Positions 1 through 64,000 of a stretch of DNA of 64,000 bases are shown one piece after another; positions within the stretch are counted from its first letter, which is position 1, and each line of letters begins with the position of its first letter. The stretch covers positions 1,798,001 to 1,862,000 of the forward strand of contig NZ_CP041656.2 in NCBI RefSeq assembly GCF_007290395.2. Reading direction: 5' to 3'. The position numbers and the translations under genes were made by a program. The stretch comes from Bradyrhizobium cosmicum. GTDB lineage: Bacteria; Pseudomonadota; Alphaproteobacteria; Rhizobiales; Xanthobacteraceae. The notes under the pieces were generated by a model. It saw only the letters and a program-made list of their open reading frames with translations, did not search any database and was not told the DNA's origin.

Positions 1-268
1 TGCGGGCAATGTTGACGCCGACGTCGGGTTTGTTCTGGTGGTCGGCGGCGACCACCTGCACGGGCTTGCCCGCGACCTTGGCGCCGTGATCGGCGACCGC
101 CATCTCGACGGCAGCGAGAGAACCCTTGCCGGTCGCGTCCGCATAGAGGCTCGACATATCCGTGAGCACGCCGATCTTGACGACATCGTCGGAGATCTGC
201 GCCTGCGCGGCGCCTAACGAGGCGGCGAGAGCGAGGCCTGCCGCAACCGCGGCGATGAGTTTTTGCAT
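1..268 (-). CDS. ABC transporter substrate-binding protein, branched-chain amino acid type (N-terminal part)
   Basis: The first 89 codons of a secreted binding protein that runs off the left edge. The N-terminus begins MQKLIAAVAAGLALAASLG and ends in AQAQ, a typical Sec signal peptide. It is followed by VKIGVLTDMSSLYAD, the usual start of the mature LivK/periplasmic-binding-protein type 1 fold, and by KPVQVVAADHQNKPDVG. Such proteins capture amino acids, amides or small acids for Liv-type importers. Only the N-terminal lobe is visible, so the ligand cannot be inferred. The ATG lies at 266-268 on the minus strand. The polyamine-type importer genes upstream on the same strand are separated from it by a 287-bp gap holding a palindromic repeat, so the two are probably separate units. 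Confidence 0.85.
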   Translation of the reverse strand, partial: MQKLIAAVAAGLALAASLGAAQAQISDDVVKIGVLTDMSSLYADATGKGSLAAVEMAVADHGAKVAGKPVQVVAADHQNKPDVGVNIAR

Positions 269-399
269 GTGTTTCTCCCTGTGTGTTGTTGTTGGGGCGT
301 TGTTGCTGGGGCAGTTCTAGCGACAATCGGTCGCGGCAGCTAAGCCAAAGATGCGTGAGGGGGTGGAGAAATAAGCAGGGCGCTGCGGTGTTTCCGTCG

Positions 400-540
400 C
401 CTCTCCCCGCTTGCGGGGAGAGGCCGCAGCGCAACGAAGTAGCGATGCGGGTGAGGGGACTCTCCGCGAGTCTAACTGTTGCCGTCCTTGCGGAGACTCC
501 CCCTCACCCCAACCCTCTCCCCGCAAGCGGGGAGAGGGGG
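400..540. repeat. Intergenic palindromic repeat (family A)
   Basis: Two copies of a CTCTCCCCGC-TTGCGGGGAGAG palindrome flank GGTGAGGGGACTCTCCGCG and its inverted partner. The whole stretch between the permease gene and the binding-protein gene can therefore fold into a large hairpin. The same family recurs near 14279-14443, 32196-32303 and 60450-60609. No gene was seen in the gap 269-555. Confidence 0.8.
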
Positions 541-555
541 AAGATAGACCGCTGC

Positions 556-1386
556 TCAGCCTTCGCTGCCCTTGAGCCGTTCGTTGCGCCGGCGCAGGCC
601 TTCCAGGGTGGCGAGGAGGATGACGGATACCGTCGTCAAGATCACCGCTGCTGCCGTGATGGTCGGGCTGATGTTCTCGCGGATGCCGCTGAACATCTCG
701 CGGGGCAGGGTGCGCTGCTCGGGACCTGCCATGAACAGCACGATCACCACCTCATCGAAGCTGGTCGCGAAGGCGAACAGCGCACCCGACGCGAGGCCAG
801 GCAGGATCAGCGGTAGGATCACGCGGCGGAACGCCTGAAGCGGCGAGGCGCCGAGCGAGGCCGCGGCGCGTGCCAGATTGGTGTCGAAGCTTTGCAGCGT
901 CGCGCCGACCGTGATCACCACAAAGGGCGTCGCCAGCGCGGTGTGGGCCAGGATCAGGCCGAGATAACTGCCGGTGAGGCCAATCGGCGCGAAGAAGAAA
1001 TAGAGGCCGACGGCGGTGATGACGCCGGGCACGACGACAGGCGACAGCACGAAAGCCAGCACGAGCGGCTTGAACCGGCTCTTCCACTGCGCCAGCCCCA
1101 GCGCGGCCAGCGTGCCAAGCAGCATCGACAGCAGCGTCGCGGCGACGCCGATGATCATGCTGTTCTTCAGCGAATTCATCCAGCGCGGCGAATTGATGAA
1201 ATCGTCGTACCAGCGCAAGGAGAGGCCGGGCAGCGGATAGGCGAGGTACGAGCCCGAGCTGAAGGACAGCGGCATGATCGCGAGGATCGGCGCGATCAGG
1301 AAGATGAACACCAGCGTGGAGATGACGATGGTCGCGGTCCACGCGATGCGCTGGCTGGGCGTGCGGAGCGAAGAATGATTGCTCAA
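556..1386 (-). CDS. ABC transporter permease, spermidine/putrescine (PotC) type
   Basis: 276-residue inner-membrane permease of the binding-protein-dependent family. Hydrophobic segments run from IAWTATIVISTLVFIFLIAP at the N-terminus to VILTTVSVILLATLEG near the C-terminus, about six in all. The cytoplasmic coupling loop reads AAASLGASPLQAFRRVILPLILPG, the EAA motif that contacts the ATPase. I chose a TTG start at 1384-1386, which overlaps the TGA of the preceding permease gene. No in-frame ATG precedes the first membrane segment, and this overlap implies translational coupling. It is the last gene of a minus-strand unit (ATPase, binding protein, permease, permease). PotB/PotC-type pairs import polyamines or related small organic cations; the exact substrate is not visible. 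Confidence 0.88.
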   Translation of the reverse strand: MSNHSSLRTPSQRIAWTATIVISTLVFIFLIAPILAIMPLSFSSGSYLAYPLPGLSLRWYDDFINSPRWMNSLKNSMIIGVAATLLSMLLGTLAALGLAQWKSRFKPLVLAFVLSPVVVPGVITAVGLYFFFAPIGLTGSYLGLILAHTALATPFVVITVGATLQSFDTNLARAAASLGASPLQAFRRVILPLILPGLASGALFAFATSFDEVVIVLFMAGPEQRTLPREMFSGIRENISPTITAAAVILTTVSVILLATLEGLRRRNERLKGSEG

Positions 1387-2645
1387 TTCTTCATGCCTCC
1401 CGTGACCTGCTGTCCCTGCACCAGCTTGCCGTAGACGAGAGCGAGGAGAAGAGTGGCCAGCAGCAGCACCGCACCCAGCGCCGATGCGAGTCCCCAGTTG
1501 GCTGTCTCCGTCGTGTAGAGCGCGATGAAATAGCTGATCATCTGATCGGCGGCGCCGCCGACGAGTGCGGGCGTGATGTAGTAGCCGAGCGCCAGGATGA
1601 AGACGAGCAGGCTTCCCGCGCCGATGCCGGGCAGGGTTTGCGGCAGGTAGATCCGCAGGAAGGCGGTGACCGGAGGCGCACCGAGCGAGGCGGCGGCACG
1701 CATATAGGCGGGCGAGATCGCTTTCATGCTGCTGTACAGCGGCAGGATCATGAACGGCAGGAGAACGTGGGTCATCGCCACGCAGACACCGAAGCGGTTG
1801 TAGATCAGCCGCAGCGGTGCGTCGATGATGCCAAGCCAGTGCAGGCTGTCGTTCACGACACCCTGGCTCTGCAACAGCACGATCCAGGCGCAGGTGCGGA
1901 CCAGAAGCGATGTCCAGAACGGCAGCAGGACGAAGATCATCAACAGATTTGACCGGCCGGGCGGCAGCGTCGCCAGCAAGTAAGCGACCGGGAAGCCGAG
2001 GATCAGGCACAGGGCCGTGACGCTGAGGCTGATGAGGAAGGTGCGGGCGAAGACGTCGCGGTAGATGGCCTGATCCGGCGAGGCCGAGACGATCGCGCCG
2101 TCCACGTTCCGCGTCAGGTCGAGCGCCGCGAGCAGGTAGAAGCCGGTCACCGGGCCGCCGGCGTCCTTGATCGTCGTCCAGGTGGTGCGCTCGCGCCAGG
2201 CCGGGTTGATCCTGCCGAGCGTCTCCCTGGCCGTGCCGGGCTCGGGCGCCGCCTTCAGATTGCGTGCCGTGCCGGTCAGGATCGTACGAAAGCCGTTCGT
2301 TGCGTAGTTGAGCCGCTTGGCCGCGATGGCGAGGGTGCCGGCGGCACGCGCTGCCATGATGTCGCTTGCCAGCGCCGCGTAGGCCTTTTCGTCCGGCAGG
2401 TCCCTGCCGTCCCAGTCCGCGAGAGCCGCGACCGTCCGAGGCAGAACCTGACGCACCTCGCGGTCGTCAACCGCGCGCCACAGCATGCCGGCGATCGGGC
2501 CCGCGAAGGTGAAGAGCAGGAAGACGAGAAGCGGCCCAACGAGCGCGAACGCCTTGAGCTGGCGCGCGCGTTCAGCCTGCTTCAGGCGCCGCCTGAGCGA
2601 CACCTCGGGCTTGGCATCGGCGCCGGTGAGGGACGCTGCTGTCAT
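1383..2645 (-). CDS. ABC transporter permease, spermidine/putrescine (PotB) type, with large periplasmic insertion
   Basis: 420-residue inner-membrane permease, first of two in this importer. Its first membrane helix is about residues 33-54 (KAFALVGPLLVFLLFTFAGP). The next begins near residue 203. Between them lies about 145 residues of hydrophilic sequence, much more than the short loop of a typical PotB of roughly 280-300 residues. The rest follows the family, including the coupling loop AAASLGAPPVTAFLRIYLPQTLPG. The stop codon overlaps the TTG start of the next permease gene. Upstream is the binding-protein gene, 258 bp away with a palindromic repeat between. A longer first loop occurs in some PotB-like subfamilies, so it may be a subfamily trait and not a recent insertion. 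Confidence 0.88.
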   Translation of the reverse strand: MTAASLTGADAKPEVSLRRRLKQAERARQLKAFALVGPLLVFLLFTFAGPIAGMLWRAVDDREVRQVLPRTVAALADWDGRDLPDEKAYAALASDIMAARAAGTLAIAAKRLNYATNGFRTILTGTARNLKAAPEPGTARETLGRINPAWRERTTWTTIKDAGGPVTGFYLLAALDLTRNVDGAIVSASPDQAIYRDVFARTFLISLSVTALCLILGFPVAYLLATLPPGRSNLLMIFVLLPFWTSLLVRTCAWIVLLQSQGVVNDSLHWLGIIDAPLRLIYNRFGVCVAMTHVLLPFMILPLYSSMKAISPAYMRAAASLGAPPVTAFLRIYLPQTLPGIGAGSLLVFILALGYYITPALVGGAADQMISYFIALYTTETANWGLASALGAVLLLATLLLALVYGKLVQGQQVTGGMKN

Positions 2646-2724
2646 GAGATGCGTCTCATTGACTCATCCCCATTTCGAGTGGGGCAATCGCAATGGCCTT
2701 GTGGAGGGGCCTGAGCAAGCGCTT

Positions 2725-2852
2725 CGTCCTTCGAGACGACCGCTTCGCGGTCTCCTCAGGATGAGGCTCTCCGACACGAGTGCCTGTCGTCGCTGCCACA
2801 GACTCAAACCTCATCCTGAGGAGCCCGCCAAAGGCGGGCGTCTCGAAGGATG
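2725..2852. repeat. Intergenic palindromic repeat (family B)
   Basis: GTCCTTCGAGACG...CTCCTCAGGATGAGG is followed about 60 bp later by its inverted copy CCTCATCCTGAGGAG...CGTCTCGAAGGA, forming a long imperfect hairpin between the binding-protein and permease genes. A related copy lies at about 13255-13396. Confidence 0.75.
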
Positions 2853-2903
2853 GCCGCAACGAAACTGCCTTCAATGCGCACCGCACGCCAGTTCGATCGC
2901 GCG

Positions 2904-3962
2904 TTATTTCGCGGCCCATTTGTTGAAGCGCTCGGTCAGCCGATCGATGTTCTCGAGCCAGAAGGCCACGTTGATCTCGACCGCGTTCTTGATGTTGTCA
3001 GGCGCGGTCGGCAGGTCTTTCAGGACGGCTGGCTGCAGCTTGGCGGCTGCGTCCTTGTTCGAGGTGCCGTAGGCGATGTTTTCCGACAGTTTTGACTGGT
3101 TCTCCGCCTTGCCCGCGAAGTCGAGGAACTTGTAGGCGGCGTCCTTGTTCGGGCTGCCCTTCAGGATGACCCAGCTGTCGAGCGTGAAGAGCGCGCCGTC
3201 CCACACCATGCCGAAATTCTTCTTGTCGTTCTTGTTCGCGGTGTCGATGCGGCCATTGTAGACGGACGTCATCACCACCTCACCGGAGGCGAGCAATTGC
3301 GGCGGCTGGGCGCCGGCCTTCCACCAGACGATGTCGCCCTTGATGGTGTCTAGCTTCTTGAACGCGCGCTCGATGCCCTCGTCGGTCGCCAGCACCTTGT
3401 AGACGTCCTTCGGCGCGACGCCGTCGGCCATGAGGGCGATCTCCAGCGTGGTCTTCGGGCCCTGACGCAGGGCGCGCTTGCCCGGAATCTTCTTGGTGTC
3501 GAAGAAATCGGCCCAGCCGCCCGGGGCCTGCTTCAGCTTGTCCTTGTCGTAGCCGAGCACGAAATCATAGAGGATGGCACCGACGCCGCAGGGGTTGACC
3601 GACGGCGGGATATAGGCGGCCTCGCCTCCGATCCTGGAATAATCCAGCTTCTCGTACAGGCCCTCTTCACAGCCGACCGCGAGTTCGTCGCTCTCGACCT
3701 GAACGACGTCCCAGGTGGCGGCGCCACCCTGCACCTTGGCGCGCAACACGCCGACACCGCCGTCCCAGGACTCGTCGTTCATCGCAATACCGGCTGCCTT
3801 CTTGAACGGCTCGAAATAGACCTTCTTCTGGGCATCCTGATACGCGCCGCCCCACGAGACGACGGTCAGGTCACGCGCCTGCGCGACATTGGCCAGTGCC
3901 GCGCTGGCGACGAACGCCGCGGCGAATCCCAAAGCAATCCTGCCAGTCTTGCGCTTCAGCAT
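2904..3962 (-). CDS. Polyamine-type ABC transporter substrate-binding protein (PotD-like)
   Basis: 352-residue periplasmic binding protein. The Sec signal peptide is about residues 1-29 (MLKRKTGRIALGFAAAFVAS...VAQA). The mature part starts RDLTVVSWGGAYQDAQKKVYF, the hallmark of the PotD/spermidine-putrescine binding family. Further family features are WDVVQVESDELAVGCEEGL and GVGAILYDFVLGYDKDKL. The start is the ATG at 3960-3962; longer in-frame starts would put about 128 unrelated residues in front of the signal peptide. It follows the ATPase gene by 56 bp on the same strand and precedes the two permeases, so all four probably form one importer. The ligand is probably a polyamine or similar compound (inference). 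Confidence 0.9.
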   Translation of the reverse strand: MLKRKTGRIALGFAAAFVASAALANVAQARDLTVVSWGGAYQDAQKKVYFEPFKKAAGIAMNDESWDGGVGVLRAKVQGGAATWDVVQVESDELAVGCEEGLYEKLDYSRIGGEAAYIPPSVNPCGVGAILYDFVLGYDKDKLKQAPGGWADFFDTKKIPGKRALRQGPKTTLEIALMADGVAPKDVYKVLATDEGIERAFKKLDTIKGDIVWWKAGAQPPQLLASGEVVMTSVYNGRIDTANKNDKKNFGMVWDGALFTLDSWVILKGSPNKDAAYKFLDFAGKAENQSKLSENIAYGTSNKDAAAKLQPAVLKDLPTAPDNIKNAVEINVAFWLENIDRLTERFNKWAAK

Positions 3963-4018
3963 GGTCTTGGTTCCTTCTTCATATGCGTTGCGTTGAACTT
4001 GATCGATGCCGGTGCGGA

Positions 4019-5128
4019 TCAGACTGGGTCGAGGGCCAGGCAGTCCTCGGGACGAAAGGTGATGAACACGTTCTCGCCATGTCTCAATTCGCCATGCGCC
4101 CCCGGCTGAAGCTTGACCATGAACTCCCCGTTGCCGGCGACATCGAGCACGGCAAGCGCGTGGTCGCCGAGATAGATGGTGTTTCGCACCTTGGCCGGCA
4201 GCCGGTTCGGTCCATCGCTGGAGACGCTGTCGGGGATGATGGCGATCCGCTCCGGCCGTACCGACAGCGAGGTCGATGCGCCCGCGGCCGAGACATTGAC
4301 CGCCCGTGCAGTAACGGTGCCGCCAGCGGCCAACGCGACGCGACAAAATTGGTTGTCGACCGTCTCGACGGTTCCGGCCAGCACGTTGTTCTCGCCGATG
4401 AAGTGGGCGACGAAGCTGTTCACCGGATGCTCATACAGCGCGTCCGGCCTGTCGATCTGCTGCACGACGCCGTCGTTGAACACGGCGATGCGGTCCGACA
4501 TGGTGAGCGCTTCGCTCTGATCGTGGGTGACATAGACGATCGTGATGCCCATCGTCTCGTGCAGTTGCTTGATCTCCAGCTGCATCTGCTCCCGCAGGCG
4601 TTTGTCGAGGGCGCCAAGGGGCTCGTCCATCAGCACGAGTTGCGGATTGAAAACCAGCGCGCGGGCCAGCGCCACGCGCTGCTGCTGACCGCCGGACAGC
4701 TGCCCGGGGCGCCGGTGCGCCAGGGTTTCCATCTTGATCATCCGCAACGCCGCGCTGACGCGCTCCTGCACTTCGGCCTTGCTCGTGTTGCGAACGGACA
4801 GCGGGAAGGCGATGTTCTCCGCGATCGTCAGGTGCGGGAACAAGGCATAGTTCTGGAACACCATGCCGATGTCGCGCTTGTGCGGCGGCACGTTCCTGAT
4901 CGGCCGTTCCGCGAGGTAGATCTCGCCCTGGGTCGGAACCTCGAAGCCAGCCAGCATCATCAGCGTGGTCGTCTTGCCCGAGCCCGATGGGCCGAGCAGG
5001 GTGATGAACTCGCCCTTCCTGATGTCGAGATCGAGGTTCTTCACCACGAGGTGCTCGCCATCATAGGTCTTCTGAATGCCGGAAAACCGTACCAGTGCCG
5101 GCGAAGGCGTGACCATGCCGGCGTCCAT
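4019..5128 (-). CDS. ABC transporter ATP-binding protein, PotA type
   Basis: 369-residue ATPase that powers the adjacent polyamine-type importer from the cytoplasmic face. Visible motifs are Walker A GPSGSGKTT (residues 46-54), Q-loop Q92, signature LSGGQQQ (144-150), Walker B LVLMDEP (164-170) and the switch histidine in YVTHDQ (H202). The C-terminal 130 residues form the TOBE-type regulatory domain found in PotA/UgpC-like subunits (LSVRPERIAII). It is the first gene of the minus-strand unit ATPase-binding protein-permease-permease. A second in-frame ATG four codons on (MVTPSP) is an alternative start. Confidence 0.92.
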   Translation of the reverse strand: MDAGMVTPSPALVRFSGIQKTYDGEHLVVKNLDLDIRKGEFITLLGPSGSGKTTTLMMLAGFEVPTQGEIYLAERPIRNVPPHKRDIGMVFQNYALFPHLTIAENIAFPLSVRNTSKAEVQERVSAALRMIKMETLAHRRPGQLSGGQQQRVALARALVFNPQLVLMDEPLGALDKRLREQMQLEIKQLHETMGITIVYVTHDQSEALTMSDRIAVFNDGVVQQIDRPDALYEHPVNSFVAHFIGENNVLAGTVETVDNQFCRVALAAGGTVTARAVNVSAAGASTSLSVRPERIAIIPDSVSSDGPNRLPAKVRNTIYLGDHALAVLDVAGNGEFMVKLQPGAHGELRHGENVFITFRPEDCLALDPV

Positions 5129-5256
5129 GTTGTCCTCGCGTGATCAGCTATAGTGTCGTCCGGACCTCGTCCGAGGTTGCGAAAGACAGCTTAGCATCCT
5201 CGCGCGAGAATGCCAGCGGTGCAAGCGACCGCGCCGGCCCGGCGGGTGAGGGCGCG

Positions 5257-6828
5257 CTACATCCCCGACAGCTTCGTCACAAACACATTCAGCGTGCCGC
5301 CGGCTTCGGCGACCACGCGCAGCGTCTTGGAATCGAAGGCAATGTCGGCGAGCGTCAGGCTGTCGATCTTCGCATCGACCTTGAGGCCGTCCTCGCTCTT
5401 CTGATAGTCGGCGATCGCGGCTGCGATCTTTTCGCGGGCGTTGGCGGCAATCGGCTTCAGGTCGAGCGTCGCCTTCTGCACCAGCGTCTGCTGGAGCTGC
5501 GGCACCACGGCGCGCGCGGCGGCGCCCAAGAGGCCGAAGGCCGCCTCGGATTCCACCGCAAGCTGGATGTCAGCAAGCCGCAGCGTCTGCTGTGCCTGGT
5601 CGAGCATCGGCCGGCCCCAGATGTGCACGGTGGCTTCAGCGCCAAGGCCGAGCCAGCTCTTCTTTTCCTTCGCGCGCACCAGCAGCGAGATCAGCAGACG
5701 CTCGCCCGACGGGACCACGTTGACGCTCTTCACGGTGACGTCGACCGGGCCGGAGCCGTCCTCGGGATAGGTGTGGCCGACCATCTGTGCCGCGATCAGC
5801 TTGTTGATCTCGGTGAAGGGGACGTCGATCGGCACGCCGATGTTCACGCCGGTGCCGGTCGGCGGCACGATCGAAATCTTGTCGGGGAACGGGCAGTCCG
5901 GCTTGGTCGGTGTCGAGGTCACGCGCGTCTCGAGCTCGAGGCCGAGCAGCAGCGTCACGTTCTGCGCGTCGACGCGCGGCTGCGCCGCGATGGCGCGGAC
6001 CGGCTTCATCTCCAGCCAGAGCGGCGGCAGCGCGGCGGAGGCGCCGGAGCCCTGCAGCGCGATCGAGCGGCAGGCCTTGGCCCATTGCAGCTTCGCATTC
6101 TCACGCAGCGAGGGATCGTTGCGGATGCGCTCGGAGACGATGTTGATCTGCTCGCCGACATTCTTGTCGATCAGCGGCTTCACCTGCGCCGGCACGTTGA
6201 CCTTGGCGCCGGAGACGTTGAGGTTGGTGTCGCCGAGATTGACCTGCGCCCCGAGATTGGGCTCGAGATGCCAGTTCGCCGCGAGCTTCGGGCGCGAGGT
6301 GACGATGACGTTGCCCCTGATCTCGGCGCTGGCGTTCAAGTTCTTGATGTTGATCGCGCCGATCCGTTTCGCGGCGTCGCCGCCGAGCACGCTGCCGAGC
6401 GCGTCGCCGAGCGCGCCGGTGGCTTTCGACGACAGCGAGCCCGTGACGTTCAGCTTGCCGTTGAGCGGCGTCGAGATCGTCAGCACGTCCTTGTCGCCGG
6501 CAGCTGCCATCGGCCCGCGCACGGCGGACCAGCCGATGTCGGCATTCTCCAGGATCTGCGAGATCGGATTGTCGGCCTTGCCGGCGAAATTGCGCGGCGC
6601 TGCTTTCTCCGCCTGTTCGCGGATCGCCGACAGCGCGATCGCGACCGGTGCGACCACGATCGAACTCTTCGCAGCCGGGGGCAGTGGCGGCAATTGCGCG
6701 ACCGGCGGCGCCGAATTCGTCGCGCGCGGCGCCAGCCAGTCCATCGCCTTCAGGCTGACGAAGAACGACACCGCGAGCACAGCCACGGCGATCAGAACAG
6801 TCTTCAGATTCAACGCGAGTCGCATCAC
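5257..6828 (-). CDS. DUF4403 family protein
   Basis: 523-residue protein with one N-terminal membrane segment (about residues 7-27, LKTVLIAVAVLAVSFFVSLK), so probably anchored with a large periplasmic domain. A proline-rich linker (PPVAQLPPLPPAA) precedes a long body of repeated beta-strand patterns (LNGKLNVTGSL, VDVTVKSVNVVPSGERLLISLLVRA). This layout matches the DUF4403 family, whose members resemble lipid-binding tubular proteins, though their function is not established. The gene stands alone on the minus strand, with 125-130 bp of apparently empty sequence on either side. The family assignment comes from remembered pattern and is not a database match. Confidence 0.7.
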   Translation of the reverse strand: MMRLALNLKTVLIAVAVLAVSFFVSLKAMDWLAPRATNSAPPVAQLPPLPPAAKSSIVVAPVAIALSAIREQAEKAAPRNFAGKADNPISQILENADIGWSAVRGPMAAAGDKDVLTISTPLNGKLNVTGSLSSKATGALGDALGSVLGGDAAKRIGAINIKNLNASAEIRGNVIVTSRPKLAANWHLEPNLGAQVNLGDTNLNVSGAKVNVPAQVKPLIDKNVGEQINIVSERIRNDPSLRENAKLQWAKACRSIALQGSGASAALPPLWLEMKPVRAIAAQPRVDAQNVTLLLGLELETRVTSTPTKPDCPFPDKISIVPPTGTGVNIGVPIDVPFTEINKLIAAQMVGHTYPEDGSGPVDVTVKSVNVVPSGERLLISLLVRAKEKKSWLGLGAEATVHIWGRPMLDQAQQTLRLADIQLAVESEAAFGLLGAAARAVVPQLQQTLVQKATLDLKPIAANAREKIAAAIADYQKSEDGLKVDAKIDSLTLADIAFDSKTLRVVAEAGGTLNVFVTKLSGM

Positions 6829-6953
6829 TCCCCCAGGCCGCCCGGGCGAAGTCTACAGGGCAGGCAAGGAGGGCGCTAGAGCGCACCGATGGGGTGGAAT
6901 TGCGGCGAACAGGTTAACGGCTGCGAACGCGCGTTGCGGCGGGTTAGCGCGGG

Positions 6954-7592
6954 TCAGCCGCGCCGCGGACGGCGGACCGCTCTCACATTCCCGCGACTGC
7001 CGCCGCCGCAGAACAAGCGGTCGGCGCCGTCGGATTCCAATCCTGACACCATCGTGCCGGCGGGCAGGTCGAGCTGCTCGAGCACCTTGCCGGTCTCAGG
7101 GTCGATCCGGCGGACATCGCTTTCCTCGCCCTCCCAGGTGCCGTGCCAGAGTTCGCCGTCGACCCAGGTCACGCCGGTGACGAAGCGCCTGCTTTCGATG
7201 GTGCGGAGAATGTTTCCCGTTTCGGGATCGACCTGGTGGATCTTGCGCTCGCGATATTGACCGACCCAGAGCGAACCCTCGGCCCAGGCCAATCCGGAAT
7301 CGCCACCGCCGCCCGGCGCCGGAATCGTGGAGAGCACCTTGCCGGTCGCCGCATCGATCTTCTGGATGCGGTCCTCGGCGATCTGGAACAGATGACGACC
7401 GTCGAACGCCGTTCCCGCATGCGCGGCGACGTCGATGGAGCGCGCGATCCTGCCGCTGTCCGGATCGACCGCGTTCAGTCTGTCGCCGGACGCGAACCAG
7501 AGATGGGTGCCGTCATAGGTGACGCCATGCACGGCCTCGACGCCGGCAAACGGCCCGTACTCCCTGACGATCTCGGCGGCTGAACGTTTCAT
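6954..7592 (-). CDS. Beta-propeller (PQQ/Vgb-like repeat) protein
   Basis: 212-residue protein made of repeated blade motifs: GTHLWFASGDRLNAVDPDSG, GRHLFQIAEDRIQKIDAATG, GSLWVGQYRERKIHQVDPETG and GELWHGTWEGEESDVRRIDPETG. Each blade ends in D-P-x-T/S-G, typical of seven-blade glutamine-cyclotransferase-like or Vgb-like propellers. There is no signal peptide, so it is probably cytoplasmic. Start ATG at 7590-7592 is preceded by AGGGA at suitable distance; an ATG eight codons upstream is possible. The C-terminus is basic (VRAVRRPRRG). Its 3' neighbour is DUF4403 on the same strand. The activity cannot be inferred from sequence alone. Confidence 0.7.
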   Translation of the reverse strand: MKRSAAEIVREYGPFAGVEAVHGVTYDGTHLWFASGDRLNAVDPDSGRIARSIDVAAHAGTAFDGRHLFQIAEDRIQKIDAATGKVLSTIPAPGGGGDSGLAWAEGSLWVGQYRERKIHQVDPETGNILRTIESRRFVTGVTWVDGELWHGTWEGEESDVRRIDPETGKVLEQLDLPAGTMVSGLESDGADRLFCGGGSRGNVRAVRRPRRG

Positions 7593-7621
7593 GTGCCTGG
7601 TCCCTGTGATGTGCACTTATC

Positions 7622-8842
7622 TTACGTCTTCAGCAGCGGTCCGGGGAGTAACAAGCCTGTCGGGAAACCGGGGACGGGCGGGGTCATCCAGCGCCGCGCG
7701 CGGCCCTGTCCGAACGATTGCACCTTGTTCGCGCGTGCCAGCTCGTCGAGCGCCCGCTGCACCGTGCGCGCGCTGCTGCCGAGTGCCAACGCGAGCGCCG
7801 AGCTCGACCACGGCTCGCCATCGGAGAGAAAGGCGAGGACGCTGGCGTGCTTCTCCTCGACCGGCCGTGCCAGCACGAACACGTCTCGCGTCTTGCGCGG
7901 TGCCAGCGCAAAGCCTTGCCTGGTCGCGCTGACATCGGCGAGTGGCCTGAGCTTGGCGCGGAGGCGGCCGATCTCGACCCGCAGGCGCGCGCGATGGGAG
8001 TCATCGACGTGCCTGGCCTGAAACGCCCCTGACATCAGCGCCTCGCGCGAGACATCCGCCGGCCATGCCTGCGCGAGGATGCGGGCGAGTGCGAACAGCA
8101 CCGGCCGCGTGCCGAGCGAGACGACGGTGCTTCGCTGGCGAACGGCGTTGTGGAACGTGTCCACGACGAGTGCCCCGGAGGCCGCCAGCTCCTCGACCTG
8201 TTCGAGCCGTAGCGGCCGTGCCTCGCCGCGCGCGATCAAGCGCGCGGCGGGCGTGTCGAGAACGAGCCTTGTGCTTTCGACTTCGGCTTCGAGCGCGGGG
8301 ATGCCGGCCTGCCGTGCGGCGCGCGCCGCGCGGCCAAGCGCTGCGCGCGCATCTTTCGTCTTGAGGCGTCTGATTGCGATGCCCGCGCGCACGAGCTCGC
8401 GCACGACTTGCGACGCCGGCGGAAGCGGGCAGGTGACCAGCTCGGCCAGCGTGCGCTCGGCCTCGTCGAGGCGCCCGACAAGGAGGAGGCGGCGCGCCTC
8501 GATGTGGCCGGCATGCGCCGCGTTGGCGAGATCGCCGTGCTGTTCGAGCGTGGCCCGCGCCGCCGCGAGTGTCTTCGCCGGCCAGCTCAGGTCGCGCGAG
8601 ACCAGCGCGATCTCGGCTTCGGCCACGACGCATCTGGCGCGCGCCACCGCCTCGCGTGGACCGAAGGCGCGCGCGGCGCTCCGCAGCAGCGTCTTCGCCC
8701 TCGGAAGATCGCCGAGCTGCGCCATCGCGATGCCACGCAGCGCCAGCGACGGCGCGTCGTTGCGCAGCGCAACGCGGTTCAGCGCGCCGAGCGGATCGCC
8801 GGCCTCGAGCGCACGCGCGGCAGCGGTGATCAGCGACTCCAT
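7622..8842 (-). CDS. Winged-helix regulator with TPR-like N-terminal region
   Basis: 406-residue protein. The N-terminal half is alanine-rich helical sequence with a TPR-like pattern (LALRGIAMAQLGDLPRAKTLLRSAARAFG, RRLLLVGRLDEAERTLAELV). The centre resembles an OmpR-type winged-helix segment (LRVEIGRLRAKLRPLADVSATRQGFALAP). The C-terminus has a clear helix-turn-helix (SSSALALALGSSARTVQRALDELARANKVQSFGQGRARRW). It is divergent from the DUF899 gene, with 90 bp between start codons, and it probably regulates that gene, itself, or both (inference from arrangement). It also lies 29 bp upstream of the propeller gene on the same strand and could be co-transcribed with it. Confidence 0.72.
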   Translation of the reverse strand: MESLITAAARALEAGDPLGALNRVALRNDAPSLALRGIAMAQLGDLPRAKTLLRSAARAFGPREAVARARCVVAEAEIALVSRDLSWPAKTLAAARATLEQHGDLANAAHAGHIEARRLLLVGRLDEAERTLAELVTCPLPPASQVVRELVRAGIAIRRLKTKDARAALGRAARAARQAGIPALEAEVESTRLVLDTPAARLIARGEARPLRLEQVEELAASGALVVDTFHNAVRQRSTVVSLGTRPVLFALARILAQAWPADVSREALMSGAFQARHVDDSHRARLRVEIGRLRAKLRPLADVSATRQGFALAPRKTRDVFVLARPVEEKHASVLAFLSDGEPWSSSALALALGSSARTVQRALDELARANKVQSFGQGRARRWMTPPVPGFPTGLLLPGPLLKT

Positions 8843-8932
8843 TCAAATCCCGCCACACTTGTTACTCCCACCGCGCAACCGGTTGGTGCCAGAAATCGTT
8901 GGCAGGACGTCAGCCGAGAGGTTTGGAGAGCC

Positions 8933-9724
8933 ATGATGACATCAATAGACAACGCAGGGACGAACGGACAGACCGCCATGCAGACACCGCCGGTGGTGTC
9001 GCCGCAGGACTGGGAGGCCGCCCGTCAGCAACTGCTCGTGAAGGAAAAGGCGCATACCCGTGCCCGCGATGCGCTCGCCGCCGAGCGCCGGCGCATGCCG
9101 TGGATGGCAGTCGCCAAAACCTATGCGTTCGAGGGGCCCGGCGGCAAGGTCAGTCTGGCCGATCTGTTCCAGGGCCGGCGGCAGCTGATCGTCTACCGCG
9201 CCTTCTTCGAGCCCGGCGTGTTCGGCTGGCCCGATCACGCCTGTCGCGGCTGCTCCATGGTGGCCGACCAGGTCGCCCATGTCGCTCATTTGAACGCGCG
9301 CGACACCACGCTGGTGTTCGCCTCGCGCGCGCCGCAGGCCGACATCATCAGGCTGAAGCAGCGAATGGGCTGGACCATGCCGTGGGTCACCATCACCGAC
9401 AGTTTCGACGCCGATTTCGGTGTCGATGAATGGCACGGCACCAACGTGTTCTTCCGCGACGGCACACGCATCTTCCGCACCTATTTCGTCAAGAGCCGCG
9501 GCGACGAGCAGATGGGCGGCACCTGGAACTATCTCGACATCACCCCGCTCGGCCGCCAGGAGGTCTGGGAGGATTCGCCGAAAGGCTATCCGCAGACGCC
9601 GACCTATAAATGGTGGAACTGGCACGACAGCTACGCGGGTGCGGCGCCCGACCAGACATGGGTGGAGATCTCGGACGCCGGCGAGAAGGCGTTCCGTCGG
9701 GAGGCCGCGGAAGGACGTGACTAA
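8933..9724 (+). CDS. DUF899 family thioredoxin-like protein
   Basis: 263-residue protein of the DUF899 family, a thioredoxin-fold group of unknown function. Family features are WMAVAKTYAFEGPGGKVSLADLF, LIVYRAFFEPG, the cysteine pair in DHACRGCSMVADQVAHVAHLNARDT, and a C-terminal TYKWWNWHDSY segment. The two cysteines spaced CxxC are in the position expected for a redox site. No signal peptide is seen. Two adjacent ATGs (8933, 8936) are preceded by GGAGAG, and I chose the first. It is transcribed away from the winged-helix regulator, which probably controls it. The small membrane-protein gene overlaps its last codons. Confidence 0.85.
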   Translation: MMTSIDNAGTNGQTAMQTPPVVSPQDWEAARQQLLVKEKAHTRARDALAAERRRMPWMAVAKTYAFEGPGGKVSLADLFQGRRQLIVYRAFFEPGVFGWPDHACRGCSMVADQVAHVAHLNARDTTLVFASRAPQADIIRLKQRMGWTMPWVTITDSFDADFGVDEWHGTNVFFRDGTRIFRTYFVKSRGDEQMGGTWNYLDITPLGRQEVWEDSPKGYPQTPTYKWWNWHDSYAGAAPDQTWVEISDAGEKAFRREAAEGRD

Positions 9725-10010
9725 TCCCGCCAGCCTTGCCAGATGGCTCGGCCTCGCAGCCAGCCCGGCCTTCGCGATCATGGCCGTGTTGACGACCGTG
9801 ATCGGCAGCGGTCAGACGGACATGCTGTGCGCCGCCGAGCGTGGGTTTTCGCTCGGCGGGATGGTGCCGATGTATCTGCTGATGAGCGCGGTTCATTCGG
9901 CGGCGTGGTTGAGGCTCATTGCGGAGCGAAGGGGCCGCTATTGCGAGCCGCCCGCCGCCTGTAGATATGCAGCCACCTTCGCCGCTTCATCCGCCGAGAT
10001 GCCGCCATAG
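9717..10010 (+). CDS. Small membrane protein of unknown function
   Basis: 97-residue ORF starting at a GTG (9717-9719) that overlaps the end of the DUF899 gene, whose TAA is at 9722-9724. A GGAAGGA motif lies just upstream. It has two hydrophobic segments, LGLAASPAFAIMAVLTTVI and GGMVPMYLLMSAVHSAAWLRLIA, which suggests a two-helix inner-membrane protein. The last 25 residues (ACRYAATFAASSAEMPP) are encoded in DNA antisense to the end of the cytochrome c gene, so the two genes overlap tail-to-tail by 73 bp. The first two-thirds look like genuine coding sequence; the tail may just be read-through. I do not recognise a family. Confidence 0.6.
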   Translation: MTNPASLARWLGLAASPAFAIMAVLTTVIGSGQTDMLCAAERGFSLGGMVPMYLLMSAVHSAAWLRLIAERRGRYCEPPAACRYAATFAASSAEMPP

Positions 10011-10360
10011 GGCTGCATCTTGTTGCCGGACACGATTTCGTCCGGCTTGACCATGAAGCGCGTGAGCTTGTCCTGGTCCCAGACGAAGCCGGCCTCTTTC
10101 ATCGAGGGCGAGTAGTTGTAGTCCGGCAGCGCGCCGGCCTTGCGGCCGACGATGTTGTGGAGGTTGGGGCCGAGGCGGTTGTCGCCCTCCTTCACCGAGT
10201 GACAGGTGCGGCAGGAATTGTTGAAGGCCTGTTGGGCGCCCTCGTCGCTCGCCGGCTGCTGCGCGAGCGAGGCGGGCGCGGAGAGGAGCAGCGTCAATGC
10301 TCCGGCGCCTGCGATCGCGCGCAGCCATATGCCTGGCGATGTCTGCGAGTGTGATTGCAT
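9938..10360 (-). CDS. Class I c-type cytochrome (cytochrome c2/c550-like)
   Basis: 140-residue periplasmic electron carrier. The signal peptide is about residues 1-33 (IWLRAIAGAGALTLLLSAPASLA). The haem site is CRTCH (residues 50-54), and the likely distal ligand is Met115 in SGNKMQPYGG. GPNLHNIVGRKAG and SPSMKEAGFVW are typical of soluble class I cytochromes. I chose the ATG at 10358-10360 because GGAGG sits six bases in front of it; the ATG four codons upstream lacks such a site. It lies downstream of the L,D-transpeptidase gene on the same strand, but a terminator-like hairpin separates them. It overlaps the small membrane-protein gene at its 3' end. Confidence 0.9.
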   Translation of the reverse strand: MQSHSQTSPGIWLRAIAGAGALTLLLSAPASLAQQPASDEGAQQAFNNSCRTCHSVKEGDNRLGPNLHNIVGRKAGALPDYNYSPSMKEAGFVWDQDKLTRFMVKPDEIVSGNKMQPYGGISADEAAKVAAYLQAAGGSQ

Positions 10361-10424
10361 CTGCGCCTCCATCGGGGATCGCGCTGCAACCAGCGCGCGT
10401 CGGGATGACGAGAGCAAACGAAAC

Positions 10425-10448
10425 CGGCCCCGGTGAGTTCCGAGGCCG
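10425..10448 (-). terminator. Probable intrinsic terminator of the L,D-transpeptidase gene
   Basis: A nine-pair GC-rich stem (CGGCCTCGG / CCGGGGCCG read on the minus strand, one G-T pair) with a six-base loop. It is followed by GTTTCGTTT on the minus strand and TTTTG on the plus strand. It lies 26 bp after the transpeptidase stop codon and before the cytochrome c gene. Confidence 0.6.
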
Positions 10449-10473
10449 TTTTGCGTCACAATGTCCTGTCGCG

Positions 10474-11190
10474 TTACCGCGTCGCGGCGCCGAGATCCGC
10501 TCTGCGCTCCGTCATCGGCAGCACGATCACCTTGGTGCCGACGTTGACGCGGGAATAGAGGTCGGTGACGTCGTCGTTGGTCAGGCGGATGCAGCCGGAC
10601 GAGACGCGCTTGCCGATGGTCTCGGGGGCATTGGTGCCGTGGATGCGGTAGATGGTGCCGCCGAGATACATGGCGCGGGCCCCTAACGGATTGCCGGGGC
10701 CGCCGGCCATGTGGCGGGGCAGATAGGGCTGGCGGGCGATCATTTCCGCCGGCGGGGTCCAGGCCGGCCACTCGGCCTTCCGGGTCACCGACTGCACGCC
10801 GGACCAGGTGAAACCGTCGCGCCCGACGCCGATGCCGTAGCGCAGGGCCTGGCCGCCTCCGAGCACGTAATAGAGATAGGTGTTGGGCGTATCGATGATG
10901 ATGGTGCCCGGCGCTTCACGCGTCGCGTAGGCAACGGTCTGGCGGCGGAAACGGGCCGGCGTCTCGACCACGTCCTGATCCTCGGACGGTTCGGTCTGGT
11001 ACGTCGGCGCCTGATAGGGCTGATATGGCTGGAACGGTTGTGGCGCGGCGATCGGCGGCAGCGGCTGGAAGAACGGGAAAATCTGCACCGGCGCGGCCTT
11101 GGCCGATCCGGCGAACGCGATTGCGGAGATCGCAACTGCGCCAACAGCTGCGGCGCGCGAAAATGTCTTGAAACTATCCAGATTGAACAT
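10474..11190 (-). CDS. L,D-transpeptidase (YkuD domain)
   Basis: 238-residue envelope enzyme that makes or edits L,D cross-links in peptidoglycan or attaches proteins to it. Signal peptide is about residues 1-32. Next is a proline-, glutamine- and tyrosine-rich linker (QPFQPYQPYQAPTYQ), then a YkuD catalytic domain. The active-site signature is complete: HGTN (H184) and SSGCIRL (catalytic C200). The gene stands alone on the minus strand, followed by a terminator-like hairpin. Rhizobiales carry many YkuD paralogues, so the precise role (3-3 cross-linking or outer-membrane tethering) cannot be assigned. Confidence 0.92.
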   Translation of the reverse strand: MFNLDSFKTFSRAAAVGAVAISAIAFAGSAKAAPVQIFPFFQPLPPIAAPQPFQPYQPYQAPTYQTEPSEDQDVVETPARFRRQTVAYATREAPGTIIIDTPNTYLYYVLGGGQALRYGIGVGRDGFTWSGVQSVTRKAEWPAWTPPAEMIARQPYLPRHMAGGPGNPLGARAMYLGGTIYRIHGTNAPETIGKRVSSGCIRLTNDDVTDLYSRVNVGTKVIVLPMTERRADLGAATR

Positions 11191-11390
11191 GTGATCGCCC
11201 CTGTTTGATTGGTGGTCTCGGCCACCGCGGCACCATGTCCGGTGCTCTGTTGCCTAGATCACTAACGGCAAAACGTTTCGGGACGTTTGCGCGGAGAAGC
11301 GAAAACAGTTTCGTCGCGGAAAGGATTGTTTCATGACAGTTTCGTGGCCGCAGGGGTCCGTTAACGAACAAAACAACCGGCCGACACTTC

Positions 11391-11402
11391 TGTGACGTCA
11401 CA
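11391..11402. promoter_or_regulatory. Perfect 12-bp palindrome upstream of the GT4 gene (possible operator)
   Basis: TGTGACGTCACA is perfectly symmetric and lies 64 bp before the glycosyltransferase start. Its half-site TGTGA resembles Crp/Fnr-type half-sites, but the 2-bp spacer is not the usual six. Its role is not established. Confidence 0.3.
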
Positions 11403-11465
11403 CGCCTGAAATATCCTTCGTTGATGGTCCTAAGCCGAGAATCATCAAACTCTCGGGATTTTCCG

Positions 11466-12518
11466 ATGCGGGTATTAATCGCGACTGACGCCTGGCATCC
11501 GCAGGTCAACGGCGTGGTGCGGACGCTGACCTCGCTGGCGAACGCGGCCAAGGCCCTCGACGTCGAGATCGACTTCCTGACCCCGGAAGGCTTTCCGTCG
11601 TGGCCGCTGCCGACCTATCCGGGCCTGCGCATCGCGCTGCCGAGCGGAAAGGAGATCGCGCGGCGGATCGAGAAGGCCGCGCCGGACGCGCTCCACATCG
11701 CGACCGAGGGTCCGATCGGCTGGGCCGCGCGCGCCTATTGCCGTCGCAACCGCCTCGCCTTCACCACCTCCTATACGACGCGCTTTCCGGAATACGTCTC
11801 GGTGCGGACCGGCATCCCCGCGAGCGTCGGCTATGCCGTGCTGCGCCACTTCCACGATGCTGCCGCGATGACGATGGTGGCGACGCCCTCGCTGCGGCAG
11901 GAGCTCTCCGAGCGCGGCTTCAAGCGGCTGGGATTCTGGACGCGCGGCGTCAACACCGAGCTGTTCCATCCCGATCATCCCGCCAAGCTCGACCTGCCGG
12001 GTCCGATCTTCATGACCATGGGGCGCGTGGCGGTGGAGAAAAATCTCGAAGCGTTCCTCTCGCTCGATCTGCCCGGCACCAAGGTCGTCGTCGGCGACGG
12101 TCCGCAGAAAGCTGCGCTCGAAAAGAAATATCCGGACGTCGTCTTCCTCGGCGAGAAGAAGGGCGCGGATCTCACGTCGCATCTCGCCGTCGCCGACGTC
12201 TTCGTCTTCCCGAGCCTGACCGACACGTTCGGCGTGGTGCAGCTCGAGGCGCTTGCCTGCGGCACGCCCGTTGCGGCGTTTCCGGTCACCGGACCCAAGG
12301 ACGTCATCGCCGATCACCCGATCGGCGCGATCGACCACGATCTGCGCGCGGCCTGCCTGCGCGCGCTCACCATGTCGCGCGAGACCTGCCGCAACTTCGC
12401 GCTGGAGCGGTCTTGGGAGAACAGCGCGCGCCAGTTCGTCGGCAACCTCACCTCACTCCAGCCCAGCCGCGTCCTGCGTGCCTCGCCTCGCATGGCGCGG
12501 CGGCCAGTGCGCGGTTGA
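11466..12518 (+). CDS. GT4-family glycosyltransferase
   Basis: 350-residue retaining glycosyltransferase with a GT-B fold. The N-terminus MRVLIATDAWHPQVNGVVRT matches the group that includes MgtA/SqdX-like and phosphatidylinositol-mannosyltransferase-like enzymes. The C-terminal nucleotide-sugar site carries FPSLTDTFGVVQLEALACGTPV, the E-x7-E-type motif of GT4. I start at the ATG at 11466, since the family signature begins there. The gene lies 36 bp upstream of pmtA on the same strand and probably shares a transcript. This suggests a lipid acceptor such as a glycolipid, but donor and acceptor are unknown. Confidence 0.85.
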   Translation: MRVLIATDAWHPQVNGVVRTLTSLANAAKALDVEIDFLTPEGFPSWPLPTYPGLRIALPSGKEIARRIEKAAPDALHIATEGPIGWAARAYCRRNRLAFTTSYTTRFPEYVSVRTGIPASVGYAVLRHFHDAAAMTMVATPSLRQELSERGFKRLGFWTRGVNTELFHPDHPAKLDLPGPIFMTMGRVAVEKNLEAFLSLDLPGTKVVVGDGPQKAALEKKYPDVVFLGEKKGADLTSHLAVADVFVFPSLTDTFGVVQLEALACGTPVAAFPVTGPKDVIADHPIGAIDHDLRAACLRALTMSRETCRNFALERSWENSARQFVGNLTSLQPSRVLRASPRMARRPVRG

Positions 12519-12554
12519 TCCCATACGTCTTGAACCACAGCGAGAACCACATCG

Positions 12555-13244
12555 ATGGCTAAGATCATGAACCTTGACGGCACCCAGCAGCTCGACCTCA
12601 CCCGCGGCACCGTCGAGCAGGCCTATGACCGCTGGGCGCCGGTCTACGACCTGGTGTTCGGCGGCGTGTTCGCCAAGGGCCGGCAGGCGGCGATCGCGGC
12701 CACCAACAAGATCGGCGGCCGCGTGCTCGAGGTCGGCGTCGGCACCGGCATCTCGCTGCCGCTCTACGCGCCGAACCTGCGCATCTTCGGTACCGACATC
12801 TCGGAAGCGATGCTGGACAAGGCGCGCCAGCGCGTCACCGAGGGCAAGCTGAAGAACGTCGAGGGCCTTGCGGTGATGGACGCCGAGAAGCTCGAATTCC
12901 CCGATGATTCCTTCGACGTCGTGATGGCCCAATACGTCGTCACCGCCGTGCCGAATCCGGAAGTCGCGCTCGACGAATTCGCTCGCGTGCTGCGCCCCGG
13001 CGGCGAGCTGATCATCCTGACCCGCGTCAGCGCCGATGCCGGCGTCCGCCGCTTCATCGAGCAGAAGCTCCAGCCGGTGGTGCGTCCGCTCGGCTTCCGC
13101 ACCGCCGAGTTCGCCTGGTCGCGTTATGCGAAGTGGCTCGCCGGTGCGAAGGGCATCGAGCTCGCCGAGCGCCGCCTGATTCCGCCGCTCGGCCACTTCT
13201 CGCTGGTGCGCTTCCGCAAGGTCGACGTCACCAAGGCGGCCTAG
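12555..13244 (+). CDS. pmtA: Phosphatidylethanolamine N-methyltransferase
   Basis: 229-residue SAM-dependent methyltransferase of the rhizobial PmtA type. It converts phosphatidylethanolamine stepwise to phosphatidylcholine at the inner membrane. The SAM-binding motif I is VLEVGVGTGISLPLYAPN, followed by GTDISEAMLDKARQRV and ERVLRPGGELIILTRV-like core elements. The N-terminal TRGTVEQAYDRWAPVYDLVFGGVF is characteristic of this class. It sits just after the GT4 gene and near a phosphatidylserine decarboxylase gene, which makes its substrate. In bradyrhizobia phosphatidylcholine is a major lipid needed for symbiosis (established for the family). A UbiE/Coq5-type methyltransferase is the main alternative, but the N-terminus favours PmtA. 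Confidence 0.85.
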   Translation: MAKIMNLDGTQQLDLTRGTVEQAYDRWAPVYDLVFGGVFAKGRQAAIAATNKIGGRVLEVGVGTGISLPLYAPNLRIFGTDISEAMLDKARQRVTEGKLKNVEGLAVMDAEKLEFPDDSFDVVMAQYVVTAVPNPEVALDEFARVLRPGGELIILTRVSADAGVRRFIEQKLQPVVRPLGFRTAEFAWSRYAKWLAGAKGIELAERRLIPPLGHFSLVRFRKVDVTKAA

Positions 13245-13254
13245 CGTCGTCGTT

Positions 13255-13396
13255 GCTCCTCATGGTGAGGAGGCGCGAAGCGCCGTCTCCTGGACGATGC
13301 TTCGCGTCGCTCGGAGAACCATGAAGGCCCGTGCTGCTGCACCTCGGCCTTCATCCTTCGAGACGCGCGCAAGAGCGCGCTCCTCAGGATGAGGGG
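13255..13396. repeat. Intergenic palindromic repeat (family B)
   Basis: Contains GCTCCTCATGGTGAGGAG...GGAGAACCATGAAGG and then CCTTCATCCTTCGAGACGCGC...GCGCTCCTCAGGATGAGG. This is a related copy of the element at 2725-2852. It separates pmtA from the next gene. The remaining 120 bp before the next start show no gene. Confidence 0.7.
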
Positions 13397-13514
13397 AGAG
13401 AGTAATCCGTGCGTCATCGCGCCGCTGCACATCGTCATATGACAAAATGATGATGTCATACGGCCTACATCGAATCCCTGTAATCCCGTACCCGAAAGCA
13501 TTTTGGGGGAGAGC

Positions 13515-14174
13515 ATGATCAAGAATTATCTCGAGCAGCTGCGGATCCAGCGCTGGGACGACCATCGCTACTATCACCACAGCCGTATCAATCAGAGCCT
13601 GCACTTCGTCAGCGCGCTGAGCTTTCTGTTCGCCTATGTCTGGCTTTTCATCGATCCGGTGGTCTCCGGGCTGGTGGGCTGGCTGGTCTCGATGACCTCG
13701 CGCCAGGCCGGTCATTTCTTCTTCGAGCCGCACGGCTACGACCACATCAACCAGGCCACGCACGAGCACAAGGAAGAGATCAAGGTCGGCTACAACCTTC
13801 AGCGCAAGGTCGTGCTGATGTCGATCTGGGCGCTGTCGCCGCTGGTGCTGTTCGTCGATCCCACGCTGTTCGGCCTGTTCACGCCCTGGGCCAGCGCGAC
13901 CGACTTCATGCGGCAGGTTGCCAAGATCTGGCTCGTGGTGGGCGGCGGCGGTCTTCTGTTCCGCACCGTGCATCTGTTCTTCATCCGCGACGTCGAGACC
14001 GGCCTCGTCTGGATGACCAAGATCCTGACCGACCCCTTCCACGATTTGATGCTCTACCGCAATGCGCCGCTGGCGCTGATGCGCGGCGAGCTGATGGATC
14101 CCGGCCTGCATCTCAACCCCGAGCACACGCTGGGCTTCATCGACGAGCCCACGCTCGAAGAGCAGCACGCCTGA
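13515..14174 (+). CDS. Membrane protein, possibly Mpo1/DUF962-like
   Basis: 219-residue protein with about four hydrophobic segments: FVSALSFLFAYVWLFI, VVSGLVGWLVSM, VVLMSIWALSPLVLFV and IWLVVGGGGLLFRTVHLFFI. Conserved-looking histidines lie in YYHHSRINQSLHF (residues 22-34) and in GHFFFEPHGYDHINQATHEH. This spacing recalls the Mpo1/DUF962 group of iron-dependent membrane dioxygenases acting on 2-hydroxy fatty acids, and more loosely membrane hydroxylases. The resemblance is weak and from memory. Start ATG 13515 follows a strong GGGGGAGAG site. It lies between pmtA and psd, which favours a lipid role (inference). Confidence 0.5.
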   Translation: MIKNYLEQLRIQRWDDHRYYHHSRINQSLHFVSALSFLFAYVWLFIDPVVSGLVGWLVSMTSRQAGHFFFEPHGYDHINQATHEHKEEIKVGYNLQRKVVLMSIWALSPLVLFVDPTLFGLFTPWASATDFMRQVAKIWLVVGGGGLLFRTVHLFFIRDVETGLVWMTKILTDPFHDLMLYRNAPLALMRGELMDPGLHLNPEHTLGFIDEPTLEEQHA

Positions 14175-14212
14175 GCGCGCCGCGTACATACAACACTCCG
14201 ATGTCTGATGGT

Positions 14213-14443
14213 TGCGTCATGCCCGGCCTCGTGCCGGGCATCCACGTCTTGGGGGCCGCGAAGGCGGTGTCTCTTTCACCTCTCCCCGCGCGCGGGGAGA
14301 GGTCGAATTTGCGCCTAGCGCAAATTCGGGTGAGGGGGGCTCTCCGCGGGGGCGCTGCTAGCGGGCTGCTCAACAACTCTCACCGCGTTCGCGGAGAGTC
14401 CCCCTCACCCCAACCCTCTCCCCGCAAGCGGGGCGAGGGAGAA
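14213..14443. repeat. Intergenic palindromic repeats (families A and C)
   Basis: The 305-bp gap between convergent genes begins with TCATGCCCGGCCTCGTGCCGGGCAT (a family C arm). It is followed by the CTCTCCCCGC...GCGGGGAGAG and CCCCTCACCCCAACCCTCTC elements of family A, as at 400-540. Nothing else is visible in the gap. Confidence 0.75.
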
Positions 14444-14479
14444 GGGCGCGCGGAGATCGGGGCTAAGTGTGACGAAGCC

Positions 14480-16144
14480 TCAGCGCCCGAAGCGCTTGGC
14501 CAGCATCTCTTTCAAGATCTGCCGCTTGATCTGCTTGTTGGTGAGCACGCCGTCGTGCCACCAGAAGCCGTCGGCCTTCATCTTCGTGGCGGCGCGGACG
14601 AAGCGGTCGGCAACTTCGCTGAAATCGGCGTCGGTGTAGTTCAGGCTGAAGATCAGCCGGCCGGTGCCGACCCAGCTCAAGGACAGGCCTTCGGCGCGCA
14701 GGTAGTATTGCAGCATCCAGTTGTAGCGGGACGGCGTGTCGTACTTCACCGTCCAGATCGACGAGAAGTTCGCGAACCGCACCGGCAGGCCGGCTTCCGT
14801 CATCATCTGGTTGAGCTTCTGCGCGCGGCCGTTCCAGGTCGCGTCCAGCCCGTCATAGATGGCGCGGAAATTCGGGCTGGCGAGCCGGCTCAGGAACTCG
14901 TCCATCGCCGTCATGACGTAGGGATGCGAGTTAAAGGTGCCGCGGGCGAAGCAGATGTCGGCGGGACGGTCGTCATTGAAGCGGCGCATCAGTTCCTTCT
15001 TGCCGCAGACCACGCCGACCGGCAGGCCGCCGGCGAGGCTCTTGCCGTAGGTCACCATGTCGGCCTTGACGCCAAAGTATTCCTGGGCGCCGCCGGCGGC
15101 GAGGCGGAAGCCGACGAAGACTTCGTCGAAGATCAGCACGATGCCGCGCTCGGTGCAGACGTCGCGCAACTTCTTCAGCCATTCGGTGTAGCCAGCGCGA
15201 TCGAAATTTCCGCCGCGGGAACTGTCGACCAGCGAGGAATCGCCGGGGGCGTTGCCGTTGGGATGCAGGCCCTGCAGCGGATTGACCAGCACGCAGGCGA
15301 TGTCCTTGCGCGTGCGCAGCACATGCAGGGTCTTCTCGGACATCTCGGCGAGGGTGTAGGTCTCGTGCGCAGGGATAGGATTGCCGACACCGGGCTGCAC
15401 GTCGCCCCACCAGCCGTGATAGGCCCCCGCAAAGCGGACGAGATGCGAGCGCCTGGTGTGGTAGCGCGCGAGCCGCACGGCCTGCATCACGGCTTCGGTG
15501 CCGGACATGTGGAACGAGACTTCGTCGAGGCCAGAGATCTGGCAGAGCCTTGTCACGTTATCGAGGATGGAAGGATGGTAAGGGCCGAGCACCGGGCCGA
15601 GCGCGTGCGCCCGCTTCTCGGCGCCCTCGATGCACTCCTTGTAGAAGTCGTTGCCGAAGATGTTGACGCCGTAGGACCCCGTGAGGTCGTAGGAGGTGTT
15701 GCCGTCGACATCCGTGACGGTGACGCCGCTCGACGATTCCATGAAGGTCGAGGTGCCCAGATGCTCGCGGACCAGACGCGAGAACTGGAACGGCACGCGG
15801 TAGGTCTCGGTGAAGCGCAGGTCGGAGATCCTTTCCGCCGCTTCCTTCGTCATCGCGCGGCCCCTGGGGTAGCGCTCGGCGTAGAACTTGGCGAGGCGGA
15901 AGAAGCCGTCCTTACGCCGGGCCGCGATGTCCGCCGGCGCGCCGTCACAGGCAAAGTAGTCGTCGCCTTCGAATTCGTAGAACGGGAGCAGCTTGGCCAC
16001 CCGGCGCGACATCTTGGAGTGGCCGGCGAGCGAGCGGTGCTTGGCGCGGGACAATTCGACCCGCGCTTTGATCTTCGGAAGGACGGCGGCAGCGGACGCT
16101 GCGGCGGCCACGGAAAATGAGAGAATCGGGAGTGTCGTTTCCAT
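14480..16144 (-). CDS. Class III PLP-dependent aminotransferase with N-terminal membrane segment
   Basis: 554-residue enzyme of the aminotransferase class III fold, closest in pattern to glutamate-1-semialdehyde aminomutase-like proteins. PLP-site features are SGTEA (214-218), FAGAYHGWWGD, FDEV (339-342) and the Schiff-base lysine K368 in TYGKSLAGGLP. It is about 120 residues longer than a typical HemL. The extra N-terminus has a short hydrophobic stretch (ILSFSVAAAASAAAVLP, residues 7-23) that could anchor it to the membrane, plus a helical linker. It is divergent from psd, with only 35 bp between start codons. Amino-donor chemistry beside phospholipid genes suggests an aminolipid or fatty-amine step, but this is speculation. 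True tetrapyrrole synthesis is unlikely. Confidence 0.78.
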   Translation of the reverse strand: METTLPILSFSVAAAASAAAVLPKIKARVELSRAKHRSLAGHSKMSRRVAKLLPFYEFEGDDYFACDGAPADIAARRKDGFFRLAKFYAERYPRGRAMTKEAAERISDLRFTETYRVPFQFSRLVREHLGTSTFMESSSGVTVTDVDGNTSYDLTGSYGVNIFGNDFYKECIEGAEKRAHALGPVLGPYHPSILDNVTRLCQISGLDEVSFHMSGTEAVMQAVRLARYHTRRSHLVRFAGAYHGWWGDVQPGVGNPIPAHETYTLAEMSEKTLHVLRTRKDIACVLVNPLQGLHPNGNAPGDSSLVDSSRGGNFDRAGYTEWLKKLRDVCTERGIVLIFDEVFVGFRLAAGGAQEYFGVKADMVTYGKSLAGGLPVGVVCGKKELMRRFNDDRPADICFARGTFNSHPYVMTAMDEFLSRLASPNFRAIYDGLDATWNGRAQKLNQMMTEAGLPVRFANFSSIWTVKYDTPSRYNWMLQYYLRAEGLSLSWVGTGRLIFSLNYTDADFSEVADRFVRAATKMKADGFWWHDGVLTNKQIKRQILKEMLAKRFGR

Positions 16145-16179
16145 GACAACAAGCGCTAATACTGCGAGCTGACAGATTC

Positions 16180-17043
16180 ATGACAGTCAAAACCCTCATC
16201 GCCTCTTTCACCCAGCAGGAAGACCTCAACTTCCTGTTGACCAACCGCATCCCCCGCGCCGCGCTGACCCGCTTCATGGGCTGGTTCTCGAAGATCGAGA
16301 ACCCGCTCATTCGGGACGGCTCGATCGCGCTGTGGAAGCTGTTCTCCGACCTCGATCTGTCGGAGGCGCGAAAGACCCATTTCAAGAGCCTGCACGACTG
16401 CTTCACCCGGGAGCTCAAGCCGGGCCTGCGGCCGTTCGATCCCGATCCTTCCGTCGTCGCCAGCCCTTCCGACGGCATCGTCGGCGCCCATGGCCGGATC
16501 GCGGACACCGAGCTGTTCCAGGTCAAGGGCGCGCCCTATTCGCTGCTCGATCTGCTCGGTGATTCCGCGCTGGTCGACCAGCACCGCAACGGAAGCTTCG
16601 TCACGCTGCGGCTGACTTCGAGCATGTATCACCGCTTCCATGCGCCCTTTGACGCGCATATCGAGCGCGTCACGCTGATCCATGGCGACGTCTGGAACGT
16701 CAACCCGATCGCGCTGAAGCGCGTCGAGCGCCTGTTCTGCAAGAACGAGCGCGCGGTGATCCGCACGCATCTGTCGAGCGGCGAGGCCGTGACGCTGGTG
16801 CCGGTCGCTGCGATCCTGGTCGCGAGCATCCGACTGCACTTCCTCGACATGGTGCTGAACGCGCAGACCCGGGGGCCGGTCAACTTCCCGTGCGATGTCA
16901 ACGTGAGCAAAGGCGAGGAGCTCGGCTGGTTCGAGCACGGCTCGACCATCATCATTCTTGCGCCCGGCGATTTTTCGTTCTGCGACGGCATCGCCGAAGG
17001 CACCCGCATCCGCGCCGGTCAAGCGCTGCTGAGAAAAAACTAG
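16180..17043 (+). CDS. psd: Phosphatidylserine decarboxylase proenzyme
   Basis: 287-residue inner-membrane enzyme that converts phosphatidylserine to phosphatidylethanolamine. This is the bacterial large-form type: PSDGIVGAHG (D98), YHRFHAP (H151 and H154) and the self-cleavage motif HGST with S255, which becomes the pyruvoyl group. The motif differs from the commoner LGST at its first residue. Start ATG at 16180. It shares a 35-bp divergent intergenic region with the aminotransferase gene. Its product is the substrate of PmtA, encoded 3 kb upstream, so both phosphatidylcholine-forming steps map to this neighbourhood. Confidence 0.9.
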   Translation: MTVKTLIASFTQQEDLNFLLTNRIPRAALTRFMGWFSKIENPLIRDGSIALWKLFSDLDLSEARKTHFKSLHDCFTRELKPGLRPFDPDPSVVASPSDGIVGAHGRIADTELFQVKGAPYSLLDLLGDSALVDQHRNGSFVTLRLTSSMYHRFHAPFDAHIERVTLIHGDVWNVNPIALKRVERLFCKNERAVIRTHLSSGEAVTLVPVAAILVASIRLHFLDMVLNAQTRGPVNFPCDVNVSKGEELGWFEHGSTIIILAPGDFSFCDGIAEGTRIRAGQALLRKN

Positions 17044-17109
17044 CCTTCAATCGGCCGTCCCCGCCGCCTATATCGTCTGCGGGGACGAATCGACGACACG
17101 GATCTGGTG

Positions 17110-17673
17110 ATGGCGCGGGCGCCGGTGATGGCGGCGGGTGGTATTGTGCTGCGGCGTGGCGAGCCGCCGCTGATCGCGGTGGTGCGCCAGCGCAAACGCA
17201 ACGAATGGGTCCTGCCCAAGGGCAAGCTCGACGACGGCGAGACGCCGAAGCAGGCCGCGCACCGCGAGGTGCTGGAAGAGACCGGCCATGAGGTCGCCAT
17301 CCACGAATTCCTCGGCACGCTCGTCTATCAGTCGGGCGGGCGCTCCAAGGTCGTGCATTTCTGGCGTATGGAGGCCGAGGGCGGCCCCGTCCGCAAGCTG
17401 ATGAACGACATCAAGGCGGTGGACTGGCTGACGCTGGACGATGCGCTCGCGCGGTTGTCGCGCGAATATGAGCGCGTGTTCCTGACGCAGATCGGCCCAA
17501 TCGCGCTCGCGGCGGCGGGGCTGGTGTCGTCGTCCGAGCCGACACCGCCGCTCGCAGCCGACGACATCGATACGGCCTTGCAGTCGCTGACACCGGCCGA
17601 AGCCGATTCCGTCGATGAGCTGCGGCATGGTTTGCTGCAGAAGGTGAAGGCCTGGCTGCGCGGCGAGGCGTGA
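17110..17673 (+). CDS. Nudix hydrolase
   Basis: 187-residue cytoplasmic hydrolase of nucleoside-diphosphate-linked compounds. The Nudix box is complete: GKLDDGETPKQAAHREVLEETG (starting about residue 38). The N-terminus VMAAGGIVLRRGEPPLIAVVRQRKRNEWVLPKGK resembles diadenosine-polyphosphate or diphosphoinositol-polyphosphate hydrolases. The C-terminal 60 residues carry a helical extension seen in Bradyrhizobium homologues. GTG at 17107 and ATG at 17110 are adjacent possible starts. It follows psd by 66 bp and may be co-transcribed. A 7-bp inverted repeat (GGCGTGA/TCACGCC) spans the stop codon but lacks a T-tract. Confidence 0.85.
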   Translation: MARAPVMAAGGIVLRRGEPPLIAVVRQRKRNEWVLPKGKLDDGETPKQAAHREVLEETGHEVAIHEFLGTLVYQSGGRSKVVHFWRMEAEGGPVRKLMNDIKAVDWLTLDDALARLSREYERVFLTQIGPIALAAAGLVSSSEPTPPLAADDIDTALQSLTPAEADSVDELRHGLLQKVKAWLRGEA

Positions 17674-17713
17674 GATTTTTTCACGCCGCTTGAGAGCGCA
17701 AGCTCCCTCCAAG

Positions 17714-17795
17714 CCGTCATTGCGAGCGTAGCGAAGCAATCCAGAATCTTTCCATGGAGGGACTCTGGATTGCTTCGCTGCGCTCGCAATGACGG
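17714..17795. repeat. Intergenic palindromic repeat (family D)
   Basis: CCGTCATTGCGAGCGTAGCG...AAGCAATCCAGA is mirrored by TCTGGATTGCTTCGCTGCGC...TCGCAATGACGG. A near-identical copy lies at 57652-57740 between ftsW and murG. Confidence 0.85.
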
Positions 17796-17852
17796 AGGAG
17801 AGAGTGGTGCTTCTCCAGCACTACCGGGCGAACGCGGCCGCCGCGTTGACGG

Positions 17853-19274
17853 TCACCGCCGCTCCTTCTCCTTCGGAGCCGGCGCCGGTTTGCGCGGGGG
17901 TGCGGGGCGTTGCGCGGCGGGGAGGCGCTGCTGCAATCCGCCAGGGCGCTGCAGGCCGGGCGCTTGAGCCGCAGGCGGCAGTGCCGGTTGGCCGGGCTGC
18001 AATCCGGTGTGCGGTGCTTGCGGCTGCGAAGGCACGACTCCCCCGGGCCCCGTTGGAATCTGGCCGCCGCGCTGCGGCTGGGCTTGCGGCGCGCCGTTAG
18101 GCTGGGTGCCTTGCCCGGCTCGCGGCCGGCCTGTTGGACGTCCCGCACCTTGCTGCTGGCCTTGTTGCTGCTGCCCCTGGCCCGCGCGCGGGCCACCCGA
18201 CTGCACCGCGCCGCCTTGTCCTTGGCCCTGCCGCTGCGGGGGCTGCGCGCCTTGGCGTCCCGGTGCGCCCGGTTGCTGCTGACCCGGGCGATTGTTCTGA
18301 CCGGGCTGGCCGTTCGGCCGCTGCGGCTGTTGGCCCGGGGTTGGGCTCGGGCGCAATTGTTGCTGTTGCGGCGGCTGGAACGGCCGCGGGATGCGCGGGC
18401 TCGCGGCCGGATTGGCGCGGCGGAAGTCGCGCTGCTCGGTGACGATCTGCCGGCCCGTGCTCTGCGCCAGATGCACTTGGCTGACGAAGCCGCGGTCGCG
18501 CGCGATCTGCTGTGCGGGGATCGTGATCGGCACGGCCGCGAAGCGCATGCCGGCGCCGGGCCGGATCGCAAAGCCGCTCGATGCCTGCGTCAGCGCGCCG
18601 AGCCGCGTGCCGCTGGTGCGGTCGTCGACGTCGATGTGACCGACCCGCCCGTCCGCGTCGGGGTAGAGCTTGATGTTGACGTTGCTGGTGCGGTTGGCGG
18701 CTGCGCCTTCGGGCACGTCGACGACACCGGTGGTGCCGCGGATGCCGAGTGTTGCCGTCGGCGTGGTGATCTTCATGTCGCCGGTCCTGGCCACCGCCGC
18801 CGCGACGAACGCGACCGTGCCCTTGCCGATATCGAAGACGCCTGCGTTCTGCTTGCCGCCGTCCTCGTAGACGTAAGTGTCGATGGTGATCTTCGCGCCG
18901 GCGGAGAGGTTGAACGTGGTGGCGTCGTTGAAGGTGATGCCGAGCGAGGAGTTCGACGAGGTCTGCACGACGTCGTTGAGATAGATGTCGTCGCGCACGC
19001 GCAGCGGATACGAGTTCTTGTCGCGGATCACGGTCGCGATCCCCGTCACGGTCGCGACATTGCCGATCGGCTCTACGGCGGCGGGTTGCGCGTCGGTGGC
19101 CGGTGCCGGCGAAGCCGACGGCGCCGGCGAGGGGGCGGGCGCCGGTTGTGCTTGCGGCTGGGCCTGTGCAAGCTCGATCGCTTCGGCCGCGAGTGCCACG
19201 CGCGCGCCGGCCGGCGGCAATGCCAGCAGCACGAGCGCAAACACGAAGCGGCGCCAAGCCACCAATGAAGTCAC
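17853..19274 (-). CDS. FecR-domain secreted protein with Pro/Gln/Gly-rich tail
   Basis: 473-residue exported protein. The N-terminus has a signal peptide (FVFALVLLALPPAGARVALA) and an Ala/Pro/Gln linker. Residues about 70-220 form a FecR-type domain (VATVTGIATVIRDKNSYPLRVRDDIYLNDVVQTSSNSSLGITFNDATTFNLSAGAKITIDTYVY shape, summarised here by its ends). ITTPTATLGIRGTTGVVDV is the most typical element. The last 190 residues are low-complexity, rich in Q, P, G and R (PGQQPQRPNGQPGQNN), and end in KEKERR. Despite the FecR domain there is no FecI sigma factor or TonB receptor beside it, so it is probably an envelope structural or surface protein and not a siderophore regulator (inference). Confidence 0.78.
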   Translation of the reverse strand: MTSLVAWRRFVFALVLLALPPAGARVALAAEAIELAQAQPQAQPAPAPSPAPSASPAPATDAQPAAVEPIGNVATVTGIATVIRDKNSYPLRVRDDIYLNDVVQTSSNSSLGITFNDATTFNLSAGAKITIDTYVYEDGGKQNAGVFDIGKGTVAFVAAAVARTGDMKITTPTATLGIRGTTGVVDVPEGAAANRTSNVNIKLYPDADGRVGHIDVDDRTSGTRLGALTQASSGFAIRPGAGMRFAAVPITIPAQQIARDRGFVSQVHLAQSTGRQIVTEQRDFRRANPAASPRIPRPFQPPQQQQLRPSPTPGQQPQRPNGQPGQNNRPGQQQPGAPGRQGAQPPQRQGQGQGGAVQSGGPRAGQGQQQQGQQQGAGRPTGRPRAGQGTQPNGAPQAQPQRGGQIPTGPGGVVPSQPQAPHTGLQPGQPALPPAAQAPGLQRPGGLQQRLPAAQRPAPPRKPAPAPKEKERR

Positions 19275-19467
19275 GAGGATGTCCCGGTGAGAACGCGAGG
19301 CGAGATCCGTCGATATCAGCCGGGGTCAGCTGAATGGCGGATGAACATGTGTCGCACGGGAGGGGTGAATGTTCAAACGCCACGTCCGGCGAAGGACATG
19401 GCGTTTTCAAGTTGTCGTGCTAGATCCCGAGTCGATGCTTGGCATCGCCCGGGATGACACCTTCGCC

Positions 19468-20211
19468 TCAGCTCACGCGCTTCCAGGTCTGGCCGCCGCA
19501 GAACATGCCGCCGAAGGCGCAACCCTGCACACGCATCGTGTTCGGGCCCTTCATCGCGATCGTCGAGTCGTAGTTGCGGCCGGAGTCGGGATCATGGATG
19601 CGGCCGCTCCACTTCGAGCCCTCGGGCTTCATGTTGATCAGGATGCGTTCGTTGGTCTTCTCGGCGTAGCCGCAAAGGTTGGCTCCGCACTGCTCGACGC
19701 GGACATTGCCCTTGTTCTCTTCGGTCGCCCAGATGCCGATCGGCGTGTTGGCAACCGCCACGGGCGCGGCGGCAACCGGAGCCGGCGCGGGAGCAACCGC
19801 GACGGGAGCGGGCGCAGGCTGTGTCGTCGTGTCAACGGACGGAGCGGCGGCAACCGTCGCCGCCGGGGCAGCGGGAGCAACCGCAGGCGCGGCGGGCGCG
19901 GTCGCCTGCACCGGTGCCTGCTGCACGGGAGCCGGGGCGGGCTGCGCGGTCGTGGTCGCCGGAGCCGGCGTGGTGTCGATGTCATCGTCCTTGGAGCCGC
20001 CGAGGCCCTTGAGGTTGATGTTGTTCAGCTTGATCGGCTTGTCGGACAGGCCCGGCGCGACGATGGTGACGCAATTGAGCGAGGCGCAGTTGCGCGGCGT
20101 CTCGATGCGGATGTGCTGGCCTTCGATCTGGAACGAGATCGTATTGCCGGCATGGGCTGCGGCGGTCGAAGCCAGGAAGAGCGCGGTGGCGGCGATGGTG
20201 AGCTTGTTCAT
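19468..20211 (-). CDS. DUF2147-domain secreted protein (paralogue 1)
   Basis: 247-residue exported protein. Signal peptide is residues 1-21 (LTIAATALFLASTAAAHA). A short cysteine-containing N-terminal domain follows (IRIETPRNCASLNCVTIVAPG), then about 80 residues of Ala/Pro/Val/Thr linker. The C-terminal DUF2147-like domain reads IGIWATEENKGNVRVEQCG, CGYAEKTNERILINMKPEG and YDSTIAMKGPNTMRVQGCAFGGMFCGGQTWKRV. Several paired cysteines suggest disulphides in the periplasm. It is divergent from a clear paralogue at 20408-21244. Function of the family is unknown. Confidence 0.8.
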   Translation of the reverse strand: MNKLTIAATALFLASTAAAHAGNTISFQIEGQHIRIETPRNCASLNCVTIVAPGLSDKPIKLNNINLKGLGGSKDDDIDTTPAPATTTAQPAPAPVQQAPVQATAPAAPAVAPAAPAATVAAAPSVDTTTQPAPAPVAVAPAPAPVAAAPVAVANTPIGIWATEENKGNVRVEQCGANLCGYAEKTNERILINMKPEGSKWSGRIHDPDSGRNYDSTIAMKGPNTMRVQGCAFGGMFCGGQTWKRVS

Positions 20212-20407
20212 GACAACCTCCTGATATGGCGTGGTCCCGGTATGGACTGGTGTCGCCGGTGGATGAAGCGTGGTTCGACCCTACGCCCGGCCGGCCGCGC
20301 CTTCCGTGATGGACGTCACGGGAGGCTGTCGTCCCTGCGTGAGGCGGCGCACATTCGGCCGCCGTGCATCCCGGGTAATCTCGTCGCGACACGGAGGGGA
20401 GGGGTCG

Positions 20408-21244
20408 ATGACGCGGCTTGTGGCTTCGCTTGGCATGGTGATCGCACTGGCGGCGAGTGCGCCCGCGGCGCAGGCCGGTTCCTACGCCTTCTCGATCGGC
20501 GGCCACCGGTTCCAAGTCGAGGCGCCCCGCAATTGCCGGTCCAGTTCCTGTGTTTCGATTTACGGCCGCAGCCTGCGGACGACGGAGGATGCCGGGACGG
20601 CACCGGTGCCTGCGCCTGCACCGGTCGTGCAGGCGCCGCAGCCGATCGCTCCGATCAGGCCGGCGCCAGTTGTTGTCGTGGTTCCGCCACCAGCTCCGCC
20701 GGCCCCCGTCCTTGCCGCCACGAACTCGCAGCCCGTCGCGCCGCCTGCTCCTCCGCGGGTGGATCTGCCGCGCCTCGATGCACCGAAGACTGTTGCGCTC
20801 GCCCCGCCGCGTCTGGAGCCGCCGGTCGTTGCCCCGCAACCCGAGATCAAGCAGGGCACGACGATCGCACAGCGCGGCGACGAGGAGCCGGCCTATTCGC
20901 CGCTCGGCGAATGGGAGAGCACTGGTGCCAAGGGCACGGTTCGCATCGAACGCTGCGGCCCCGCGCTGTGTGGTTTCGTGCTCACCGAAGCATCGAACCG
21001 GGGCGAGAGCGTGCTCGTCAACATGAAGCCGAAGACGCACGACGTCTGGACCGGCAGCATCTACAGCCGCTCCAGCGGCAGCACCTATTACGGCAGGATG
21101 ACGTTGACGGCCTCCGGCAAACTTCGCGTCGAAGCCTGTGCGCTCGGCTACTTCTGGTGCACCGGCAACGACTGGACGCGGGTCGAGGAGCACCGGGAGC
21201 AGTTGATGACGACCTCACGGCAATGGAGTGGAGCGCGGTCGTAG
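20408..21244 (+). CDS. DUF2147-domain secreted protein (paralogue 2)
   Basis: 278-residue exported protein with the same plan as the divergent neighbour. It has a signal peptide (VIALAASAPAAQA), a small N-terminal domain IGGHRFQVEAPRNCRSSSCVSIYG, a long Pro/Val/Ala linker, and a C-terminal DUF2147-like domain (LGEWESTGAKGTVRIERCG, CGFVLTEASNRGESVLVNM, MTLTASGKLRVEACALGYF). The shared order and matching cysteines show that the two arose by duplication and inversion. Start ATG 20408 follows GGAGGGGAGGGG. The two start codons are 196 bp apart, so a shared divergent control region is likely. Confidence 0.78.
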   Translation: MTRLVASLGMVIALAASAPAAQAGSYAFSIGGHRFQVEAPRNCRSSSCVSIYGRSLRTTEDAGTAPVPAPAPVVQAPQPIAPIRPAPVVVVVPPPAPPAPVLAATNSQPVAPPAPPRVDLPRLDAPKTVALAPPRLEPPVVAPQPEIKQGTTIAQRGDEEPAYSPLGEWESTGAKGTVRIERCGPALCGFVLTEASNRGESVLVNMKPKTHDVWTGSIYSRSSGSTYYGRMTLTASGKLRVEACALGYFWCTGNDWTRVEEHREQLMTTSRQWSGARS

Positions 21245-21284
21245 ATCCGCGCAGCCTGTGGGGTGATCTGGTCGATCGTCGTTG

Positions 21285-21368
21285 CTAGATCATGCCGAGC
21301 ACGATGGCGCCGACAAAAGCCATGGCGAGATACGCGGTGACAACGCTCAGTCTCCCGGCGAACGTCAT
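21285..21368 (-). CDS. Micro-ORF for a 27-residue membrane peptide
   Basis: A complete ATG-to-TAG ORF. It starts MTFAGRLSVVTAYLAMAFVG, continues with a hydrophobic AIVLG stretch and ends GMI. This gives one predicted membrane-spanning helix. An AGGAGC ribosome-binding site lies eight bases before the ATG at 21366-21368. It is convergent with the DUF2147 paralogue gene (stop at 21244) and followed on the other side by the extensin-like gene. Short one-helix proteins of this kind often modulate a larger membrane partner, but none can be named. Confidence 0.5.
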   Translation of the reverse strand: MTFAGRLSVVTAYLAMAFVGAIVLGMI

Positions 21369-21566
21369 GACGCTGCTCCTGGGCTTGCCCCCACGCGCAC
21401 CGCCCTACGCGCGACTTATGGTTAACAGAGAGTCTCTTTCCGAAAAAGTCAGCCTTGCTGTCGCGCGGCGCCGGGGGCATTCGGGCGCGCGCGGCCCGCT
21501 ATGGTTAAAGAACGGTGAAATCAACATGTTGAAGAGTCTTTAAGTAAATTCACCCAACGTGCGTGC

Positions 21567-22760
21567 ATGACGCGCGGAGTTCGTTTGTATCTCGTCGGCT
21601 CCATCGTCCTTGTTTCGCTTGCGGGTTGCGGACGCGGCTTTTTCCAGGCCGAGCGCGAACCGTGGCGGGCCGAGGCCGAAGCCGCTTGTCTGAAGTCCGG
21701 CGCGGTCAAGGAAAGCCCTGATATCGTCCGCATCGAGCCGATCTCCGGACCCGGCATGTGTGGCGCCGAGTATCCGCTGAAGGTTGCCGCCCTCGGTGAA
21801 GGCTCCAGCAGCTACGGCTTTGCCGATGAAGAATTGCGTCCGCCGGGGAGCGTCGGCAACCAGCCGCGCTGGCCGGTGACGCAGCCGCGCTCGAATTATC
21901 CGCAGAGCCAAAACTATCCGCAACGCTCGAACTATCCCGAGAGCGCGGTGCGCCAGCCCTCCGGCTATGGCGCGCCATCGGGCCCGGTGTCGCTGAACGC
22001 ACCCGGCGTGGCGCCCCAGGAAGACGAGATCGACCTGCCGCCCGAGGGCACCGATGCTGCGGGCGCCGCGCGCTACATGAATTCGCCGAGCTATCCGGTG
22101 CGATCGGCGGCGCCCTATTCGCAGCCGCCGGCGCAGCAACCGTTGCCGCGTCTCGGCCCTGCACAGGGCAATCCCGTCACCGCCGTCGGCCCGGTGGCAA
22201 TCAAGCCGACCGCGACGCTGGCCTGTCCGATCGTGTCCGAACTCGACCGCTGGCTCGCCGACACCGTGCAGCCCTCGGCGATGCGCTGGTTCGGCGTCCG
22301 CGTCGCCGAGATCAAGCAGATCTCCGCCTATTCATGCCGCGGCATGAACGGCAACTCGCGCGCCCACATCTCCGAGCATGCCTTCGGCAATGCGCTCGAT
22401 ATCGCCGCCTTCGTGCTCGCCGATGGCCGCCGCGTCACCGTGAAGGATGGCTGGCGCGGCGTGCCGGAAGAACAGGGCTTCCTGCGCGACGTGCAGTCCG
22501 GCGCGTGCGTGCATTTCACCACGGTGCTCGCGCCCGGCTCCAACGTCTACCACTACGATCACATCCACGTGGACCTGATGCGCCGCGCCAGCCGCCGCCT
22601 GATCTGTCAGCCCGCCGCCGTCTCCGGCGAAGAGGTCGCCGGGCGGGCCCAGCAGCGCAACCCTTACGCCGGCCGGCGTGATCCCTATGTCACCGGCTCG
22701 CTCGGCTCGCGCAAGAGCACGACGCGCAAGCAGGAAGAGGACGAGTACGCGGACGATTGA
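21567..22760 (+). CDS. Extensin-like C-terminal domain lipoprotein
   Basis: 397-residue protein with a lipoprotein signal peptide: LVGSIVLVSLAGC puts the acylated cysteine at residue 21. A disordered Pro/Gln/Tyr/Ser-rich middle (WPVTQPRSNYPQSQNYPQRS) leads into an extensin-like C-terminal domain, about residues 210-350. Its features are ACPIVSELDRWLADTVQPSAMRWFG, RAHISEHAFGNALDIAAFVL and YHYDHIHVDLMRR. The His/Asp pattern (SEHAFGNALD, YDHIHVD) resembles zinc peptidases of the D-Ala-D-Ala carboxypeptidase (VanY-like) superfamily, so a peptidoglycan-hydrolysing role is plausible. The next gene begins two bases after its stop. Confidence 0.82.
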   Translation: MTRGVRLYLVGSIVLVSLAGCGRGFFQAEREPWRAEAEAACLKSGAVKESPDIVRIEPISGPGMCGAEYPLKVAALGEGSSSYGFADEELRPPGSVGNQPRWPVTQPRSNYPQSQNYPQRSNYPESAVRQPSGYGAPSGPVSLNAPGVAPQEDEIDLPPEGTDAAGAARYMNSPSYPVRSAAPYSQPPAQQPLPRLGPAQGNPVTAVGPVAIKPTATLACPIVSELDRWLADTVQPSAMRWFGVRVAEIKQISAYSCRGMNGNSRAHISEHAFGNALDIAAFVLADGRRVTVKDGWRGVPEEQGFLRDVQSGACVHFTTVLAPGSNVYHYDHIHVDLMRRASRRLICQPAAVSGEEVAGRAQQRNPYAGRRDPYVTGSLGSRKSTTRKQEEDEYADD

Positions 22761-22761
22761 G

Positions 22762-23349
22762 ATGACCGCCCGCATCGTCCGCTATCTCACCCATCCGCAG
22801 GTGCAGATCGACCCCGATGTGCCCGTGCCGCAATGGGGCCTGAGCCCGGTCGGACGCGCGCGGACCGAGACATTGGCGCAGGCGCCCTGGCTTGCGAACA
22901 CCACGCAGATCATCTCCAGCGGCGAGCGCAAGGCGGTGGAGACCGCGGGGATCATTGCAGGCCCACTCGGGATCATGATCGAAATTCGCGCGGCCATGCA
23001 TGAGAACGACCGTTCGGCGACCGGCTTCCTGAAGCCGGCCGAGTTCGAGCAGGTCGCCGACCGGTTCTTCGCAGAGCCGCATCTGAGCGTCCGCGGCTGG
23101 GAGCGCGCGGTGGACGCGCAGGCGCGCATCGTGCGCGAGGTCGAGGCGGTGCTGGCGCGAGATCGTCACGGCGATGTTCTCTTCGTCGGCCACGGTGCCG
23201 TCGGCACGCTGCTGCTTTGCCACTATGCCGGGCATCCGATCAATCGCGTCCACGATCAGCCGGCCGGAGGGGGTCATTGCTTTGCGCTTGCAAGGCAGGA
23301 CAGGAGCATCCTGCACGCGTGGTGCAGAATGGAAGAGATCGCCTCCTGA
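22762..23349 (+). CDS. Histidine phosphatase-like (phosphoglycerate mutase fold) protein
   Basis: 195-residue cytoplasmic protein of the histidine phosphatase superfamily. Family features include WGLSPVGRARTETLAQAPWL, ISSGERKAVETAGIIAGPLG, MHENDRSATGFL and the second histidine motif LFVGHGAVGTLLLCHYAG. The first motif, normally RHG, reads LTHPQ here: the histidine is kept but the preceding arginine and following glycine are replaced. Activity may be altered, or the protein may use another substrate. Start ATG 22762 lies one base after the extensin-like gene's TGA, so the pair is probably translationally coupled. Confidence 0.8.
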   Translation: MTARIVRYLTHPQVQIDPDVPVPQWGLSPVGRARTETLAQAPWLANTTQIISSGERKAVETAGIIAGPLGIMIEIRAAMHENDRSATGFLKPAEFEQVADRFFAEPHLSVRGWERAVDAQARIVREVEAVLARDRHGDVLFVGHGAVGTLLLCHYAGHPINRVHDQPAGGGHCFALARQDRSILHAWCRMEEIAS

Positions 23350-23508
23350 TGTGACGGATGGCCCGCGATTGCGAGGCCGGCCGCAGGCAGCGAGCGCTGC
23401 GTCTTCGGCAATGCAAATCTTGCGCGCAAAAATTTGCGCAGCCGGGATTTTCCTCCAAGGCATTGAATTGTCGCCGCTAATCGCAACCTGACGGGGTTCG
23501 ACGGCGGT

Positions 23509-23524
23509 TGGCACAGTCGCTGCA
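23509..23524 (+). promoter_or_regulatory. Putative sigma-54 (RpoN) promoter
   Basis: TGGCACAGTCGCTGCA has the invariant GG at -24 and GC at -12 with the required 10-bp gap. It differs from the TGGCAC-N5-TTGCA consensus at one well-conserved base. It lies 57 bp before the M20 hydrolase start, at the head of a nitrogen-compound uptake and hydrolysis cluster where RpoN control would make sense. Confidence 0.55.
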
Positions 23525-23580
23525 ATGAGACTGCTGCAACGAAGCGGCGCGGCCGGCGCTGTGAGCCATCGGAACCCGTC

Positions 23581-24879
23581 ATGCAGATGTCCGTCACCCC
23601 GCCTACCTCCGATCTCGAGCAGCGCGTGCTGTCGCGCATCACGGAGGCGCGCTGGCTTGAGCTGGCATCGGAGCTGATCCGCACCGGACAGCCGCGCTCC
23701 GGCAATCCGCTCGATCCCGATCTGCCGCCAGCCGAGGAGGAAGCCATCTCCATGCTGGTCGCGGGCAAGCTCGAAGCTCTCGGCATGGAAGTGACAAAAC
23801 ACAGCGCGCAGCCGCACCGGCCGAACGTGCTCGGCGTCTTGAAGGGGCGGGAGGGCGCGCCGTCGCTGATCCTCAACGATCATCTCGACACCTATCCGGC
23901 CGTCGAGCCCCACAAGTGGCACATGACGGATTTTGATCCGTTCAAGGCGACGCGTCACGGCGACCTGCTCTACGCGCGCGGCACCTCCGACACGCGCGGC
24001 AATCTCGCGGCGTCGCTGCTCGCGGTGCAGGTGCTGGTCGAAGAAGGCGTGACATTCGATGGCACCTTGATGTGCTGCTACACCGTCGACGAGGAGCGCA
24101 ACGGCACCGAGGGCTCGATCTACATGCTGAACAAGGTCGGCCTCACCGCCGACTACGAGATCACCGCCGAGCCGACCGCGTGGGGCGATGTCGGCAAGGA
24201 CTGGGGCATGAACCTCTCGGTGGCCAATTCCGGACACTGCCTGGTCGAGGTCACGGTCGAGGGCATCAAGTCGCATATCTGGCGCCCCGACATCAGCGTC
24301 AACGCCATCATGGAGGCGGCCAAGCTGCTGCCGAAGCTGAAGGAGATGGCGTTCACGCACGTGCCGAGCACGTTCATGGGACACACGCCGCCCTGCTGCT
24401 CGGTGGTGCGCATCCGCGGCGGCCTGCCCGGCGAGATGCAGTTCTCGCCGGATGCCTGCACCATCACGCTCGCGGTGGTCGGCATCGTCCCGGGCATGAC
24501 GCTTGGCAGCGTGATCTCCGACATCGAGCGGCTCGGGCAGCAGACGTTCGCGGGCGTCAACGACGTCAAGGTCGGGGTGCGCCAGGTGCCCGGCTCGCTG
24601 TTCGTCAATGCGACCGAGCCGGTGCCGGTCGAGGAAGAGCCGTGCCGCTCCCTGCGCGACGTCTACAAGCGCATGATGGGCCGCGAGCCCGGCGTCAACC
24701 GCAAGAACGCCTTCAACGACACCATCCGTTTTCGCGAGGCCGGCATCAATGCCGTGACCTTCGGTCCCGGCGAGGACGGATGGGCGGTCGACAACGAGAA
24801 CATCTCGATCACCAAGTCGGTGATGGCGACGCGGATCTACGCGCTGACCATCATGCAGATTCTGGGCGTGCGCGCATGA
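23581..24879 (+). CDS. M20-family metallo-amidohydrolase (ArgE/DapE-like)
   Basis: 432-residue zinc-dependent hydrolase that releases amino acids or amines from acyl or carbamoyl groups. Metal-site features are in order: LILNDHLDTYP (H101, D103), ARGTSDTRGN (D137) and TVDEERNGTEG (E171/E172), plus the dimerisation-domain pattern VEVTVEGIKSHIWRPDISVNAIMEAAKLLP. The substrate cannot be named; the M20 family also covers N-carbamoyl amidases. It is the first gene of a cluster with a taurine-type permease, a binding protein and an amidase. Its TGA overlaps the permease ATG, implying coupled translation. A sigma-54 promoter match precedes it. Confidence 0.85.
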   Translation: MQMSVTPPTSDLEQRVLSRITEARWLELASELIRTGQPRSGNPLDPDLPPAEEEAISMLVAGKLEALGMEVTKHSAQPHRPNVLGVLKGREGAPSLILNDHLDTYPAVEPHKWHMTDFDPFKATRHGDLLYARGTSDTRGNLAASLLAVQVLVEEGVTFDGTLMCCYTVDEERNGTEGSIYMLNKVGLTADYEITAEPTAWGDVGKDWGMNLSVANSGHCLVEVTVEGIKSHIWRPDISVNAIMEAAKLLPKLKEMAFTHVPSTFMGHTPPCCSVVRIRGGLPGEMQFSPDACTITLAVVGIVPGMTLGSVISDIERLGQQTFAGVNDVKVGVRQVPGSLFVNATEPVPVEEEPCRSLRDVYKRMMGREPGVNRKNAFNDTIRFREAGINAVTFGPGEDGWAVDNENISITKSVMATRIYALTIMQILGVRA

Positions 24880-25715
24880 GCGCCGAGGCAAGCCCCATGG
24901 CCCTTCCGATCCCGGCCGATCGCACGCGACGGGGCAGCCTGCGGCTGCCAAAGGTCTCGCGATCGATGCTGCTCTCGACGCTCACCGTCGCCATGCTGCT
25001 GGCGGCATGGGCCATCGTGACGGAGATGGGCTGGGCCAACGAGCTGTTCCTGCCGAAGCCGCAGGCGGTGTGGGCCGCGTTCGTCAAGACCATGACCAGG
25101 GGATATCAGGGCGCGACGCTGCTCCAGCATCTCGGTGCCAGCCTCTATCGCATCCTCACCGCGTTCGCGCTGGCCTGTCTCGTCGGCATTCCGCTCGGCG
25201 TTCTCATGGGCGTGTCGCGCAATGCGCGCGCGCTGCTCAATCCGCTGATCGAGTTCTACCGGCCGCTGCCGCCGCTCGGGCTCTACACGCTGCTGGTGAT
25301 GTGGCTCGGTATCGGCGAGAGCTCGAAACTGTCGCTGCTGTTCCTCGCCGGCCTGCCGGGCATCGTGATCTCGACGATCCAGGCTGTCGCCAGCGTCGAT
25401 CCCGTCTATGTGCGCGCCGCGCAGTCGCTCGGTGCAAACAGGCGCCATCTATTGTTCCATGTCTATCTGCCCGCGGCGGGACCCTTGATCCTCGCCGGCA
25501 TGCGCATCTCGCTGGGGTTCACCTACACCGTTCTCGTCGCCGCCGAGATCGTCGCGGCTTCAGCCGGCATCGGCTGGATGATCTGGGACGCCGCGAAATT
25601 CCTGCTGTCCGACGTCGTCATCATGGGCCTGATCGTGCTCGGCCTCACCGGCGTCGTGCTCGACCTCATGATGCGCGGCATCGCAAGACTTCTGATGCCG
25701 TGGGCCCGAACCTGA
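24876..25715 (+). CDS. ABC transporter permease, TauC/SsuC type
   Basis: 279-residue inner-membrane permease. Hydrophobic segments include MLLSTLTVAMLLAAWAIV, ILTAFALACLVGIPLGVLMG and LYTLLVMWLGIG. The coupling loop is AAQSLGANRRHLLFHVYLPAAGPLILAG, and GFTYTVLVAAEIVAASAGIGWMIWDA is diagnostic of the taurine/sulfonate/nitrate/pyrimidine-precursor group. It overlaps the M20 gene by ATGA and precedes the binding-protein gene by 22 bp. No ATP-binding partner gene occurs beside it, unlike standard tau/ssu operons, so the ATPase must be encoded elsewhere or shared. Confidence 0.9.
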   Translation: MSAEASPMALPIPADRTRRGSLRLPKVSRSMLLSTLTVAMLLAAWAIVTEMGWANELFLPKPQAVWAAFVKTMTRGYQGATLLQHLGASLYRILTAFALACLVGIPLGVLMGVSRNARALLNPLIEFYRPLPPLGLYTLLVMWLGIGESSKLSLLFLAGLPGIVISTIQAVASVDPVYVRAAQSLGANRRHLLFHVYLPAAGPLILAGMRISLGFTYTVLVAAEIVAASAGIGWMIWDAAKFLLSDVVIMGLIVLGLTGVVLDLMMRGIARLLMPWART

Positions 25716-25737
25716 TCCTGACCGAGGAGAGACCGAT

Positions 25738-26748
25738 ATGATGAAGAGATTGATTGCGACCCTTGTTGTTTCCACGCTTGCGCTCACGGCGATGGCGCGT
25801 GCCGAGGACAAGCCGGCGAAGGTGACCGTCGGCTATCTGAACCTCGTGAACGCGCAGCTCGTCACCAAGCATCTCGGCCTGCTCGCCAAGGAGATGCCGG
25901 GCGTCGACATCAAATATGTCAAGGTCGGTGGCGGCGGCGACATGCTGCGGGCGATCGCCGGCAACGACGTCGACTTCGGCGGCCTCGGCAATCCGCCGAC
26001 CGCGATCGGCGCGACCCGGGCGCTGCCGATCAAGGGCATTCTGGTGATCAACCTGCTCGACTACGTCGAGTCGCTGGTGGTCCGCACCGACAAGAACATT
26101 ACGTCTCTCAAAGACCTCAAGGGCAAGACGGTCGCCGCGCCGTTCGGATCGACGACACATTATCTGCTGCTGCAGGCCCTGAAGGACGAGGGCGTCGATC
26201 CTGCCTCGCTGAAGATACTGGACCTCGCTCCGTCGGACATCGCGGCGGCATGGCTTCGCGGCGACATCGATGCCGCCTGGTTCTGGGAGCCCAACCTCGA
26301 CAAGGCCGTCAAGAACGGCGGCAAGATCCTCATTACCTCGGGCGAGATGACCAAGCGCGGCTATCCGACCTGGGATATCGGCGTCGTCATGAACGCGTTC
26401 GCGGAGAAATATCCGTCCTATGTCGAGAAGTTTATCAAGGCCGAGTGCGAGGGGATCGATTTCTGGCTGAAGAACCCGGAGAAGACGGCCGAGATCATCG
26501 CGGAGGAGCTGTCGCTTCCTCTTCCCGACGCGACACGGATGATGAAGGGCACCGGCATGGTTCCGTGCAGCAAGCAGCTTACGGAGGAATATCTCGGCAC
26601 ATCCGCGAAGAAGGGCAAGTTCGTCGATACGCTGATCTCGACTGCGGACTTCCTGGTGAAGCAGGAGCGGTTGCCGAGGTTGCTGCCGCGCGCCGACTTC
26701 GAAGCCTTCATCCAGCCTGTCTATCTGGAGAAAGTGGTCGGCCGTTGA
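25738..26748 (+). CDS. ABC transporter substrate-binding protein, TauA/NMT1-like
   Basis: 336-residue periplasmic binding protein. Signal peptide is about residues 1-22 (LIATLVVSTLALTAMARA). The mature protein shows KVTVGYLNLVNAQLVTKHLGLL, VDFGGLGNPPTAIGA, LKDLKGKTVAAPFGSTTHYLLLQALKDEGVD and AAWLRGDIDAAWFWEPNLDKAV, all typical of the TauA/SsuA fold. An ACCGAGGAGAGACC ribosome-binding region precedes the ATG. Family members bind taurine, sulfonates or nitrogenous compounds. The hydrolases on either side suggest a hydrolysable amide or carbamoyl compound here (inference). Confidence 0.88.
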   Translation: MMKRLIATLVVSTLALTAMARAEDKPAKVTVGYLNLVNAQLVTKHLGLLAKEMPGVDIKYVKVGGGGDMLRAIAGNDVDFGGLGNPPTAIGATRALPIKGILVINLLDYVESLVVRTDKNITSLKDLKGKTVAAPFGSTTHYLLLQALKDEGVDPASLKILDLAPSDIAAAWLRGDIDAAWFWEPNLDKAVKNGGKILITSGEMTKRGYPTWDIGVVMNAFAEKYPSYVEKFIKAECEGIDFWLKNPEKTAEIIAEELSLPLPDATRMMKGTGMVPCSKQLTEEYLGTSAKKGKFVDTLISTADFLVKQERLPRLLPRADFEAFIQPVYLEKVVGR

Positions 26749-26809
26749 GGCCGGCTGCCGGCGGGCTTGCCTCGCCGGCACCTCCCGTTCCCGCAAGCAT
26801 GTGACCGAC

Positions 26810-28165
26810 ATGGATATCTCCCCCCGGCACCTTCGTGCCGCCTACCGCGGTGGCGTGCTCAGGCCATCCGACGTGGCTGCGCATGTGTTGTCCCGCCTGA
26901 ACGCCGCCGACCAGAGCGGCGTCTGGATCTCGACGGCGAAACCCGAGAGCGTCATCGCCGCCGCCCGCGCGCTCGAGGCGCGGATCGGCGAGATCGACGC
27001 GCTGCCGCTCTATGGCCTCGTGTTCTCGGTCAAGGACTGCATCGACGTCGCGGGCGAGCAGACCACGTCGGCCTGTCCGGAATTTGCCTATGTCGCAAAG
27101 GATACGAGTCCCGTGGTGGCCGACGCCATCGCCGCCGGCGCGATCTATGTCGGCAAGACCAACATGGACCAGTTCGCGACCGGGCTCGTCGGTGTGCGCT
27201 CGCCCTACGGCATCGCGCGCAACCCGCACAATCCCGATTATATTCCCGGCGGCTCCAGCTCAGGCGCGGCGGTGTCGGTCGCGACCGGGACGTCGTCCTT
27301 TGCGTTCGGCACCGACACCGGCGGATCGGGCAGGGTGCCGGCGTCCTATTGCGGCGTCACCGGGTTCAAGCCCGCGCCCGGGGCCTTCAGCCAGCGCGGC
27401 ATGGTCTATGCGTGCCGGAGCTTCGATACCATATCGCTCTATACGCAGCAGCCGGACGATGCCTACGACATCTATCGCGTGCTGGCGCGGCACGATCCAG
27501 AGGACTGCTTTTCGCCGGTCGATTTTGCCGGCTGGACGGAGCAGGCGTCGCCGGCGCGCCCGCTGAAGATCGCGACGCCGCTCCTCGATCAGCTCAAATT
27601 CTTCGGCAACGTAGAGACGGAGCGGCTGTTCGGCGATGCGCTTCACAGGCTGCGTCGGCTCGATCTGCCGGTCACGCCGGTCGATTTCTCGCCGTTCACC
27701 TCGATCAACGATCTGATGTTCTTCGGGCCGTTCCTGGCCGAGCGGGATGTCTCGGTCGGCGCCTTCCTCGATGCCAATCCCGATGCCGGCGTCAGGATCG
27801 TGCGCAATCTCGTCATTGGCAGCCGGAAGTTCACGGCCGCTGATACCTACCGCGCTCTTTATGAGGTGAAGGACGTCCAGCGTTCGCTTCGCGCGTTCTG
27901 GGAGAGGCACGACGCGCTGGTTGTTCCGACGGTCGGCACCATCCTCAGCATCGCTGATGTTGCGCGTGATCCGCTGACGGCGAATTTCAACAACGGCTAC
28001 TATACCAACTACGCCAATCCGCTCGGGCTCGCCGCCATCGCGGTGCCGAATGCGGTGACCGGGGCCGGCGTGCCCTACGGCGTCACCTTTCTGGCGCCGG
28101 CCGGGCGGGAGCGCCTGCTCACCGACCTGGCCTGCGCATTCACAGGAGCGGCGGCCCGGCCTTGA
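26810..28165 (+). CDS. Amidase-signature hydrolase, allophanate-hydrolase-like
   Basis: 451-residue serine amidase. The Ser-cisSer-Lys triad is visible: K75 in FSVKDCIDVAG, the serine stretch in IPGGSSSGAAVSV (about 149-151), and the nucleophile S173 in FGTDTGGSGRVPASYCG. PASYCGVTGFKPAPGAFSQRGM is close to the amidase half of allophanate hydrolases (AtzF), but the C-terminal domain of the about 600-residue AtzF is absent. An in-frame GTG three codons upstream (26801) is an alternative start. It follows the binding-protein gene by 61 bp in the same operon, and probably releases ammonia or an amine from the imported compound (inference). Confidence 0.85.
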   Translation: MDISPRHLRAAYRGGVLRPSDVAAHVLSRLNAADQSGVWISTAKPESVIAAARALEARIGEIDALPLYGLVFSVKDCIDVAGEQTTSACPEFAYVAKDTSPVVADAIAAGAIYVGKTNMDQFATGLVGVRSPYGIARNPHNPDYIPGGSSSGAAVSVATGTSSFAFGTDTGGSGRVPASYCGVTGFKPAPGAFSQRGMVYACRSFDTISLYTQQPDDAYDIYRVLARHDPEDCFSPVDFAGWTEQASPARPLKIATPLLDQLKFFGNVETERLFGDALHRLRRLDLPVTPVDFSPFTSINDLMFFGPFLAERDVSVGAFLDANPDAGVRIVRNLVIGSRKFTAADTYRALYEVKDVQRSLRAFWERHDALVVPTVGTILSIADVARDPLTANFNNGYYTNYANPLGLAAIAVPNAVTGAGVPYGVTFLAPAGRERLLTDLACAFTGAAARP

Positions 28166-28234
28166 GCTTTCGCGGCGCGTTGCAATCCGATCCGGGAACT
28201 CCTAGCCTTCGAGCCGTCACTCGAAGGGAGACCG

Positions 28235-28966
28235 ATGGTGGAGCGCAGTCATGCGCATGAGGTGGCCGATCCAGGTGAGCCGTGCGCCGAGCTGCGAAGG
28301 GCCGGGACCGGACGTTACGTGCTGAAGGCGCTGGACAAGCCCGATCTGGACCTGGTGATGCGCACCGGCAGGCTGGCCACCTACCAGAACCGCGAATATC
28401 TATTGCGGGAAGGCGAGCCCGCGGACGGCATCCACATCATCCTGAACGGGGTCGTCGAAAGCACCCATGCGGGCACGCAGGGGCGCGAGCTGATGCTGGC
28501 GACCTGGGAGGCCGGCGATTTCGTCGGAGCTCCCTACATTCTCGGCGATCACCGCCACAGCTGGTCGGCCCGCGCGCTTGGGCGCGTCGAGGCCCTGCAT
28601 CTCGACCAGGATGCGATCCGCACGCTGATCGCGCAGTCGCCGTCGTTTGCGGTCGCACTGATCGAATGCCTGGGCTTCAAGGGCGAGACCTATTCGATGC
28701 TGGCGCAGACGCTGGCGGGGCAAAAGGCGGCCGAACGGCTGGTGCTGCTTCTGGTCAAGCTGTGCGAGAACGCGGCGCAGGACGAGAGCGGCCCGATCTC
28801 GCTCGGCCGCGTGACGCAGGCCAATCTCGCGCGCATGATCGGCGCGACGCGGCAGTCGATCAGCCTGATCCTCAATCGCCTCCAGGACGACGGCATCATC
28901 GCGACCGGTCCGACCAAGATGGTGGTCAACGATCTCACGGCGCTGAGGAGGCAGGTGACGGACTAG
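28235..28966 (+). CDS. Crp/Fnr-family transcriptional regulator
   Basis: 243-residue DNA-binding protein. The cyclic-nucleotide-type sensor domain (residues about 35-150) includes LLREGEPADGIHIILNGVVESTHAGTQGRELMLATWEAGDFVGAPYIL. The C-terminal winged helix is LGRVTQANLARMIGATRQSISLILNRLQDDGIIATG. There is no N-terminal cysteine cluster of Fnr type, so oxygen sensing by an iron-sulfur cluster is unlikely. It follows the amidase gene by 69 bp on the same strand, with its own GAAGGGAGA site, and may control the preceding hydrolase/transport cluster. Confidence 0.88.
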   Translation: MVERSHAHEVADPGEPCAELRRAGTGRYVLKALDKPDLDLVMRTGRLATYQNREYLLREGEPADGIHIILNGVVESTHAGTQGRELMLATWEAGDFVGAPYILGDHRHSWSARALGRVEALHLDQDAIRTLIAQSPSFAVALIECLGFKGETYSMLAQTLAGQKAAERLVLLLVKLCENAAQDESGPISLGRVTQANLARMIGATRQSISLILNRLQDDGIIATGPTKMVVNDLTALRRQVTD

Positions 28967-29583
28967 GGCTTGTACTTATAGACGTCAGATTCCGAGGGCC
29001 AAGCAGAAGTTGCCCCGCTTGGTCGGCATCGACTGCTTATGACCCCTAGCCGAGCCAGTTCGAGCGGCTTCAAGTCGGGCTATCTGAGCTTCTGTGCCGA
29101 CCCGCGTGGAGGTCGGACATCACCTATGGCGGGGATCCTTTGTAGTGGCGAAAAGTCGACTTTCCAAAGATCAAGTTCAAACAGCTCGTCGCGCTGATCG
29201 AGGTTCAAGGCGACCGATACTAGCACTCCATCGGCATCGTCAAATTCGGCTTCGCCAATACATCGGCCAAGACGCCGGTCTGCGGCACCGGCGAAGAGAA
29301 GGCTACCCATCCCACCGTCGTTCATGTCCTCTACGAGGCCAAAATGTCCCTGCAAGGGTGAATGCTGACCTAGAATAAAAGCAACCAAATCACGCTCTTT
29401 GGGGGTGAGGGGGCGTGGCATCTTCTTTTTCCCAGAGGCTAGCGTGCATTGGCTATATCACACCGTCGCTCGCGATGCCCGCTTCTGACCCCAAGGCGGA
29501 AGTCCTGCGACGTTTCGCTTTCGCGCCGCTATCGGGGCATAGCAGGCGTCAGACGGCATTCCCGATTTATGGGTACAAGCCCT
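28965..29583. other. Accessory islet bounded by an 11-bp inverted repeat
   Basis: AGGGCTTGTAC at 28965-28975, starting inside the Crp-family stop codon, is matched by its exact inverse GTACAAGCCCT at 29573-29583. The enclosed 619 bp look less GC-rich than the surroundings. They hold one small gene (29080-29421) plus degenerate intergenic sequence with related phrases GACTGCTTATGACCCC (29031-) and CCGCTTCTGACCCCAAGGC (29479-). No transposase is seen. This may be a small insertion or a decayed repeat-bounded remnant. Confidence 0.35.
29080..29421 (-). CDS. Small protein, possibly DUF6984
   Basis: 113-residue protein starting MPRPLTPKERDLVAFILGQH, a pattern I associate with the DUF6984 group. 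The middle (GSLLFAGAADRRLGRCIGEAEFDDADGVLVSVALNLDQRDELFELDLWKVDFSPL) is consistent with a small beta-rich fold; the function is unknown. No signal peptide or membrane segment is visible. It lies inside the repeat-bounded islet and its composition looks less GC-biased than the neighbouring genes. Its C-terminus (RPPRGSAQKLR) may differ from homologues. Confidence 0.5.
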   Translation of the reverse strand: MPRPLTPKERDLVAFILGQHSPLQGHFGLVEDMNDGGMGSLLFAGAADRRLGRCIGEAEFDDADGVLVSVALNLDQRDELFELDLWKVDFSPLQRIPAIGDVRPPRGSAQKLR

Positions 29584-29604
29584 GGCGCAGGCTGCTGCGC
29601 AAAG

Positions 29605-29946
29605 TCATGTCGAGGTCGGCTTCGACGGTGCGGGGACCAGCCCCATGCAACGCTGCACCTCGGCCGGGACGTTGTAGGTCCGCATGATGTGGCGGCTGTC
29701 GCGGAGGCCGGATGACTCCCGTTGCACCACCAACATCCAGAGCGCTTGCCCTGCTTCCATTACCAGCTTGCGCCTCGCCGCCTGCATGGAGGCCGGCACC
29801 TCCGGGAGCGCATGGGCGGCGTCGAACTCGCGCAAGCGTGTGAGCGCCTGTTCGAGCGTGCGGCCCATCCGTCCAAGCGCGGAGGCCTGTTCCTGAACGA
29901 TCTCGTAGTGGAGGATATCGACGGGCGGGCGAAGATCACGGGACAT
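29605..29946 (-). CDS. Small helical protein, possibly DUF6665
   Basis: 113-residue, mostly helical protein. RPPVDILHYEIVQEQASALGRMGRTLEQALTRL and RRKLVMEAGQALWMLVVQRESSGLRDSRHIMRTYNVPAEVQRCMG fit a rhizobial family I recall as DUF6665; the function is unknown. The start is the ATG at 29944-29946. An upstream in-frame start would only add sequence antisense to the region next to the TetR gene. It lies 53 bp beyond the TetR gene stop codon on the same strand, so it may be co-transcribed. Confidence 0.55.
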   Translation of the reverse strand: MSRDLRPPVDILHYEIVQEQASALGRMGRTLEQALTRLREFDAAHALPEVPASMQAARRKLVMEAGQALWMLVVQRESSGLRDSRHIMRTYNVPAEVQRCMGLVPAPSKPTST

Positions 29947-29999
29947 GAGCCCAAATATAGCGTCGCCCGAATGGCCTGCAACGCACGGCCGGCTTGTCG

Positions 30000-30635
30000 C
30001 TACTTCGGCCGATACGCCGCCAGGAACATCCGCGTCGCGCTGTCCACCACTTCGGTCATGCGCTCCTCCGACGGCGCGGGCGCGGCCTGGAACACGAAAG
30101 GCAGGAAGAGCGAGGCCTTGCACAGTTCCATGAACTGCGAGGCCGCCAGATCGCAATCGTCGATGGTGAGATCGCCGGAGGCAACATGGGCTTTGAGATA
30201 GTCCGACAGACGGTTGATGGTCTTGTCCAGCACGCGTCCATAATAGCGGCGGCCGACGTCAGGCATGCGCTCCGCAATCGCCATGACGGTGCGGATCGCC
30301 GATCCGCCGCCGGGCCGGCAGAGCAGGTGGATGTAGGCCCGGCCAAAATCCGTCAGCGTCGTCTCGGCATCGCGAGCGTGGTCGAAATTGAAAGCGACCT
30401 GGCCGTAATCGAGCGCCTCCTGTTCGAGGATGGCTTCGAACAGCGCGCATTTGTCGGCGAAGTAGACGTAGAGCGTACCCTTGGAGACGGCGGCCGCGCG
30501 CGCGATCTCGCCCATGCTGGCGCCGTCAAAACCGAGATCCATGAACACCTTGCGGGCCCCGTCCAGGATCTGGCGGCGCTTGGAGCTGTCCTCCTCTTGG
30601 AGGACGTGCAGATGTTCGCGGCCGGCTACAACCAT
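30000..30635 (-). CDS. TetR-family transcriptional regulator
   Basis: 211-residue repressor-type regulator. The N-terminal helix-turn-helix reads RQILDGARKVFMDLGFDGASMGEIARAAAVSKGTLYVYFADKCALFEAIL, classic for TetR. The C-terminal ligand-binding half is of the AcrR/TetR_C type (YIHLLCRPGGGSAIRTVMAIAERMPDVGRRYYG). The ATG at 30633-30635 is my choice; an ATG at 30675-30677 would add 14 residues. It is divergent from an HlyD/MFS efflux pair, with a perfect operator-like palindrome in the intergenic region, so it probably represses that pump and is induced by one of its substrates. Confidence 0.9.
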   Translation of the reverse strand: MVVAGREHLHVLQEEDSSKRRQILDGARKVFMDLGFDGASMGEIARAAAVSKGTLYVYFADKCALFEAILEQEALDYGQVAFNFDHARDAETTLTDFGRAYIHLLCRPGGGSAIRTVMAIAERMPDVGRRYYGRVLDKTINRLSDYLKAHVASGDLTIDDCDLAASQFMELCKASLFLPFVFQAAPAPSEERMTEVVDSATRMFLAAYRPK

Positions 30636-30732
30636 TGGTTCAGCGTCTCGGAAGGTTTTGGATCGGGCCCAAACCATGAAACCCAAATAAAGGATTCGGG
30701 CCAGTACGGTCCGCTCGGGTATATTATCTATA

Positions 30733-30753
30733 TTGACCGAACCGTTCGGTCAA
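30733..30753. promoter_or_regulatory. TetR-type operator
   Basis: Perfect inverted repeat with arms TTGACCGAAC and GTTCGGTCAA around one central base. It lies between the divergent TetR gene and the HlyD gene, 78 bp before the latter. Arms of the TTGACCG/CGGTCAA kind are typical for TetR-family repressors of efflux pumps. Confidence 0.75.
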
Positions 30754-30830
30754 TGGTATTTGGGATAGGCGAGAGGGAAACCGGCCGCATAACGGCCGTC
30801 CTTGATCGCGCTATTTTTGGGGAGGCCTTT

Positions 30831-32150
30831 ATGGCCGTATCGAGAGACCAGGCTGCGCGCGTTCTTCGCCAGGAAGCGGTGGAGACGACGGCGGAGCAGG
30901 CGGGCAGTGACGTGACAACCGGAAAGTCCGCCGCGCTTGCCGAGCAGTTGCGCTCTCATGTGGCCGAGGAAGCCAAGCGCCGCGGCGAGGCGCCGGAGAA
31001 GCCCGTGACCGACAAGCCGGCCCCCGATGCAGCCGCGCCCGGCGCGCCTGCCGCCGGCAAGTCCGGCAAGCGCAAATTCGTCATGATGGGCATCGGCCTC
31101 GTGCTGGCGCTCGCGGCAGCCGGCTATGCCGGCTATTACACGCTGGTCGGCCGCTTCTATGTCTCGACCGACGACGCCTATGTCCGCGCCAACAACACCA
31201 TGCTGGGCGCGCGTGTCGCCGGCCACATCTCCTCGATCCTCGCCGGCGACAACACGTCGGTGCGCGCGGGCGACATCGTCCTGCGCATCGACGACGGCGA
31301 CTACAAGATCGCCGTCGATGCCGCCACGACGAAGATCGCGACCCAGCAGGCCACCATCGATCGCATCGGCCGACAGGTCGCCGCGCTCGACAGCCAGGTC
31401 GCGCAGGCCAAGGCGCAGCTGGTCTCGGCTGAGGCGGGCCTCAAGCGCGCAGACCTCGATTATGAGCGCCAGCAGGCACTGAACAGCAAGGGCTTTGCCT
31501 CGCGGGCGGTGTTCGAAACTTCGGAAGCCGGACGCGACCAGGGCGCCGCCGCGGTCAAGGCCGCGCAGGCCGCTTACGATGTCGCCGTCAGCAATGTCGA
31601 TGTCGCCAAGGCACAGCAGGCCGAAGCGCAGGCGCAGCTCGCCGAGCTCAAGACCTCGCTCGCCAAGGCCGAGCGCGATCTTGCCTTCACCGCCGTGCGT
31701 GCGCCGGTCGACGGTGTCTTCTCCAACCGTCTCGTCAGTGCCGGCGACTTCGTCGCTGTCGGTCAGCGGCTCGGCAATGTCGTGCCGCTCGACAATGTCT
31801 ATATCGACGCCAACTTCAAGGAAACGCAGTTGAAGCGCATCCGTCCCGGTCAGCCCGTGACGATCAAGGTCGATGCCTACGGCATGCGCAAGTTCTCCGG
31901 CGTCGTCGACAGCATCGCGGCGGGCTCGGGCTCGGTGTTCACGCTGCTGCCGCCCGACAACGCCACCGGCAACTTCACCAAGATCGTGCAGCGCGTGCCG
32001 GTCCGCATCCGCGTGCCGAAATCGGTCGCCAGGCAGAACCTGCTGCGTGCGGGCATGTCGGTCTATGCGACGGTCGACACCAACAAGGGCGCAGCCGACG
32101 CAGACAGCGAGATTGATCTCGACGATCCCACCATGGTCCATCCGCAATAA
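30831..32150 (+). CDS. HlyD/EmrA-family membrane fusion protein
   Basis: 439-residue periplasmic adaptor of a tripartite efflux pump. A cytoplasmic N-terminus of about 85 residues, rich in Ala, Glu and Lys, precedes the membrane helix (FVMMGIGLVLALAAAGYAGYY). The barrel-sandwich part is TDDAYVRANNTMLGARVAGHISSILAGDNTSVRAGDIVLRID. Long coiled-coil hairpins follow (QVAALDSQVAQAKAQLVSAEAGLKRADLDYERQQAL). VRAPVDGVFSNRLVSAGDFV and NVYIDANFKETQLKRIRPGQPVTIKVDAY are typical EmrA features. Start ATG 30831 follows GGGGAGG. It is followed by the matching MFS pump gene. The unusually long cytoplasmic tail is noteworthy. Confidence 0.9.
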   Translation: MAVSRDQAARVLRQEAVETTAEQAGSDVTTGKSAALAEQLRSHVAEEAKRRGEAPEKPVTDKPAPDAAAPGAPAAGKSGKRKFVMMGIGLVLALAAAGYAGYYTLVGRFYVSTDDAYVRANNTMLGARVAGHISSILAGDNTSVRAGDIVLRIDDGDYKIAVDAATTKIATQQATIDRIGRQVAALDSQVAQAKAQLVSAEAGLKRADLDYERQQALNSKGFASRAVFETSEAGRDQGAAAVKAAQAAYDVAVSNVDVAKAQQAEAQAQLAELKTSLAKAERDLAFTAVRAPVDGVFSNRLVSAGDFVAVGQRLGNVVPLDNVYIDANFKETQLKRIRPGQPVTIKVDAYGMRKFSGVVDSIAAGSGSVFTLLPPDNATGNFTKIVQRVPVRIRVPKSVARQNLLRAGMSVYATVDTNKGAADADSEIDLDDPTMVHPQ

Positions 32151-32195
32151 GCGCTGTGACATGAGCCGCGCCGCCGCGTCGAATGCAGGTGCGCA

Positions 32196-32303
32196 CCCTC
32201 TCCCGCTTGCGGGAGAGGGTGTCTCCGCATTGGGACAATCCCCAAGCGGAAAGAACCCTCACCCGGCGCTTCGCGCCGACCTCTCCCGCTTGCGGGAGAG
32301 GTG
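32196..32303. repeat. Intergenic palindromic repeat (family A)
   Basis: CCCTCTCCCGCTTGCGGGAG occurs once at each end of a 108-bp element, with AACCCTCACCCGGCGCTTCG between. It separates the HlyD and MFS genes of one operon, 37 bp before the MFS start. Confidence 0.8.
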
Positions 32304-32340
32304 CATCCAATCCGCAGCGTGCTCTAACCCGAGCTGAACA

Positions 32341-33924
32341 ATGGCCACCGCCACCACCGCCTCGCCTGACATGATGGCGAACCCCGCTTCGGAGCGCATC
32401 GCGCCGAAGCGGCTGTTCGCCTTCATCATCATGGTGTTCGGGATGTTCATGTCGATCCTGGACATCCAGATCGTCTCGGCATCCCTCAGCGAAATCCAGG
32501 CCGGACTGTCGGCCAGCTCCAGCGAAGTCGCCTGGGTCCAGACCGCCTATCTGATCGCCGAAGTCATCGCGATCCCGCTGTCGGGATTCCTGTCGCGCGC
32601 TTTCGGCACCCGGTTGTTGTTCGCGATCTCGGCGGCCGGCTTCACGGTTTCGAGCCTGCTTTGCGGCTTTGCCACCACTATCGAGGAGATGATCCTCTGG
32701 CGCGCGCTGCAGGGCTTCCTGGGCGCCGGCATGATCCCGACGGTGTTCGCCTCGGCCTATACCGTGTTCCCGCGCTCCAAATTCCATATCGTAGGTCCCA
32801 TCATCGGCCTCGTTGCGACGCTCGCGCCGACCATCGGGCCGACGGTCGGCGGCTACATCACCGACCTGATGTCGTGGAACTGGCTGTTCTTCATCAACGT
32901 CGTGCCCGGCATCGGCATCACCATCGGCGTGCTGGCGCTCGTTGATTTCGACGAGCCGCATTTCGAACTGCTCGACCGTTTCGACTGGTGGGGCCTGACG
33001 TTCATGGCCGGCTTCCTCGGCACGCTGGAATACGTGCTGGAGGAAGGTCCGCTCCATGCGTGGATGCAGGATACGTCCGTTGCGATCTGCGCCTGGATCT
33101 GCGCGATCTCGGCGATCGCCTTCTTCTGGCGCGTGTTCACGGCGGCCGAGCCGATCGTGAATTTGCGCACCTTCTCCAATCGCAATTTTGCGATCGGCTG
33201 CGTGCTGCAGTTCTGCATCGGCATCGGTCTCTACGGCCTGACCTACATCTATCCGCGCTACCTCGCCGAGGTGCGCGGCTACAGCGCGCTGATGATCGGC
33301 GAGACCATGTTCGTCTCCGGCATCACCATGTTCCTGATCGCGCCGCTGGTCGGCCGGCTGATGGTGAAGGTCGACATGCGCTACATGATCGCGTTCGGGC
33401 TGATCGTGTTCGCGATCGGCTCCTACCAGATGACATGGATCACCCGGGACTACGATTTCTACGAGCTGCTGATCCCGCAGATCCTGCGCGGCGTCGGCAT
33501 GATGTTCGCGATGGTCCCGACCAACAATATCGCGCTCGGCACGCTGGCGCCGGACAGGGTGAAGAACGCGAGCGGCCTCTTTAACCTGATGCGCAATCTC
33601 GGCGGCGCCGTGGGCCTGGCCGTCATCAACACCGTGCTCAACGACCGTACTGATCTGCACATCACCCGCCTCCAGGAGCGCGTCACCTGGGGCAATACGA
33701 CCGCGACCGAAACCCTGACCATGCTGCAGCAGAAGTTCCAGGGTCTCGGCGATGCCTCGCTGATGGCGATGAAGCAGCTCAGCCAGATCGTGCACCGCCA
33801 GGCCGTGGTGATGGGCTTTGGCGATGCGTTCTTCGTGCTCACGGTGTTTTATCTCGGCCTCAGCCTCCTGGTCACGCTGCTGAACAAGCCGGCGTCGCTG
33901 ACCGGCGGCGGCGACGCGCATTGA
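32341..33924 (+). CDS. MFS multidrug efflux transporter, EmrB/QacA (DHA2) type
   Basis: 527-residue inner-membrane drug:H+ antiporter with about 14 helices. Family signatures are VFGMFMSILDIQIVSASLSEIQAGLSAS (helix 1 with conserved Asp), AYLIAEVIAIPLSGFLSRAFGTRLLF (motif A region), and LQGFLGAGMIPTVFASAYTVFP with TIGPTVGGYITD (motif C) further on. It pairs with the upstream HlyD adaptor as an EmrAB-type tripartite pump exporting toxic compounds through an outer-membrane channel encoded elsewhere. It is controlled, by inference, by the divergent TetR protein. Confidence 0.92.
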   Translation: MATATTASPDMMANPASERIAPKRLFAFIIMVFGMFMSILDIQIVSASLSEIQAGLSASSSEVAWVQTAYLIAEVIAIPLSGFLSRAFGTRLLFAISAAGFTVSSLLCGFATTIEEMILWRALQGFLGAGMIPTVFASAYTVFPRSKFHIVGPIIGLVATLAPTIGPTVGGYITDLMSWNWLFFINVVPGIGITIGVLALVDFDEPHFELLDRFDWWGLTFMAGFLGTLEYVLEEGPLHAWMQDTSVAICAWICAISAIAFFWRVFTAAEPIVNLRTFSNRNFAIGCVLQFCIGIGLYGLTYIYPRYLAEVRGYSALMIGETMFVSGITMFLIAPLVGRLMVKVDMRYMIAFGLIVFAIGSYQMTWITRDYDFYELLIPQILRGVGMMFAMVPTNNIALGTLAPDRVKNASGLFNLMRNLGGAVGLAVINTVLNDRTDLHITRLQERVTWGNTTATETLTMLQQKFQGLGDASLMAMKQLSQIVHRQAVVMGFGDAFFVLTVFYLGLSLLVTLLNKPASLTGGGDAH

Positions 33925-33938
33925 GGCGACACGATCGG

Positions 33939-34040
33939 TGTCGTCGCCCGGCTTGACCGGGCGACCCAGTACGCCGAGACAGCGCGATCAGAACCGAGAA
34001 GCCCCGGCCTACTGGATTCCCCGCCTTCGCGGGGAATGAC
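33939..34040. repeat. Intergenic palindromic repeat (family E)
   Basis: TGTCGTCGCCCGGCTTGACC with GGTCAAGCCGGGCGAC-like inversion (CGCCCGGCTTGACCGGGCG), followed by ATTCCCCGCCTTCGCGGGGA. These are two adjacent hairpins after the MFS gene. They may end its transcript, but no T-tract follows. Confidence 0.6.
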
Positions 34041-34118
34041 AGCGGCGCTTTGCGAGGTCCTCCGTTCGAAGGAGCGGACCAAATTGCAACACTCGTCCGT
34101 GATCTTGCGCCGGCCCCG

Positions 34119-34147
34119 TTGCAAACCGAAAACGACACATCTATAAA
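34119..34147 (+). promoter_or_regulatory. Probable sigma-70-type promoter of the leader ORF and efflux genes
   Basis: TTGCAA (34119-34124), a 17-bp spacer and TATAAA (34142-34147). Transcription would start near 34154, about 30 bases before the leader ORF. Confidence 0.55.
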
Positions 34148-34183
34148 GCGCACCTCATTCATTCGAACCGAGAGGAGATTTGC

Positions 34184-34258
34184 ATGATTTCGTCGCATTC
34201 GCAGATCGTCCGCCCGCGCTCGATGATGTTCTGGCTCGGTATCTGCTCGACCTCCTAG
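34184..34258 (+). CDS. 24-residue leader peptide ORF
   Basis: A short ATG-to-TAG ORF directly behind a near-consensus GAGAGGAGA ribosome-binding site. The product starts MISSHSQIVRPRS and ends MMFWLGICSTS. It lies on the leader of the ABC exporter mRNA, with 152 bp of structured RNA between its stop and the exporter ATG. Its placement behind a promoter and a strong ribosome-binding site, with no other gene in the 486-bp gap, points to a regulatory leader peptide whose stalled translation alters downstream folding. That mechanism is an inference. A pump gene downstream is typical for antibiotic-inducible leader peptides. Confidence 0.5.
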   Translation: MISSHSQIVRPRSMMFWLGICSTS

Positions 34259-34343
34259 AGGTCCTTTCCGCCAGCTTCGATTGGGCTCCAAGTCCCGATC
34301 GCTCCGCTTCCCAAGTCAAAATCAGTCTCAAGTGACGCCGTTT

Positions 34344-34402
34344 CGGCCCTCGTGGCCGGCCTGTGTCCATCGATGGAGCCGGCCCGCGCCAAAAGCGGCC
34401 GG
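34344..34402 (+). promoter_or_regulatory. Alternative hairpins ahead of the ABC exporter start (candidate attenuator)
   Basis: Stem 1 pairs CGGCC with GGCCG (34344-34358). Stem 2 pairs CCGGCCCGC with GCGGCCGG (34379-34402) around an AAAA-containing loop, with one bulged base, and ends eight bases before the ATG at 34411. All four arms share the CGGCC/GGCCG core, so they can re-pair exclusively. No T-tract follows, so control would act on translation. Confidence 0.4.
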
Positions 34403-34410
34403 ATGATGCC

Positions 34411-36210
34411 ATGACCGCTCTGTCAAAAAAGCCCGCGGCGATACGCGTGGTGCTGCCTTTCGTGTTCCGGCACTGGCTGAAGCAGCCGGGGCGCACGCTC
34501 GTCATCGTCGGCAGCGTGTTGGGGGCGACCGCCGCCGACCTGTTCATGCCGGTGTTCTCCGGACATTTGATCGACGCGCTGACGCACGGTCCGTCCGATC
34601 CGGATGCGCGCCACGCGGCACTGGTCGCGTTCGGCGCCATCGTGGCGCTGGGCGCGGCGTCGATGGTGCTGCGGCTGGCAGGCCTGCAGGCGATCGTGCC
34701 GTTCACGCTGAAGATCATGTCCGAGGTTGCGCAGGACGCATTCGTGCGCGTGCAGCGCTTCTCGACCGACTGGCACGCCAACTCGTTCGCCGGCTCCACC
34801 GTGCGCAAGATCACGCGCGGCATGTGGGCGCTCGACCTGCTCAACGACACCATCCTGCTGGCGCTGCTGCCTTCGCTGATCGTGCTGATCGGGTCGGTGA
34901 TCCTGCTCGGCGCGCATTGGGCCTCGCTTGGCGCGGTGATCGCGCTCGGCGCGCTGGCCTATGTCACGATGACGGTGCTGTTCTCGACGCGATACATCGC
35001 GCCGGCTGCGCGAATCTCCAATGCCTGGGACACCAAGGTCGGCGGCACGCTGGCGGATGCGCTGACCTGCAACGCCGTGGTGAAATCCTTCGGTGCCGAA
35101 ATGCGCGAGGATTCGCGGCTCGCGCACGTCATCAATCGCTGGCGCGTGCGGGTGCGGCGGACGTGGTTTCGCTACAACTACACCGCCATGGCGCAGCTCT
35201 CGATGCTGTTATGCCTGCGGGGGTCCGTGATCGGCGGGGCGGTGCTGCTGTGGATGTCCGGGCACGCTTCGCCCGGCGACGTCACTTACGTGCTGACGAG
35301 CTATTACGTCATTCACGCCTATCTGCGCGACGTCGGCATGCACTTCAACAACCTCCAGCGCTCGGTCAACGACATGGAGGAGCTGGTGTCGATTCATGAC
35401 GAGCCGATCGGCATTGCCGATGCGGCCGACGCGCGGCCGATCGTCATCGAGGGCGGCCAGATCGTGTTCGACGACGTCACGTTCCACTATGGCGGCCATC
35501 GCGCGCCGCTCTACGACGGGCTGTCGCTGACGATCCGCGCCGGCGAACGGGTTGGCCTCGTCGGCCGCTCCGGCTCCGGCAAGACGACCTTCGTCAAGCT
35601 GGTGCAGCGGCTCTACGACGTCTCCGGCGGCCGCGTGCTGATCGACGGGCAGGACATCGCGCTGGCGACGCAGCAATCGCTGCGCAGCCAGATCGCGATC
35701 GTGCAGCAGGACCCGATCCTGTTCCACCGGACGCTCGCCGAGAACATCGCTTACGGCCGGCCCGGCGCCAGCCTCGAGGCGATCGAGCAGGCGGCGCGGC
35801 TGGCAAACGCGCACGACTTCATCCTGCGCCTGCCGAAGGGCTACGGCACCCTGGTTGGCGAGCGCGGGGTGAAGCTGTCGGGCGGCGAACGGCAGCGCGT
35901 CGCGCTGGCGCGTGCCTTCCTGGCGGACGCGCCGGTGCTGATCCTGGACGAGGCAACCTCGAGTCTCGATTCGGAATCGGAGGCGCTGATCCAGCAGGCG
36001 ATGGAGCGGCTGATGAAGGGCCGCACCTCGATCGTGATCGCGCACCGGCTGTCGACGGTGCGCAGCCTCGACCGGATCCTGGTGTTCGACCGCGGCGAGA
36101 TCGTCGAGCAGGGCACCCATGCCATGCTCGCGGGCAAGCCAGGGGGACTCTATCGCGGCCTGTTCGAGCGCCAGGTCGTGGAGCTCGGACGCATCGTAGC
36201 GGCGGAATGA
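34411..36210 (+). CDS. ABC-type exporter, fused membrane and ATPase domains
   Basis: 599-residue half-transporter of the MsbA/multidrug exporter kind. The N-terminal membrane domain (residues about 20-310) has six helices, including TLVIVGSVLGATAADLFMPVFS, HAALVAFGAIVALGAASMVLRLAG and LLALLPSLIVLIGSVILLG. The nucleotide-binding domain has Walker A GRSGSGKTT, signature LSGGERQRVALARAF and Walker B VLILDEATSSLDSE. I chose ATG 34411; a GTG at 34363 would place the hairpin inside the gene. No strong ribosome-binding site precedes either, which fits a structured, regulated leader. The MATE pump gene follows after 54 bp. Confidence 0.88.
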   Translation: MTALSKKPAAIRVVLPFVFRHWLKQPGRTLVIVGSVLGATAADLFMPVFSGHLIDALTHGPSDPDARHAALVAFGAIVALGAASMVLRLAGLQAIVPFTLKIMSEVAQDAFVRVQRFSTDWHANSFAGSTVRKITRGMWALDLLNDTILLALLPSLIVLIGSVILLGAHWASLGAVIALGALAYVTMTVLFSTRYIAPAARISNAWDTKVGGTLADALTCNAVVKSFGAEMREDSRLAHVINRWRVRVRRTWFRYNYTAMAQLSMLLCLRGSVIGGAVLLWMSGHASPGDVTYVLTSYYVIHAYLRDVGMHFNNLQRSVNDMEELVSIHDEPIGIADAADARPIVIEGGQIVFDDVTFHYGGHRAPLYDGLSLTIRAGERVGLVGRSGSGKTTFVKLVQRLYDVSGGRVLIDGQDIALATQQSLRSQIAIVQQDPILFHRTLAENIAYGRPGASLEAIEQAARLANAHDFILRLPKGYGTLVGERGVKLSGGERQRVALARAFLADAPVLILDEATSSLDSESEALIQQAMERLMKGRTSIVIAHRLSTVRSLDRILVFDRGEIVEQGTHAMLAGKPGGLYRGLFERQVVELGRIVAAE

Positions 36211-36264
36211 GGCGCGGGCGGCGGGACGAAAGTCCCGTCGCGACCTCGCCGGAAATGGAATGAG

Positions 36265-37668
36265 ATGAAGGACCTGACACGCGACTCCATCGTGAGCCAT
36301 ATCCTGCAGATGTCGCCCCCGATCATGGCCGGCATGGTCACGATCATGATCTGCCAGCTGGTCGATTTGTACTTCGTTTCGGGGCTGGGCGATGCGGCGG
36401 TCGCAGGCGTCGCCGCGGCCGGCAATGCCGGCTTTCTCGTCAACGCCCTGATGCAGGTGCTCGGCGTCGGCACGGTGGCGCTGATGGCGCATGCCGTGGG
36501 GCGCAAGGACCGCAGCGATGCCAATCTGATCTTCAACCAGTCGGTCGCCCTGTCGGTGCTGTTCGGGCTGCTGACCCTGGTCGCGGGTTTTGCGCTGTCG
36601 CGCCCCTATATGCGCGCGGTAGCGGCCGACGAAGCCACGGTCGAGGCCGGAACCGTCTATCTGCTCTGGTTCATGCCCGCGCTGGCTCTGCAATTCGCCT
36701 CGCAGGTGATGGCGTCCGCGTTGCGGGCGACCGGCATCGTGCGTCCGAGCATGCTGGTGCAGGCGCTGGCCGTAGCGATCAACATCGCGCTGGCGCCGGT
36801 GCTGATTTCGGGCTGGGGCACCGGGTATGCGCTCGGCGTCGCCGGTGCGGGCCTTGCCAGCTCGATCGCCGTGTTCATCGGCGTGCTGATGCTGCTCGGG
36901 TATTTCCTCAGGCTGGAGCGTTACGTCGCTTTCCATGCCGCGCAATGGCGTCCGCAGCTTCGGCAGTGGAAGAGAATCCTCAATGTCGGCCTGCCCGCGG
37001 GCGGCGAGTTCGTGATGGTCTTCATCATCGTGGCAGTGGGCTATTACGTGCTGAGCGTTTTCGGCCCGGCGGCGCAGGCCGGATTTGGCATCGGGATGCG
37101 TGTCCTTGGCCTGATCCAGATGCCGGCGCTCGCCGTCGCCCTCGCCGCAGGGCCGATTGCCGGCCAGAACTTCGGCGCCGGCAATGGCGTGCGGGTGCGG
37201 GAGACCTTCGTCAAGGCCGCGCTTATCGCCACCGCCGTGATGGTCGCTCTGCTGATCCCCGCGCAGCTCGCGCCGGGTCTGCTGCTGGCCGGCTTCTCGA
37301 ACGATCGGGAGACCATGGCGGTCGCCTCGCTGTTTCTGCGGATCGTCTCGCTCAACATGGTGGCGCAGGGGCTGATCTTCACCTGCTCCAGCATGTTCCA
37401 GGGGCTCGGCAATACCAAGCCGGTGTTGTGGACCTCGGCAACGCGGGTCCTCACGTATTCCCTGCCGTCGATCTGGCTCTCGACGTGGCCAGGCTTCCGG
37501 ATGGAGCACGTATGGTATTTGTCGATCGCAACGACAACGCTGCAGGCCGCCCTGAGTGTCTGGTCGCTGCGCCGCGAGTTCGACAAGCGCCTTGCATTGT
37601 CGCCGCAGGAGACGGCTGTGGAGCCATTGGTCGTCGAGCCGGCCGCGCCGCTCCGTGAGCCCGCGTGA
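36265..37668 (+). CDS. MATE-family multidrug efflux transporter
   Basis: 467-residue inner-membrane antiporter with 12 predicted helices in two similar halves. Typical features are MSPPIMAGMVTIMICQLVDLYFVSGLGDAAVAGVAAAGNAGFLV at the first helices and VGLPAGGEFVMVFIIVAVGYYVLSVFGPAAQAGFGIGMRVL in the second half. MATE pumps export cationic drugs or organic compounds using Na+ or H+. It lies 54 bp after the ABC exporter on the same strand and is probably in the same transcript. The product therefore pairs an ATP-driven and an ion-driven pump under one leader. Confidence 0.9.
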   Translation: MKDLTRDSIVSHILQMSPPIMAGMVTIMICQLVDLYFVSGLGDAAVAGVAAAGNAGFLVNALMQVLGVGTVALMAHAVGRKDRSDANLIFNQSVALSVLFGLLTLVAGFALSRPYMRAVAADEATVEAGTVYLLWFMPALALQFASQVMASALRATGIVRPSMLVQALAVAINIALAPVLISGWGTGYALGVAGAGLASSIAVFIGVLMLLGYFLRLERYVAFHAAQWRPQLRQWKRILNVGLPAGGEFVMVFIIVAVGYYVLSVFGPAAQAGFGIGMRVLGLIQMPALAVALAAGPIAGQNFGAGNGVRVRETFVKAALIATAVMVALLIPAQLAPGLLLAGFSNDRETMAVASLFLRIVSLNMVAQGLIFTCSSMFQGLGNTKPVLWTSATRVLTYSLPSIWLSTWPGFRMEHVWYLSIATTTLQAALSVWSLRREFDKRLALSPQETAVEPLVVEPAAPLREPA

Positions 37669-37739
37669 CGACGGCTTGTTCCATCCCCGCGGCTCCGGCT
37701 AACTTGCCGCGCCGTGGGGATGGGTGGCAGAAGGGCTGA

Positions 37740-39077
37740 ATGAACGGAGCGACGAACGAGCAGAAGCCGGTGTCCTGGCTCGCGGCAATCTGGGCGGCGC
37801 GCTACCGCACGCCGGCCCGCTTCGTCGCGCTGATCGCGCTGCTGCTGCCGTGGAGCACGACGGGGCTGACATTTGCGCTGATCCCCTGGCTGATCGCCTT
37901 TGCCTTTCTCGATCTCCGCGCGTTTCCGCGCTCGCTGCTTCGCCCGGTCTGCCTGCTGCCGATCGCGCTGGTCGCGCTCGCCGCTCTCGGTACGCTCTGG
38001 TCGGATGCGCCCTGGCCGGAGCGAATCCATGCCCTCGCGCCGGCGGCAAAGCTGTTGGTGATCCCGCTCCTGATCTACCAGTTCGAGCGCTGGCCCTACG
38101 GCAATTGGGTGTTCTCGGCGTTCCTGGCGTCCTGCGCGCTGCTGATGCTCTACTCCTTCGTCGTCGCGCTCGACCCCGGCCTCTCGCTCAAACTCTATCT
38201 GTCGCGTGGACCCTACAAGGTCGAGAGCGGGATCGCCGTGCGCAACTATATCGACCAGAGCCAGGAGTTCGCGCTCTGTGCCATCGCGGTGCTTTATCCT
38301 GCCGTGATGCTGTTCCGGCAGGGCCGCGTTCGGATCGCCGCGCTGTTCGCGCTGCTTGCGGTCGGGTTCCTCGCCAACATGATGTTCGTGGTGGTCTCGC
38401 GCACGGCACTGGTCACGCTGCCGCTCCTGCTCATGGCGTTCGCGCTGCTGCATCTGCGCCGCCGCACGGCGCTGATCGCCGCCGGCGCAATGTTGCTGGC
38501 GGCCGTCCTGCTCTGGACCGTCTCGCCGCCCCTGCGCGCGACGATCGCGAAATTCCGGGGCGACTACGAGATGAGCATGCAGGACAGGAAGGTCAGCGGG
38601 ATGGGCTCGCGGCTGGAATATTGGCGGAAGTCCCTGGGGTTCGTCGCGGACGCGCCGCTGATCGGTCACGGCACTGGGTCGATCCGCGGCCTGTTCGCGA
38701 GCGTCGCCGTCGATGCGCACGTCGATCCGCTGCGGGGCGAGATCGTCAGCAACCCGCACAACCAGACGCTCAGCGTTGCCGTGCAGTGGGGCGCCGTCGG
38801 CGTGCTGATCCTTTATGCGCTGTGGTTTTCGCATCTGCTGATGTTTCGCGGCGACGGGCTGGCCTGCTGGATCGGCTTGCTGGTGGTCGTGCAGAACATG
38901 CTGTCCTCGCTATTGAACACGCATCTGTTCGATTTCACGTCGGGCTGGATCTACGTGCTCGGCGTCGGCGTCGCCGGCGGCATGGCGCTTGGCGGAAAGC
39001 GCGGCGGGGCGGCCGCGGCGACCGACGGGCTCGAAGGCCCCCGTCTGCGCCAGACTCCCGGCGGCACCCCGAAGTGA
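37740..39077 (+). CDS. O-antigen ligase-like (Wzy_C) polytopic membrane protein
   Basis: 445-residue protein with about 10-12 helices. The large periplasmic loop between late helices contains RLEYWRKSLGFVADAPLIGHGTGSIRGLF and VSNPHNQTLSVAVQWGAVGVLIL, where the PHN motif is typical of WaaL/Wzy_C O-antigen ligases and polymerases. It joins or polymerises surface polysaccharide at the outer face of the inner membrane (family knowledge). The start is an ATG in a GGCTGAATGAACGG context. Its last 127 bp overlap the end of the convergent AraC-family gene. No other polysaccharide gene is adjacent. Confidence 0.85.
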   Translation: MNGATNEQKPVSWLAAIWAARYRTPARFVALIALLLPWSTTGLTFALIPWLIAFAFLDLRAFPRSLLRPVCLLPIALVALAALGTLWSDAPWPERIHALAPAAKLLVIPLLIYQFERWPYGNWVFSAFLASCALLMLYSFVVALDPGLSLKLYLSRGPYKVESGIAVRNYIDQSQEFALCAIAVLYPAVMLFRQGRVRIAALFALLAVGFLANMMFVVVSRTALVTLPLLLMAFALLHLRRRTALIAAGAMLLAAVLLWTVSPPLRATIAKFRGDYEMSMQDRKVSGMGSRLEYWRKSLGFVADAPLIGHGTGSIRGLFASVAVDAHVDPLRGEIVSNPHNQTLSVAVQWGAVGVLILYALWFSHLLMFRGDGLACWIGLLVVVQNMLSSLLNTHLFDFTSGWIYVLGVGVAGGMALGGKRGGAAAATDGLEGPRLRQTPGGTPK

Positions 39078-40021
39078 CGCTTGAAGGCCCGGCTGAACGC
39101 CGCTTCCGATTCGTAGCCGGTCTGGCAGGCGATCGACTTGATCGGCGTCGCCCCTGAGGTCAGGGCGTGAGCGGCCAGCCGCAAACGCCAGTGAACCAGG
39201 TATTGCATCGGCGGCTGATCGAGAAAGTGCTTGAAGCGCTCGGCCAGCACGGTGCGCGAGACCCCGATCCGGCGCGCCAGGCTATCGACCGTCCAGTCGT
39301 GGAGCGGCATGGCATGCAGGTGCCGCAGGCCCGCGCCGGCGATCGGGTCGTTGATGGCGGCGAACCAGCCGATTTCGTTCGCGGGCAGCCCTTGAATGTG
39401 GTTGCGCAGGATCTCGACGAACATCAACTCCGCCAGACGATGCAGCAGACTGCGCGAGCCCGGCCGCGGCGTGCTTGCTTCCGCGGCGGTGTGCCGGATC
39501 GTGCTGGCCAGCCATTCGTCGGCGGGGCCTTCCGGACTGACGTGCAGCAATACGGGCAAATGACGCAGCACGGGGTGACAGAGCAGTTCGTCGCACTGAA
39601 GAAATCCGCAGATGATCCTCGTGCTGGGACCGGCGCCGCCATGCTCGAGGACGACAATGTCCGTCCACGGCGGGCGCGGCAGCAGGCCGCCGACCTGCAT
39701 GGGTACGATCGGCTCGCGCCCGCGGAGTCGATGACTGTCGCCGTAGGGAAGCACGATGACGTCGCCCTCGTTCAACCGCACCGGCGCGAGCCCGTCCAGC
39801 TCCATCGTGCAGCCGCCCGATGCGATGATGTGGAAGGGGATGATCCGCTCGGTGCGCAGCGGCAACAGCCTGGCAAGCTGACATGCTTGCGGCGTCGTGA
39901 TCGCCCAGGGCTCGCGAAACTCGGCGCGGAACAGCACGGTGCCGGCAAGATGCATGCTGCCCAGCACCTCGGAGAGAAGGTCAGCCGGCGTTTCGGGCAA
40001 GACTTGCGGGGTCCTGGTCAT
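38951..40021 (-). CDS. AraC-family transcriptional regulator with cupin sensor domain
   Basis: 356-residue regulator. The N-terminal half is a cupin ligand-binding domain (RIIPFHIIASGGCTMELDGLAPVRLNEGDVIVLPYGDSHRL). The C-terminal AraC domain has two helix-turn-helix units, ending IKSIACQTGYESEAAFSRAFKRHFGVPPGVWRR. A disordered tail rich in Pro and Ala follows. The ATG at 40019-40021 is my start; 26 further residues upstream have no family features. It is divergent from the DsrE gene with only 26 bp between starts, so it probably controls that gene. The last 127 bp overlap the convergent ligase gene, an unusually long convergent overlap. Confidence 0.88.
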   Translation of the reverse strand: MTRTPQVLPETPADLLSEVLGSMHLAGTVLFRAEFREPWAITTPQACQLARLLPLRTERIIPFHIIASGGCTMELDGLAPVRLNEGDVIVLPYGDSHRLRGREPIVPMQVGGLLPRPPWTDIVVLEHGGAGPSTRIICGFLQCDELLCHPVLRHLPVLLHVSPEGPADEWLASTIRHTAAEASTPRPGSRSLLHRLAELMFVEILRNHIQGLPANEIGWFAAINDPIAGAGLRHLHAMPLHDWTVDSLARRIGVSRTVLAERFKHFLDQPPMQYLVHWRLRLAAHALTSGATPIKSIACQTGYESEAAFSRAFKRHFGVPPGVWRRRGPSSPSVAAAAPPRFPPSAMPPATPTPST

Positions 40022-40047
40022 GTTCGGCCGATCCACAGAGACATAGG

Positions 40048-40452
40048 ATGAAACCTCGCAAAACGATTGAAGAGGTAGGCAACTTGAACAATGAGGCACG
40101 TGATCTGGTCGTCGTCATCACGCATGGCATCGACCACGAATTGTCGTCGGTTGGCGTAACCATCGCGCTCGGCGGGATGACGGCCGGCCTGAAGGTCTCG
40201 ATCTTCCTGACCAGTGCCGGTGTCGACATCGTGCGGCACGGCGCCGCCGATCTCACGCAGGTCAAGCCGCTCGATGGGCTCGCCGCCATGCTGCGCGATT
40301 TCATGAACAGGGGCGGCAAGCTCTGGGCCTGCACGCCCTGCGTCAAGAGCCGCGGTTACGCGCAAGAGGACCTGCTGGATGGCGTTGTCATTTCCGGTGC
40401 GAGCGTGATGCACGAATTGATCAAGGGCGGTGCCGCCACCTTGAGCTTCTGA
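40048..40452 (+). CDS. DsrE-family protein
   Basis: 134-residue cytoplasmic protein of the DsrE/DsrF-like fold. Pattern: DLVVVITHGIDHELSSVGVTIALGGMTAGLKVSIFLTSAGVDIV and MLRDFMNRGGKLWACTPCVKSRG, where the cysteines of ACTPC could take part in sulfur transfer. VISGASVMHELIKGGAATLSF is the family's C-terminus. A TTG at 40084 preceded by GAGG is an alternative start. It is divergent from the AraC gene by 26 bp and convergent with the TauE/SafE gene, a context compatible with sulfur-compound handling. Confidence 0.8.
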   Translation: MKPRKTIEEVGNLNNEARDLVVVITHGIDHELSSVGVTIALGGMTAGLKVSIFLTSAGVDIVRHGAADLTQVKPLDGLAAMLRDFMNRGGKLWACTPCVKSRGYAQEDLLDGVVISGASVMHELIKGGAATLSF

Positions 40453-40527
40453 GCCGGAATCAATAAGAATGTTTCCGGCTCGCCGCATCCTCCGATCGGG
40501 GGATGCGGCTCGACCGGCGAACACTCG

Positions 40528-41280
40528 TCAGTGGGGTGCGAAACTGTTGAAGCTGTTCCAGACGAGGCCGAGGCCCGACAGGAACAGCAGGCCGAGCACG
40601 ACATCGCCAAAATGCTTGTCACTCAGCGCGTGGTAGACGCGCGCGCCGGTCCATGCGCCGATCAGCGTGCCCGGAAAGGCGATCAGCGCGAGCCAGACCA
40701 CCTTGAACGCGACGAGGCCTGACGCGGTCTGCACGATCAGCGCGGTCGCGAGCACCGTGAAATTGAACAGCTGGAAGATGCCGCGCCGCTCATGCTTGTT
40801 CCAGCCGCGGATGTTGGCCCAGAGGATCGGCAGCGGTCCCGACAGTCCGGCAAGGCCGCCAAGAATACCGCCGGCAAAGCCGATCGCGCCGTCCGCGATC
40901 CGGCCGCCGAACTTGATGGCAAGCGGCTTCTTGTTCAGATAGAGCGCGCTCGAAAAGATCAGCAGCAGGATGCCGACGCTCAGCTTGAACACCTTCGGAT
41001 CGGCGGAGGCGACCATCATGGTCCCAAGCGGAACGCCGATCAGTCCTCCGATCAGGAACGGCCAAACCAGCGAGAGATCGAAACTCTTCCACATCGACGG
41101 CAGCGTCGAGGTCTGCGCGATCACCGAGCAGATCAGCACCAGCGGCACCGCCAGCGATGGCGGCAGGACGTAGAGCCAGATGCCAAGCGCCATCAGCGCC
41201 GTGCCGAAGCCTGCGAGGCCCGAGACGAAGCCGCCGGCCAAGGCGCCGAACAGCAGCAGCGCGTAGGTGCTCGTTTCCAA
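40528..41280 (-). CDS. TauE/SafE family sulfite or anion exporter
   Basis: 250-residue inner-membrane protein with about 7-8 helices. ALLLFGALAGGFVSGLAGFGTALMALGIWLYVLPPSLAVPLVLICS is the first TauE/SafE repeat, and GAIGFAGGILGGLAGLSGPLPILWANIRGWNKHERRGIFQ begins the second. Members transport sulfite, sulfoacetate or other anions, in most cases unproven. It is convergent with the DsrE gene, so a shared role in sulfur metabolism is possible but not shown. Confidence 0.88.
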   Translation of the reverse strand: METSTYALLLFGALAGGFVSGLAGFGTALMALGIWLYVLPPSLAVPLVLICSVIAQTSTLPSMWKSFDLSLVWPFLIGGLIGVPLGTMMVASADPKVFKLSVGILLLIFSSALYLNKKPLAIKFGGRIADGAIGFAGGILGGLAGLSGPLPILWANIRGWNKHERRGIFQLFNFTVLATALIVQTASGLVAFKVVWLALIAFPGTLIGAWTGARVYHALSDKHFGDVVLGLLFLSGLGLVWNSFNSFAPH

Positions 41281-41505
41281 CAGATCGTCCTTGTCGCAAT
41301 GGGCGATCCCGAACTGTTGATCGCGACTGTCCGCATAGCACGGCTGCGGCCTTGGAGGTCAATTTCAAAACCGCACGCGAGCGTGATCCCCAGAGACGGG
41401 CGTTCGCGGAAGACGGGCCTACATGGTGGTCGTACTTCAAGCGGGGGCCGCCCGACGCCATCATGCGTTTCGCCTGTCCCCCGAACCAGATGATGGAGAA
41501 GAACC

Positions 41506-41766
41506 ATGACCCGCACGAAGACCGCCGTCGCGGCTGCGCTGCTATCGGCGGCGGCGTTGATGCCGACAATGGCGCAGGCGCAGTTTTCCGAGCCTGCGGC
41601 CTATCAGGCCGCCCATCCCGACCGCGACGTGCTCAATGGCGGTCAGCTGACGCCTGCCGGGCGCGCGGCCCGTGGCGAGACGGTGACGCCGAGCGAGGCC
41701 TACGCGGCCTATCCGTCAGGCGTCGCGCCGGTCGTTCGCTCCCGCCATCGCCGTCATCACCATTGA
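41506..41766 (+). CDS. Small secreted protein with histidine-rich C-terminus
   Basis: 86-residue protein. Signal peptide is about residues 1-25 (TAVAAALLSAAALMPTMAQA). The mature part is short and hydrophilic (GGQLTPAGRAARGETVTPSEAYAAYPSGVAPVV) and ends RHRRHHH, a possible metal- or nucleic-acid-binding tail. The start follows GGAGAAGAACC. It lies end-to-end with the MocR gene, whose stop codon is one base beyond its own. I do not recognise a named family, though short secreted proteins of this form recur in bradyrhizobia. Confidence 0.65.
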   Translation: MTRTKTAVAAALLSAAALMPTMAQAQFSEPAAYQAAHPDRDVLNGGQLTPAGRAARGETVTPSEAYAAYPSGVAPVVRSRHRRHHH

Positions 41767-41767
41767 T

Positions 41768-43138
41768 CTAGACGATCTGCCTGGTATCGGCGGGCCTATG
41801 CAGCGCGCCGACGAGGATGCGCAGGGCTTCCGTCAATTCCGCCCTGTTGCGCGCGGCGCCGAGCGAAACGCGTGCTGCATGTGGCGCCGTTCCGTCCACG
41901 GTGAAGGCGTCGCCCGCGACGACGGCCAGCCCATTCCGTAGCAGATGAGCCGCGACGTCGGGACGACCCTCCGGCAGACGCAGCCACAGATGGTGGGCCG
42001 CAGGCTTGGCCAGGAACTGAACGCCCTTCAGTGCGCGCTGCGCGAGCTGCTGGCGGCCGATCGCCTCGTTGCGTATGGCCGTGATGATGCGATCGGCAAT
42101 GCCGGTCTCGATCCAATGCGTGACCAGTGCGACCATCAGCGGTGCCGGCATCTGCACGGTGGCCTGCAAATAGCTGCGCATCTCCTGCTGCGCGGCGCTG
42201 TCGGGCGTCACGAGATAGGCGACCCGCAGGGCCGGCGCGATGCATTTTGACAGCGTGGTCGCGAGATAGGTCCGCTCCGGAATGAGGTTGGCGATCGGTG
42301 AGGCTGAACGATCGAGCAGTCCGTAGGCGTCGTCCTCAATCAGAATCGTATCGGCATCGCTGATAATCCTTGCGATGGCGCTGCGGCGCTCGGCGGACAG
42401 CGTCGCGGTGGTTGGATTATGCAGCGTCGGGATCAAGTAGACGGCCTTAGGGCTATGCGTGCGGCAAGCTCGCGCTAGTGCATCCGGCAAGATGCCGCCG
42501 TCGTCCATCGCGACGCCGACCAACTTGACGCCGAGCCGCGCGGCGGCGGCCTTGATGCCCGGGAAGGTCAGCGCCTCCGTCAGCACGACGTCGCCGGGCC
42601 GGGCGAGATCAGCGAGCAGGTTGAACAGGATCGTCTGCGTGCCGGGAAAGATCACGAGCCTGTCGGCGTGCGCGTGCGGAACGCGCGCACGCATCCAGCG
42701 CGCCGCGACCTCGCGCTCGTGCGCGCTGCCTCCGGGCGGCTGGTAGTTGAGATGCGCCGTCAGGCCCGATTGCGCGCGGATGGCTTCCATCCCGGCGATG
42801 ATGCGTTCGTCGAGCTGCGCCTCGAGCGGATGCGGCGGCACGTTCATCGAGAGGTCGATCGCGACGGGATGCGGCAGGTCGACTGCGCGGCGCGCGCTGG
42901 TCTCCGACACGAACGAGCCCTGTCCGACGCGGGCCTCCAGAATTCCGCGGCGCCGCGCCTCGGTGTAGGCGCGTGTCACGGTGGTCAAATCGATGTCGAG
43001 CGCTTTTGCGAGGGCGCGCTGGGTCGGCAGTTGCTGGCCGCGCACCAGCCGGCCGGAGGCAATGTCGGCTTCCATGGCATCGACGATGCGCTGGTAGCGC
43101 GGCCCTGATAGCTCCGAGATTGTAGGGGTCCAGTCCAT
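41768..43138 (-). CDS. MocR-type regulator (GntR winged helix fused to aminotransferase domain)
   Basis: 456-residue chimeric transcription factor. Residues about 10-80 are a GntR winged helix (RYQRIVDAMEADIASGRLVRGQQLPTQRALAKALDIDLTTVTRAYTEARRRGILE). The rest is a fold-type-I aminotransferase domain with IFPGTQTILFNLLADLARPGDVV, IEDDAYGLLDR and the PLP lysine in TLSKCIAPALRVAYL. It binds PLP or an amine/amino acid to control DNA binding. I prefer the ATG at 43136-43138 over the one at 43151-43153, where the ribosome-binding site would be too close. It is divergent from the DUF983 gene, with direct-repeat operators between. Confidence 0.88.
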   Translation of the reverse strand: MDWTPTISELSGPRYQRIVDAMEADIASGRLVRGQQLPTQRALAKALDIDLTTVTRAYTEARRRGILEARVGQGSFVSETSARRAVDLPHPVAIDLSMNVPPHPLEAQLDERIIAGMEAIRAQSGLTAHLNYQPPGGSAHEREVAARWMRARVPHAHADRLVIFPGTQTILFNLLADLARPGDVVLTEALTFPGIKAAAARLGVKLVGVAMDDGGILPDALARACRTHSPKAVYLIPTLHNPTTATLSAERRSAIARIISDADTILIEDDAYGLLDRSASPIANLIPERTYLATTLSKCIAPALRVAYLVTPDSAAQQEMRSYLQATVQMPAPLMVALVTHWIETGIADRIITAIRNEAIGRQQLAQRALKGVQFLAKPAAHHLWLRLPEGRPDVAAHLLRNGLAVVAGDAFTVDGTAPHAARVSLGAARNRAELTEALRILVGALHRPADTRQIV

Positions 43139-43163
43139 GCAATTCAGGTCCATGTCCTTTGAA

Positions 43164-43193
43164 TGTATGGATGCAAGATATTATTGTATGGAT
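43164..43193. promoter_or_regulatory. Direct-repeat operator for the MocR regulator
   Basis: TGTATGGAT occurs at 43164-43172 and again at 43185-43193, exactly 21 bp (two helical turns) apart, between the divergent MocR and DUF983 genes. Known MocR regulators such as PdxR recognise direct repeats of this spacing. Confidence 0.65.
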
Positions 43194-43217
43194 TACCGAA
43201 AAGGAAGAGGTGCTGTC

Positions 43218-43652
43218 ATGGCAACCGGTTCAGTTTCTCTTACGAAGGCGATGTGGCGCGGATTTTTGGGCAAGTGTCCGAACTGCGGCGAAGGCCATAT
43301 GTTCGGCCGTTTCCTGAAGGTGGCCGACAGCTGCGACCACTGCGGCGAGGAGCTGTTCCACCAGCGCGCCGATGATTTTCCGGCCTATCTCGTGATGGTC
43401 GTGGTCGGCCACCTCGTGGTGCCGGCGATCCTCGCGGTCGAGACCGCCTATGCTCCGGCGATCTGGCTGCAACTGGCGGTGTGGCTGCCGGTGACGCTGT
43501 TTGCGTCGCTCGCGCTGCTGCAGCCGACCAAGGGCGCCATCGTCGGCCTGCAATGGCAGATCGGCATGCACGGCTTCGAGGCGGCCAAGCTGCGGCGCGA
43601 CGCAGGTCAGTTTGCACCGGTCTTCGTGAAGGCGGACACGCGCGCGGCTTAG
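43218..43652 (+). CDS. DUF983 family membrane protein with zinc-ribbon
   Basis: 144-residue protein. Two CxxC pairs (CPNC residues 20-23 and CDHC 39-42) in GKCPNCGEGHMFGRFLKVADSCDHCGEELFHQRADDFPAYL form the zinc-ribbon typical of DUF983. Two membrane helices follow (LVMVVVGHLVVPAILAVE, LQLAVWLPVTLFASLALLQP). Start ATG 43218 has GGAAGAGG ahead of it. Its function is unknown; some homologues lie near cytochrome oxidase genes. The divergent MocR regulator with direct repeats probably controls it. Confidence 0.8.
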   Translation: MATGSVSLTKAMWRGFLGKCPNCGEGHMFGRFLKVADSCDHCGEELFHQRADDFPAYLVMVVVGHLVVPAILAVETAYAPAIWLQLAVWLPVTLFASLALLQPTKGAIVGLQWQIGMHGFEAAKLRRDAGQFAPVFVKADTRAA

Positions 43653-43670
43653 TCCGTCGCTGTCATTCCG

Positions 43671-43763
43671 GGGCGTGCGCAGCACGAACCCGGAATCCAT
43701 TTTTCCACCTTTCCTGCAGCCCTATGGATTCCGGGCTCTCGCTTCGCGAGCCCCGTAATGACG
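43671..43763. repeat. Intergenic palindromic repeat (family F)
   Basis: TGTCATTCCGGGGCGTGCGC...CCCGGAATCCAT and its partner ATGGATTCCGGGCTCTCGC...CCCGTAATGACGG form an inverted repeat in the gap between the DUF983 gene and rnpB. Confidence 0.75.
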
Positions 43764-43781
43764 GCGGTGGCTTGAAATGGT

Positions 43782-43814
43782 GAGGGGTCCGATGCTGTCA
43801 GCATCGAACCCCTC
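43782..43814. terminator. Strong hairpin after rnpB
   Basis: GAGGGGTCCGATGCTG and CAGCATCGAACCCCTC pair over 16 positions with a single mismatch and a one-base loop. It lies about 70 bp beyond the 3' end of rnpB (minus strand) and could stop its transcript or stabilise it. There is no long T-tract. Confidence 0.4.
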
Positions 43815-43830
43815 GTCACTTTCGCAAGCC

Positions 43831-43875
43831 GCGTTTTCTTCACGCGAACCGGAAAACCACTTCGCTCGAAAACGC
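43831..43875. repeat. Short hairpin repeat
   Basis: GCGTTTTCTTCACGCGAACC and, at the other end, CACTTCGCTCGAAAACGC pair through GCGTTTTC/GAAAACGC. This sequence type is widespread between bradyrhizobial genes and here sits at the rnpB 3' flank. Confidence 0.5.
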
Positions 43876-43882
43876 TTTAGAA

Positions 43883-44366
43883 TATCAGCCGGCCTGTAAG
43901 CCGGGTTCTGTAAGGCACCGTCCGCTTGCGCGCACGATACGTGACGGCCATTCCTCTGGGACCATGTTTGCACATGGCCTCGAGCAACCTACCCGGACGG
44001 CGGGCCTGACATCGCCCCGCGGCGTTATCGCTTGCGCGAACAGCCCGCTATGCCGTCCCTATTCGGTTTTGCTCCCGGTGGGGTTTACCATGCCGGCTCC
44101 GTTGCCGGAGCCGCGGTGCGCTCTTACCGCACCTTTTCACCCTTACCCGCCTACGCTGCTTGCGCAGCTTCGGCGCGGCGAGCCTTGCGGGCTTGTCGCG
44201 CCATAGCCCCGAAGGGGCGACGGCGGGCGGTTCGTTCTCTGTGGCACTTTCCCTGGGGTTGCCCCCGCCGGACGTTATCCGGCACCGTATGTCAAGGGAG
44301 CCCGGACTTTCCTCCCCGGCGGCCTTTCGACCGTTGCCGGAGCGGCCGTCCGGCCGACTGACGGGC
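43883..44366 (-). ncRNA. rnpB: RNase P RNA (catalytic subunit)
   Basis: On the minus strand the region starts with GACGGCCGCTCCGGCAACGG and continues with GAGGAAAGTCCGGGCTCCCT, the universal P4 entry of bacterial RNase P RNA. Near the 3' end come the conserved GGGTAGGTTGCTCGAGG and ACAGAACCCGGCTTACAGGC, which close the molecule. GGTAAACCCCACCGGGAGCA forms the core between. The length of about 480 bases is somewhat long for the alphaproteobacterial type-A RNA, which has variable P12/P17-type extensions. The ends are approximate. No protein-coding gene overlaps it convincingly. It processes the 5' leader of pre-tRNAs. Confidence 0.92.
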
Positions 44367-44511
44367 GCAGGCATGGGCATTTATGACGGTTTCGTCAAGC
44401 TGAGATCGCCGCGCACGGTCTGCCCGGAATAATTTATCCTGAAGATGTCGTTTGGAGTCTGGCTCGTTCGACTGGATGTCGGCGACACAGCCGAACAACG
44501 GGAGTTAAGCG

Positions 44512-44865
44512 ATGCAGTATCTGCTGATGATCTACCAGAACGAGGTCGAGTACGCGAAGAACGACGCGGCGACGAGCCAGAAGATGCTGGCTGAATACCA
44601 GGCCTTCACGCAAGGCATCGTCCAGAGCGGCAATTTCAAGGCCGGCGACCGCTTGCAGCCGACCACGACCGCGACCACCGTGCGCGTGCGCGACGGCAAG
44701 ACGCTCACGATCGACGGCCCGTTCGCGGAGACGCGCGAGCAACTCGGCGGCTACTATCTGGTCGAGGCCAAGGACCTGAACGCCGCGATCGAGATTGCCG
44801 CGCGCATTCCGAGCGCGCGTATCGGGTCGATCGAGGTGCGGCCGATCTGGGTCTACGACAAGTGA
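44512..44865 (+). CDS. YciI (DGPF-motif) family protein
   Basis: 117-residue protein with MQYLLMIYQNEVEY at the start, then RVRDGKTLTIDGPFAETREQLGGYYLVEAKDLNAAIEIAARIPSARIGSIEVRPI. DGPF and GGYYLVEA are diagnostic of the YCII-related proteins that accompany ECF42-type sigma factors. The exact role is unknown; a small-molecule or protein interaction with the sigma factor has been proposed for some members. The stop is 22 bp before the sigma factor's ATG, so the two form an operon. Confidence 0.85.
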   Translation: MQYLLMIYQNEVEYAKNDAATSQKMLAEYQAFTQGIVQSGNFKAGDRLQPTTTATTVRVRDGKTLTIDGPFAETREQLGGYYLVEAKDLNAAIEIAARIPSARIGSIEVRPIWVYDK

Positions 44866-44887
44866 CGGCCCAGCCGTACATCGACGC

Positions 44888-46120
44888 ATGAACCTGGGCG
44901 AGATCGACAACATATTCCGCGACGAGGCAGGGCGGGCGCTGGCCACGCTGATCCGCCTCGTCGGTGATTTCGATCTCGCCGAGGACGCGCTGCAGGACGC
45001 CTTTGCCGTTGCGCTGGAGCGCTGGACGGCGTGCGAACTGCCTGACAATCCGCGCGCCTGGCTGGTCAATGTCGCCAGGCACAAGGCAATCGATCGGATT
45101 CGCCGCCAGACCGTCTTCCGCGGCAAGCAGCAGCTGCTCGTGCACGAGCTCGAGCTGAACGCGCAAGCCGCCGACGAGCCGCCGGCGATGCTCGACGACG
45201 ACATACTGCGCCTGATCTTCACCTGCTGCCATCCTGCGTTCTCGCCCGAGGTTCAGGTCGCACTGACGCTGCGGACCATCTGCGGGCTCTCGACTGCGCA
45301 GGTCGCGCGCGCCTTTCTCGTCAGTGAGGAGGCGATGGCGCAGCGGCTCGTCCGCGCCAAGCAGAAGATCAGGCTCGCCGGTATCCCCTATGAAGTGCCC
45401 GAACGCGACGCGCTGGCGCCGCGGCTCGATGGCGTGCTTGCCGTGGTCTATCTGGTCTTCACCGAAGGCTATGTCGCAACCTCGGGCGCGGATCTGATGC
45501 GGCTCGATCTCGCGGCCGAGGCGATCCGGCTCGGCCGCTTGCTCGATCGGCTGATGCCCGACCGTGCCGGCATCAAGGGCCTGCTGGCCCTGATGCTGCT
45601 GCACGATGCGCGACGCGCCGGGCGCGCGAATTCGGCCGGCGATATCGTGCTGCTGGAGGAACAGGACCGTACGCTCTGGGACCGCGCGCAGATCGAGGAC
45701 GGCTTGCGTATGGTCGATGATGCGCTTCGCACGCCCGGCCGGCCGCAAGCCTATGCCGTGCAGGCCGCGATCGCCGCGCTGCATGCGCGCGCGCCGAGTT
45801 TTGATGAGACCGACTGGCCGCAGATCGCCGGGCTTTACGAGGTGCTGCTGCGCATCAACCCGTCGCCGGTGATCGAGCTCAATCACGCAGCGGCCGTCTC
45901 GATGGTCGACGGGCCTGCGCGCGCGCTCGATCTCGTCGATGCGATCGCCGCGCGCGGCGGGCTGAATGGCTATGAGCTGTTGCCCGCGGTGCGCGCGGAT
46001 CTGTTGCGAAGGTTGGGTCGGAAGCAGGACGCGCGCGAGGCGTATGTTGCGGCGACAAAGGCGACGCAGCTGGAGCCGCTGCGTCGGCTGTATGCGCGAA
46101 GGATGCGGGAGATGGATTGA
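44888..46120 (+). CDS. ECF42-group RNA polymerase sigma factor with C-terminal TPR-like extension
   Basis: 410-residue sigma-70-family factor. Regions sigma2 (ALATLIRLVGDFDLAEDALQDAFAVALERW...NPRAWLVNVARHKAIDRIRRQ) and sigma4 (VALTLRTICGLSTAQVARAFLVSEEAMAQRLVRAKQKIR) are clear. An alpha-helical C-terminal domain of more than 200 residues follows (AAIAALHARAPSFDETDWPQIAGLYEVLLRINPSPVIELNHAAAVSMVDG), as in ECF42 factors, which have no anti-sigma factor and are thought to be regulated by this domain and the linked YciI proteins. A palindromic repeat lies directly behind the stop. Confidence 0.9.
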   Translation: MNLGEIDNIFRDEAGRALATLIRLVGDFDLAEDALQDAFAVALERWTACELPDNPRAWLVNVARHKAIDRIRRQTVFRGKQQLLVHELELNAQAADEPPAMLDDDILRLIFTCCHPAFSPEVQVALTLRTICGLSTAQVARAFLVSEEAMAQRLVRAKQKIRLAGIPYEVPERDALAPRLDGVLAVVYLVFTEGYVATSGADLMRLDLAAEAIRLGRLLDRLMPDRAGIKGLLALMLLHDARRAGRANSAGDIVLLEEQDRTLWDRAQIEDGLRMVDDALRTPGRPQAYAVQAAIAALHARAPSFDETDWPQIAGLYEVLLRINPSPVIELNHAAAVSMVDGPARALDLVDAIAARGGLNGYELLPAVRADLLRRLGRKQDAREAYVAATKATQLEPLRRLYARRMREMD

Positions 46121-46124
46121 GTTT

Positions 46125-46213
46125 CCGTCATGGCCGGGCTTGTCCCGGCCATCCACGTTCGTCGCGCGCGGAGACAACGACGTGGGTGCCCGGGACAAGC
46201 CCGGGCATGACGG
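46125..46213. repeat. Intergenic palindromic repeat (family C)
   Basis: CCGTCATGGCCGGGCTTGTC...CGGCCATCCACG with a mirrored CGTGGGTGCCCGGGACAAGC...CATGACGG. A close relative lies at 58895-58986 between murG and murC. Confidence 0.85.
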
Positions 46214-46243
46214 AGCAAGAGGTCACATTCTCGAAGACGTCTG

Positions 46244-47107
46244 CTATTTCGACGCGATCGCCGTCGTATCCGCCGGCAAGCTCGCCAGCAACGCCTGCAA
46301 TGTCGACAGCGTCGAATGATCCGCGACGCCGTCCAGCCGTGCGGGGCGGAAGTGGCGTTGAAATGCGGTGACGACTTCCATCGTCGCCGCGTCGTATTTG
46401 CCGGTCAGCGGCACGCCATATCCGTATCTGGCCAGCGCCTGCTGCAGGCTCAGCACCTCGTCGCTGATAGTGCCCAGCATCAGGCTCTCGCCGCGCACGA
46501 CGGGCGCGGGCGTTACCCAGTGGCCGACGCCTGAATTCGCCAGCGAATGCCATGGGAATTTTTCGCCGGGGTCCTTCTTGCGCGCGGGCGCGACGTCGGA
46601 ATGGCCGAGCACCCGGTGCGCCGGCACCTTGCGGCGAAGCATGATGCCGCGACACAGCGCGATCACGGCGGCGATCTGGCGCAGCGGAAACTCCGGATAG
46701 CCCCAGTCGTGGCCGCGATTGACAATCTCGATGCCGATCGAGCAGGAGTTGATGTCGTCCTCGCCGGCCCAGGACGAGACGCCGGCATGCCAGGCGCGCC
46801 TGGCCTCGGGCACGCATTGCACGATGCGGCCGTCCTCAAGCACGACGTAATGTGCCGACACTTCGGTGCCCGCCGTGCACAGCCGCGCCAGCGCGCCCTC
46901 GACATCGGGCATGCCGGTGTAGTGCAGCACGATCATGTCCGCCTGCCGTCCCTTGTTGCGCTCGCCATGGTTGGGCGAGGGGATGATGTCGGAGACGATC
47001 GAGGAATCCGGGTCGAACGTCCGCATGTTCGCCGCGGCCTTGGGAACCGGGAGAACGCGTTGACGCTTCGAATCAGACCCAGACGGTGTGGACGAACCGG
47101 ACGACAT
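46244..47107 (-). CDS. AmpD-like N-acetylmuramoyl-L-alanine amidase with PG-binding domain
   Basis: 287-residue zinc amidase. DMIVLHYTGMPDVEGALARLCTAGTEVSAHYVVLEDGRIVQCVPE, HAGVSSWAGEDDINSCSIGIEIVNRGH and RVLGHSDVAPARKKDPGEKFPW give the amidase_2 zinc ligands. The last 75 residues (LSLQQALARYGYGVPLTGKYDAATMEVVTAFQRHFRP) are a peptidoglycan-binding domain. There is no signal peptide, so it probably works on cytoplasmic recycled muropeptides, cleaving the lactyl-alanine amide. The start at 47107 is tentative (an ATG at 47026 also fits). It is divergent from the dcw cluster, which makes peptidoglycan precursors. Confidence 0.85.
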   Translation of the reverse strand: MSSGSSTPSGSDSKRQRVLPVPKAAANMRTFDPDSSIVSDIIPSPNHGERNKGRQADMIVLHYTGMPDVEGALARLCTAGTEVSAHYVVLEDGRIVQCVPEARRAWHAGVSSWAGEDDINSCSIGIEIVNRGHDWGYPEFPLRQIAAVIALCRGIMLRRKVPAHRVLGHSDVAPARKKDPGEKFPWHSLANSGVGHWVTPAPVVRGESLMLGTISDEVLSLQQALARYGYGVPLTGKYDAATMEVVTAFQRHFRPARLDGVADHSTLSTLQALLASLPADTTAIASK

Positions 47108-47538
47108 AGACAGCTCAAGTCGGAATGGGAGAGTGGGCCAAGCCCTTCTCTTTACTATTCCTTTACCGTCCCTTGGGCGCAATCGCGCGGCGCGGTTAAC
47201 GGATGCATTTGGGGCGGGTGTGTGGATGAGGCATCACCGCCGCTTCACCTTTTCGACTTGTAACCAGCCGATCAACGCTTTCTTAACGCTAAGGGCCGTT
47301 ACTGAGGGATGAAGAGCCGACCCGCGTCCGGAGGCGGCCAAAGCGTATTTTGGCTCGAAATCCCATGGCTGCCCGACAAATTCCACTGGGAACACTGGGT
47401 TTGCCGCTCCGGGCGACCGGGCCCGGATACGGTGCTGCACAGGGGTTGTGTCGTGGAACCGCCGCGACGCGGAATTATTCGAGGCGTAATGGGCTCGCTC
47501 GCCCCAGATCTTGCATGGACGCTCGGCGGGCCTGGCGC
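47108..47538. other. Divergent intergenic region upstream of the dcw cluster
   Basis: 431 bp between the amidase and rsmH with no confident gene. It holds a TTTA-N7-TTTACC element at 47151-47167, whose 11-bp period resembles CtrA boxes, and a GGTTAACGG motif near 47195. A 77-codon ATG-to-TGA frame (47309-47542) has its TGA overlapping the rsmH ATG. Its third-codon positions are far less GC-rich than the neighbours, so I do not call it a gene. An mraZ gene, usually first in this cluster, is absent. Confidence 0.4.
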
Positions 47539-48528
47539 ATGAGCTCGGTTCCGCACATCCCCGTTCTCGGCCGCGAGGCGATCGACCATCTCGCGCCGCG
47601 CGAGGGCGGACTCTATATCGACGCCACCTTCGGCGCCGGCGGCTACAGCCGCGCCATTCTCGCCGTGCCTGGAACCCGCGTGATCGCGATCGATCGTGAC
47701 CGCACGGCGATCGCGGGCGGCGCCGAGCTGGTCGAGGGCTCCGCGGGCCGGCTGACGCTGGTCGAGGACCGCTTCTCCAATCTCGCCGAGGTCTGCGCGG
47801 CGCAAGGCGTCGAAGCCGTCGACGGCGTGGTGATGGATGTCGGGGTGTCCTCGATGCAGCTCGACCAGGCCGGTCGCGGCTTCTCGTTCCGCCTCGATGG
47901 TCCGCTCGACATGCGAATGGGGCAGACGGGGCCCACCGCCGCGGACGTTGTTGCCCGCGCCTCCGAAGCCGATCTTGCCGATATCATCTATCTCTTCGGC
48001 GAGGAGCGGCATTCGCGCCGCATCGCCCGTGCCGTCGTGGCGGACCGGCAGGAAACGCCGTTCACGACCACGCGCGCGCTCGCCGATCTCGTCGGCCGGG
48101 TGGGGCGCTCCAAGCCAGGCGACATTCATCCGGCGACGCGGACGTTCCAGGCTCTGCGCATCTTCGTCAACGAAGAGCTCGAAGAGCTTCAGGCCGCGCT
48201 GGCTGCTGCCGAGCGTATGCTCAGGCCGGGTGGCCGGCTCGTGGTGGTCTCGTTCCATTCGCTGGAAGACCGCATCGTCAAGAATTTCCTCGCCGAGCGC
48301 AGCAAGACCGGCGGCGGCTCCCGGCATCTGCCGGAAGTGGCGCAAACCGCGCCGAGTTTCCAGCTTCTGACCCGGCGGCCGGTGGTCGCCGGCGAACAGG
48401 AAGTCGCGCATAACCCGCGCGCGCGTTCGGCCAAGCTGCGCGCTGCCGAGCGTACCGCTGCGCCCGCGCATGACGATGGCGAGCAATCGTCCTGGCCAAA
48501 GCTCTCCGACGTGTTGAGGGGAGGCTAG
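47539..48528 (+). CDS. rsmH: 16S rRNA (cytosine1402-N4)-methyltransferase
   Basis: 329-residue SAM-dependent enzyme that methylates the ribosomal P-site base C1402. Typical features are [71 protein letters not shown] and [23 protein letters not shown]. First gene of the dcw cluster. I start at ATG 47539 because the product begins [11 protein letters not shown] there, the family's usual N-terminus. Longer in-frame starts (47515, 47350) add unrelated sequence. The stop lies three bases before the ftsL ATG. Confidence 0.93.
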
Positions 48529-48531
48529 CCC

Positions 48532-48924
48532 ATGCGCTTCATCCACCTCCTCGTCATCGGCGCGCTGATCTTCGCGGCGGCCTATGTCTACCGGATCAAG
48601 ATGGATTCGACGGCCCGCACCGAGAAGGTGCTGCGGCTGCATGCGGAGATCCGCGAGCAGCGCGATGCGATCGCATCGCTGCGCTCGGAATGGGCCAAGC
48701 TCGATGCGCCCCTGCGCCTGCAAGGCCTGTCGGAGCGGCATCTGCCGCTCAAGCCGGTCAACGGCACGCAATATGACTCGCTGAAGAACCTGCCGGAGCG
48801 TCCGCCGCGGATGTTCAGGCCGGGCGAGCCCGACCCGATCGGCGCCATGCTCAACACCATCGAAGCTGCGAGCGACCCTGACACCGTGACGGGCTCCGTG
48901 CCTCAGCCCGAGGACAAGCAATGA
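48532..48924 (+). CDS. ftsL: Cell division protein FtsL
   Basis: 130-residue bitopic division protein. One membrane helix (FIHLLVIGALIFAAAYVYRI, residues 3-22) is followed by a heptad-rich segment (TARTEKVLRLHAEIREQRDAIASLRSEWAKLDAPLRLQGLSERHLPL) that forms the coiled coil pairing with FtsB. A charged, disordered C-terminus follows. In the divisome it links FtsQ, FtsB and the septal synthase FtsW-FtsI. Weak sequence conservation is normal; position between rsmH and ftsI fixes the identity. Its TGA overlaps the ftsI ATG. Confidence 0.88.
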   Translation: MRFIHLLVIGALIFAAAYVYRIKMDSTARTEKVLRLHAEIREQRDAIASLRSEWAKLDAPLRLQGLSERHLPLKPVNGTQYDSLKNLPERPPRMFRPGEPDPIGAMLNTIEAASDPDTVTGSVPQPEDKQ

Positions 48925-50675
48925 GCGCGCCGACCCCGGCCAAACCGACAGGAAAGCCGACCGAACCCTGGGGGCAGCGGCTGATCCGCAGCCTGCTCTA
49001 CGGGCGCAATGTCGACCGCGCCGCGAAGGCGCGGGCGCGCATCGGGCTTGCGATGCTGGCCTTCACCTCGGTCTATGTTCTGATCGGGGGCCGGCTCGTG
49101 ATGTTCGCGATCGGCGCCGACGCCCACAGCGCGCGGCGTGCCGCGGCGCAGGAAGTGGTCGCGACCGCGCGGCCCGACATCGTCGACCGCAACGGTGCGA
49201 TTCTCGCCACCGACGTCAAGGCGTCGAGCCTGTTCGGCGAGCCGCGCCGCATCATCGACAAGGACGAGGCGATCGAGCTTCTGACCGCCACCGTGCCCGA
49301 TCTGGACGAGGCCGAAGTGCGCGACCGCTTGAAAACGCGCAAGGGCTTCGTCTGGCTGAAGCGCGAGATCACGCCGAAGCAGCAGCAGGACATCCACAAG
49401 CTCGGCATTCCCGGCATCGGGTTCCTGCGTGAGAACAAGCGCGTCTACCCGACCGGCAACGAGGTCGCCCACCTCATCGGTCTGGTCAACATCGACAACC
49501 AGGGCATCGCCGGGCTCGAGAAGTGGCTCGACAATCAAGGGCTCGCAGATCTCCATCGCGCCGGCTTCGCCACCGACCGGCTGCAGAAGCCGATCGAACT
49601 CTCGGTCGATCTGCGCGTTGAGCACGCGCTGCGCGACGAATTGCTGAAGGCCAAGGAGAAGTTCCACGCCAAGGCGGCGTCCGGCATCGTCTCCAACGTC
49701 AAGACCGGCGAGATCGTTGCGATGGTCTCGCTTCCCGATTTCGATCCCAACAATCCCAAGGAAGCGCACGATCCCGACCGCATCAACCGCCTGACCACCG
49801 GCGTCTACGAAATGGGCTCGACCTTCAAGGCGTTCACGCTCGCCATGGCGCTCGACTCCGGCAAGATCAATCTGAACTCGTCGTGGGATGCGCGCGGAAA
49901 CCTGCACTACGGCAAGTTCACCATCCACGACAGCCATCCGCTCGGACGGTTCATCAACACCAAGGAAGTGTTCACCTTCTCGTCCAACATCGGCGCGGCG
50001 CGGATCGCGCTCAGCCAGGGTGTCGAGGCGCACAAGGCGTTCCTCGCCAAGATGGGCCAGCTGACGCGGCTGCGCACCGAGCTGCCGGAGAGCGCGGCTC
50101 CGCTTGTGCCGCGACGCTGGGGCGAGCTGAACACGGTCACCATTGCGTTCGGCCAGGGCATGTCGGTGGCGCCGCTCCAGGCGGTGATGGGCATCAACGC
50201 GCTCGTGAACGGCGGCTATCTGATTCCACCGACCTTCATGAAGCGCACCGAAGCTGAAGCAGCGGCGATGGCCAAGCGCGTCGTCAAGACGGAGACCAGC
50301 GACAAGATGCGGTTCCTGATGCGGCTCAATGCCGAAATCGGGACCGCCAAGACCGCCGACGTCAAGGGCTACTATGTCGGCGGCAAGACCGGCACGTCCG
50401 AGAAGGTCATCAACGGCCGCTATGCCAAGAAGCGGGTGCTCAACTCCTTCACCGCGATCATGCCCTGCGACGATCCGAAATATCAGATCCTGATCATGCT
50501 GGACGAGCCGCAGGCGATTCCTGAAACGAAGGGTTTCATCACCTCGGGCTGGAACGCGGTGCCGACCGGCGGCAAGGTGATCGAGCGGATCGCGCCGCTT
50601 CTGGGCGTCGAGCCGCGGTTCGACCTGCCGCCGTCCGAGCGCCTTATTCTTGCAGCATCCAGGACAACCCAGTAA
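48921..50675 (+). CDS. ftsI: Septal peptidoglycan transpeptidase FtsI (PBP3)
   Basis: 584-residue class B penicillin-binding protein making septal cross-links. Membrane helix about residues 41-66 (IGLAMLAFTSVYVLIGGRLVMFAIG). The pedestal domain precedes the transpeptidase domain with all three active-site motifs: S300-TFK (GSTFKAFTLA), SSN (354-356 in TFSSNIGAAR) and KTGT (489-492). The four-base overlap with ftsL suggests coupled translation. The next gene, murE, begins 83 bp later. Confidence 0.95.
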   Translation: MSAPTPAKPTGKPTEPWGQRLIRSLLYGRNVDRAAKARARIGLAMLAFTSVYVLIGGRLVMFAIGADAHSARRAAAQEVVATARPDIVDRNGAILATDVKASSLFGEPRRIIDKDEAIELLTATVPDLDEAEVRDRLKTRKGFVWLKREITPKQQQDIHKLGIPGIGFLRENKRVYPTGNEVAHLIGLVNIDNQGIAGLEKWLDNQGLADLHRAGFATDRLQKPIELSVDLRVEHALRDELLKAKEKFHAKAASGIVSNVKTGEIVAMVSLPDFDPNNPKEAHDPDRINRLTTGVYEMGSTFKAFTLAMALDSGKINLNSSWDARGNLHYGKFTIHDSHPLGRFINTKEVFTFSSNIGAARIALSQGVEAHKAFLAKMGQLTRLRTELPESAAPLVPRRWGELNTVTIAFGQGMSVAPLQAVMGINALVNGGYLIPPTFMKRTEAEAAAMAKRVVKTETSDKMRFLMRLNAEIGTAKTADVKGYYVGGKTGTSEKVINGRYAKKRVLNSFTAIMPCDDPKYQILIMLDEPQAIPETKGFITSGWNAVPTGGKVIERIAPLLGVEPRFDLPPSERLILAASRTTQ

Positions 50676-50758
50676 TCAACTGGGTAAGCCGTTGCCGCCG
50701 ATGAGTCGGGGCTTTTCCGAGATTCGGCTTTCCGGCACGGCATGTCGACTGGAAGACC

Positions 50759-52231
50759 ATGAAGCTGCGCGACCTACTCAGCAAGGACGTTCTGGGCAAT
50801 GATGCCGCGATCGAGCCCGCTGTCTCGGCGCTCGAGGTGACTGGCGTCGCGCTCGACAGCCGCGTGGTCAAGCCGGGCGATCTCTTCTTCGCGCTCGCGG
50901 GCAGCAAGACCGACGGCGCGCGCTTCATCGATGCCGCGATTGCCGCAGGCGCGGTGGCGGTGGTCGGCGACCATGGGCCGGGGGCGAGCAAGGTGCCGTT
51001 CATTGAGGCCGCCAATCCGCGCCGCGCGCTGGCCCTGGCCGCAGCCAGATTCTTCCCCGCGCAGCCCGCGACCATTGCCGCGGTGACCGGCACCAGCGGC
51101 AAGACCTCGGTCGCCGCATTCACGCGCCAGATCTGGGAGCGGTTGGGGCACGCCTCCGCCAGCATCGGCACCATCGGTCTCGTCTCGCCGAAGCGCACGG
51201 TTTACGGCTCGCTGACGACGCCGGATCCGATCGCACTGCACCGGCAGCTCGACGAGATCGCGCGCGAGGGCGTGACGCATCTTGCGTTCGAGGCGTCATC
51301 GCACGGGCTAGATCAGTACCGCCTCGACGGCGTGCGCATCTCGGCCGGCGGCTTCACCAACCTCTCGCGCGACCACATGGACTACCACCCGACCGTCGCG
51401 CATTACCTTGCGGCGAAGCTTCGTCTGTTCCGCGAGCTGGTTCCGCCCGGTGGCGCGGCCGTAATCTCGGCCGATCATGATTGCTCGGCCGAAGCGATCG
51501 AGGCGGCGACGTCGCGCGGCCTGCGCGTGTTGGCGGTCGGCCGCAACGGTGATGGGGCAGGCGAGGGCATCCGCCTTGGCGGCGCCACGGTCGAAGGTTT
51601 TTCGCAAGTGCTTGCACTCGAGCATTGCGGCAGACGTCATGCGATCCGGCTGCCGCTGGTCGGCGAATTCCAGATCGAGAATGCGCTGGTGTCGGCCGGC
51701 CTTGCCATCGGCACCGGCAGCGATGCGGCCGACGTGTTCGCGAGCCTCGAACACCTCGAAGGTGCCAAGGGTCGGCTCGAACGCGTTGGCGAGCGCAACG
51801 GCGCGCCGATCTTTGTCGACTACGCGCACAAGCCCGATGCGCTGGCGAAGGCGTTGCAGGCACTGCGGCCCTACGCGCGGCGCAGGCTGGTCGTCGTGTT
51901 CGGCGCCGGCGGCGACCGTGATGCCGGCAAGCGTCCGATCATGGGCGAGATCGCGGCGGAGAACGCCGACGGAATCATCGTCACCGATGACAATCCGCGC
52001 AGCGAGAAGCCGGAAGTCATTCGTGCCGAGATCCTCGCGACAGCAAAGGGCGCCCGCGAGATCGGCGACCGTGCCGCGGCGATCCGCACCGCGATCGAGG
52101 AACTGGAAGACGGCGATGCGCTGCTCATCGCCGGCAAGGGCCACGAGACCGGGCAGATCGTGGGCGGCGAGGTGCTGCCTTTCAGTGATCACGAGGCGGT
52201 CGCCGCCGCATTAGCGTCGAGGGTTGCATGA
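50759..52231 (+). CDS. murE: UDP-MurNAc-tripeptide synthetase (meso-diaminopimelate-adding)
   Basis: 490-residue cytoplasmic Mur ligase that adds meso-diaminopimelate to UDP-MurNAc-L-Ala-D-Glu. The ATP site is VTGTSGKTS (109-117). The carbamylated lysine is likely K220 in YLAAKLRLF. The meso-DAP selectivity motif DNPR (411-414) separates it from lysine-adding enzymes. The TGA overlaps the murF ATG by four bases, implying coupling. It fits the canonical dcw order after ftsI. Confidence 0.95.
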   Translation: MKLRDLLSKDVLGNDAAIEPAVSALEVTGVALDSRVVKPGDLFFALAGSKTDGARFIDAAIAAGAVAVVGDHGPGASKVPFIEAANPRRALALAAARFFPAQPATIAAVTGTSGKTSVAAFTRQIWERLGHASASIGTIGLVSPKRTVYGSLTTPDPIALHRQLDEIAREGVTHLAFEASSHGLDQYRLDGVRISAGGFTNLSRDHMDYHPTVAHYLAAKLRLFRELVPPGGAAVISADHDCSAEAIEAATSRGLRVLAVGRNGDGAGEGIRLGGATVEGFSQVLALEHCGRRHAIRLPLVGEFQIENALVSAGLAIGTGSDAADVFASLEHLEGAKGRLERVGERNGAPIFVDYAHKPDALAKALQALRPYARRRLVVVFGAGGDRDAGKRPIMGEIAAENADGIIVTDDNPRSEKPEVIRAEILATAKGAREIGDRAAAIRTAIEELEDGDALLIAGKGHETGQIVGGEVLPFSDHEAVAAALASRVA

Positions 52232-53607
52232 GCGGGCCACTATGGACGGTTGCCGAAGTGGCGCGCGCGCTGGGCGTTGCCGGGTCATTTCCGGACACGC
52301 CGATCGACTTCGTCACGCAGGACAGCCGCCTGGTGAAGCCGGGCAGCCTGTTCGTCGCGCTATCAGGCACGCCGAGCGGCGGCTTCATCTCGGCCTTCGC
52401 GAGCGCCCGTGATGGCTGGGAGTTTGCGGACAAGGCGGAAGCCTCCGGCGCGGTCGCGATGATCGTGCCGCGTCAGATCGCGGGCATCCGGATTCCGCAG
52501 ATCATCGTCGAGGACACGCTGATCGACGGCCTCTGGGCTCTCGCGCGCGCGGCACGCGCGCGCTTCCACGGACCGGTGATCGGCCTCACCGGGAGTGCCG
52601 GCAAGACCAGCACCAAGGAATTCCTGGCGGCTTATCCGGGCGCCTATGCCAGCCCGTCGAGCTTCAACAATTTCTGGGGCGTGCCGCTGACGCTGTGCAA
52701 TGCGCGGCCCGATGCCAGCCTCTGGGTCGTCGAGATGGGGATGAACCAGGTCGGCGAGATCGCGCGGCTCAGCGAATTGACGCGACCGACCGTCGCGCTC
52801 GTCGTCAACGTACAGCCGGTGCATCTGGAAAAGCTCGGCTCGCTCGAAGCCATCCGGCGCGAGAAGGTGTCGATCGCGTTCGGCCTGCCCGAGGACGGCG
52901 TGCTGGTGCTGCCCGCCGGGCTCAAGGCGTCCGAATGGAAGGGCAAGGTCGTGCGCTTCGGCGAGCATGCCGAGGTGCATGAGGTCGCGCACGCGCCGCA
53001 TGGCGAGAGCTGGCAGGTCGTGGCCATGATCGGCAAGAAGGAGATCGCCTTCAGCCTGACGCCGGGCGCGCCGCACCGGGTCCAGAATGCGCTGGCCGCG
53101 CTCGCCTCGATCCGCGCCGCGAACCTCGACGCATCGACGCTGGCGATCAAGCTCGATCGGGTCGGCATCATGACCGGCCGCGGCGTCGAGCAGGCGGTCG
53201 GCGGCGTCACCGTGATCGACGACAGCTTCAACGGCAATCCCGCCAGCGTGGCGGCTGCGCTGCAGAGCCTGCAGGCGCGCAACGTCACCGGCGGCCGCCG
53301 TATTGCGGTGCTCGGCGACATGCTGGAACTGGGCGATGACGCGCCAAACTATCACACTGGCCTCGCCAGCCATCTCGACGGCATCGACGGCGTCTACTGC
53401 GTCGGCCCCCTGATGCGTCATCTCTACGACGTCCTGCCGGCGGGCAAGGGCCTCGGCTGGCACGACGATCCCGCGACGCTGAAGCCGGCCGAGGTGGCAA
53501 ATCTGCTGAAGGCGGGCGATGTCGTGGTTGTCAAGGGCAGCAAGAAGATGTTCTGGGTCAACAAGTTTGTGCCGGGGCTGGTGGCCGCCTTGCAGACAAA
53601 GGCGTAA
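52228..53607 (+). CDS. murF: UDP-MurNAc-pentapeptide synthetase (D-Ala-D-Ala-adding)
   Basis: 459-residue Mur ligase that attaches D-Ala-D-Ala to the UDP-MurNAc-tripeptide. The ATP site is VIGLTGSAGKTSTKEFLAAY. Downstream motifs are VEMGMNQVGEIARLSELTRPTVALVVNVQPVHLEKLGSLEAIRREK and IDDSFNGNPASVAAALQSLQ. Its ATG overlaps the murE stop. A 167-bp gap without a visible gene separates it from mraY, longer than the adjoining junctions. Confidence 0.95.
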   Translation: MSGPLWTVAEVARALGVAGSFPDTPIDFVTQDSRLVKPGSLFVALSGTPSGGFISAFASARDGWEFADKAEASGAVAMIVPRQIAGIRIPQIIVEDTLIDGLWALARAARARFHGPVIGLTGSAGKTSTKEFLAAYPGAYASPSSFNNFWGVPLTLCNARPDASLWVVEMGMNQVGEIARLSELTRPTVALVVNVQPVHLEKLGSLEAIRREKVSIAFGLPEDGVLVLPAGLKASEWKGKVVRFGEHAEVHEVAHAPHGESWQVVAMIGKKEIAFSLTPGAPHRVQNALAALASIRAANLDASTLAIKLDRVGIMTGRGVEQAVGGVTVIDDSFNGNPASVAAALQSLQARNVTGGRRIAVLGDMLELGDDAPNYHTGLASHLDGIDGVYCVGPLMRHLYDVLPAGKGLGWHDDPATLKPAEVANLLKAGDVVVVKGSKKMFWVNKFVPGLVAALQTKA

Positions 53608-53774
53608 ACTGCTTGGAAGGCGCTGTTCCCGAATCCCTCCTTGCGGCGCGAAGCCGTCCGTTTTCCAAGGGTCGCCCGACCCCATGATGAAGACCAGCGA
53701 ATGCGCGTGACGCGCGGTGACAAGGCCAAGATCGAGGCCAAGGCCGCGTGCAAAGGCGCCATAGGACCGTCTGA

Positions 53775-54878
53775 ATGTTTTACTGGCTGATCGAGCTTTC
53801 CAACACATTTCCGGGCTTCGGTGCCGTTCGCACCTTCCTGAACGTCTTCCGCTACATCACCTTCCGCACCGGCGGCGCCGTCGTCACCGGGGCACTGTTC
53901 GTGTTCCTGTTCGGGCCCTGGATCATCGACCATCTGCGTCTCCGCCAGGGCAAGGGCCAGCCGATCCGGGCCGACGGTCCGCAATCGCATCTCGCCAAGA
54001 AAGGCACGCCCACCATGGGCGGGCTGATGATCCTGTCCGGCCTCACGGTCGGCACGGTGCTGTGGGCCAATCCGCTCAACCCCTATGTCTGGATCGTGCT
54101 GGCGGTGACGCTCGGCTTCGGCTTCGTCGGCTTCTATGACGACTACCTCAAGGTGACCAAGCAGACCACGAGCGGGTTCGGCAGCAAGCTTCGCCTGCTC
54201 ATCGAGGCGGCGATCGCGCTGGTGGCCTGTTATGCGCTGGTGCGCCTGAACCGCGATCCCGCGTCGACCGCGCTGACGATTCCCTTCCTGAAGGACACGG
54301 TGCTGCATTTCGGCTGGTTCTTCGTCGTGTTCGGCGCTTTCGTCATCGTCGGTGCCGGCAACGCGGTGAACCTCACCGACGGTCTCGACGGCCTCGCCAT
54401 CGTGCCCGTGATGATCGCGACCGCGAGTTTTGCGATGATCGCTTATCTCGCCGGCAACGCGGTGTTCGCCGACTATCTCCAGATCAAATATGTCGCCGGT
54501 ACCGGCGAGCTCGCGGTGCTCTGCGGCGCGCTGCTCGGGGCCGGCCTCGGCTTCCTCTGGTTCAACGCGCCGCCGGCCTCGATCTTCATGGGCGACACCG
54601 GCTCGCTCGCGCTCGGCGGCATGCTGGGGGCGATCGCGGTCGCGGTGAAGCACGAGATCGTGCTCGCGGTGATCGGCGGCCTGTTCGTGCTGGAGGCGGT
54701 TTCCGTCATCGTGCAGGTGGTGTCGTTCAAGCTGACGGGCAAGCGCATCTTCCGCATGGCGCCGATCCATCACCATTTCGAGCAGCTCGGCTGGACCGAG
54801 CCGCAGATCGTGATCCGCTTCTGGATCATCTCGGTGATGCTGGCGCTCGCCGGCCTCTCCACCCTGAAGCTGCGTTGA
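53775..54878 (+). CDS. mraY: Phospho-MurNAc-pentapeptide translocase
   Basis: 367-residue inner-membrane enzyme with about ten helices. It transfers phospho-MurNAc-pentapeptide to undecaprenyl phosphate, giving lipid I. Active-site signatures are [46 protein letters not shown] and [15 protein letters not shown], each with the conserved acidic and lysine residues. The C-terminal [26 protein letters not shown] is also family-typical. murD follows after 10 bp. Confidence 0.96.
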
Positions 54879-54888
54879 CGGTCACACC

Positions 54889-56286
54889 ATGATCCCCGTC
54901 ACCTCCTTCGCCGGCAAGACGGTCGCGGTGTTCGGTCTCGGCGGCTCGGGGCTCGCCTCCTGCCACGCGCTGAAGGCGGGCGGCGCCGAGGTGATCGCAG
55001 CCGACGACAATGCCGAGAACGTCGCCAAGGCGGCGCAGGCGGGCTTCATCACCGCCGATCTGCGCAAGGTCTCCTGGGCGAATTTCGCAGCCCTCGTGCT
55101 CGCGCCGGGCGTGCCCCTGACCCATCCGGTGCCGCACTGGAGCGTGCTGAAGGCGCGCGAAGCGGGCGTCGAGGTGATCGGCGACATCGAGCTTTTCTGC
55201 CGCGAGCGGCGCCGGCATGCGCCGGATGCGCCGTTCGTCGCCATCACAGGCACCAACGGCAAGTCGACCACGACGGCGCTGATCGCGCATCTCACCAAGG
55301 TCGCGGGTTACGACACCCAGATGGGCGGCAATATCGGCACCGCGATCCTGTCGCTGGAGCCGCCGCGGATGGGCCGCGTCCACGTCATCGAGATGTCGTC
55401 CTACCAGATCGACCTGACGCCCTCGCTCGATCCCTCCGTCGGCATCTTGCTGAACGTCAGCGAAGACCACATCGACCGTCATGGCACCATCGCCCACTAC
55501 GCCGCGGTGAAGGAGCGGCTGGTTGCGGGCGTGCAGGCCGGCGGCACCGCGATCGTCGGCGTCGACGACGGCTTTTGCCGCGACATCGCCGACCGGCTCG
55601 ATCGTGCCGGCAAGAACGTGGTGCGCATCTCCGTCAAGAATCCGCTGGCCACCGGCATTCATGTCGAGCACGGCACCATCGTGCGCACCGCGGGCGGCGC
55701 GCGCAGCGAGGTCGCAAAGCTTGGCGGCATCGGCTCGCTGCGCGGCCAGCACAACGCACAGAATGCGGCCTGCGCTGCCGCTGCCGCGCTCGCGATGGGC
55801 ATCAGTCCGGACGTCTTGCAGAGCGGCCTGCGCAGCTTTCCCGGCCTGGCGCACCGCATGGAGCAGGTCGGCCGCCGCGGCAATGTGCTGTTCGTCAACG
55901 ACTCCAAGGGTACCAATGCGGATGCCACCGCGCATGCGCTGTCGTCCTTTTCGGAGATCTTCTGGATTGCCGGCGGCAAGCCGAAGGCGGGCGGCATCAC
56001 CAGTCTGTCGGGCTTCTTTCCCCGTATCCGCAAGGCCTATCTGATCGGCGAGGCTGCGCAGGAATTTTCCGGCACGCTCGGCTCGGTCGCTCATGAGATC
56101 AGCCAGACGCTGGACGTCGCCGTCGAGCACGCCGCGCGCGATGCGGAAGCCTCAGGCCTCACCGACGCGGTCGTGCTGCTGTCGCCCGCCTGCGCCTCCT
56201 TCGACCAGTACCGCAACTTCGAGATCCGCGGTACCAAGTTCCGCGAACTGGTGCAGGCGCTGCAGGGCGTGAAGCCGGTGGTGTAG
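54889..56286 (+). CDS. murD: UDP-MurNAc-L-alanine--D-glutamate ligase
   Basis: 465-residue Mur ligase that adds D-glutamate. The N-terminal nucleotide fold is [29 protein letters not shown]. The ATP site is [17 protein letters not shown]. Other features are [45 protein letters not shown] and [20 protein letters not shown]. It is preceded by mraY at 10 bp and followed by a 213-bp gap filled mostly by a palindromic repeat. Confidence 0.95.
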
Positions 56287-56289
56287 GGC

Positions 56290-56415
56290 CTCTCGTGTCC
56301 CGGACGCGCTGCAGCGTGTAACGCTACTGCGCAGAGTCGGGACCCAGAAAGCCGCCGGGCCCCGGCTCTGCAGCCCATCGCAAGGGCGCTGCGCTGCGTC
56401 CGGGGCACGAGACTC
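56290..56415. repeat. Intergenic palindromic repeat (family G) between murD and ftsW
   Basis: CTCGTGTCCCGGACGCGCTG...GGGACCC is mirrored by GGGCCCCGGCTCTGCAGC...TGCGTCCGGGGCACGAGAC. It occupies most of the gap. The remaining 85 bp before ftsW hold a GGTAACC motif but no gene. Confidence 0.75.
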
Positions 56416-56499
56416 TCCACAACTTGATCCGTCCCCTTAACCCCCCGGTAACCAACCTCGGCGACCAATGGGCTGACCTCCGTCCGAAAGCGGCCGCCC

Positions 56500-57651
56500 A
56501 TGCTCTCCCGTGAAGAACGCACCCCCTTTTCCGAGTGGTGGTGGACTGTCGACAAGCCGCTGTTCGGCGCGATCCTGGTGTTGATGCTGACCGGCGTGAT
56601 TCTGTCGCTGGCGGCGAGCCCGCCGGTCGCGACCCGCATCGGCCTCGATCCCTTCCACTTCTTCAGCCGGCACGTGATGTTCCTGGCGCCGTCCTTCATG
56701 GTGCTGCTCGGGGTATCCTTCCTGTCGCCGCGCGCGATCCGCCGCAGCGCGCTGATCATCTTCGCGGCCAGCATCATCCTGATCGTGCTGACGCTCGCCA
56801 TCGGGCCCGAAGTGAAGGGCTCGCGGCGCTGGATCACGCTGCTCGGCCTCAACATCCAGGCCTCCGAAATCGCCAAGCCGTCGTTCGTCGTGATCGCCGC
56901 ATGGCTGTTTGCGGAATCGACCAGGCGGCCGGAGATGCCGGCGACCTCGATGGCGCTGGTGCTGCTGTTGATGCTGGTCTCGCTGCTGGTGATGGAGCCG
57001 GATTTCGGCCAGACCATGCTGATCCTGATGGTGTGGGGCTCGCTGTTCTTCATCGCGGGCATGCGCATGATCTGGGTGTTCGGGCTCGCCGGCCTTGGCG
57101 CTGCCGGCCTGTTCAGCGCCTATCTGTTCGTTCCGCACGTTGCGGGCCGCATCAAGCGCTTCATGAATCCGGCCTCCGGCGACACATTCCAGGTCGATAC
57201 GGCCATGGAGGCTTTCTACAACGGCGGCTGGTTCGGGCTCGGACCGGGCGAGGGAATTGCAAAACGCAGCCTGCCGGATAGCCACACCGATTTCGTGTTC
57301 GCGGTCGCCGCCGAAGAGTTCGGCATCATCCTGTGCCTCGCCATGCTGGCGCTGTTCGCCTTCGTCGTCCTGCGCACGCTATCGCGCGCCTATGCCAATG
57401 AGGACATGTTCTCGCGCTTCGCCGCGTCCGGCCTTGCGATCCTGTTCGGGGTGCAGGCCGCCATCAACATGTCGGTCAACCTCCAGCTCATTCCGGCCAA
57501 GGGCATGACGCTGCCGTTCATCTCCTATGGCGGCTCCTCGATCGTGTCGCTGGCCTATGGCGTCGGCATGATGCTGGCCCTGACGCGGCTGCGCCCGCGC
57601 ACCGAGGTCGAGGCCAGCGGCCACGCCGAGGCCATGCGGAGCTACGCTTAA
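56500..57651 (+). CDS. ftsW: Septal peptidoglycan glycosyltransferase FtsW
   Basis: 383-residue SEDS-family polymerase with about ten helices that builds septal glycan strands with FtsI. Features include LTLAIGPEVKGSRRWITLLGLNIQASEIAKPSFVVIAAWLFAEST, VMEPDFGQTMLILMVWGSLFF, GGWFGLGPGEGIAKRSLPDSHTDFVFAVAAEEFG (catalytic loop) and PAKGMTLPFISYGGSSIVSLAYGVGMML. It lies between repeats on both sides, in the expected dcw position before murG. Confidence 0.95.
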   Translation: MLSREERTPFSEWWWTVDKPLFGAILVLMLTGVILSLAASPPVATRIGLDPFHFFSRHVMFLAPSFMVLLGVSFLSPRAIRRSALIIFAASIILIVLTLAIGPEVKGSRRWITLLGLNIQASEIAKPSFVVIAAWLFAESTRRPEMPATSMALVLLLMLVSLLVMEPDFGQTMLILMVWGSLFFIAGMRMIWVFGLAGLGAAGLFSAYLFVPHVAGRIKRFMNPASGDTFQVDTAMEAFYNGGWFGLGPGEGIAKRSLPDSHTDFVFAVAAEEFGIILCLAMLALFAFVVLRTLSRAYANEDMFSRFAASGLAILFGVQAAINMSVNLQLIPAKGMTLPFISYGGSSIVSLAYGVGMMLALTRLRPRTEVEASGHAEAMRSYA

Positions 57652-57740
57652 GCCGTCATTGCGAGGAGCGAAGCGACGAAGCAATCCAGGCTGCCCCCGC
57701 GTGGGCATTCTGGATTGCTTCGCTTTGCTCGCAATGACGG
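57652..57740. repeat. Intergenic palindromic repeat (family D) between ftsW and murG
   Basis: GCCGTCATTGCGAGGAGCGA...CAATCCAG and its mirror CTGGATTGCTTCGCTTTGCT...GCAATGACGG, the same element as at 17714-17795. It starts at the base after the ftsW stop and ends 25 bp before murG. Confidence 0.85.
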
Positions 57741-57765
57741 GAAAGACCTTGTAAAAGGCCTCTCC

Positions 57766-58866
57766 ATGGACACCTCCCCCTTGATTCTTCTCGCCGCGGG
57801 CGGCACCGGCGGTCATCTGTTTCCGGCCGAGGCGCTCGGCGTCGAATTGATCCGGCGCGGCTTTCGCGTCCGCCTCGTCACGGATGAGCGCGCACTGCGC
57901 TATAGCGGGCTGTTCACGAAGGACATGATCGATGTGGTCGCGAGCGAGACCGCGCGCGGCCGCAATCCGTTGCAGATCGCTTATGCGGGCCTCACGCTCG
58001 CCACCGGCACGCTGTCCGCCTACAACTTGATCAAGCGATTGAAGCCTGCGGCCGTCGTCGGCTTCGGCGGCTATCCGACGCTGCCGCCGCTGGTCGCGGC
58101 AAAATTCGCCGGCGTGCCCGGCATCATCCATGACGCCAACGCCGTGCTTGGCCGCGCCAACCGGTTTCTGTCGAAACGCGTCCGCGCCATCGCGACATCG
58201 TTGCCCGGCGTGCTCGATCGCGATCCCGCACTATCAGGCAAGACGACGACGGTCGGCACACCGATGCGCCCGGCAGTCCTCGCCGCGGCAGCGGTGCCGT
58301 ATGCGGAACCCGAAGTGAATGGCCCGCTGCGCCTGCTCGTCGTCGGCGGCAGCCAAGGCGCGCGCATCATGGCCGACATCGTACCGGGCGCCATCGAACG
58401 GCTCGAGTCTTCGTTGTGGAGCCGGCTCGTCCTCACCCAGCAGGTCCGGGACGAGGACATGACCCGCGTGCGCGCCGTCTACGACAAGCTCAAGATCAAT
58501 GCCGAGCTCGCGCCGTTCTTCACCGATCTGCCGGCGCGGCTCGCGTCCAACCATCTGGTAGTGTCGCGCTCCGGCGCCGGTACGGTCGCCGAACTTGCCG
58601 CAATCGGCCGGCCCTCGATCCTGGTGCCGTTGCCGGGTGCGATCGACCAGGACCAGTTCGCCAATGCCGGCGTGCTGGCCAAGGTCGACGGCGCCATCCG
58701 GATTCCGCAGACCGAGTTCACCTCCGACCGTCTCGCCGCCGAGATCTCCGGCTTTGCCGCCGAGCCCGCGCGTCTCGCGGCCATGGCTGCCGCGGCGAAA
58801 GGGGCAGGCCGGCTCGATGCCGCCGAGCGGCTGGCCGATCTGGTGGTCAAAGTCGCGGGAATCTGA
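57766..58866 (+). CDS. murG: UDP-GlcNAc:undecaprenyl-PP-MurNAc-pentapeptide GlcNAc transferase
   Basis: 366-residue peripheral membrane GT-B glycosyltransferase that converts lipid I to lipid II. Signatures are LAAGGTGGHLFPAEALG (N-terminal glycine loop), VVGFGGYPTLPPLVAA, IIHDANAVLGRANRFLSKRV, LVVGGSQGARIMADIVP and SRSGAGTVAELAAIGRPSILVPLPGAIDQDQFANA, which binds the nucleotide sugar. The real start is ATG 57766; the 17 in-frame codons upstream from 57715 are encoded by the repeat (MLRFARNDG...). Its C-terminus is followed by a palindromic repeat. Confidence 0.95.
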   Translation: MDTSPLILLAAGGTGGHLFPAEALGVELIRRGFRVRLVTDERALRYSGLFTKDMIDVVASETARGRNPLQIAYAGLTLATGTLSAYNLIKRLKPAAVVGFGGYPTLPPLVAAKFAGVPGIIHDANAVLGRANRFLSKRVRAIATSLPGVLDRDPALSGKTTTVGTPMRPAVLAAAAVPYAEPEVNGPLRLLVVGGSQGARIMADIVPGAIERLESSLWSRLVLTQQVRDEDMTRVRAVYDKLKINAELAPFFTDLPARLASNHLVVSRSGAGTVAELAAIGRPSILVPLPGAIDQDQFANAGVLAKVDGAIRIPQTEFTSDRLAAEISGFAAEPARLAAMAAAAKGAGRLDAAERLADLVVKVAGI

Positions 58867-58894
58867 CGCGAAACCGGCCAAATTTCCTACTTTT

Positions 58895-58986
58895 GCCGTC
58901 ATGGCCGGGCTTGTCCCGGCCATCCACGTCTTGCAAGAAGTGGTAAGGATTCGTGGATGGCCGGGACAAGCCCGGCATGACGACGG
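58895..58986. repeat. Intergenic palindromic repeat (family C) between murG and murC
   Basis: GCCGTCATGGCCGGGCTTGT...CCATCCACG mirrored by CGTGGATGGCCGGGACAAGC...GGCATGACGACGG. It fills most of the 136-bp gap. Confidence 0.85.
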
Positions 58987-59002
58987 AACGACGGGATAGA
59001 GC

Positions 59003-60406
59003 ATGAGACTGCCGCGCGAGATCGGACCCATCCACTTCGTCGGGATCGGCGGGATCGGCATGAGCGGCATCGCCGAGGTGCTGGTCAATCTCGGCTATGC
59101 CGTTCAGGGCTCGGATGCCTCCGATAATTACAATCTCGACCGTCTGCGCAAGGCGGGCGCCAAGGTCTCGGTCGGCCACAAGGCCGAGAATGTCGACGGT
59201 GCCGAGGTCGTCGTGGTGTCCTCCGCGATCAAGCGCGACAATCCGGAACTGATGGCGGCGCGCGAACGGCGCATCCCCGTGGTGCGCCGCGCCGAGATGC
59301 TGGCCGAGCTGATGCGGCTGAAGAGCTGCGTCGCCATCGCCGGCACGCACGGCAAGACCACGACGACCACGATGGTCGCAACGCTGCTCGATGCCGGCGG
59401 GCTCGATCCCACCGTCATCAACGGCGGCATCATCAACGCCTATGGCTCGAACGCTCGCCTCGGCGCCGGTGACTGGATGGTGGTCGAGGCCGACGAGAGC
59501 GATGGCACGTTTCTCAAGCTGCCGACCGATGTCGCGATCGTCACCAATGTCGACCCCGAACATCTCGACCACTTCAAAACCTTCGAGGCCGTGCAGGACG
59601 CCTTCCGCCACTTCGTCGAGAACCTGCCGTTTTACGGCTTTGCCGTGATGTGCATCGATCACCCCGTGGTGCAGAGCCTCGTCGGCAAGATCGAGGATCG
59701 CCGCATCATCACCTACGGCGAGAATCCGCAGGCCGATGCGCGGCTGGTCGATCTGATTGCGGGTGGCGGCGGTTCGAAATTCAAGGTCGTCATCCGCGAT
59801 CGCAAGGCCGGCACCGTGCATGAGATTGCCGACATCTCGCTGCCGATGCCCGGCCGTCACAACGCCTCGAACGCGACGGCGGCGATTGCGGTCGCGCACG
59901 CGCTCGGTGTCTCCGACGACAAGATCCGCAGCGCCATGGCGGGATTCGGCGGCGTCAAGCGCCGCTTCACCAAGACCGGCGAGTGGAACGGCATCACCGT
60001 GATCGACGATTACGGCCATCACCCCGTCGAGATCGCGGCCGTGCTGAAGGCGGCGCGTGATTCCTATGACGGCAAGGTGATCGCCGTGGTGCAGCCGCAT
60101 CGCTACACCCGTCTGCAATCGCTGTTCGAGGAATTCTGCACCTGCTTCAACGACGCCGATGCAGTTGTTGTCGCCGACGTCTATGCCGCCGGCGAAACGC
60201 CGATCGACGGCGTCGACCGCGATCATTTCGTCGCGGGCCTGCGCGCGCACGGCCATCGCGAGGTGGTGCCGCTGCCCGCCGCGTCGGAGCTCGCGGGTAT
60301 CGTCAAGGGACTCACCAAGTCGGGCGATCTCGTCGTGTGCCTCGGTGCCGGCAACATCACGCAGTGGGCGTATGCCTTGCCCGGCGAATTGAAGGCGCTG
60401 GGGTAG
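59003..60406 (+). CDS. murC: UDP-N-acetylmuramate--L-alanine ligase
   Basis: 467-residue first Mur ligase, joining L-alanine to UDP-MurNAc. The N-terminus [29 protein letters not shown] is the MurC nucleotide-binding fold. The ATP motif is [57 protein letters not shown] and [16 protein letters not shown] are further typical elements. ATG 59003 lies just after the repeat. murB is next but separated by 273 bp with another repeat. Confidence 0.96.
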
Positions 60407-60449
60407 GGAGCGGATGTCGCGTCATCGTCGATCACCGCCCGTGTGGCCA

Positions 60450-60609
60450 CCCCTCTCCCTAACCCTCGCCCGCAAGGGGGGAGGGAACCCTTCCACCGGT
60501 GCGCCCCTGACTCTCGCAAAAGACCAGGGCGCAGCTGCGACGCTCGGCGGGGTGAGCACGCTGGTCAGGCTCCCTCCCCCCTTGCGGGGGAGGGTTGGGG
60601 AGAGGGGTA
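60450..60609. repeat. Intergenic palindromic repeat (family A) between murC and murB
   Basis: CCCCTCTCCCTAACCCTCGC...GCAAGGGGGGAGGG with the mirrored CCCTCCCCCCTTGCGGGGGA...TTGGGGAGAGGGG. It takes up more than half of the 273-bp gap; the rest shows no gene. Confidence 0.8.
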
Positions 60610-60679
60610 AGCCCAGGGCGCTGGCGGACAACTTCACACGGCGCAGTCTGAACCCAGGTCGCATGTCGGTCGACGCACG

Positions 60680-61600
60680 ATGACCTTTCCCGACATCACG
60701 CCCGCTCTCAAAGCCGCGATGCCTGATCTCCGCGGCCGACTGCTCGCGAACCAGTCGCTTGCCGAGCTGACCTGGTTTCGCGTCGGCGGTCCCGCGCAGG
60801 TGCTGTTCACGCCCGCGGACGAGGACGATCTCGCCTATTTCCTCGCACACCTTGCGCACGACATCCCCGTTCATGTCGTCGGCGTCGGCTCCAACCTGAT
60901 CGTGCGCGACGGCGGCATTGCGGGCGTGGTGATCCGTCTCGCGCCGCGCGCCTTTGGCGAGGCGAGCGCAAGCGGCGCGGTCGTCACGGCGGGCGCTGCC
61001 GCGCTCGACAAGCGTGTGGCGGAAGTCGCCGCATCCGCCAATATCGGCGGGCTCGAATTCTATTTCGGCATTCCCGGCACGATTGGCGGCGCGCTGCGCA
61101 TGAATGCGGGTGCCAATGGCGGCGAGACCAAGGACGTGCTGATCGAGGCGCGAGGCGTCGGTCGTGATGGTACGAAACAAATCTTCTCCAACGCCGACAT
61201 GAAATTCGTCTACCGCAACAGCGGCGTCGATCCCTCCATCATCTTCACGTCTGCGCGCTTTCGTGGGCAGATCAGGGATGCCGAGACGATCCGCGCGCGC
61301 ATGGCGGAGGTACAGGCCCATCGCGAGACCGCGCAGCCGATCCGTGAAAAGACCGGCGGCTCGACCTTCAAGAATCCGCCGGGCCATTCCGCCTGGAAGC
61401 TGGTCGATGCCGCCGGCTGCCGCGGCCTGCGCGTCGGCGGCGCGCAGGTCTCGGAGATGCACTGCAATTTCCTGATCAACACGGGCGATGCCACTGCGCA
61501 GGATATCGAGACGCTCGGCGAGACCGTGCGCGAACGGGTGAAGGCAAATTCGGGAATTGAGCTACACTGGGAAATCAAGCGGATCGGAATTCACGGCTAA
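60680..61600 (+). CDS. murB: UDP-N-acetylenolpyruvoylglucosamine reductase
   Basis: 306-residue FAD-dependent enzyme forming UDP-MurNAc from UDP-GlcNAc-enolpyruvate. The FAD-binding part includes [49 protein letters not shown] and [31 protein letters not shown]. The C-terminal catalytic region is [53 protein letters not shown]. The ATG at 60680 matches the family length. The ddl gene follows after 22 bp. Confidence 0.95.
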
Positions 61601-61622
61601 CCTGGACAAGCGACGAGAGAAC

Positions 61623-62609
61623 ATGCGCATCACCATCCTCTTCGGCGGCACCAACCGCGAACGTCTGGTTTCGGTCGCCTCGGCCCAGGCTCTGCATCAG
61701 GCGCTGCCCGAGGCCGATCTGTGGTGGTGGGACGTCGAGGACAAGGTGCATGTGGTGCAGTCGAAGCAGCTGCTCGACCATGCCCGTCCCTTCGAGGACG
61801 AGTTCAAGCCGGGCACATCGGGCATTCCGCTGGCGCAGGCGCTCGACCAGGCCAAGGCCGAAGGCCGCGTGCTGGTGCTCGGCCTGCATGGTGGACGGGC
61901 GGAGAACGGCGAATTGCAGGTGATGTGCGAGACGCGCGGCGTACCCTTCACCGGCTCGGGCTCGGCCTCCTCGCATCTTGCCTTCGACAAAGTCGCGGCC
62001 AAGCGTTTCGCCGCGCTTGGCGGCGTGACCCCGCCGGCAAACGTCGCGCTGGACGAGATCGACGAGGCCTTCGCCGAATATGGCCGGCTGATCGCAAAGC
62101 CGGCACGCGACGGATCGAGCTACGGACTGATCTTCGTCAACGCCAGGCAGGACCTCGTCGCCGTCCGCAATGCGGCCAAGCACGAAGACTATGTGATCGA
62201 GCCCTACATCGCCGGCGTCGAGGCGACCTGCGGCGTGCTGGAGCGCCCCGATGGCTCGATCGTCTCGCTGCCGCCGATCGAGATCATTCCGGGCGAGGGC
62301 AATTTCGACTACGCGGCAAAATATCTCCTGAAGTCGACCCAGGAGATCTGCCCCGGCCGTTTCGCCCCCGAGATCACCGCCGCGCTGAAGGACCAGGCGA
62401 TGCTGGTGCACCGGGCGATGTCCTGTACCGGCTATTCCCGCTCGGACTTCATCGTCTCGGACAAGGGGCTGGTCTATCTCGAGACCAACACGCTGCCGGG
62501 GCTGACCAAGTCCTCGCTCTACCCCAAGGCGCTGAAAGCCGAGGGCATCGAGTTCGTCGACTTCCTGCGCGGCCTGGTCGACCTCGCCGTGCGCGGCGTG
62601 CGTAAATAG
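61623..62609 (+). CDS. ddl: D-alanine--D-alanine ligase, divergent type
   Basis: 328-residue ATP-grasp ligase, likely making the D-Ala-D-Ala dipeptide for MurF. The N-terminal glycine motif and catalytic glutamate appear as ITILFGGTNRERLVSVASA. The usual HGxxGEDG substrate motif is altered to LGLHGGRAENGELQVMCETRGVPFTGSGSASSHLAFDK. The C-terminal metal site is VYLETNTLPGLTKSSLYP. Start ATG 61623 follows GACGAGAGA. Its place between murB and ftsQ fits ddlB of the dcw cluster. The variant motif suggests a bradyrhizobial subfamily; depsipeptide ligase activity cannot be excluded. Confidence 0.88.
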   Translation: MRITILFGGTNRERLVSVASAQALHQALPEADLWWWDVEDKVHVVQSKQLLDHARPFEDEFKPGTSGIPLAQALDQAKAEGRVLVLGLHGGRAENGELQVMCETRGVPFTGSGSASSHLAFDKVAAKRFAALGGVTPPANVALDEIDEAFAEYGRLIAKPARDGSSYGLIFVNARQDLVAVRNAAKHEDYVIEPYIAGVEATCGVLERPDGSIVSLPPIEIIPGEGNFDYAAKYLLKSTQEICPGRFAPEITAALKDQAMLVHRAMSCTGYSRSDFIVSDKGLVYLETNTLPGLTKSSLYPKALKAEGIEFVDFLRGLVDLAVRGVRK

Positions 62610-62958
62610 TTAGGACTGGTTAACGGCCAAACCGGCGAAACGACCCGGTTTGGGGTCCAAATCCGGTAAAATGCCGGACATTGCGGCATAAATACCTCAC
62701 TGGCTTCAGCAAAAAGCATCCCGCGTTAACGAACTTTACCTTTTGTTTACCAGGACATCCGAAGGTTAACGCTGGCGGCGCATATGGCGTTTTGGCTGCC
62801 GGCGCGTGAGCTGTTTCGGGTGATGTCACCTCCAGCGAACGCTTTGAACGGGAGAGGCTTCTTCTGCTGAAGACCAGTACCCGGCCCGGCAAGTTCGAGA
62901 CGTCATGTTCGCCAGGATCCGCGCGGTGTCGCGGGGAAACTGTTGACGAGCTCGTGCA
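62610..62958 (+). promoter_or_regulatory. Intergenic control region upstream of ftsQ-ftsA
   Basis: 349 bp without a gene. It contains TTTACCTTTTGTTTACC at 62735-62751, a TTTA-N7-TTTACC direct repeat of 11-bp period like a degenerate CtrA box. Three GTTAACG motifs lie near 62618, 62726 and 62766, and a small TGCCG/CGGCA hairpin at about 62673-62689. An A+T-rich stretch (62690-62770) contrasts with the flanking DNA and is the likeliest internal promoter of ftsQA. Confidence 0.4.
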
Positions 62959-63993
62959 ATGGATGGAGCAGGAAGCCTCACCCGGTCGTTCTTCAGATCG
63001 CTGAGGCCCCAAGCTGACCTGAAAGCGGCCGCTATCGGAGCGGTCGTGCTTCTGCGCGAGTGGGTTCAGGAGAAGCTCGACTCCAAGCGTGACCGCGCTG
63101 CCGCCCGAGCCAAGAGCAGGTCCAGCACCAAAGCCAGGCCCGTGGTCGAGCGCGAGCAGCCGCCGCGGCTGGTTGCGCTGGTCGAGCGCTATGCGCCGCG
63201 CCGGGTCGGGATCACCATGACCGTGCTGCTGCTGCTGGGAAGCTGCGGCTTCGGCATCGTCAAGGGCGGTCATCTTCAGGATTTCATCACGGCGGTCAGC
63301 GATGCCCGCAACGCGATGGCCAATTCCGCGGGCTTCCGCATCACCTCCGTCGTGATCAACGGCCGCAAGCAGCTCAGCCAGGACGAGATCCTCGCGGTCG
63401 GCGGCGTCAGCGGCCGTTCCTCGCTGCTGTTCCTCGACGCCGACGCCGTGCGCGACAAGCTCAAGGCCAATCCCTGGATCGCTGATGCGACCGTGCTGAA
63501 GCTCTATCCGGGCCGGCTGATGATCGACATCACCGAGCGTCAGGCGTTTGCGCTGTGGCAGGAGGCCGGCCGGCTCTCCGTCATCGCCGATGACGGCGCC
63601 GTGCTCGAACCATATGTGTCGCGCCGGTTCCTGTCGCTGCCGCTCGTGGTCGGCAAGGGAGCCGACACGCAGGCACGCGATTTCCTGGCTCTGCTGGCGC
63701 GCTATCCGCAGGTCAATTCGGTGACCAAGGCCGCGATCTATGTCGGCGAGCGGCGCTGGAACCTGAGGCTCAAGGACGGTCTCGATATCCGCCTGCCCGA
63801 GCAGGACGTCGGCAACGCGCTCGCGATGCTGTCCAGGCTCGACAAGGAGGACAGGCTGTTCTCGCGCGACATCGTCGCCGTCGACATGCGCCTGCCGGAT
63901 CGCCTGGTGGTGCAGCTGTCCGACGACGCCGCCAAGGCGCGCGAAGATCTGTTCAAGGACAAGAAGAAGAAAAAGGCCGGGGACGCTGCATGA
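62959..63993 (+). CDS. ftsQ: Cell division protein FtsQ
   Basis: 344-residue bitopic divisome protein. A basic cytoplasmic tail (about residues 1-80, rich in Arg/Lys) precedes the membrane helix VGITMTVLLLLGSCGFGIVK. The periplasmic POTRA domain starts FRITSVVINGRKQLSQDEILAVGGVSGRSSLLFLDADAVRDKLKANPWIADATVLKLYPGRLMIDITERQAFALWQ. The beta-rich FtsQ domain follows (IADDGAVLEPYVSRRFLSLPLVVGKGA). A lysine-rich tail (KDKKKKKAG) ends the protein. Start ATG 62959. The TGA overlaps the next gene's ATG, the expected ftsA. Confidence 0.93.
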   Translation: MDGAGSLTRSFFRSLRPQADLKAAAIGAVVLLREWVQEKLDSKRDRAAARAKSRSSTKARPVVEREQPPRLVALVERYAPRRVGITMTVLLLLGSCGFGIVKGGHLQDFITAVSDARNAMANSAGFRITSVVINGRKQLSQDEILAVGGVSGRSSLLFLDADAVRDKLKANPWIADATVLKLYPGRLMIDITERQAFALWQEAGRLSVIADDGAVLEPYVSRRFLSLPLVVGKGADTQARDFLALLARYPQVNSVTKAAIYVGERRWNLRLKDGLDIRLPEQDVGNALAMLSRLDKEDRLFSRDIVAVDMRLPDRLVVQLSDDAAKAREDLFKDKKKKKAGDAA

Positions 63994-64000
63994 CCGGTCT
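63990..64000 (+). CDS. ftsA: Start of ftsA (partial)
   Basis: An ATG at 63990-63992 overlaps the ftsQ TGA and begins M-T-G-L before the window ends. The identity rests on the conserved dcw order (ftsQ-ftsA-ftsZ) and on the typical alphaproteobacterial FtsA N-terminus. Confidence 0.5.

Follow-up and report, generated by a model that had tools for sequence, protein, structure and literature searches.

A conserved leader ORF and a putative split ribosome-binding site upstream of an ABC exporter gene in Bradyrhizobium and other Proteobacteria

How is an exporter gene translated when its start codon seems to lack a good ribosome-binding site, and what does the short ORF just upstream contribute? 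These questions are raised by a locus in a stretch of 64,000 nucleotides from Bradyrhizobium cosmicum (the window), to which all positions refer and in which every feature named lies on the forward strand. A gene for an ABC exporter, a half-transporter of 599 amino acids (PF00664 and PF00005; 34411..36210), has its promoter and 5' leader at 34119-34410. Promoter-like boxes, TTGCAA (34119-34124) and TATAAA (34142-34147) with N17 between them, were read in the sequence where the first-pass annotation had placed a promoter; TTGCAAA and CATyTATAA are nearly invariant across the genus alignment, though the boxes are absent from the promoter list of a sigma-70 rule. Orthologues of the exporter formed a group scoring at least 757 bits, the next matches reaching at most 571 among the matches listed, and one is present on pSymB of Sinorhizobium meliloti. 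A gene for a MATE family transporter (36265..37668) follows the exporter. Joint control of the two pumps had been proposed as the purpose of the leader; of 39 Bradyrhizobium loci 21 have the MATE gene next to the exporter, and of 41 others none (a count that, like the one for EmrB, comes from tblastn searches of the flanks fetched, with E 1e-8 as the cut-off), and on these gene neighbourhoods it is not part of the conserved leader-exporter unit. Two other readings of the start region were rejected. Segment 34363-34411 was judged non-coding because its indels in relatives are not multiples of three, which argues against an exporter start at GTG 34363, and a coupling mini-ORF ATGATGCCATGA overlapping the exporter start is replaced in relatives by GATAACG, GACGAGG and others.

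The leader ORF (34184..34258) has 24 codons, MISSHSQIVRPRSMMFWLGICSTS, running from ATG 34184 to the stop codon TAG at 34256-34258. It is preceded by a Shine-Dalgarno (SD) region (34170..34183, up to the leader ATG) with the sequence GAGAGGAGA at 34170-34178 and GGAG at 34174-34177; GAUUUGC at -7 to -1 of the leader ATG is 97-100% invariant in 88 rows. Counted over the listed rows, this DNA had a match in 140 of the 146 genomes of the genus, that of the window being one of them, and in 75 relatives the match extended almost end to end, starting at window 34066-34081. The complete ORF and its ribosome-binding site noted at first pass were upheld by an SD-preceded leader in all 89 genus relatives fetched (88 by anchor search, L059 separately), relatives which had been fetched because their DNA matched. 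Outside the genus, 104 loci were scanned, a set omitting L168, L169, L230 and L244 as duplicates or genus members; a leader ORF was identified at 96 of them, where shuffled upstream DNA gave 3.1 on average. The finder missed L134, L151, L161, L174, L184, L186, L187 and L232; at L134 and L174 a leader with a weaker SD is visible by eye. Exporters preceded by such an ORF occur in many Hyphomicrobiales as well as in Sphingomonas, Paraburkholderia, Achromobacter and Steroidobacter. Shared ancestry accounts for part of this spread.

Within the genus the leader ORF has seven lengths, every one in frame; there are seven rather than eight because the 63-nt ORF of L078 was a wrong pick, which entered the far-clade, motif, P1-pairing and spacer tallies although the conserved leader is present there. 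The leader stop holds its position relative to the next conserved motif: this motif was located in 81 sequences, and in 75 of them the offset is 10 nt. The spacer 3' of the stop falls in all three mod 3 classes. On this comparative evidence the leader ORF is real and conserved, and probably translated.

The exporter ATG had been described as lacking a good ribosome-binding site of its own, a description which is revised here. With high confidence, the start has a split site: the SD GGAG (34375..34378), its 5' half, is too distant in the sequence, a hairpin (helix P5, 34379..34402) lies between it and the ATG, and folding of P5 would bring it to a functional spacing of 8 nt (34403..34410). That spacer is gap-free in all 90 genus alignment rows and likewise in a second alignment with 58 near rows, from which L059 and rows of repeated leader DNA had been removed. 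P5 was paired in 91.4% of cells over 60 distinct sequences, with both-side changes in 5 of 8 pairs, a value as high in none of 500 shuffles. These 60 were drawn from 71 clustered sequences, without L059, L142, L143, L145-L149, L153, L156 and L161, whose hairpin types are covered by the layout survey and not by P5 covariation. The layout of SD, hairpin and ATG was found in 36 of 42 divergent orthologues, cluster representatives that are related sequences and not independent events, compared with 23 of 520 control genes; shuffles gave a mean of 1.9 in 42. Controls in the layout, spacer and leader-ORF tests were ORFs called mechanically, their starts unverified, and the leader-ORF controls included the exporters. 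Other genera have different hairpins at a similar distance from the ATG, 6-10 nt and mostly 8 or 9. The split site was also seen outside Hyphomicrobiales in Sphingomonas and Steroidobacter and, by eye only, in Paraburkholderia and Achromobacter. On both points, the conserved leader ORF and the predicted split SD, confidence is high.

The GC-rich hairpins with CGGCC/GGCCG arms reported earlier are present, the last ending at 34402, 8 nt before ATG 34411, and alignment across Bradyrhizobium, the check that had been proposed, revealed that both ORF frame and helix pairing are kept, with compensatory changes in the arms. Helices P2-P5 were paired in 96.8% of alignment cells, again with compensatory changes. 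Helix P2 (34231..34274), whose apical loop holds the leader stop codon, consists of an outer part (34231-34235/34270-34274; 94.1% of cells paired, no both-side changes) and an inner part (34249-34253/34259-34263; 95.1%, both-side changes in 3 of 5 pairs). Helix P3 (34279..34300) pairs GAUUGGG at 34279-34285 with CCCGAUC at 34294-34300 (97.6%, both-side changes in 2 of 8 pairs). In helix P4 (34334..34367) the outer pairing is GACGC 34334-34338 with GUGUC 34363-34367 (95.5%, no both-side change) and the inner one CGGCC 34344-34348 with GGCCG 34354-34358 (96.9%, 1 of 5 pairs). Single-sequence folds of four window pieces were unremarkable (z -1.79, +1.02, -0.85 and -1.32), and the evidence for structure is comparative. 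Across the family, folds of the ribosome-binding site beat shuffles by only a small margin (z between -3.5 and -0.1, in most cases higher than -2). At the leader no match reached the Rfam gathering score; below that threshold there were three, with E values of up to 10. An exchange of P2 arms with those of P4/P5 through the CGGCC core was rejected, as the far clade rewrites P2 but P4/P5 to a far smaller extent. A further candidate helix, P1 (34177..34207; GAUUUGC 34177-34183 with GCAGAUC 34201-34207), has arms almost invariant in the genus and appears in consensus folds; it would mask the leader SD and place the leader AUG in a loop. As a general mask of the leader SD it was not retained, the results being mixed: for 21 of the 63 cluster representatives, but not for the window (rank 0.52), pairing between leader SD and leader ORF ranked within the best 10% of controls, the mean helix-length rank among controls was 0.475, and the P1 segment of the window folded worse than shuffles (z +1.02).

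Could the split site itself be the sensor? Translation would then depend on how stable P5 is, a property that polyamines, Mg2+ or temperature, or else the binding of a protein or a small RNA, would set, and the leader ORF would be secondary, serving mRNA protection or ribosome loading. The layout of SD, hairpin and ATG is the most strongly kept element of the locus, and 34363-34367 has two possible partners, the P4 5' arm and 34405-34409 in the spacer beside the exporter ATG, both complete in 53 of 62 near Bradyrhizobium sequences (a tally in which L027, L042 and L044 were scored on the wrong 5-mer). Polyamines are also described as acting, in E. coli, on mRNAs whose SD lies far from the AUG (PMC7177335). 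This reading is nevertheless unlikely, since the GC-rich P5 looks constitutively folded, the alternative pairing has no compensatory change and is complete in just 13 of 27 far sequences, and conservation of the leader ORF is left unexplained. A GCGUC switch involving P4 and the spacer 5' of the exporter ATG, feasible in most near sequences, was rejected for want of covariation.

In the first-pass annotation the leader was taken to sense a drug or translation stress; sensing by its peptide is disfavoured by the substitution pattern. Among 41 near relatives pN/pS of the leader was 1.00 for codons 2-14 and 1.17 for codons 15-24, with low pS (0.077 and 0.169), against a pN/pS of 0.18 and a pS of 0.350 for the exporter in the same genomes. 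With pN/pS near 1 and pS low, constraint falls less on the residues than on RNA and frame. The contrast is weaker in the far clade, where the leader values were 1.00 and 0.77 and the exporter value was 0.56, a figure that unaligned indels may have raised. No peptide sequence is shared across all genera among the leaders compared. The residues may not be wholly free, as motif and C-terminal enrichments point the other way. The last residue is R, K or H in 28 of 63 cluster representatives, a strong enrichment (10.8 expected, sd 2.7), and P-R spacing shows a mild enrichment (30 of 63 versus 23.2, sd 3.7). Of 170 leaders, 101 contain an R/K-x-R/K motif, versus 32.6 after shuffling; for the representatives the figures are 21 of 63 versus 14.8 (sd 3.0; 7 of 300 shuffles as high). 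A loose resemblance to [ILVMF]-A..P..R was noted in 14 of the 86 leaders from other genera. An amino-acid biosynthesis attenuator of the trpL type was rejected, there being no codon run for a single residue (the longest amino-acid runs in 170 leaders were 4 in one, 3 in two and 1-2 in the remainder) and no intrinsic terminator-like site in 34050-34460.

It had further been supposed that a stalled ribosome frees a buried exporter start. Partial masking is supported: in models the cost of opening the exporter ribosome-binding site was 8.9 kcal/mol compared with 5.0 for the isolated site in 32 near sequences, and 6.2 compared with 4.2 in 13 far sequences, so that the RNA just upstream is predicted to mask the start partly. 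Stall-dependent unmasking is not. Placing a ribosome block at initiation, at codons 9, 13 or 17 or at the stop changed the modelled cost by a mean of less than 1 kcal/mol (equilibrium models, run on 45 of the 90 genus sequences), and a deletion series gave an accessibility hardly dependent on ribosome position. After clustering, leader segments were not complementary to the exporter ribosome-binding site beyond chance; in the unclustered, genus-dominated set of 158 sequences the mean z of some segments lay between -0.3 and -0.8, with the strongest signal immediately 5' of the SD. A ribosome-position switch was rejected, as folding, deletion series and long-range complementarity gave none that was consistent.

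These results bear on a second alternative, a drug-sensing arrest peptide, in which an inhibitor would stall the ribosome at, for example, R-P-R and refolding would free the exporter start. R-P-R is an instance of the +X+ motif of macrolide arrest. The R/K-x-R/K, basic-end and [ILVMF]-A..P..R enrichments, the modelled masking and an efflux-like downstream gene are in line with such a peptide; selection at the amino-acid level was not found within the genus, R10 is kept in 56 and R12 in 77 of 84 distinct genus leaders, and neither a peptide sequence common to all genera nor stall-dependent unmasking nor clustered leader-RBS complementarity emerged, which makes it quite improbable. That the leader ORF and hairpins regulate nothing and just set a basal level of translation is more doubtful still: six of 11 Bradyrhizobium loci inspected, chosen as divergent, carry the exporter with no recognisable leader (L205, L217, L222, L223, L225 and L226), but leader ORF and split SD are retained over large distances despite full sequence turnover.

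The reading we prefer, at slightly under an even chance, is an ancient leader of the attenuator type: exporter output would be set by the passage of ribosomes and not by the peptide, perhaps via Rho; that the exporter is controlled by leader translation is put at about even. Ribosome passage or density on the leader ORF would decide the amount of full-length, translatable exporter mRNA, and faltering of leader translation or termination would change the behaviour of the mRNA 3' of the leader stop. The likeliest effector would be Rho-dependent termination in the C-rich spacer, a role assigned with low confidence; the next likeliest would be refolding around P4/P5. Between leader stop and ribosome-binding site the base composition was C 0.362 and G 0.271, versus 0.318 and 0.316 upstream of control genes. 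This excess of C over G is modest: among controls the leader spacers have a mean rank of 0.248, and the window's own spacer ranks at 0.166. The exporter would then be translated through the split SD, and the likely cue would be translation stress or a toxic compound exported by the ABC exporter.

More tentatively, two ribosome-reading devices may gate this one exporter across proteobacterial classes, a leader ORF measuring traffic independently of its peptide and a hairpin-bridged SD, both retained although the sequences of peptide and hairpin changed. The chromosomal split SD is kept in many Alphaproteobacteria and, less strictly, in some Beta- and Gammaproteobacteria; we know of no earlier deeply conserved cellular system of this kind. 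The split SDs found in print were those of two T4 genes (PMC3014915), and the exporter case would show that split SDs can be a long-lived design. Among titles and abstract openings, subscription papers and supplements aside, no publication on the exporter leader was recognised, and the available part of a paper on the small proteome of S. meliloti (PMC10117765) does not name the exporter locus. Carrying the pSymB orthologue, S. meliloti would be a tractable host for study of the leader. With free residues and a fixed frame, the leader would also be a clean test case for control of an efflux gene by ribosome passage without a stalling peptide.

In antibiotic-inducible leader-peptide attenuators such as ermC, cat, bmrB-bmrCD and msrD, the resistance or efflux gene is preceded by a short leader ORF that has a strong SD. 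The exporter locus resembles them in having such an ORF, presumably translated, before an efflux-type gene, and differs in that peptide-specific selection, stall-relieved masking and mutually exclusive RBS pairing were not found. E. coli mdtU-mdtJI is a precedent for control of an exporter by a uORF together with Rho (PMC7815308): a 34-codon uORF ends 106 nt upstream of a spermidine exporter, Rho is implicated, and MdtU is most conserved at its C-terminus, which overlaps RNA for which pairing with the RBS of mdtJI is predicted. A uORF before an exporter within a long 5' UTR is common to both; the transporter here is another one, and neither C-terminal conservation nor leader-RBS complementarity was seen. 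With the E. coli polyamine modulon, where polyamines act through a bulged hairpin (PMC7177335), the exporter shares a remote SD and structure before the AUG, whereas its own hairpin is regular and GC-rich and is accompanied by a leader ORF. In T4 genes 38 and 25 a hairpin shortens the SD-AUG distance from 22 to 5 nt and from 27 to 11 nt, respectively, and more distant T4 relatives are reported to lack the split arrangement of gene 25 (PMC3014915). As in those genes, a hairpin would bring the remote exporter SD into range, here from 32 to 8 nt. Unlike them, the exporter site, known from sequence, is chromosomal, belongs to one exporter across several families and has an upstream leader ORF, and, unlike that of gene 25, its layout survives replacement of the hairpin sequence.

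A conserved leader ORF, constraint at the RNA level and a split SD (GGAG parted from the ATG by a hairpin) at the exporter gene were established at the level of sequence. Promoter-like boxes (TTGCAA-N17-TATAAA, 34119-34147), a leader SD (GGAG, 34174-34177) and an ORF of 24 codons (34184-34258) were read on the forward strand ahead of the ABC exporter ATG (34411, forward strand), which is preceded by hairpins. Each of these landmarks of the first-pass annotation was found on re-reading of the sequence. A domain search identified ABC_membrane and ABC_tran in the exporter, a half transporter of 599 aa; none among the best 25 of 188 NCBIfam matches reached the curated cut-off. The promoter boxes are kept within the genus, based on alignment, and were not among the calls of the sigma-70 rule; a terminator scan found no terminator-like sites in 34050-34460, and no Rfam family matched the leader. 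TTGCAA, a possible transcription-factor operator, is present twice 5' of the leader (34084-34089 and 34119-34124). The copy at 34084 is frequent across the near Bradyrhizobium clade and missing from the far rows shown in the alignment, near and far being two groups of the genus sequences.

Judged from sequence comparison, the leader belongs to the exporter alone. Genes for TetR/AefR-like, EmrA-like and EmrB-like proteins are located 5' of the leader and a MATE gene 3' of the exporter. The proposed joint control of exporter and MATE pump was not borne out, MATE being located 3' of the exporter in 21 of the 39 loci from Bradyrhizobium and 0 of the 41 from other genera (tblastn within fetched flanks). 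By the same approach EmrB was located 5' of the exporter in 29/39 Bradyrhizobium loci, and also in Afipia. The S. meliloti exporter is on pSymB, between exoZ-galE and queCDE. Strong-SD leader ORFs were identified in 96 of 104 non-genus loci (shuffled DNA, mean 3.1). Just 5' of the leader (30000-33924), the TetR/AefR-like regulator is on the strand opposite to the EmrA- and EmrB-like genes. A bacterial RNase P class A RNA (Rfam RF00010, 289.5 bits) is located at 43881-44361 on the minus strand.

A DNA match was obtained in 140 of the 146 genus genomes searched (own included), almost full length in 75 relatives; many of the remaining matches begin just 5' of the leader SD or at the pre-ATG hairpin. 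Conservation across Bradyrhizobium was confirmed in 89 relatives fetched from genomes with a match, an SD-preceded leader ORF being identified in 88 by script and in the 89th by a separate check. Across the resulting 90 rows the leader DNA takes 84 distinct forms and the peptide 82 (the ORF of one locus, L078, was mis-picked in that count). Leader lengths including the stop, L078 excluded, are 66, 69, 72, 75, 81, 87 and 102 nt. In the 81 sequences where a shared downstream motif was found, the stop lies 10 nt 5' of it in 75, while spacer lengths are spread over all three classes modulo 3 (41, 22, 21). One relative (L086:339-642, columns 38-82 of the 90-row alignment) carries a five-codon, 15-nt unit (TATTCGCAGA + 5 nt) in three tandem copies with the leader frame intact. 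Among 11 Bradyrhizobium loci inspected, the leader was lost in six (five of them also without the split SD, by eye) and degraded in two more. These eight divergent loci (L205, L217, L222, L223, L225, L226, L227 and L229) have the exporter, and in most the split SD is likewise lost or degraded, by eye.

Helices P2 (34231-34274, leader stop in the loop), P3 (34279-34300), P4 (34334-34367) and P5 (34379-34402) comprise 36 pairs, with standard pairing in 96.8% of cells across 58 near sequences and both-side changes at 8 pairs (shuffled mean 2.1, 0/500 as high). The best-supported helices are P3, P5 and the inner part of P2, which surrounds the leader stop; the outer parts of P2 and P4 are well paired, with zero compensatory changes. 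In 60 more diverse sequences (of 71 clustered, 11 left out) P5 was 91.4% paired, with both-side changes at 5 of 8 pairs (0/500 shuffles as high). P1 (34177-34207) is a partly supported candidate for masking the leader's own SD; its arms are almost invariant in the genus and support elsewhere is partial.

The exporter ATG had been thought to lack a good ribosome-binding site; a GGAG is present at 34375-34378 (forward strand), touching the 5' foot of P5, and folding of P5 reduces its distance to the ATG from 32 nt to 8 nt, with 8 nt between the 3' foot and the ATG. Orthologues from further genera of the family and from other families of the order are preceded by the split layout, with different hairpins; this layout was identified in Bosea, Mesorhizobium, Ensifer/Sinorhizobium, Microvirga, Kaistia, Sphingomonas, Azospirillum and Steroidobacter. 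Inspection by eye shows an SD and a hairpin in Achromobacter and Paraburkholderia, where the automatic rule was not passed. Among 42 representatives of 191 exporter starts, the rule was passed by 36 with stems of at least 4 bp (23/520 control genes; shuffled exporters, mean 1.9/42) and by 29 with at least 6 bp (8/520; mean 0.5/42).

In the proposed mechanism the leader ORF would be translated, ribosome traffic on it would control downstream events, and the exporter would be translated from the split SD. Rho may act in the C-rich spacer after the leader stop, the weakest step of the proposal; spacer composition (C 0.362, G 0.271 vs controls C 0.318, G 0.316) has a C>G bias as would fit a Rho site. 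Polyamines could alternatively be the cue; their effects on distant-SD mRNAs are described in PMC7177335.

For the leader ORF on which ribosome traffic would act, pN/pS across 41 near relatives whose leaders have 24 codons was 1.00 (codons 2-14) and 1.17 (codons 15-24), vs 0.18 for exporter codons 13-70 in the same genomes, and leader pS (0.077 and 0.169) was far under the exporter's 0.350. The contrast is weaker in the far clade (1.00 and 0.77 vs 0.56), where unaligned exporter-start indels may distort it. These contrasts point to a genus-wide hold on nucleotides and an open frame, not on residues, a pattern which argues against the sensing, specific arrest peptide suggested earlier, despite a loose [ILVMF]-A..P..R resemblance between genera (14/86 leaders) and, in 63 cluster representatives, mild enrichment of R/K-x-R/K motifs (21 vs 14.8, sd 3.0) and P-R spacing (30 vs 23.2, sd 3.7) and clear enrichment of a basic last residue (28 vs 10.8, sd 2.7). 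UAG is the leader stop in 33 of 57 cluster representatives vs 28% of 786 control ORFs; together with the basic last residue, this hints that termination at the leader matters. Outside Bradyrhizobium many leaders end in R or H. Leader UAG stops are often followed by GUC or UUC.

The first-pass annotation also had a stalled leader ribosome freeing a buried exporter start. Folding models covering 45 of the 90 sequences from the genus suggest that upstream RNA somewhat masks the exporter RBS (opening cost, near 8.9 vs 5.0 kcal/mol for the isolated RBS; far 6.2 vs 4.2), but 30-nt blocks at initiation, codons 9, 13, 17 or the stop barely shifted the mean cost (-0.82 to +0.13 kcal/mol, near; -0.77 to +0.74, far), and removal of the whole leader shifted it by 0.20 on average. 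No leader segments complementary to the SD, P5 arms or ATG region were found beyond chance after clustering; in the unclustered 158 sequences, dominated by the genus, mean z in some windows ranged from -0.3 to -0.8, with the strongest values just 5' of the SD. The segment 34363-34367 has two potential partners, 34334-34338 (P4) and the spacer preceding the ATG. Both pairings are fully possible in 53/62 near and 12/27 far sequences, with no compensatory changes in support of the one with the spacer.

A description of the exporter leader was not found in the open-access literature searched, where each part has precedent and none was found for the combination, spread and sequence turnover. The E. 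coli mdtU-mdtJI system resembles it in having a uORF before an exporter, and provides a tested example of control by uORF and Rho (PMC7815308). The hairpin-bridged SD at the exporter start is the arrangement of T4 genes 38 and 25, where, according to a review of T4 (PMC3014915), mutants show that the hairpin helps initiation.
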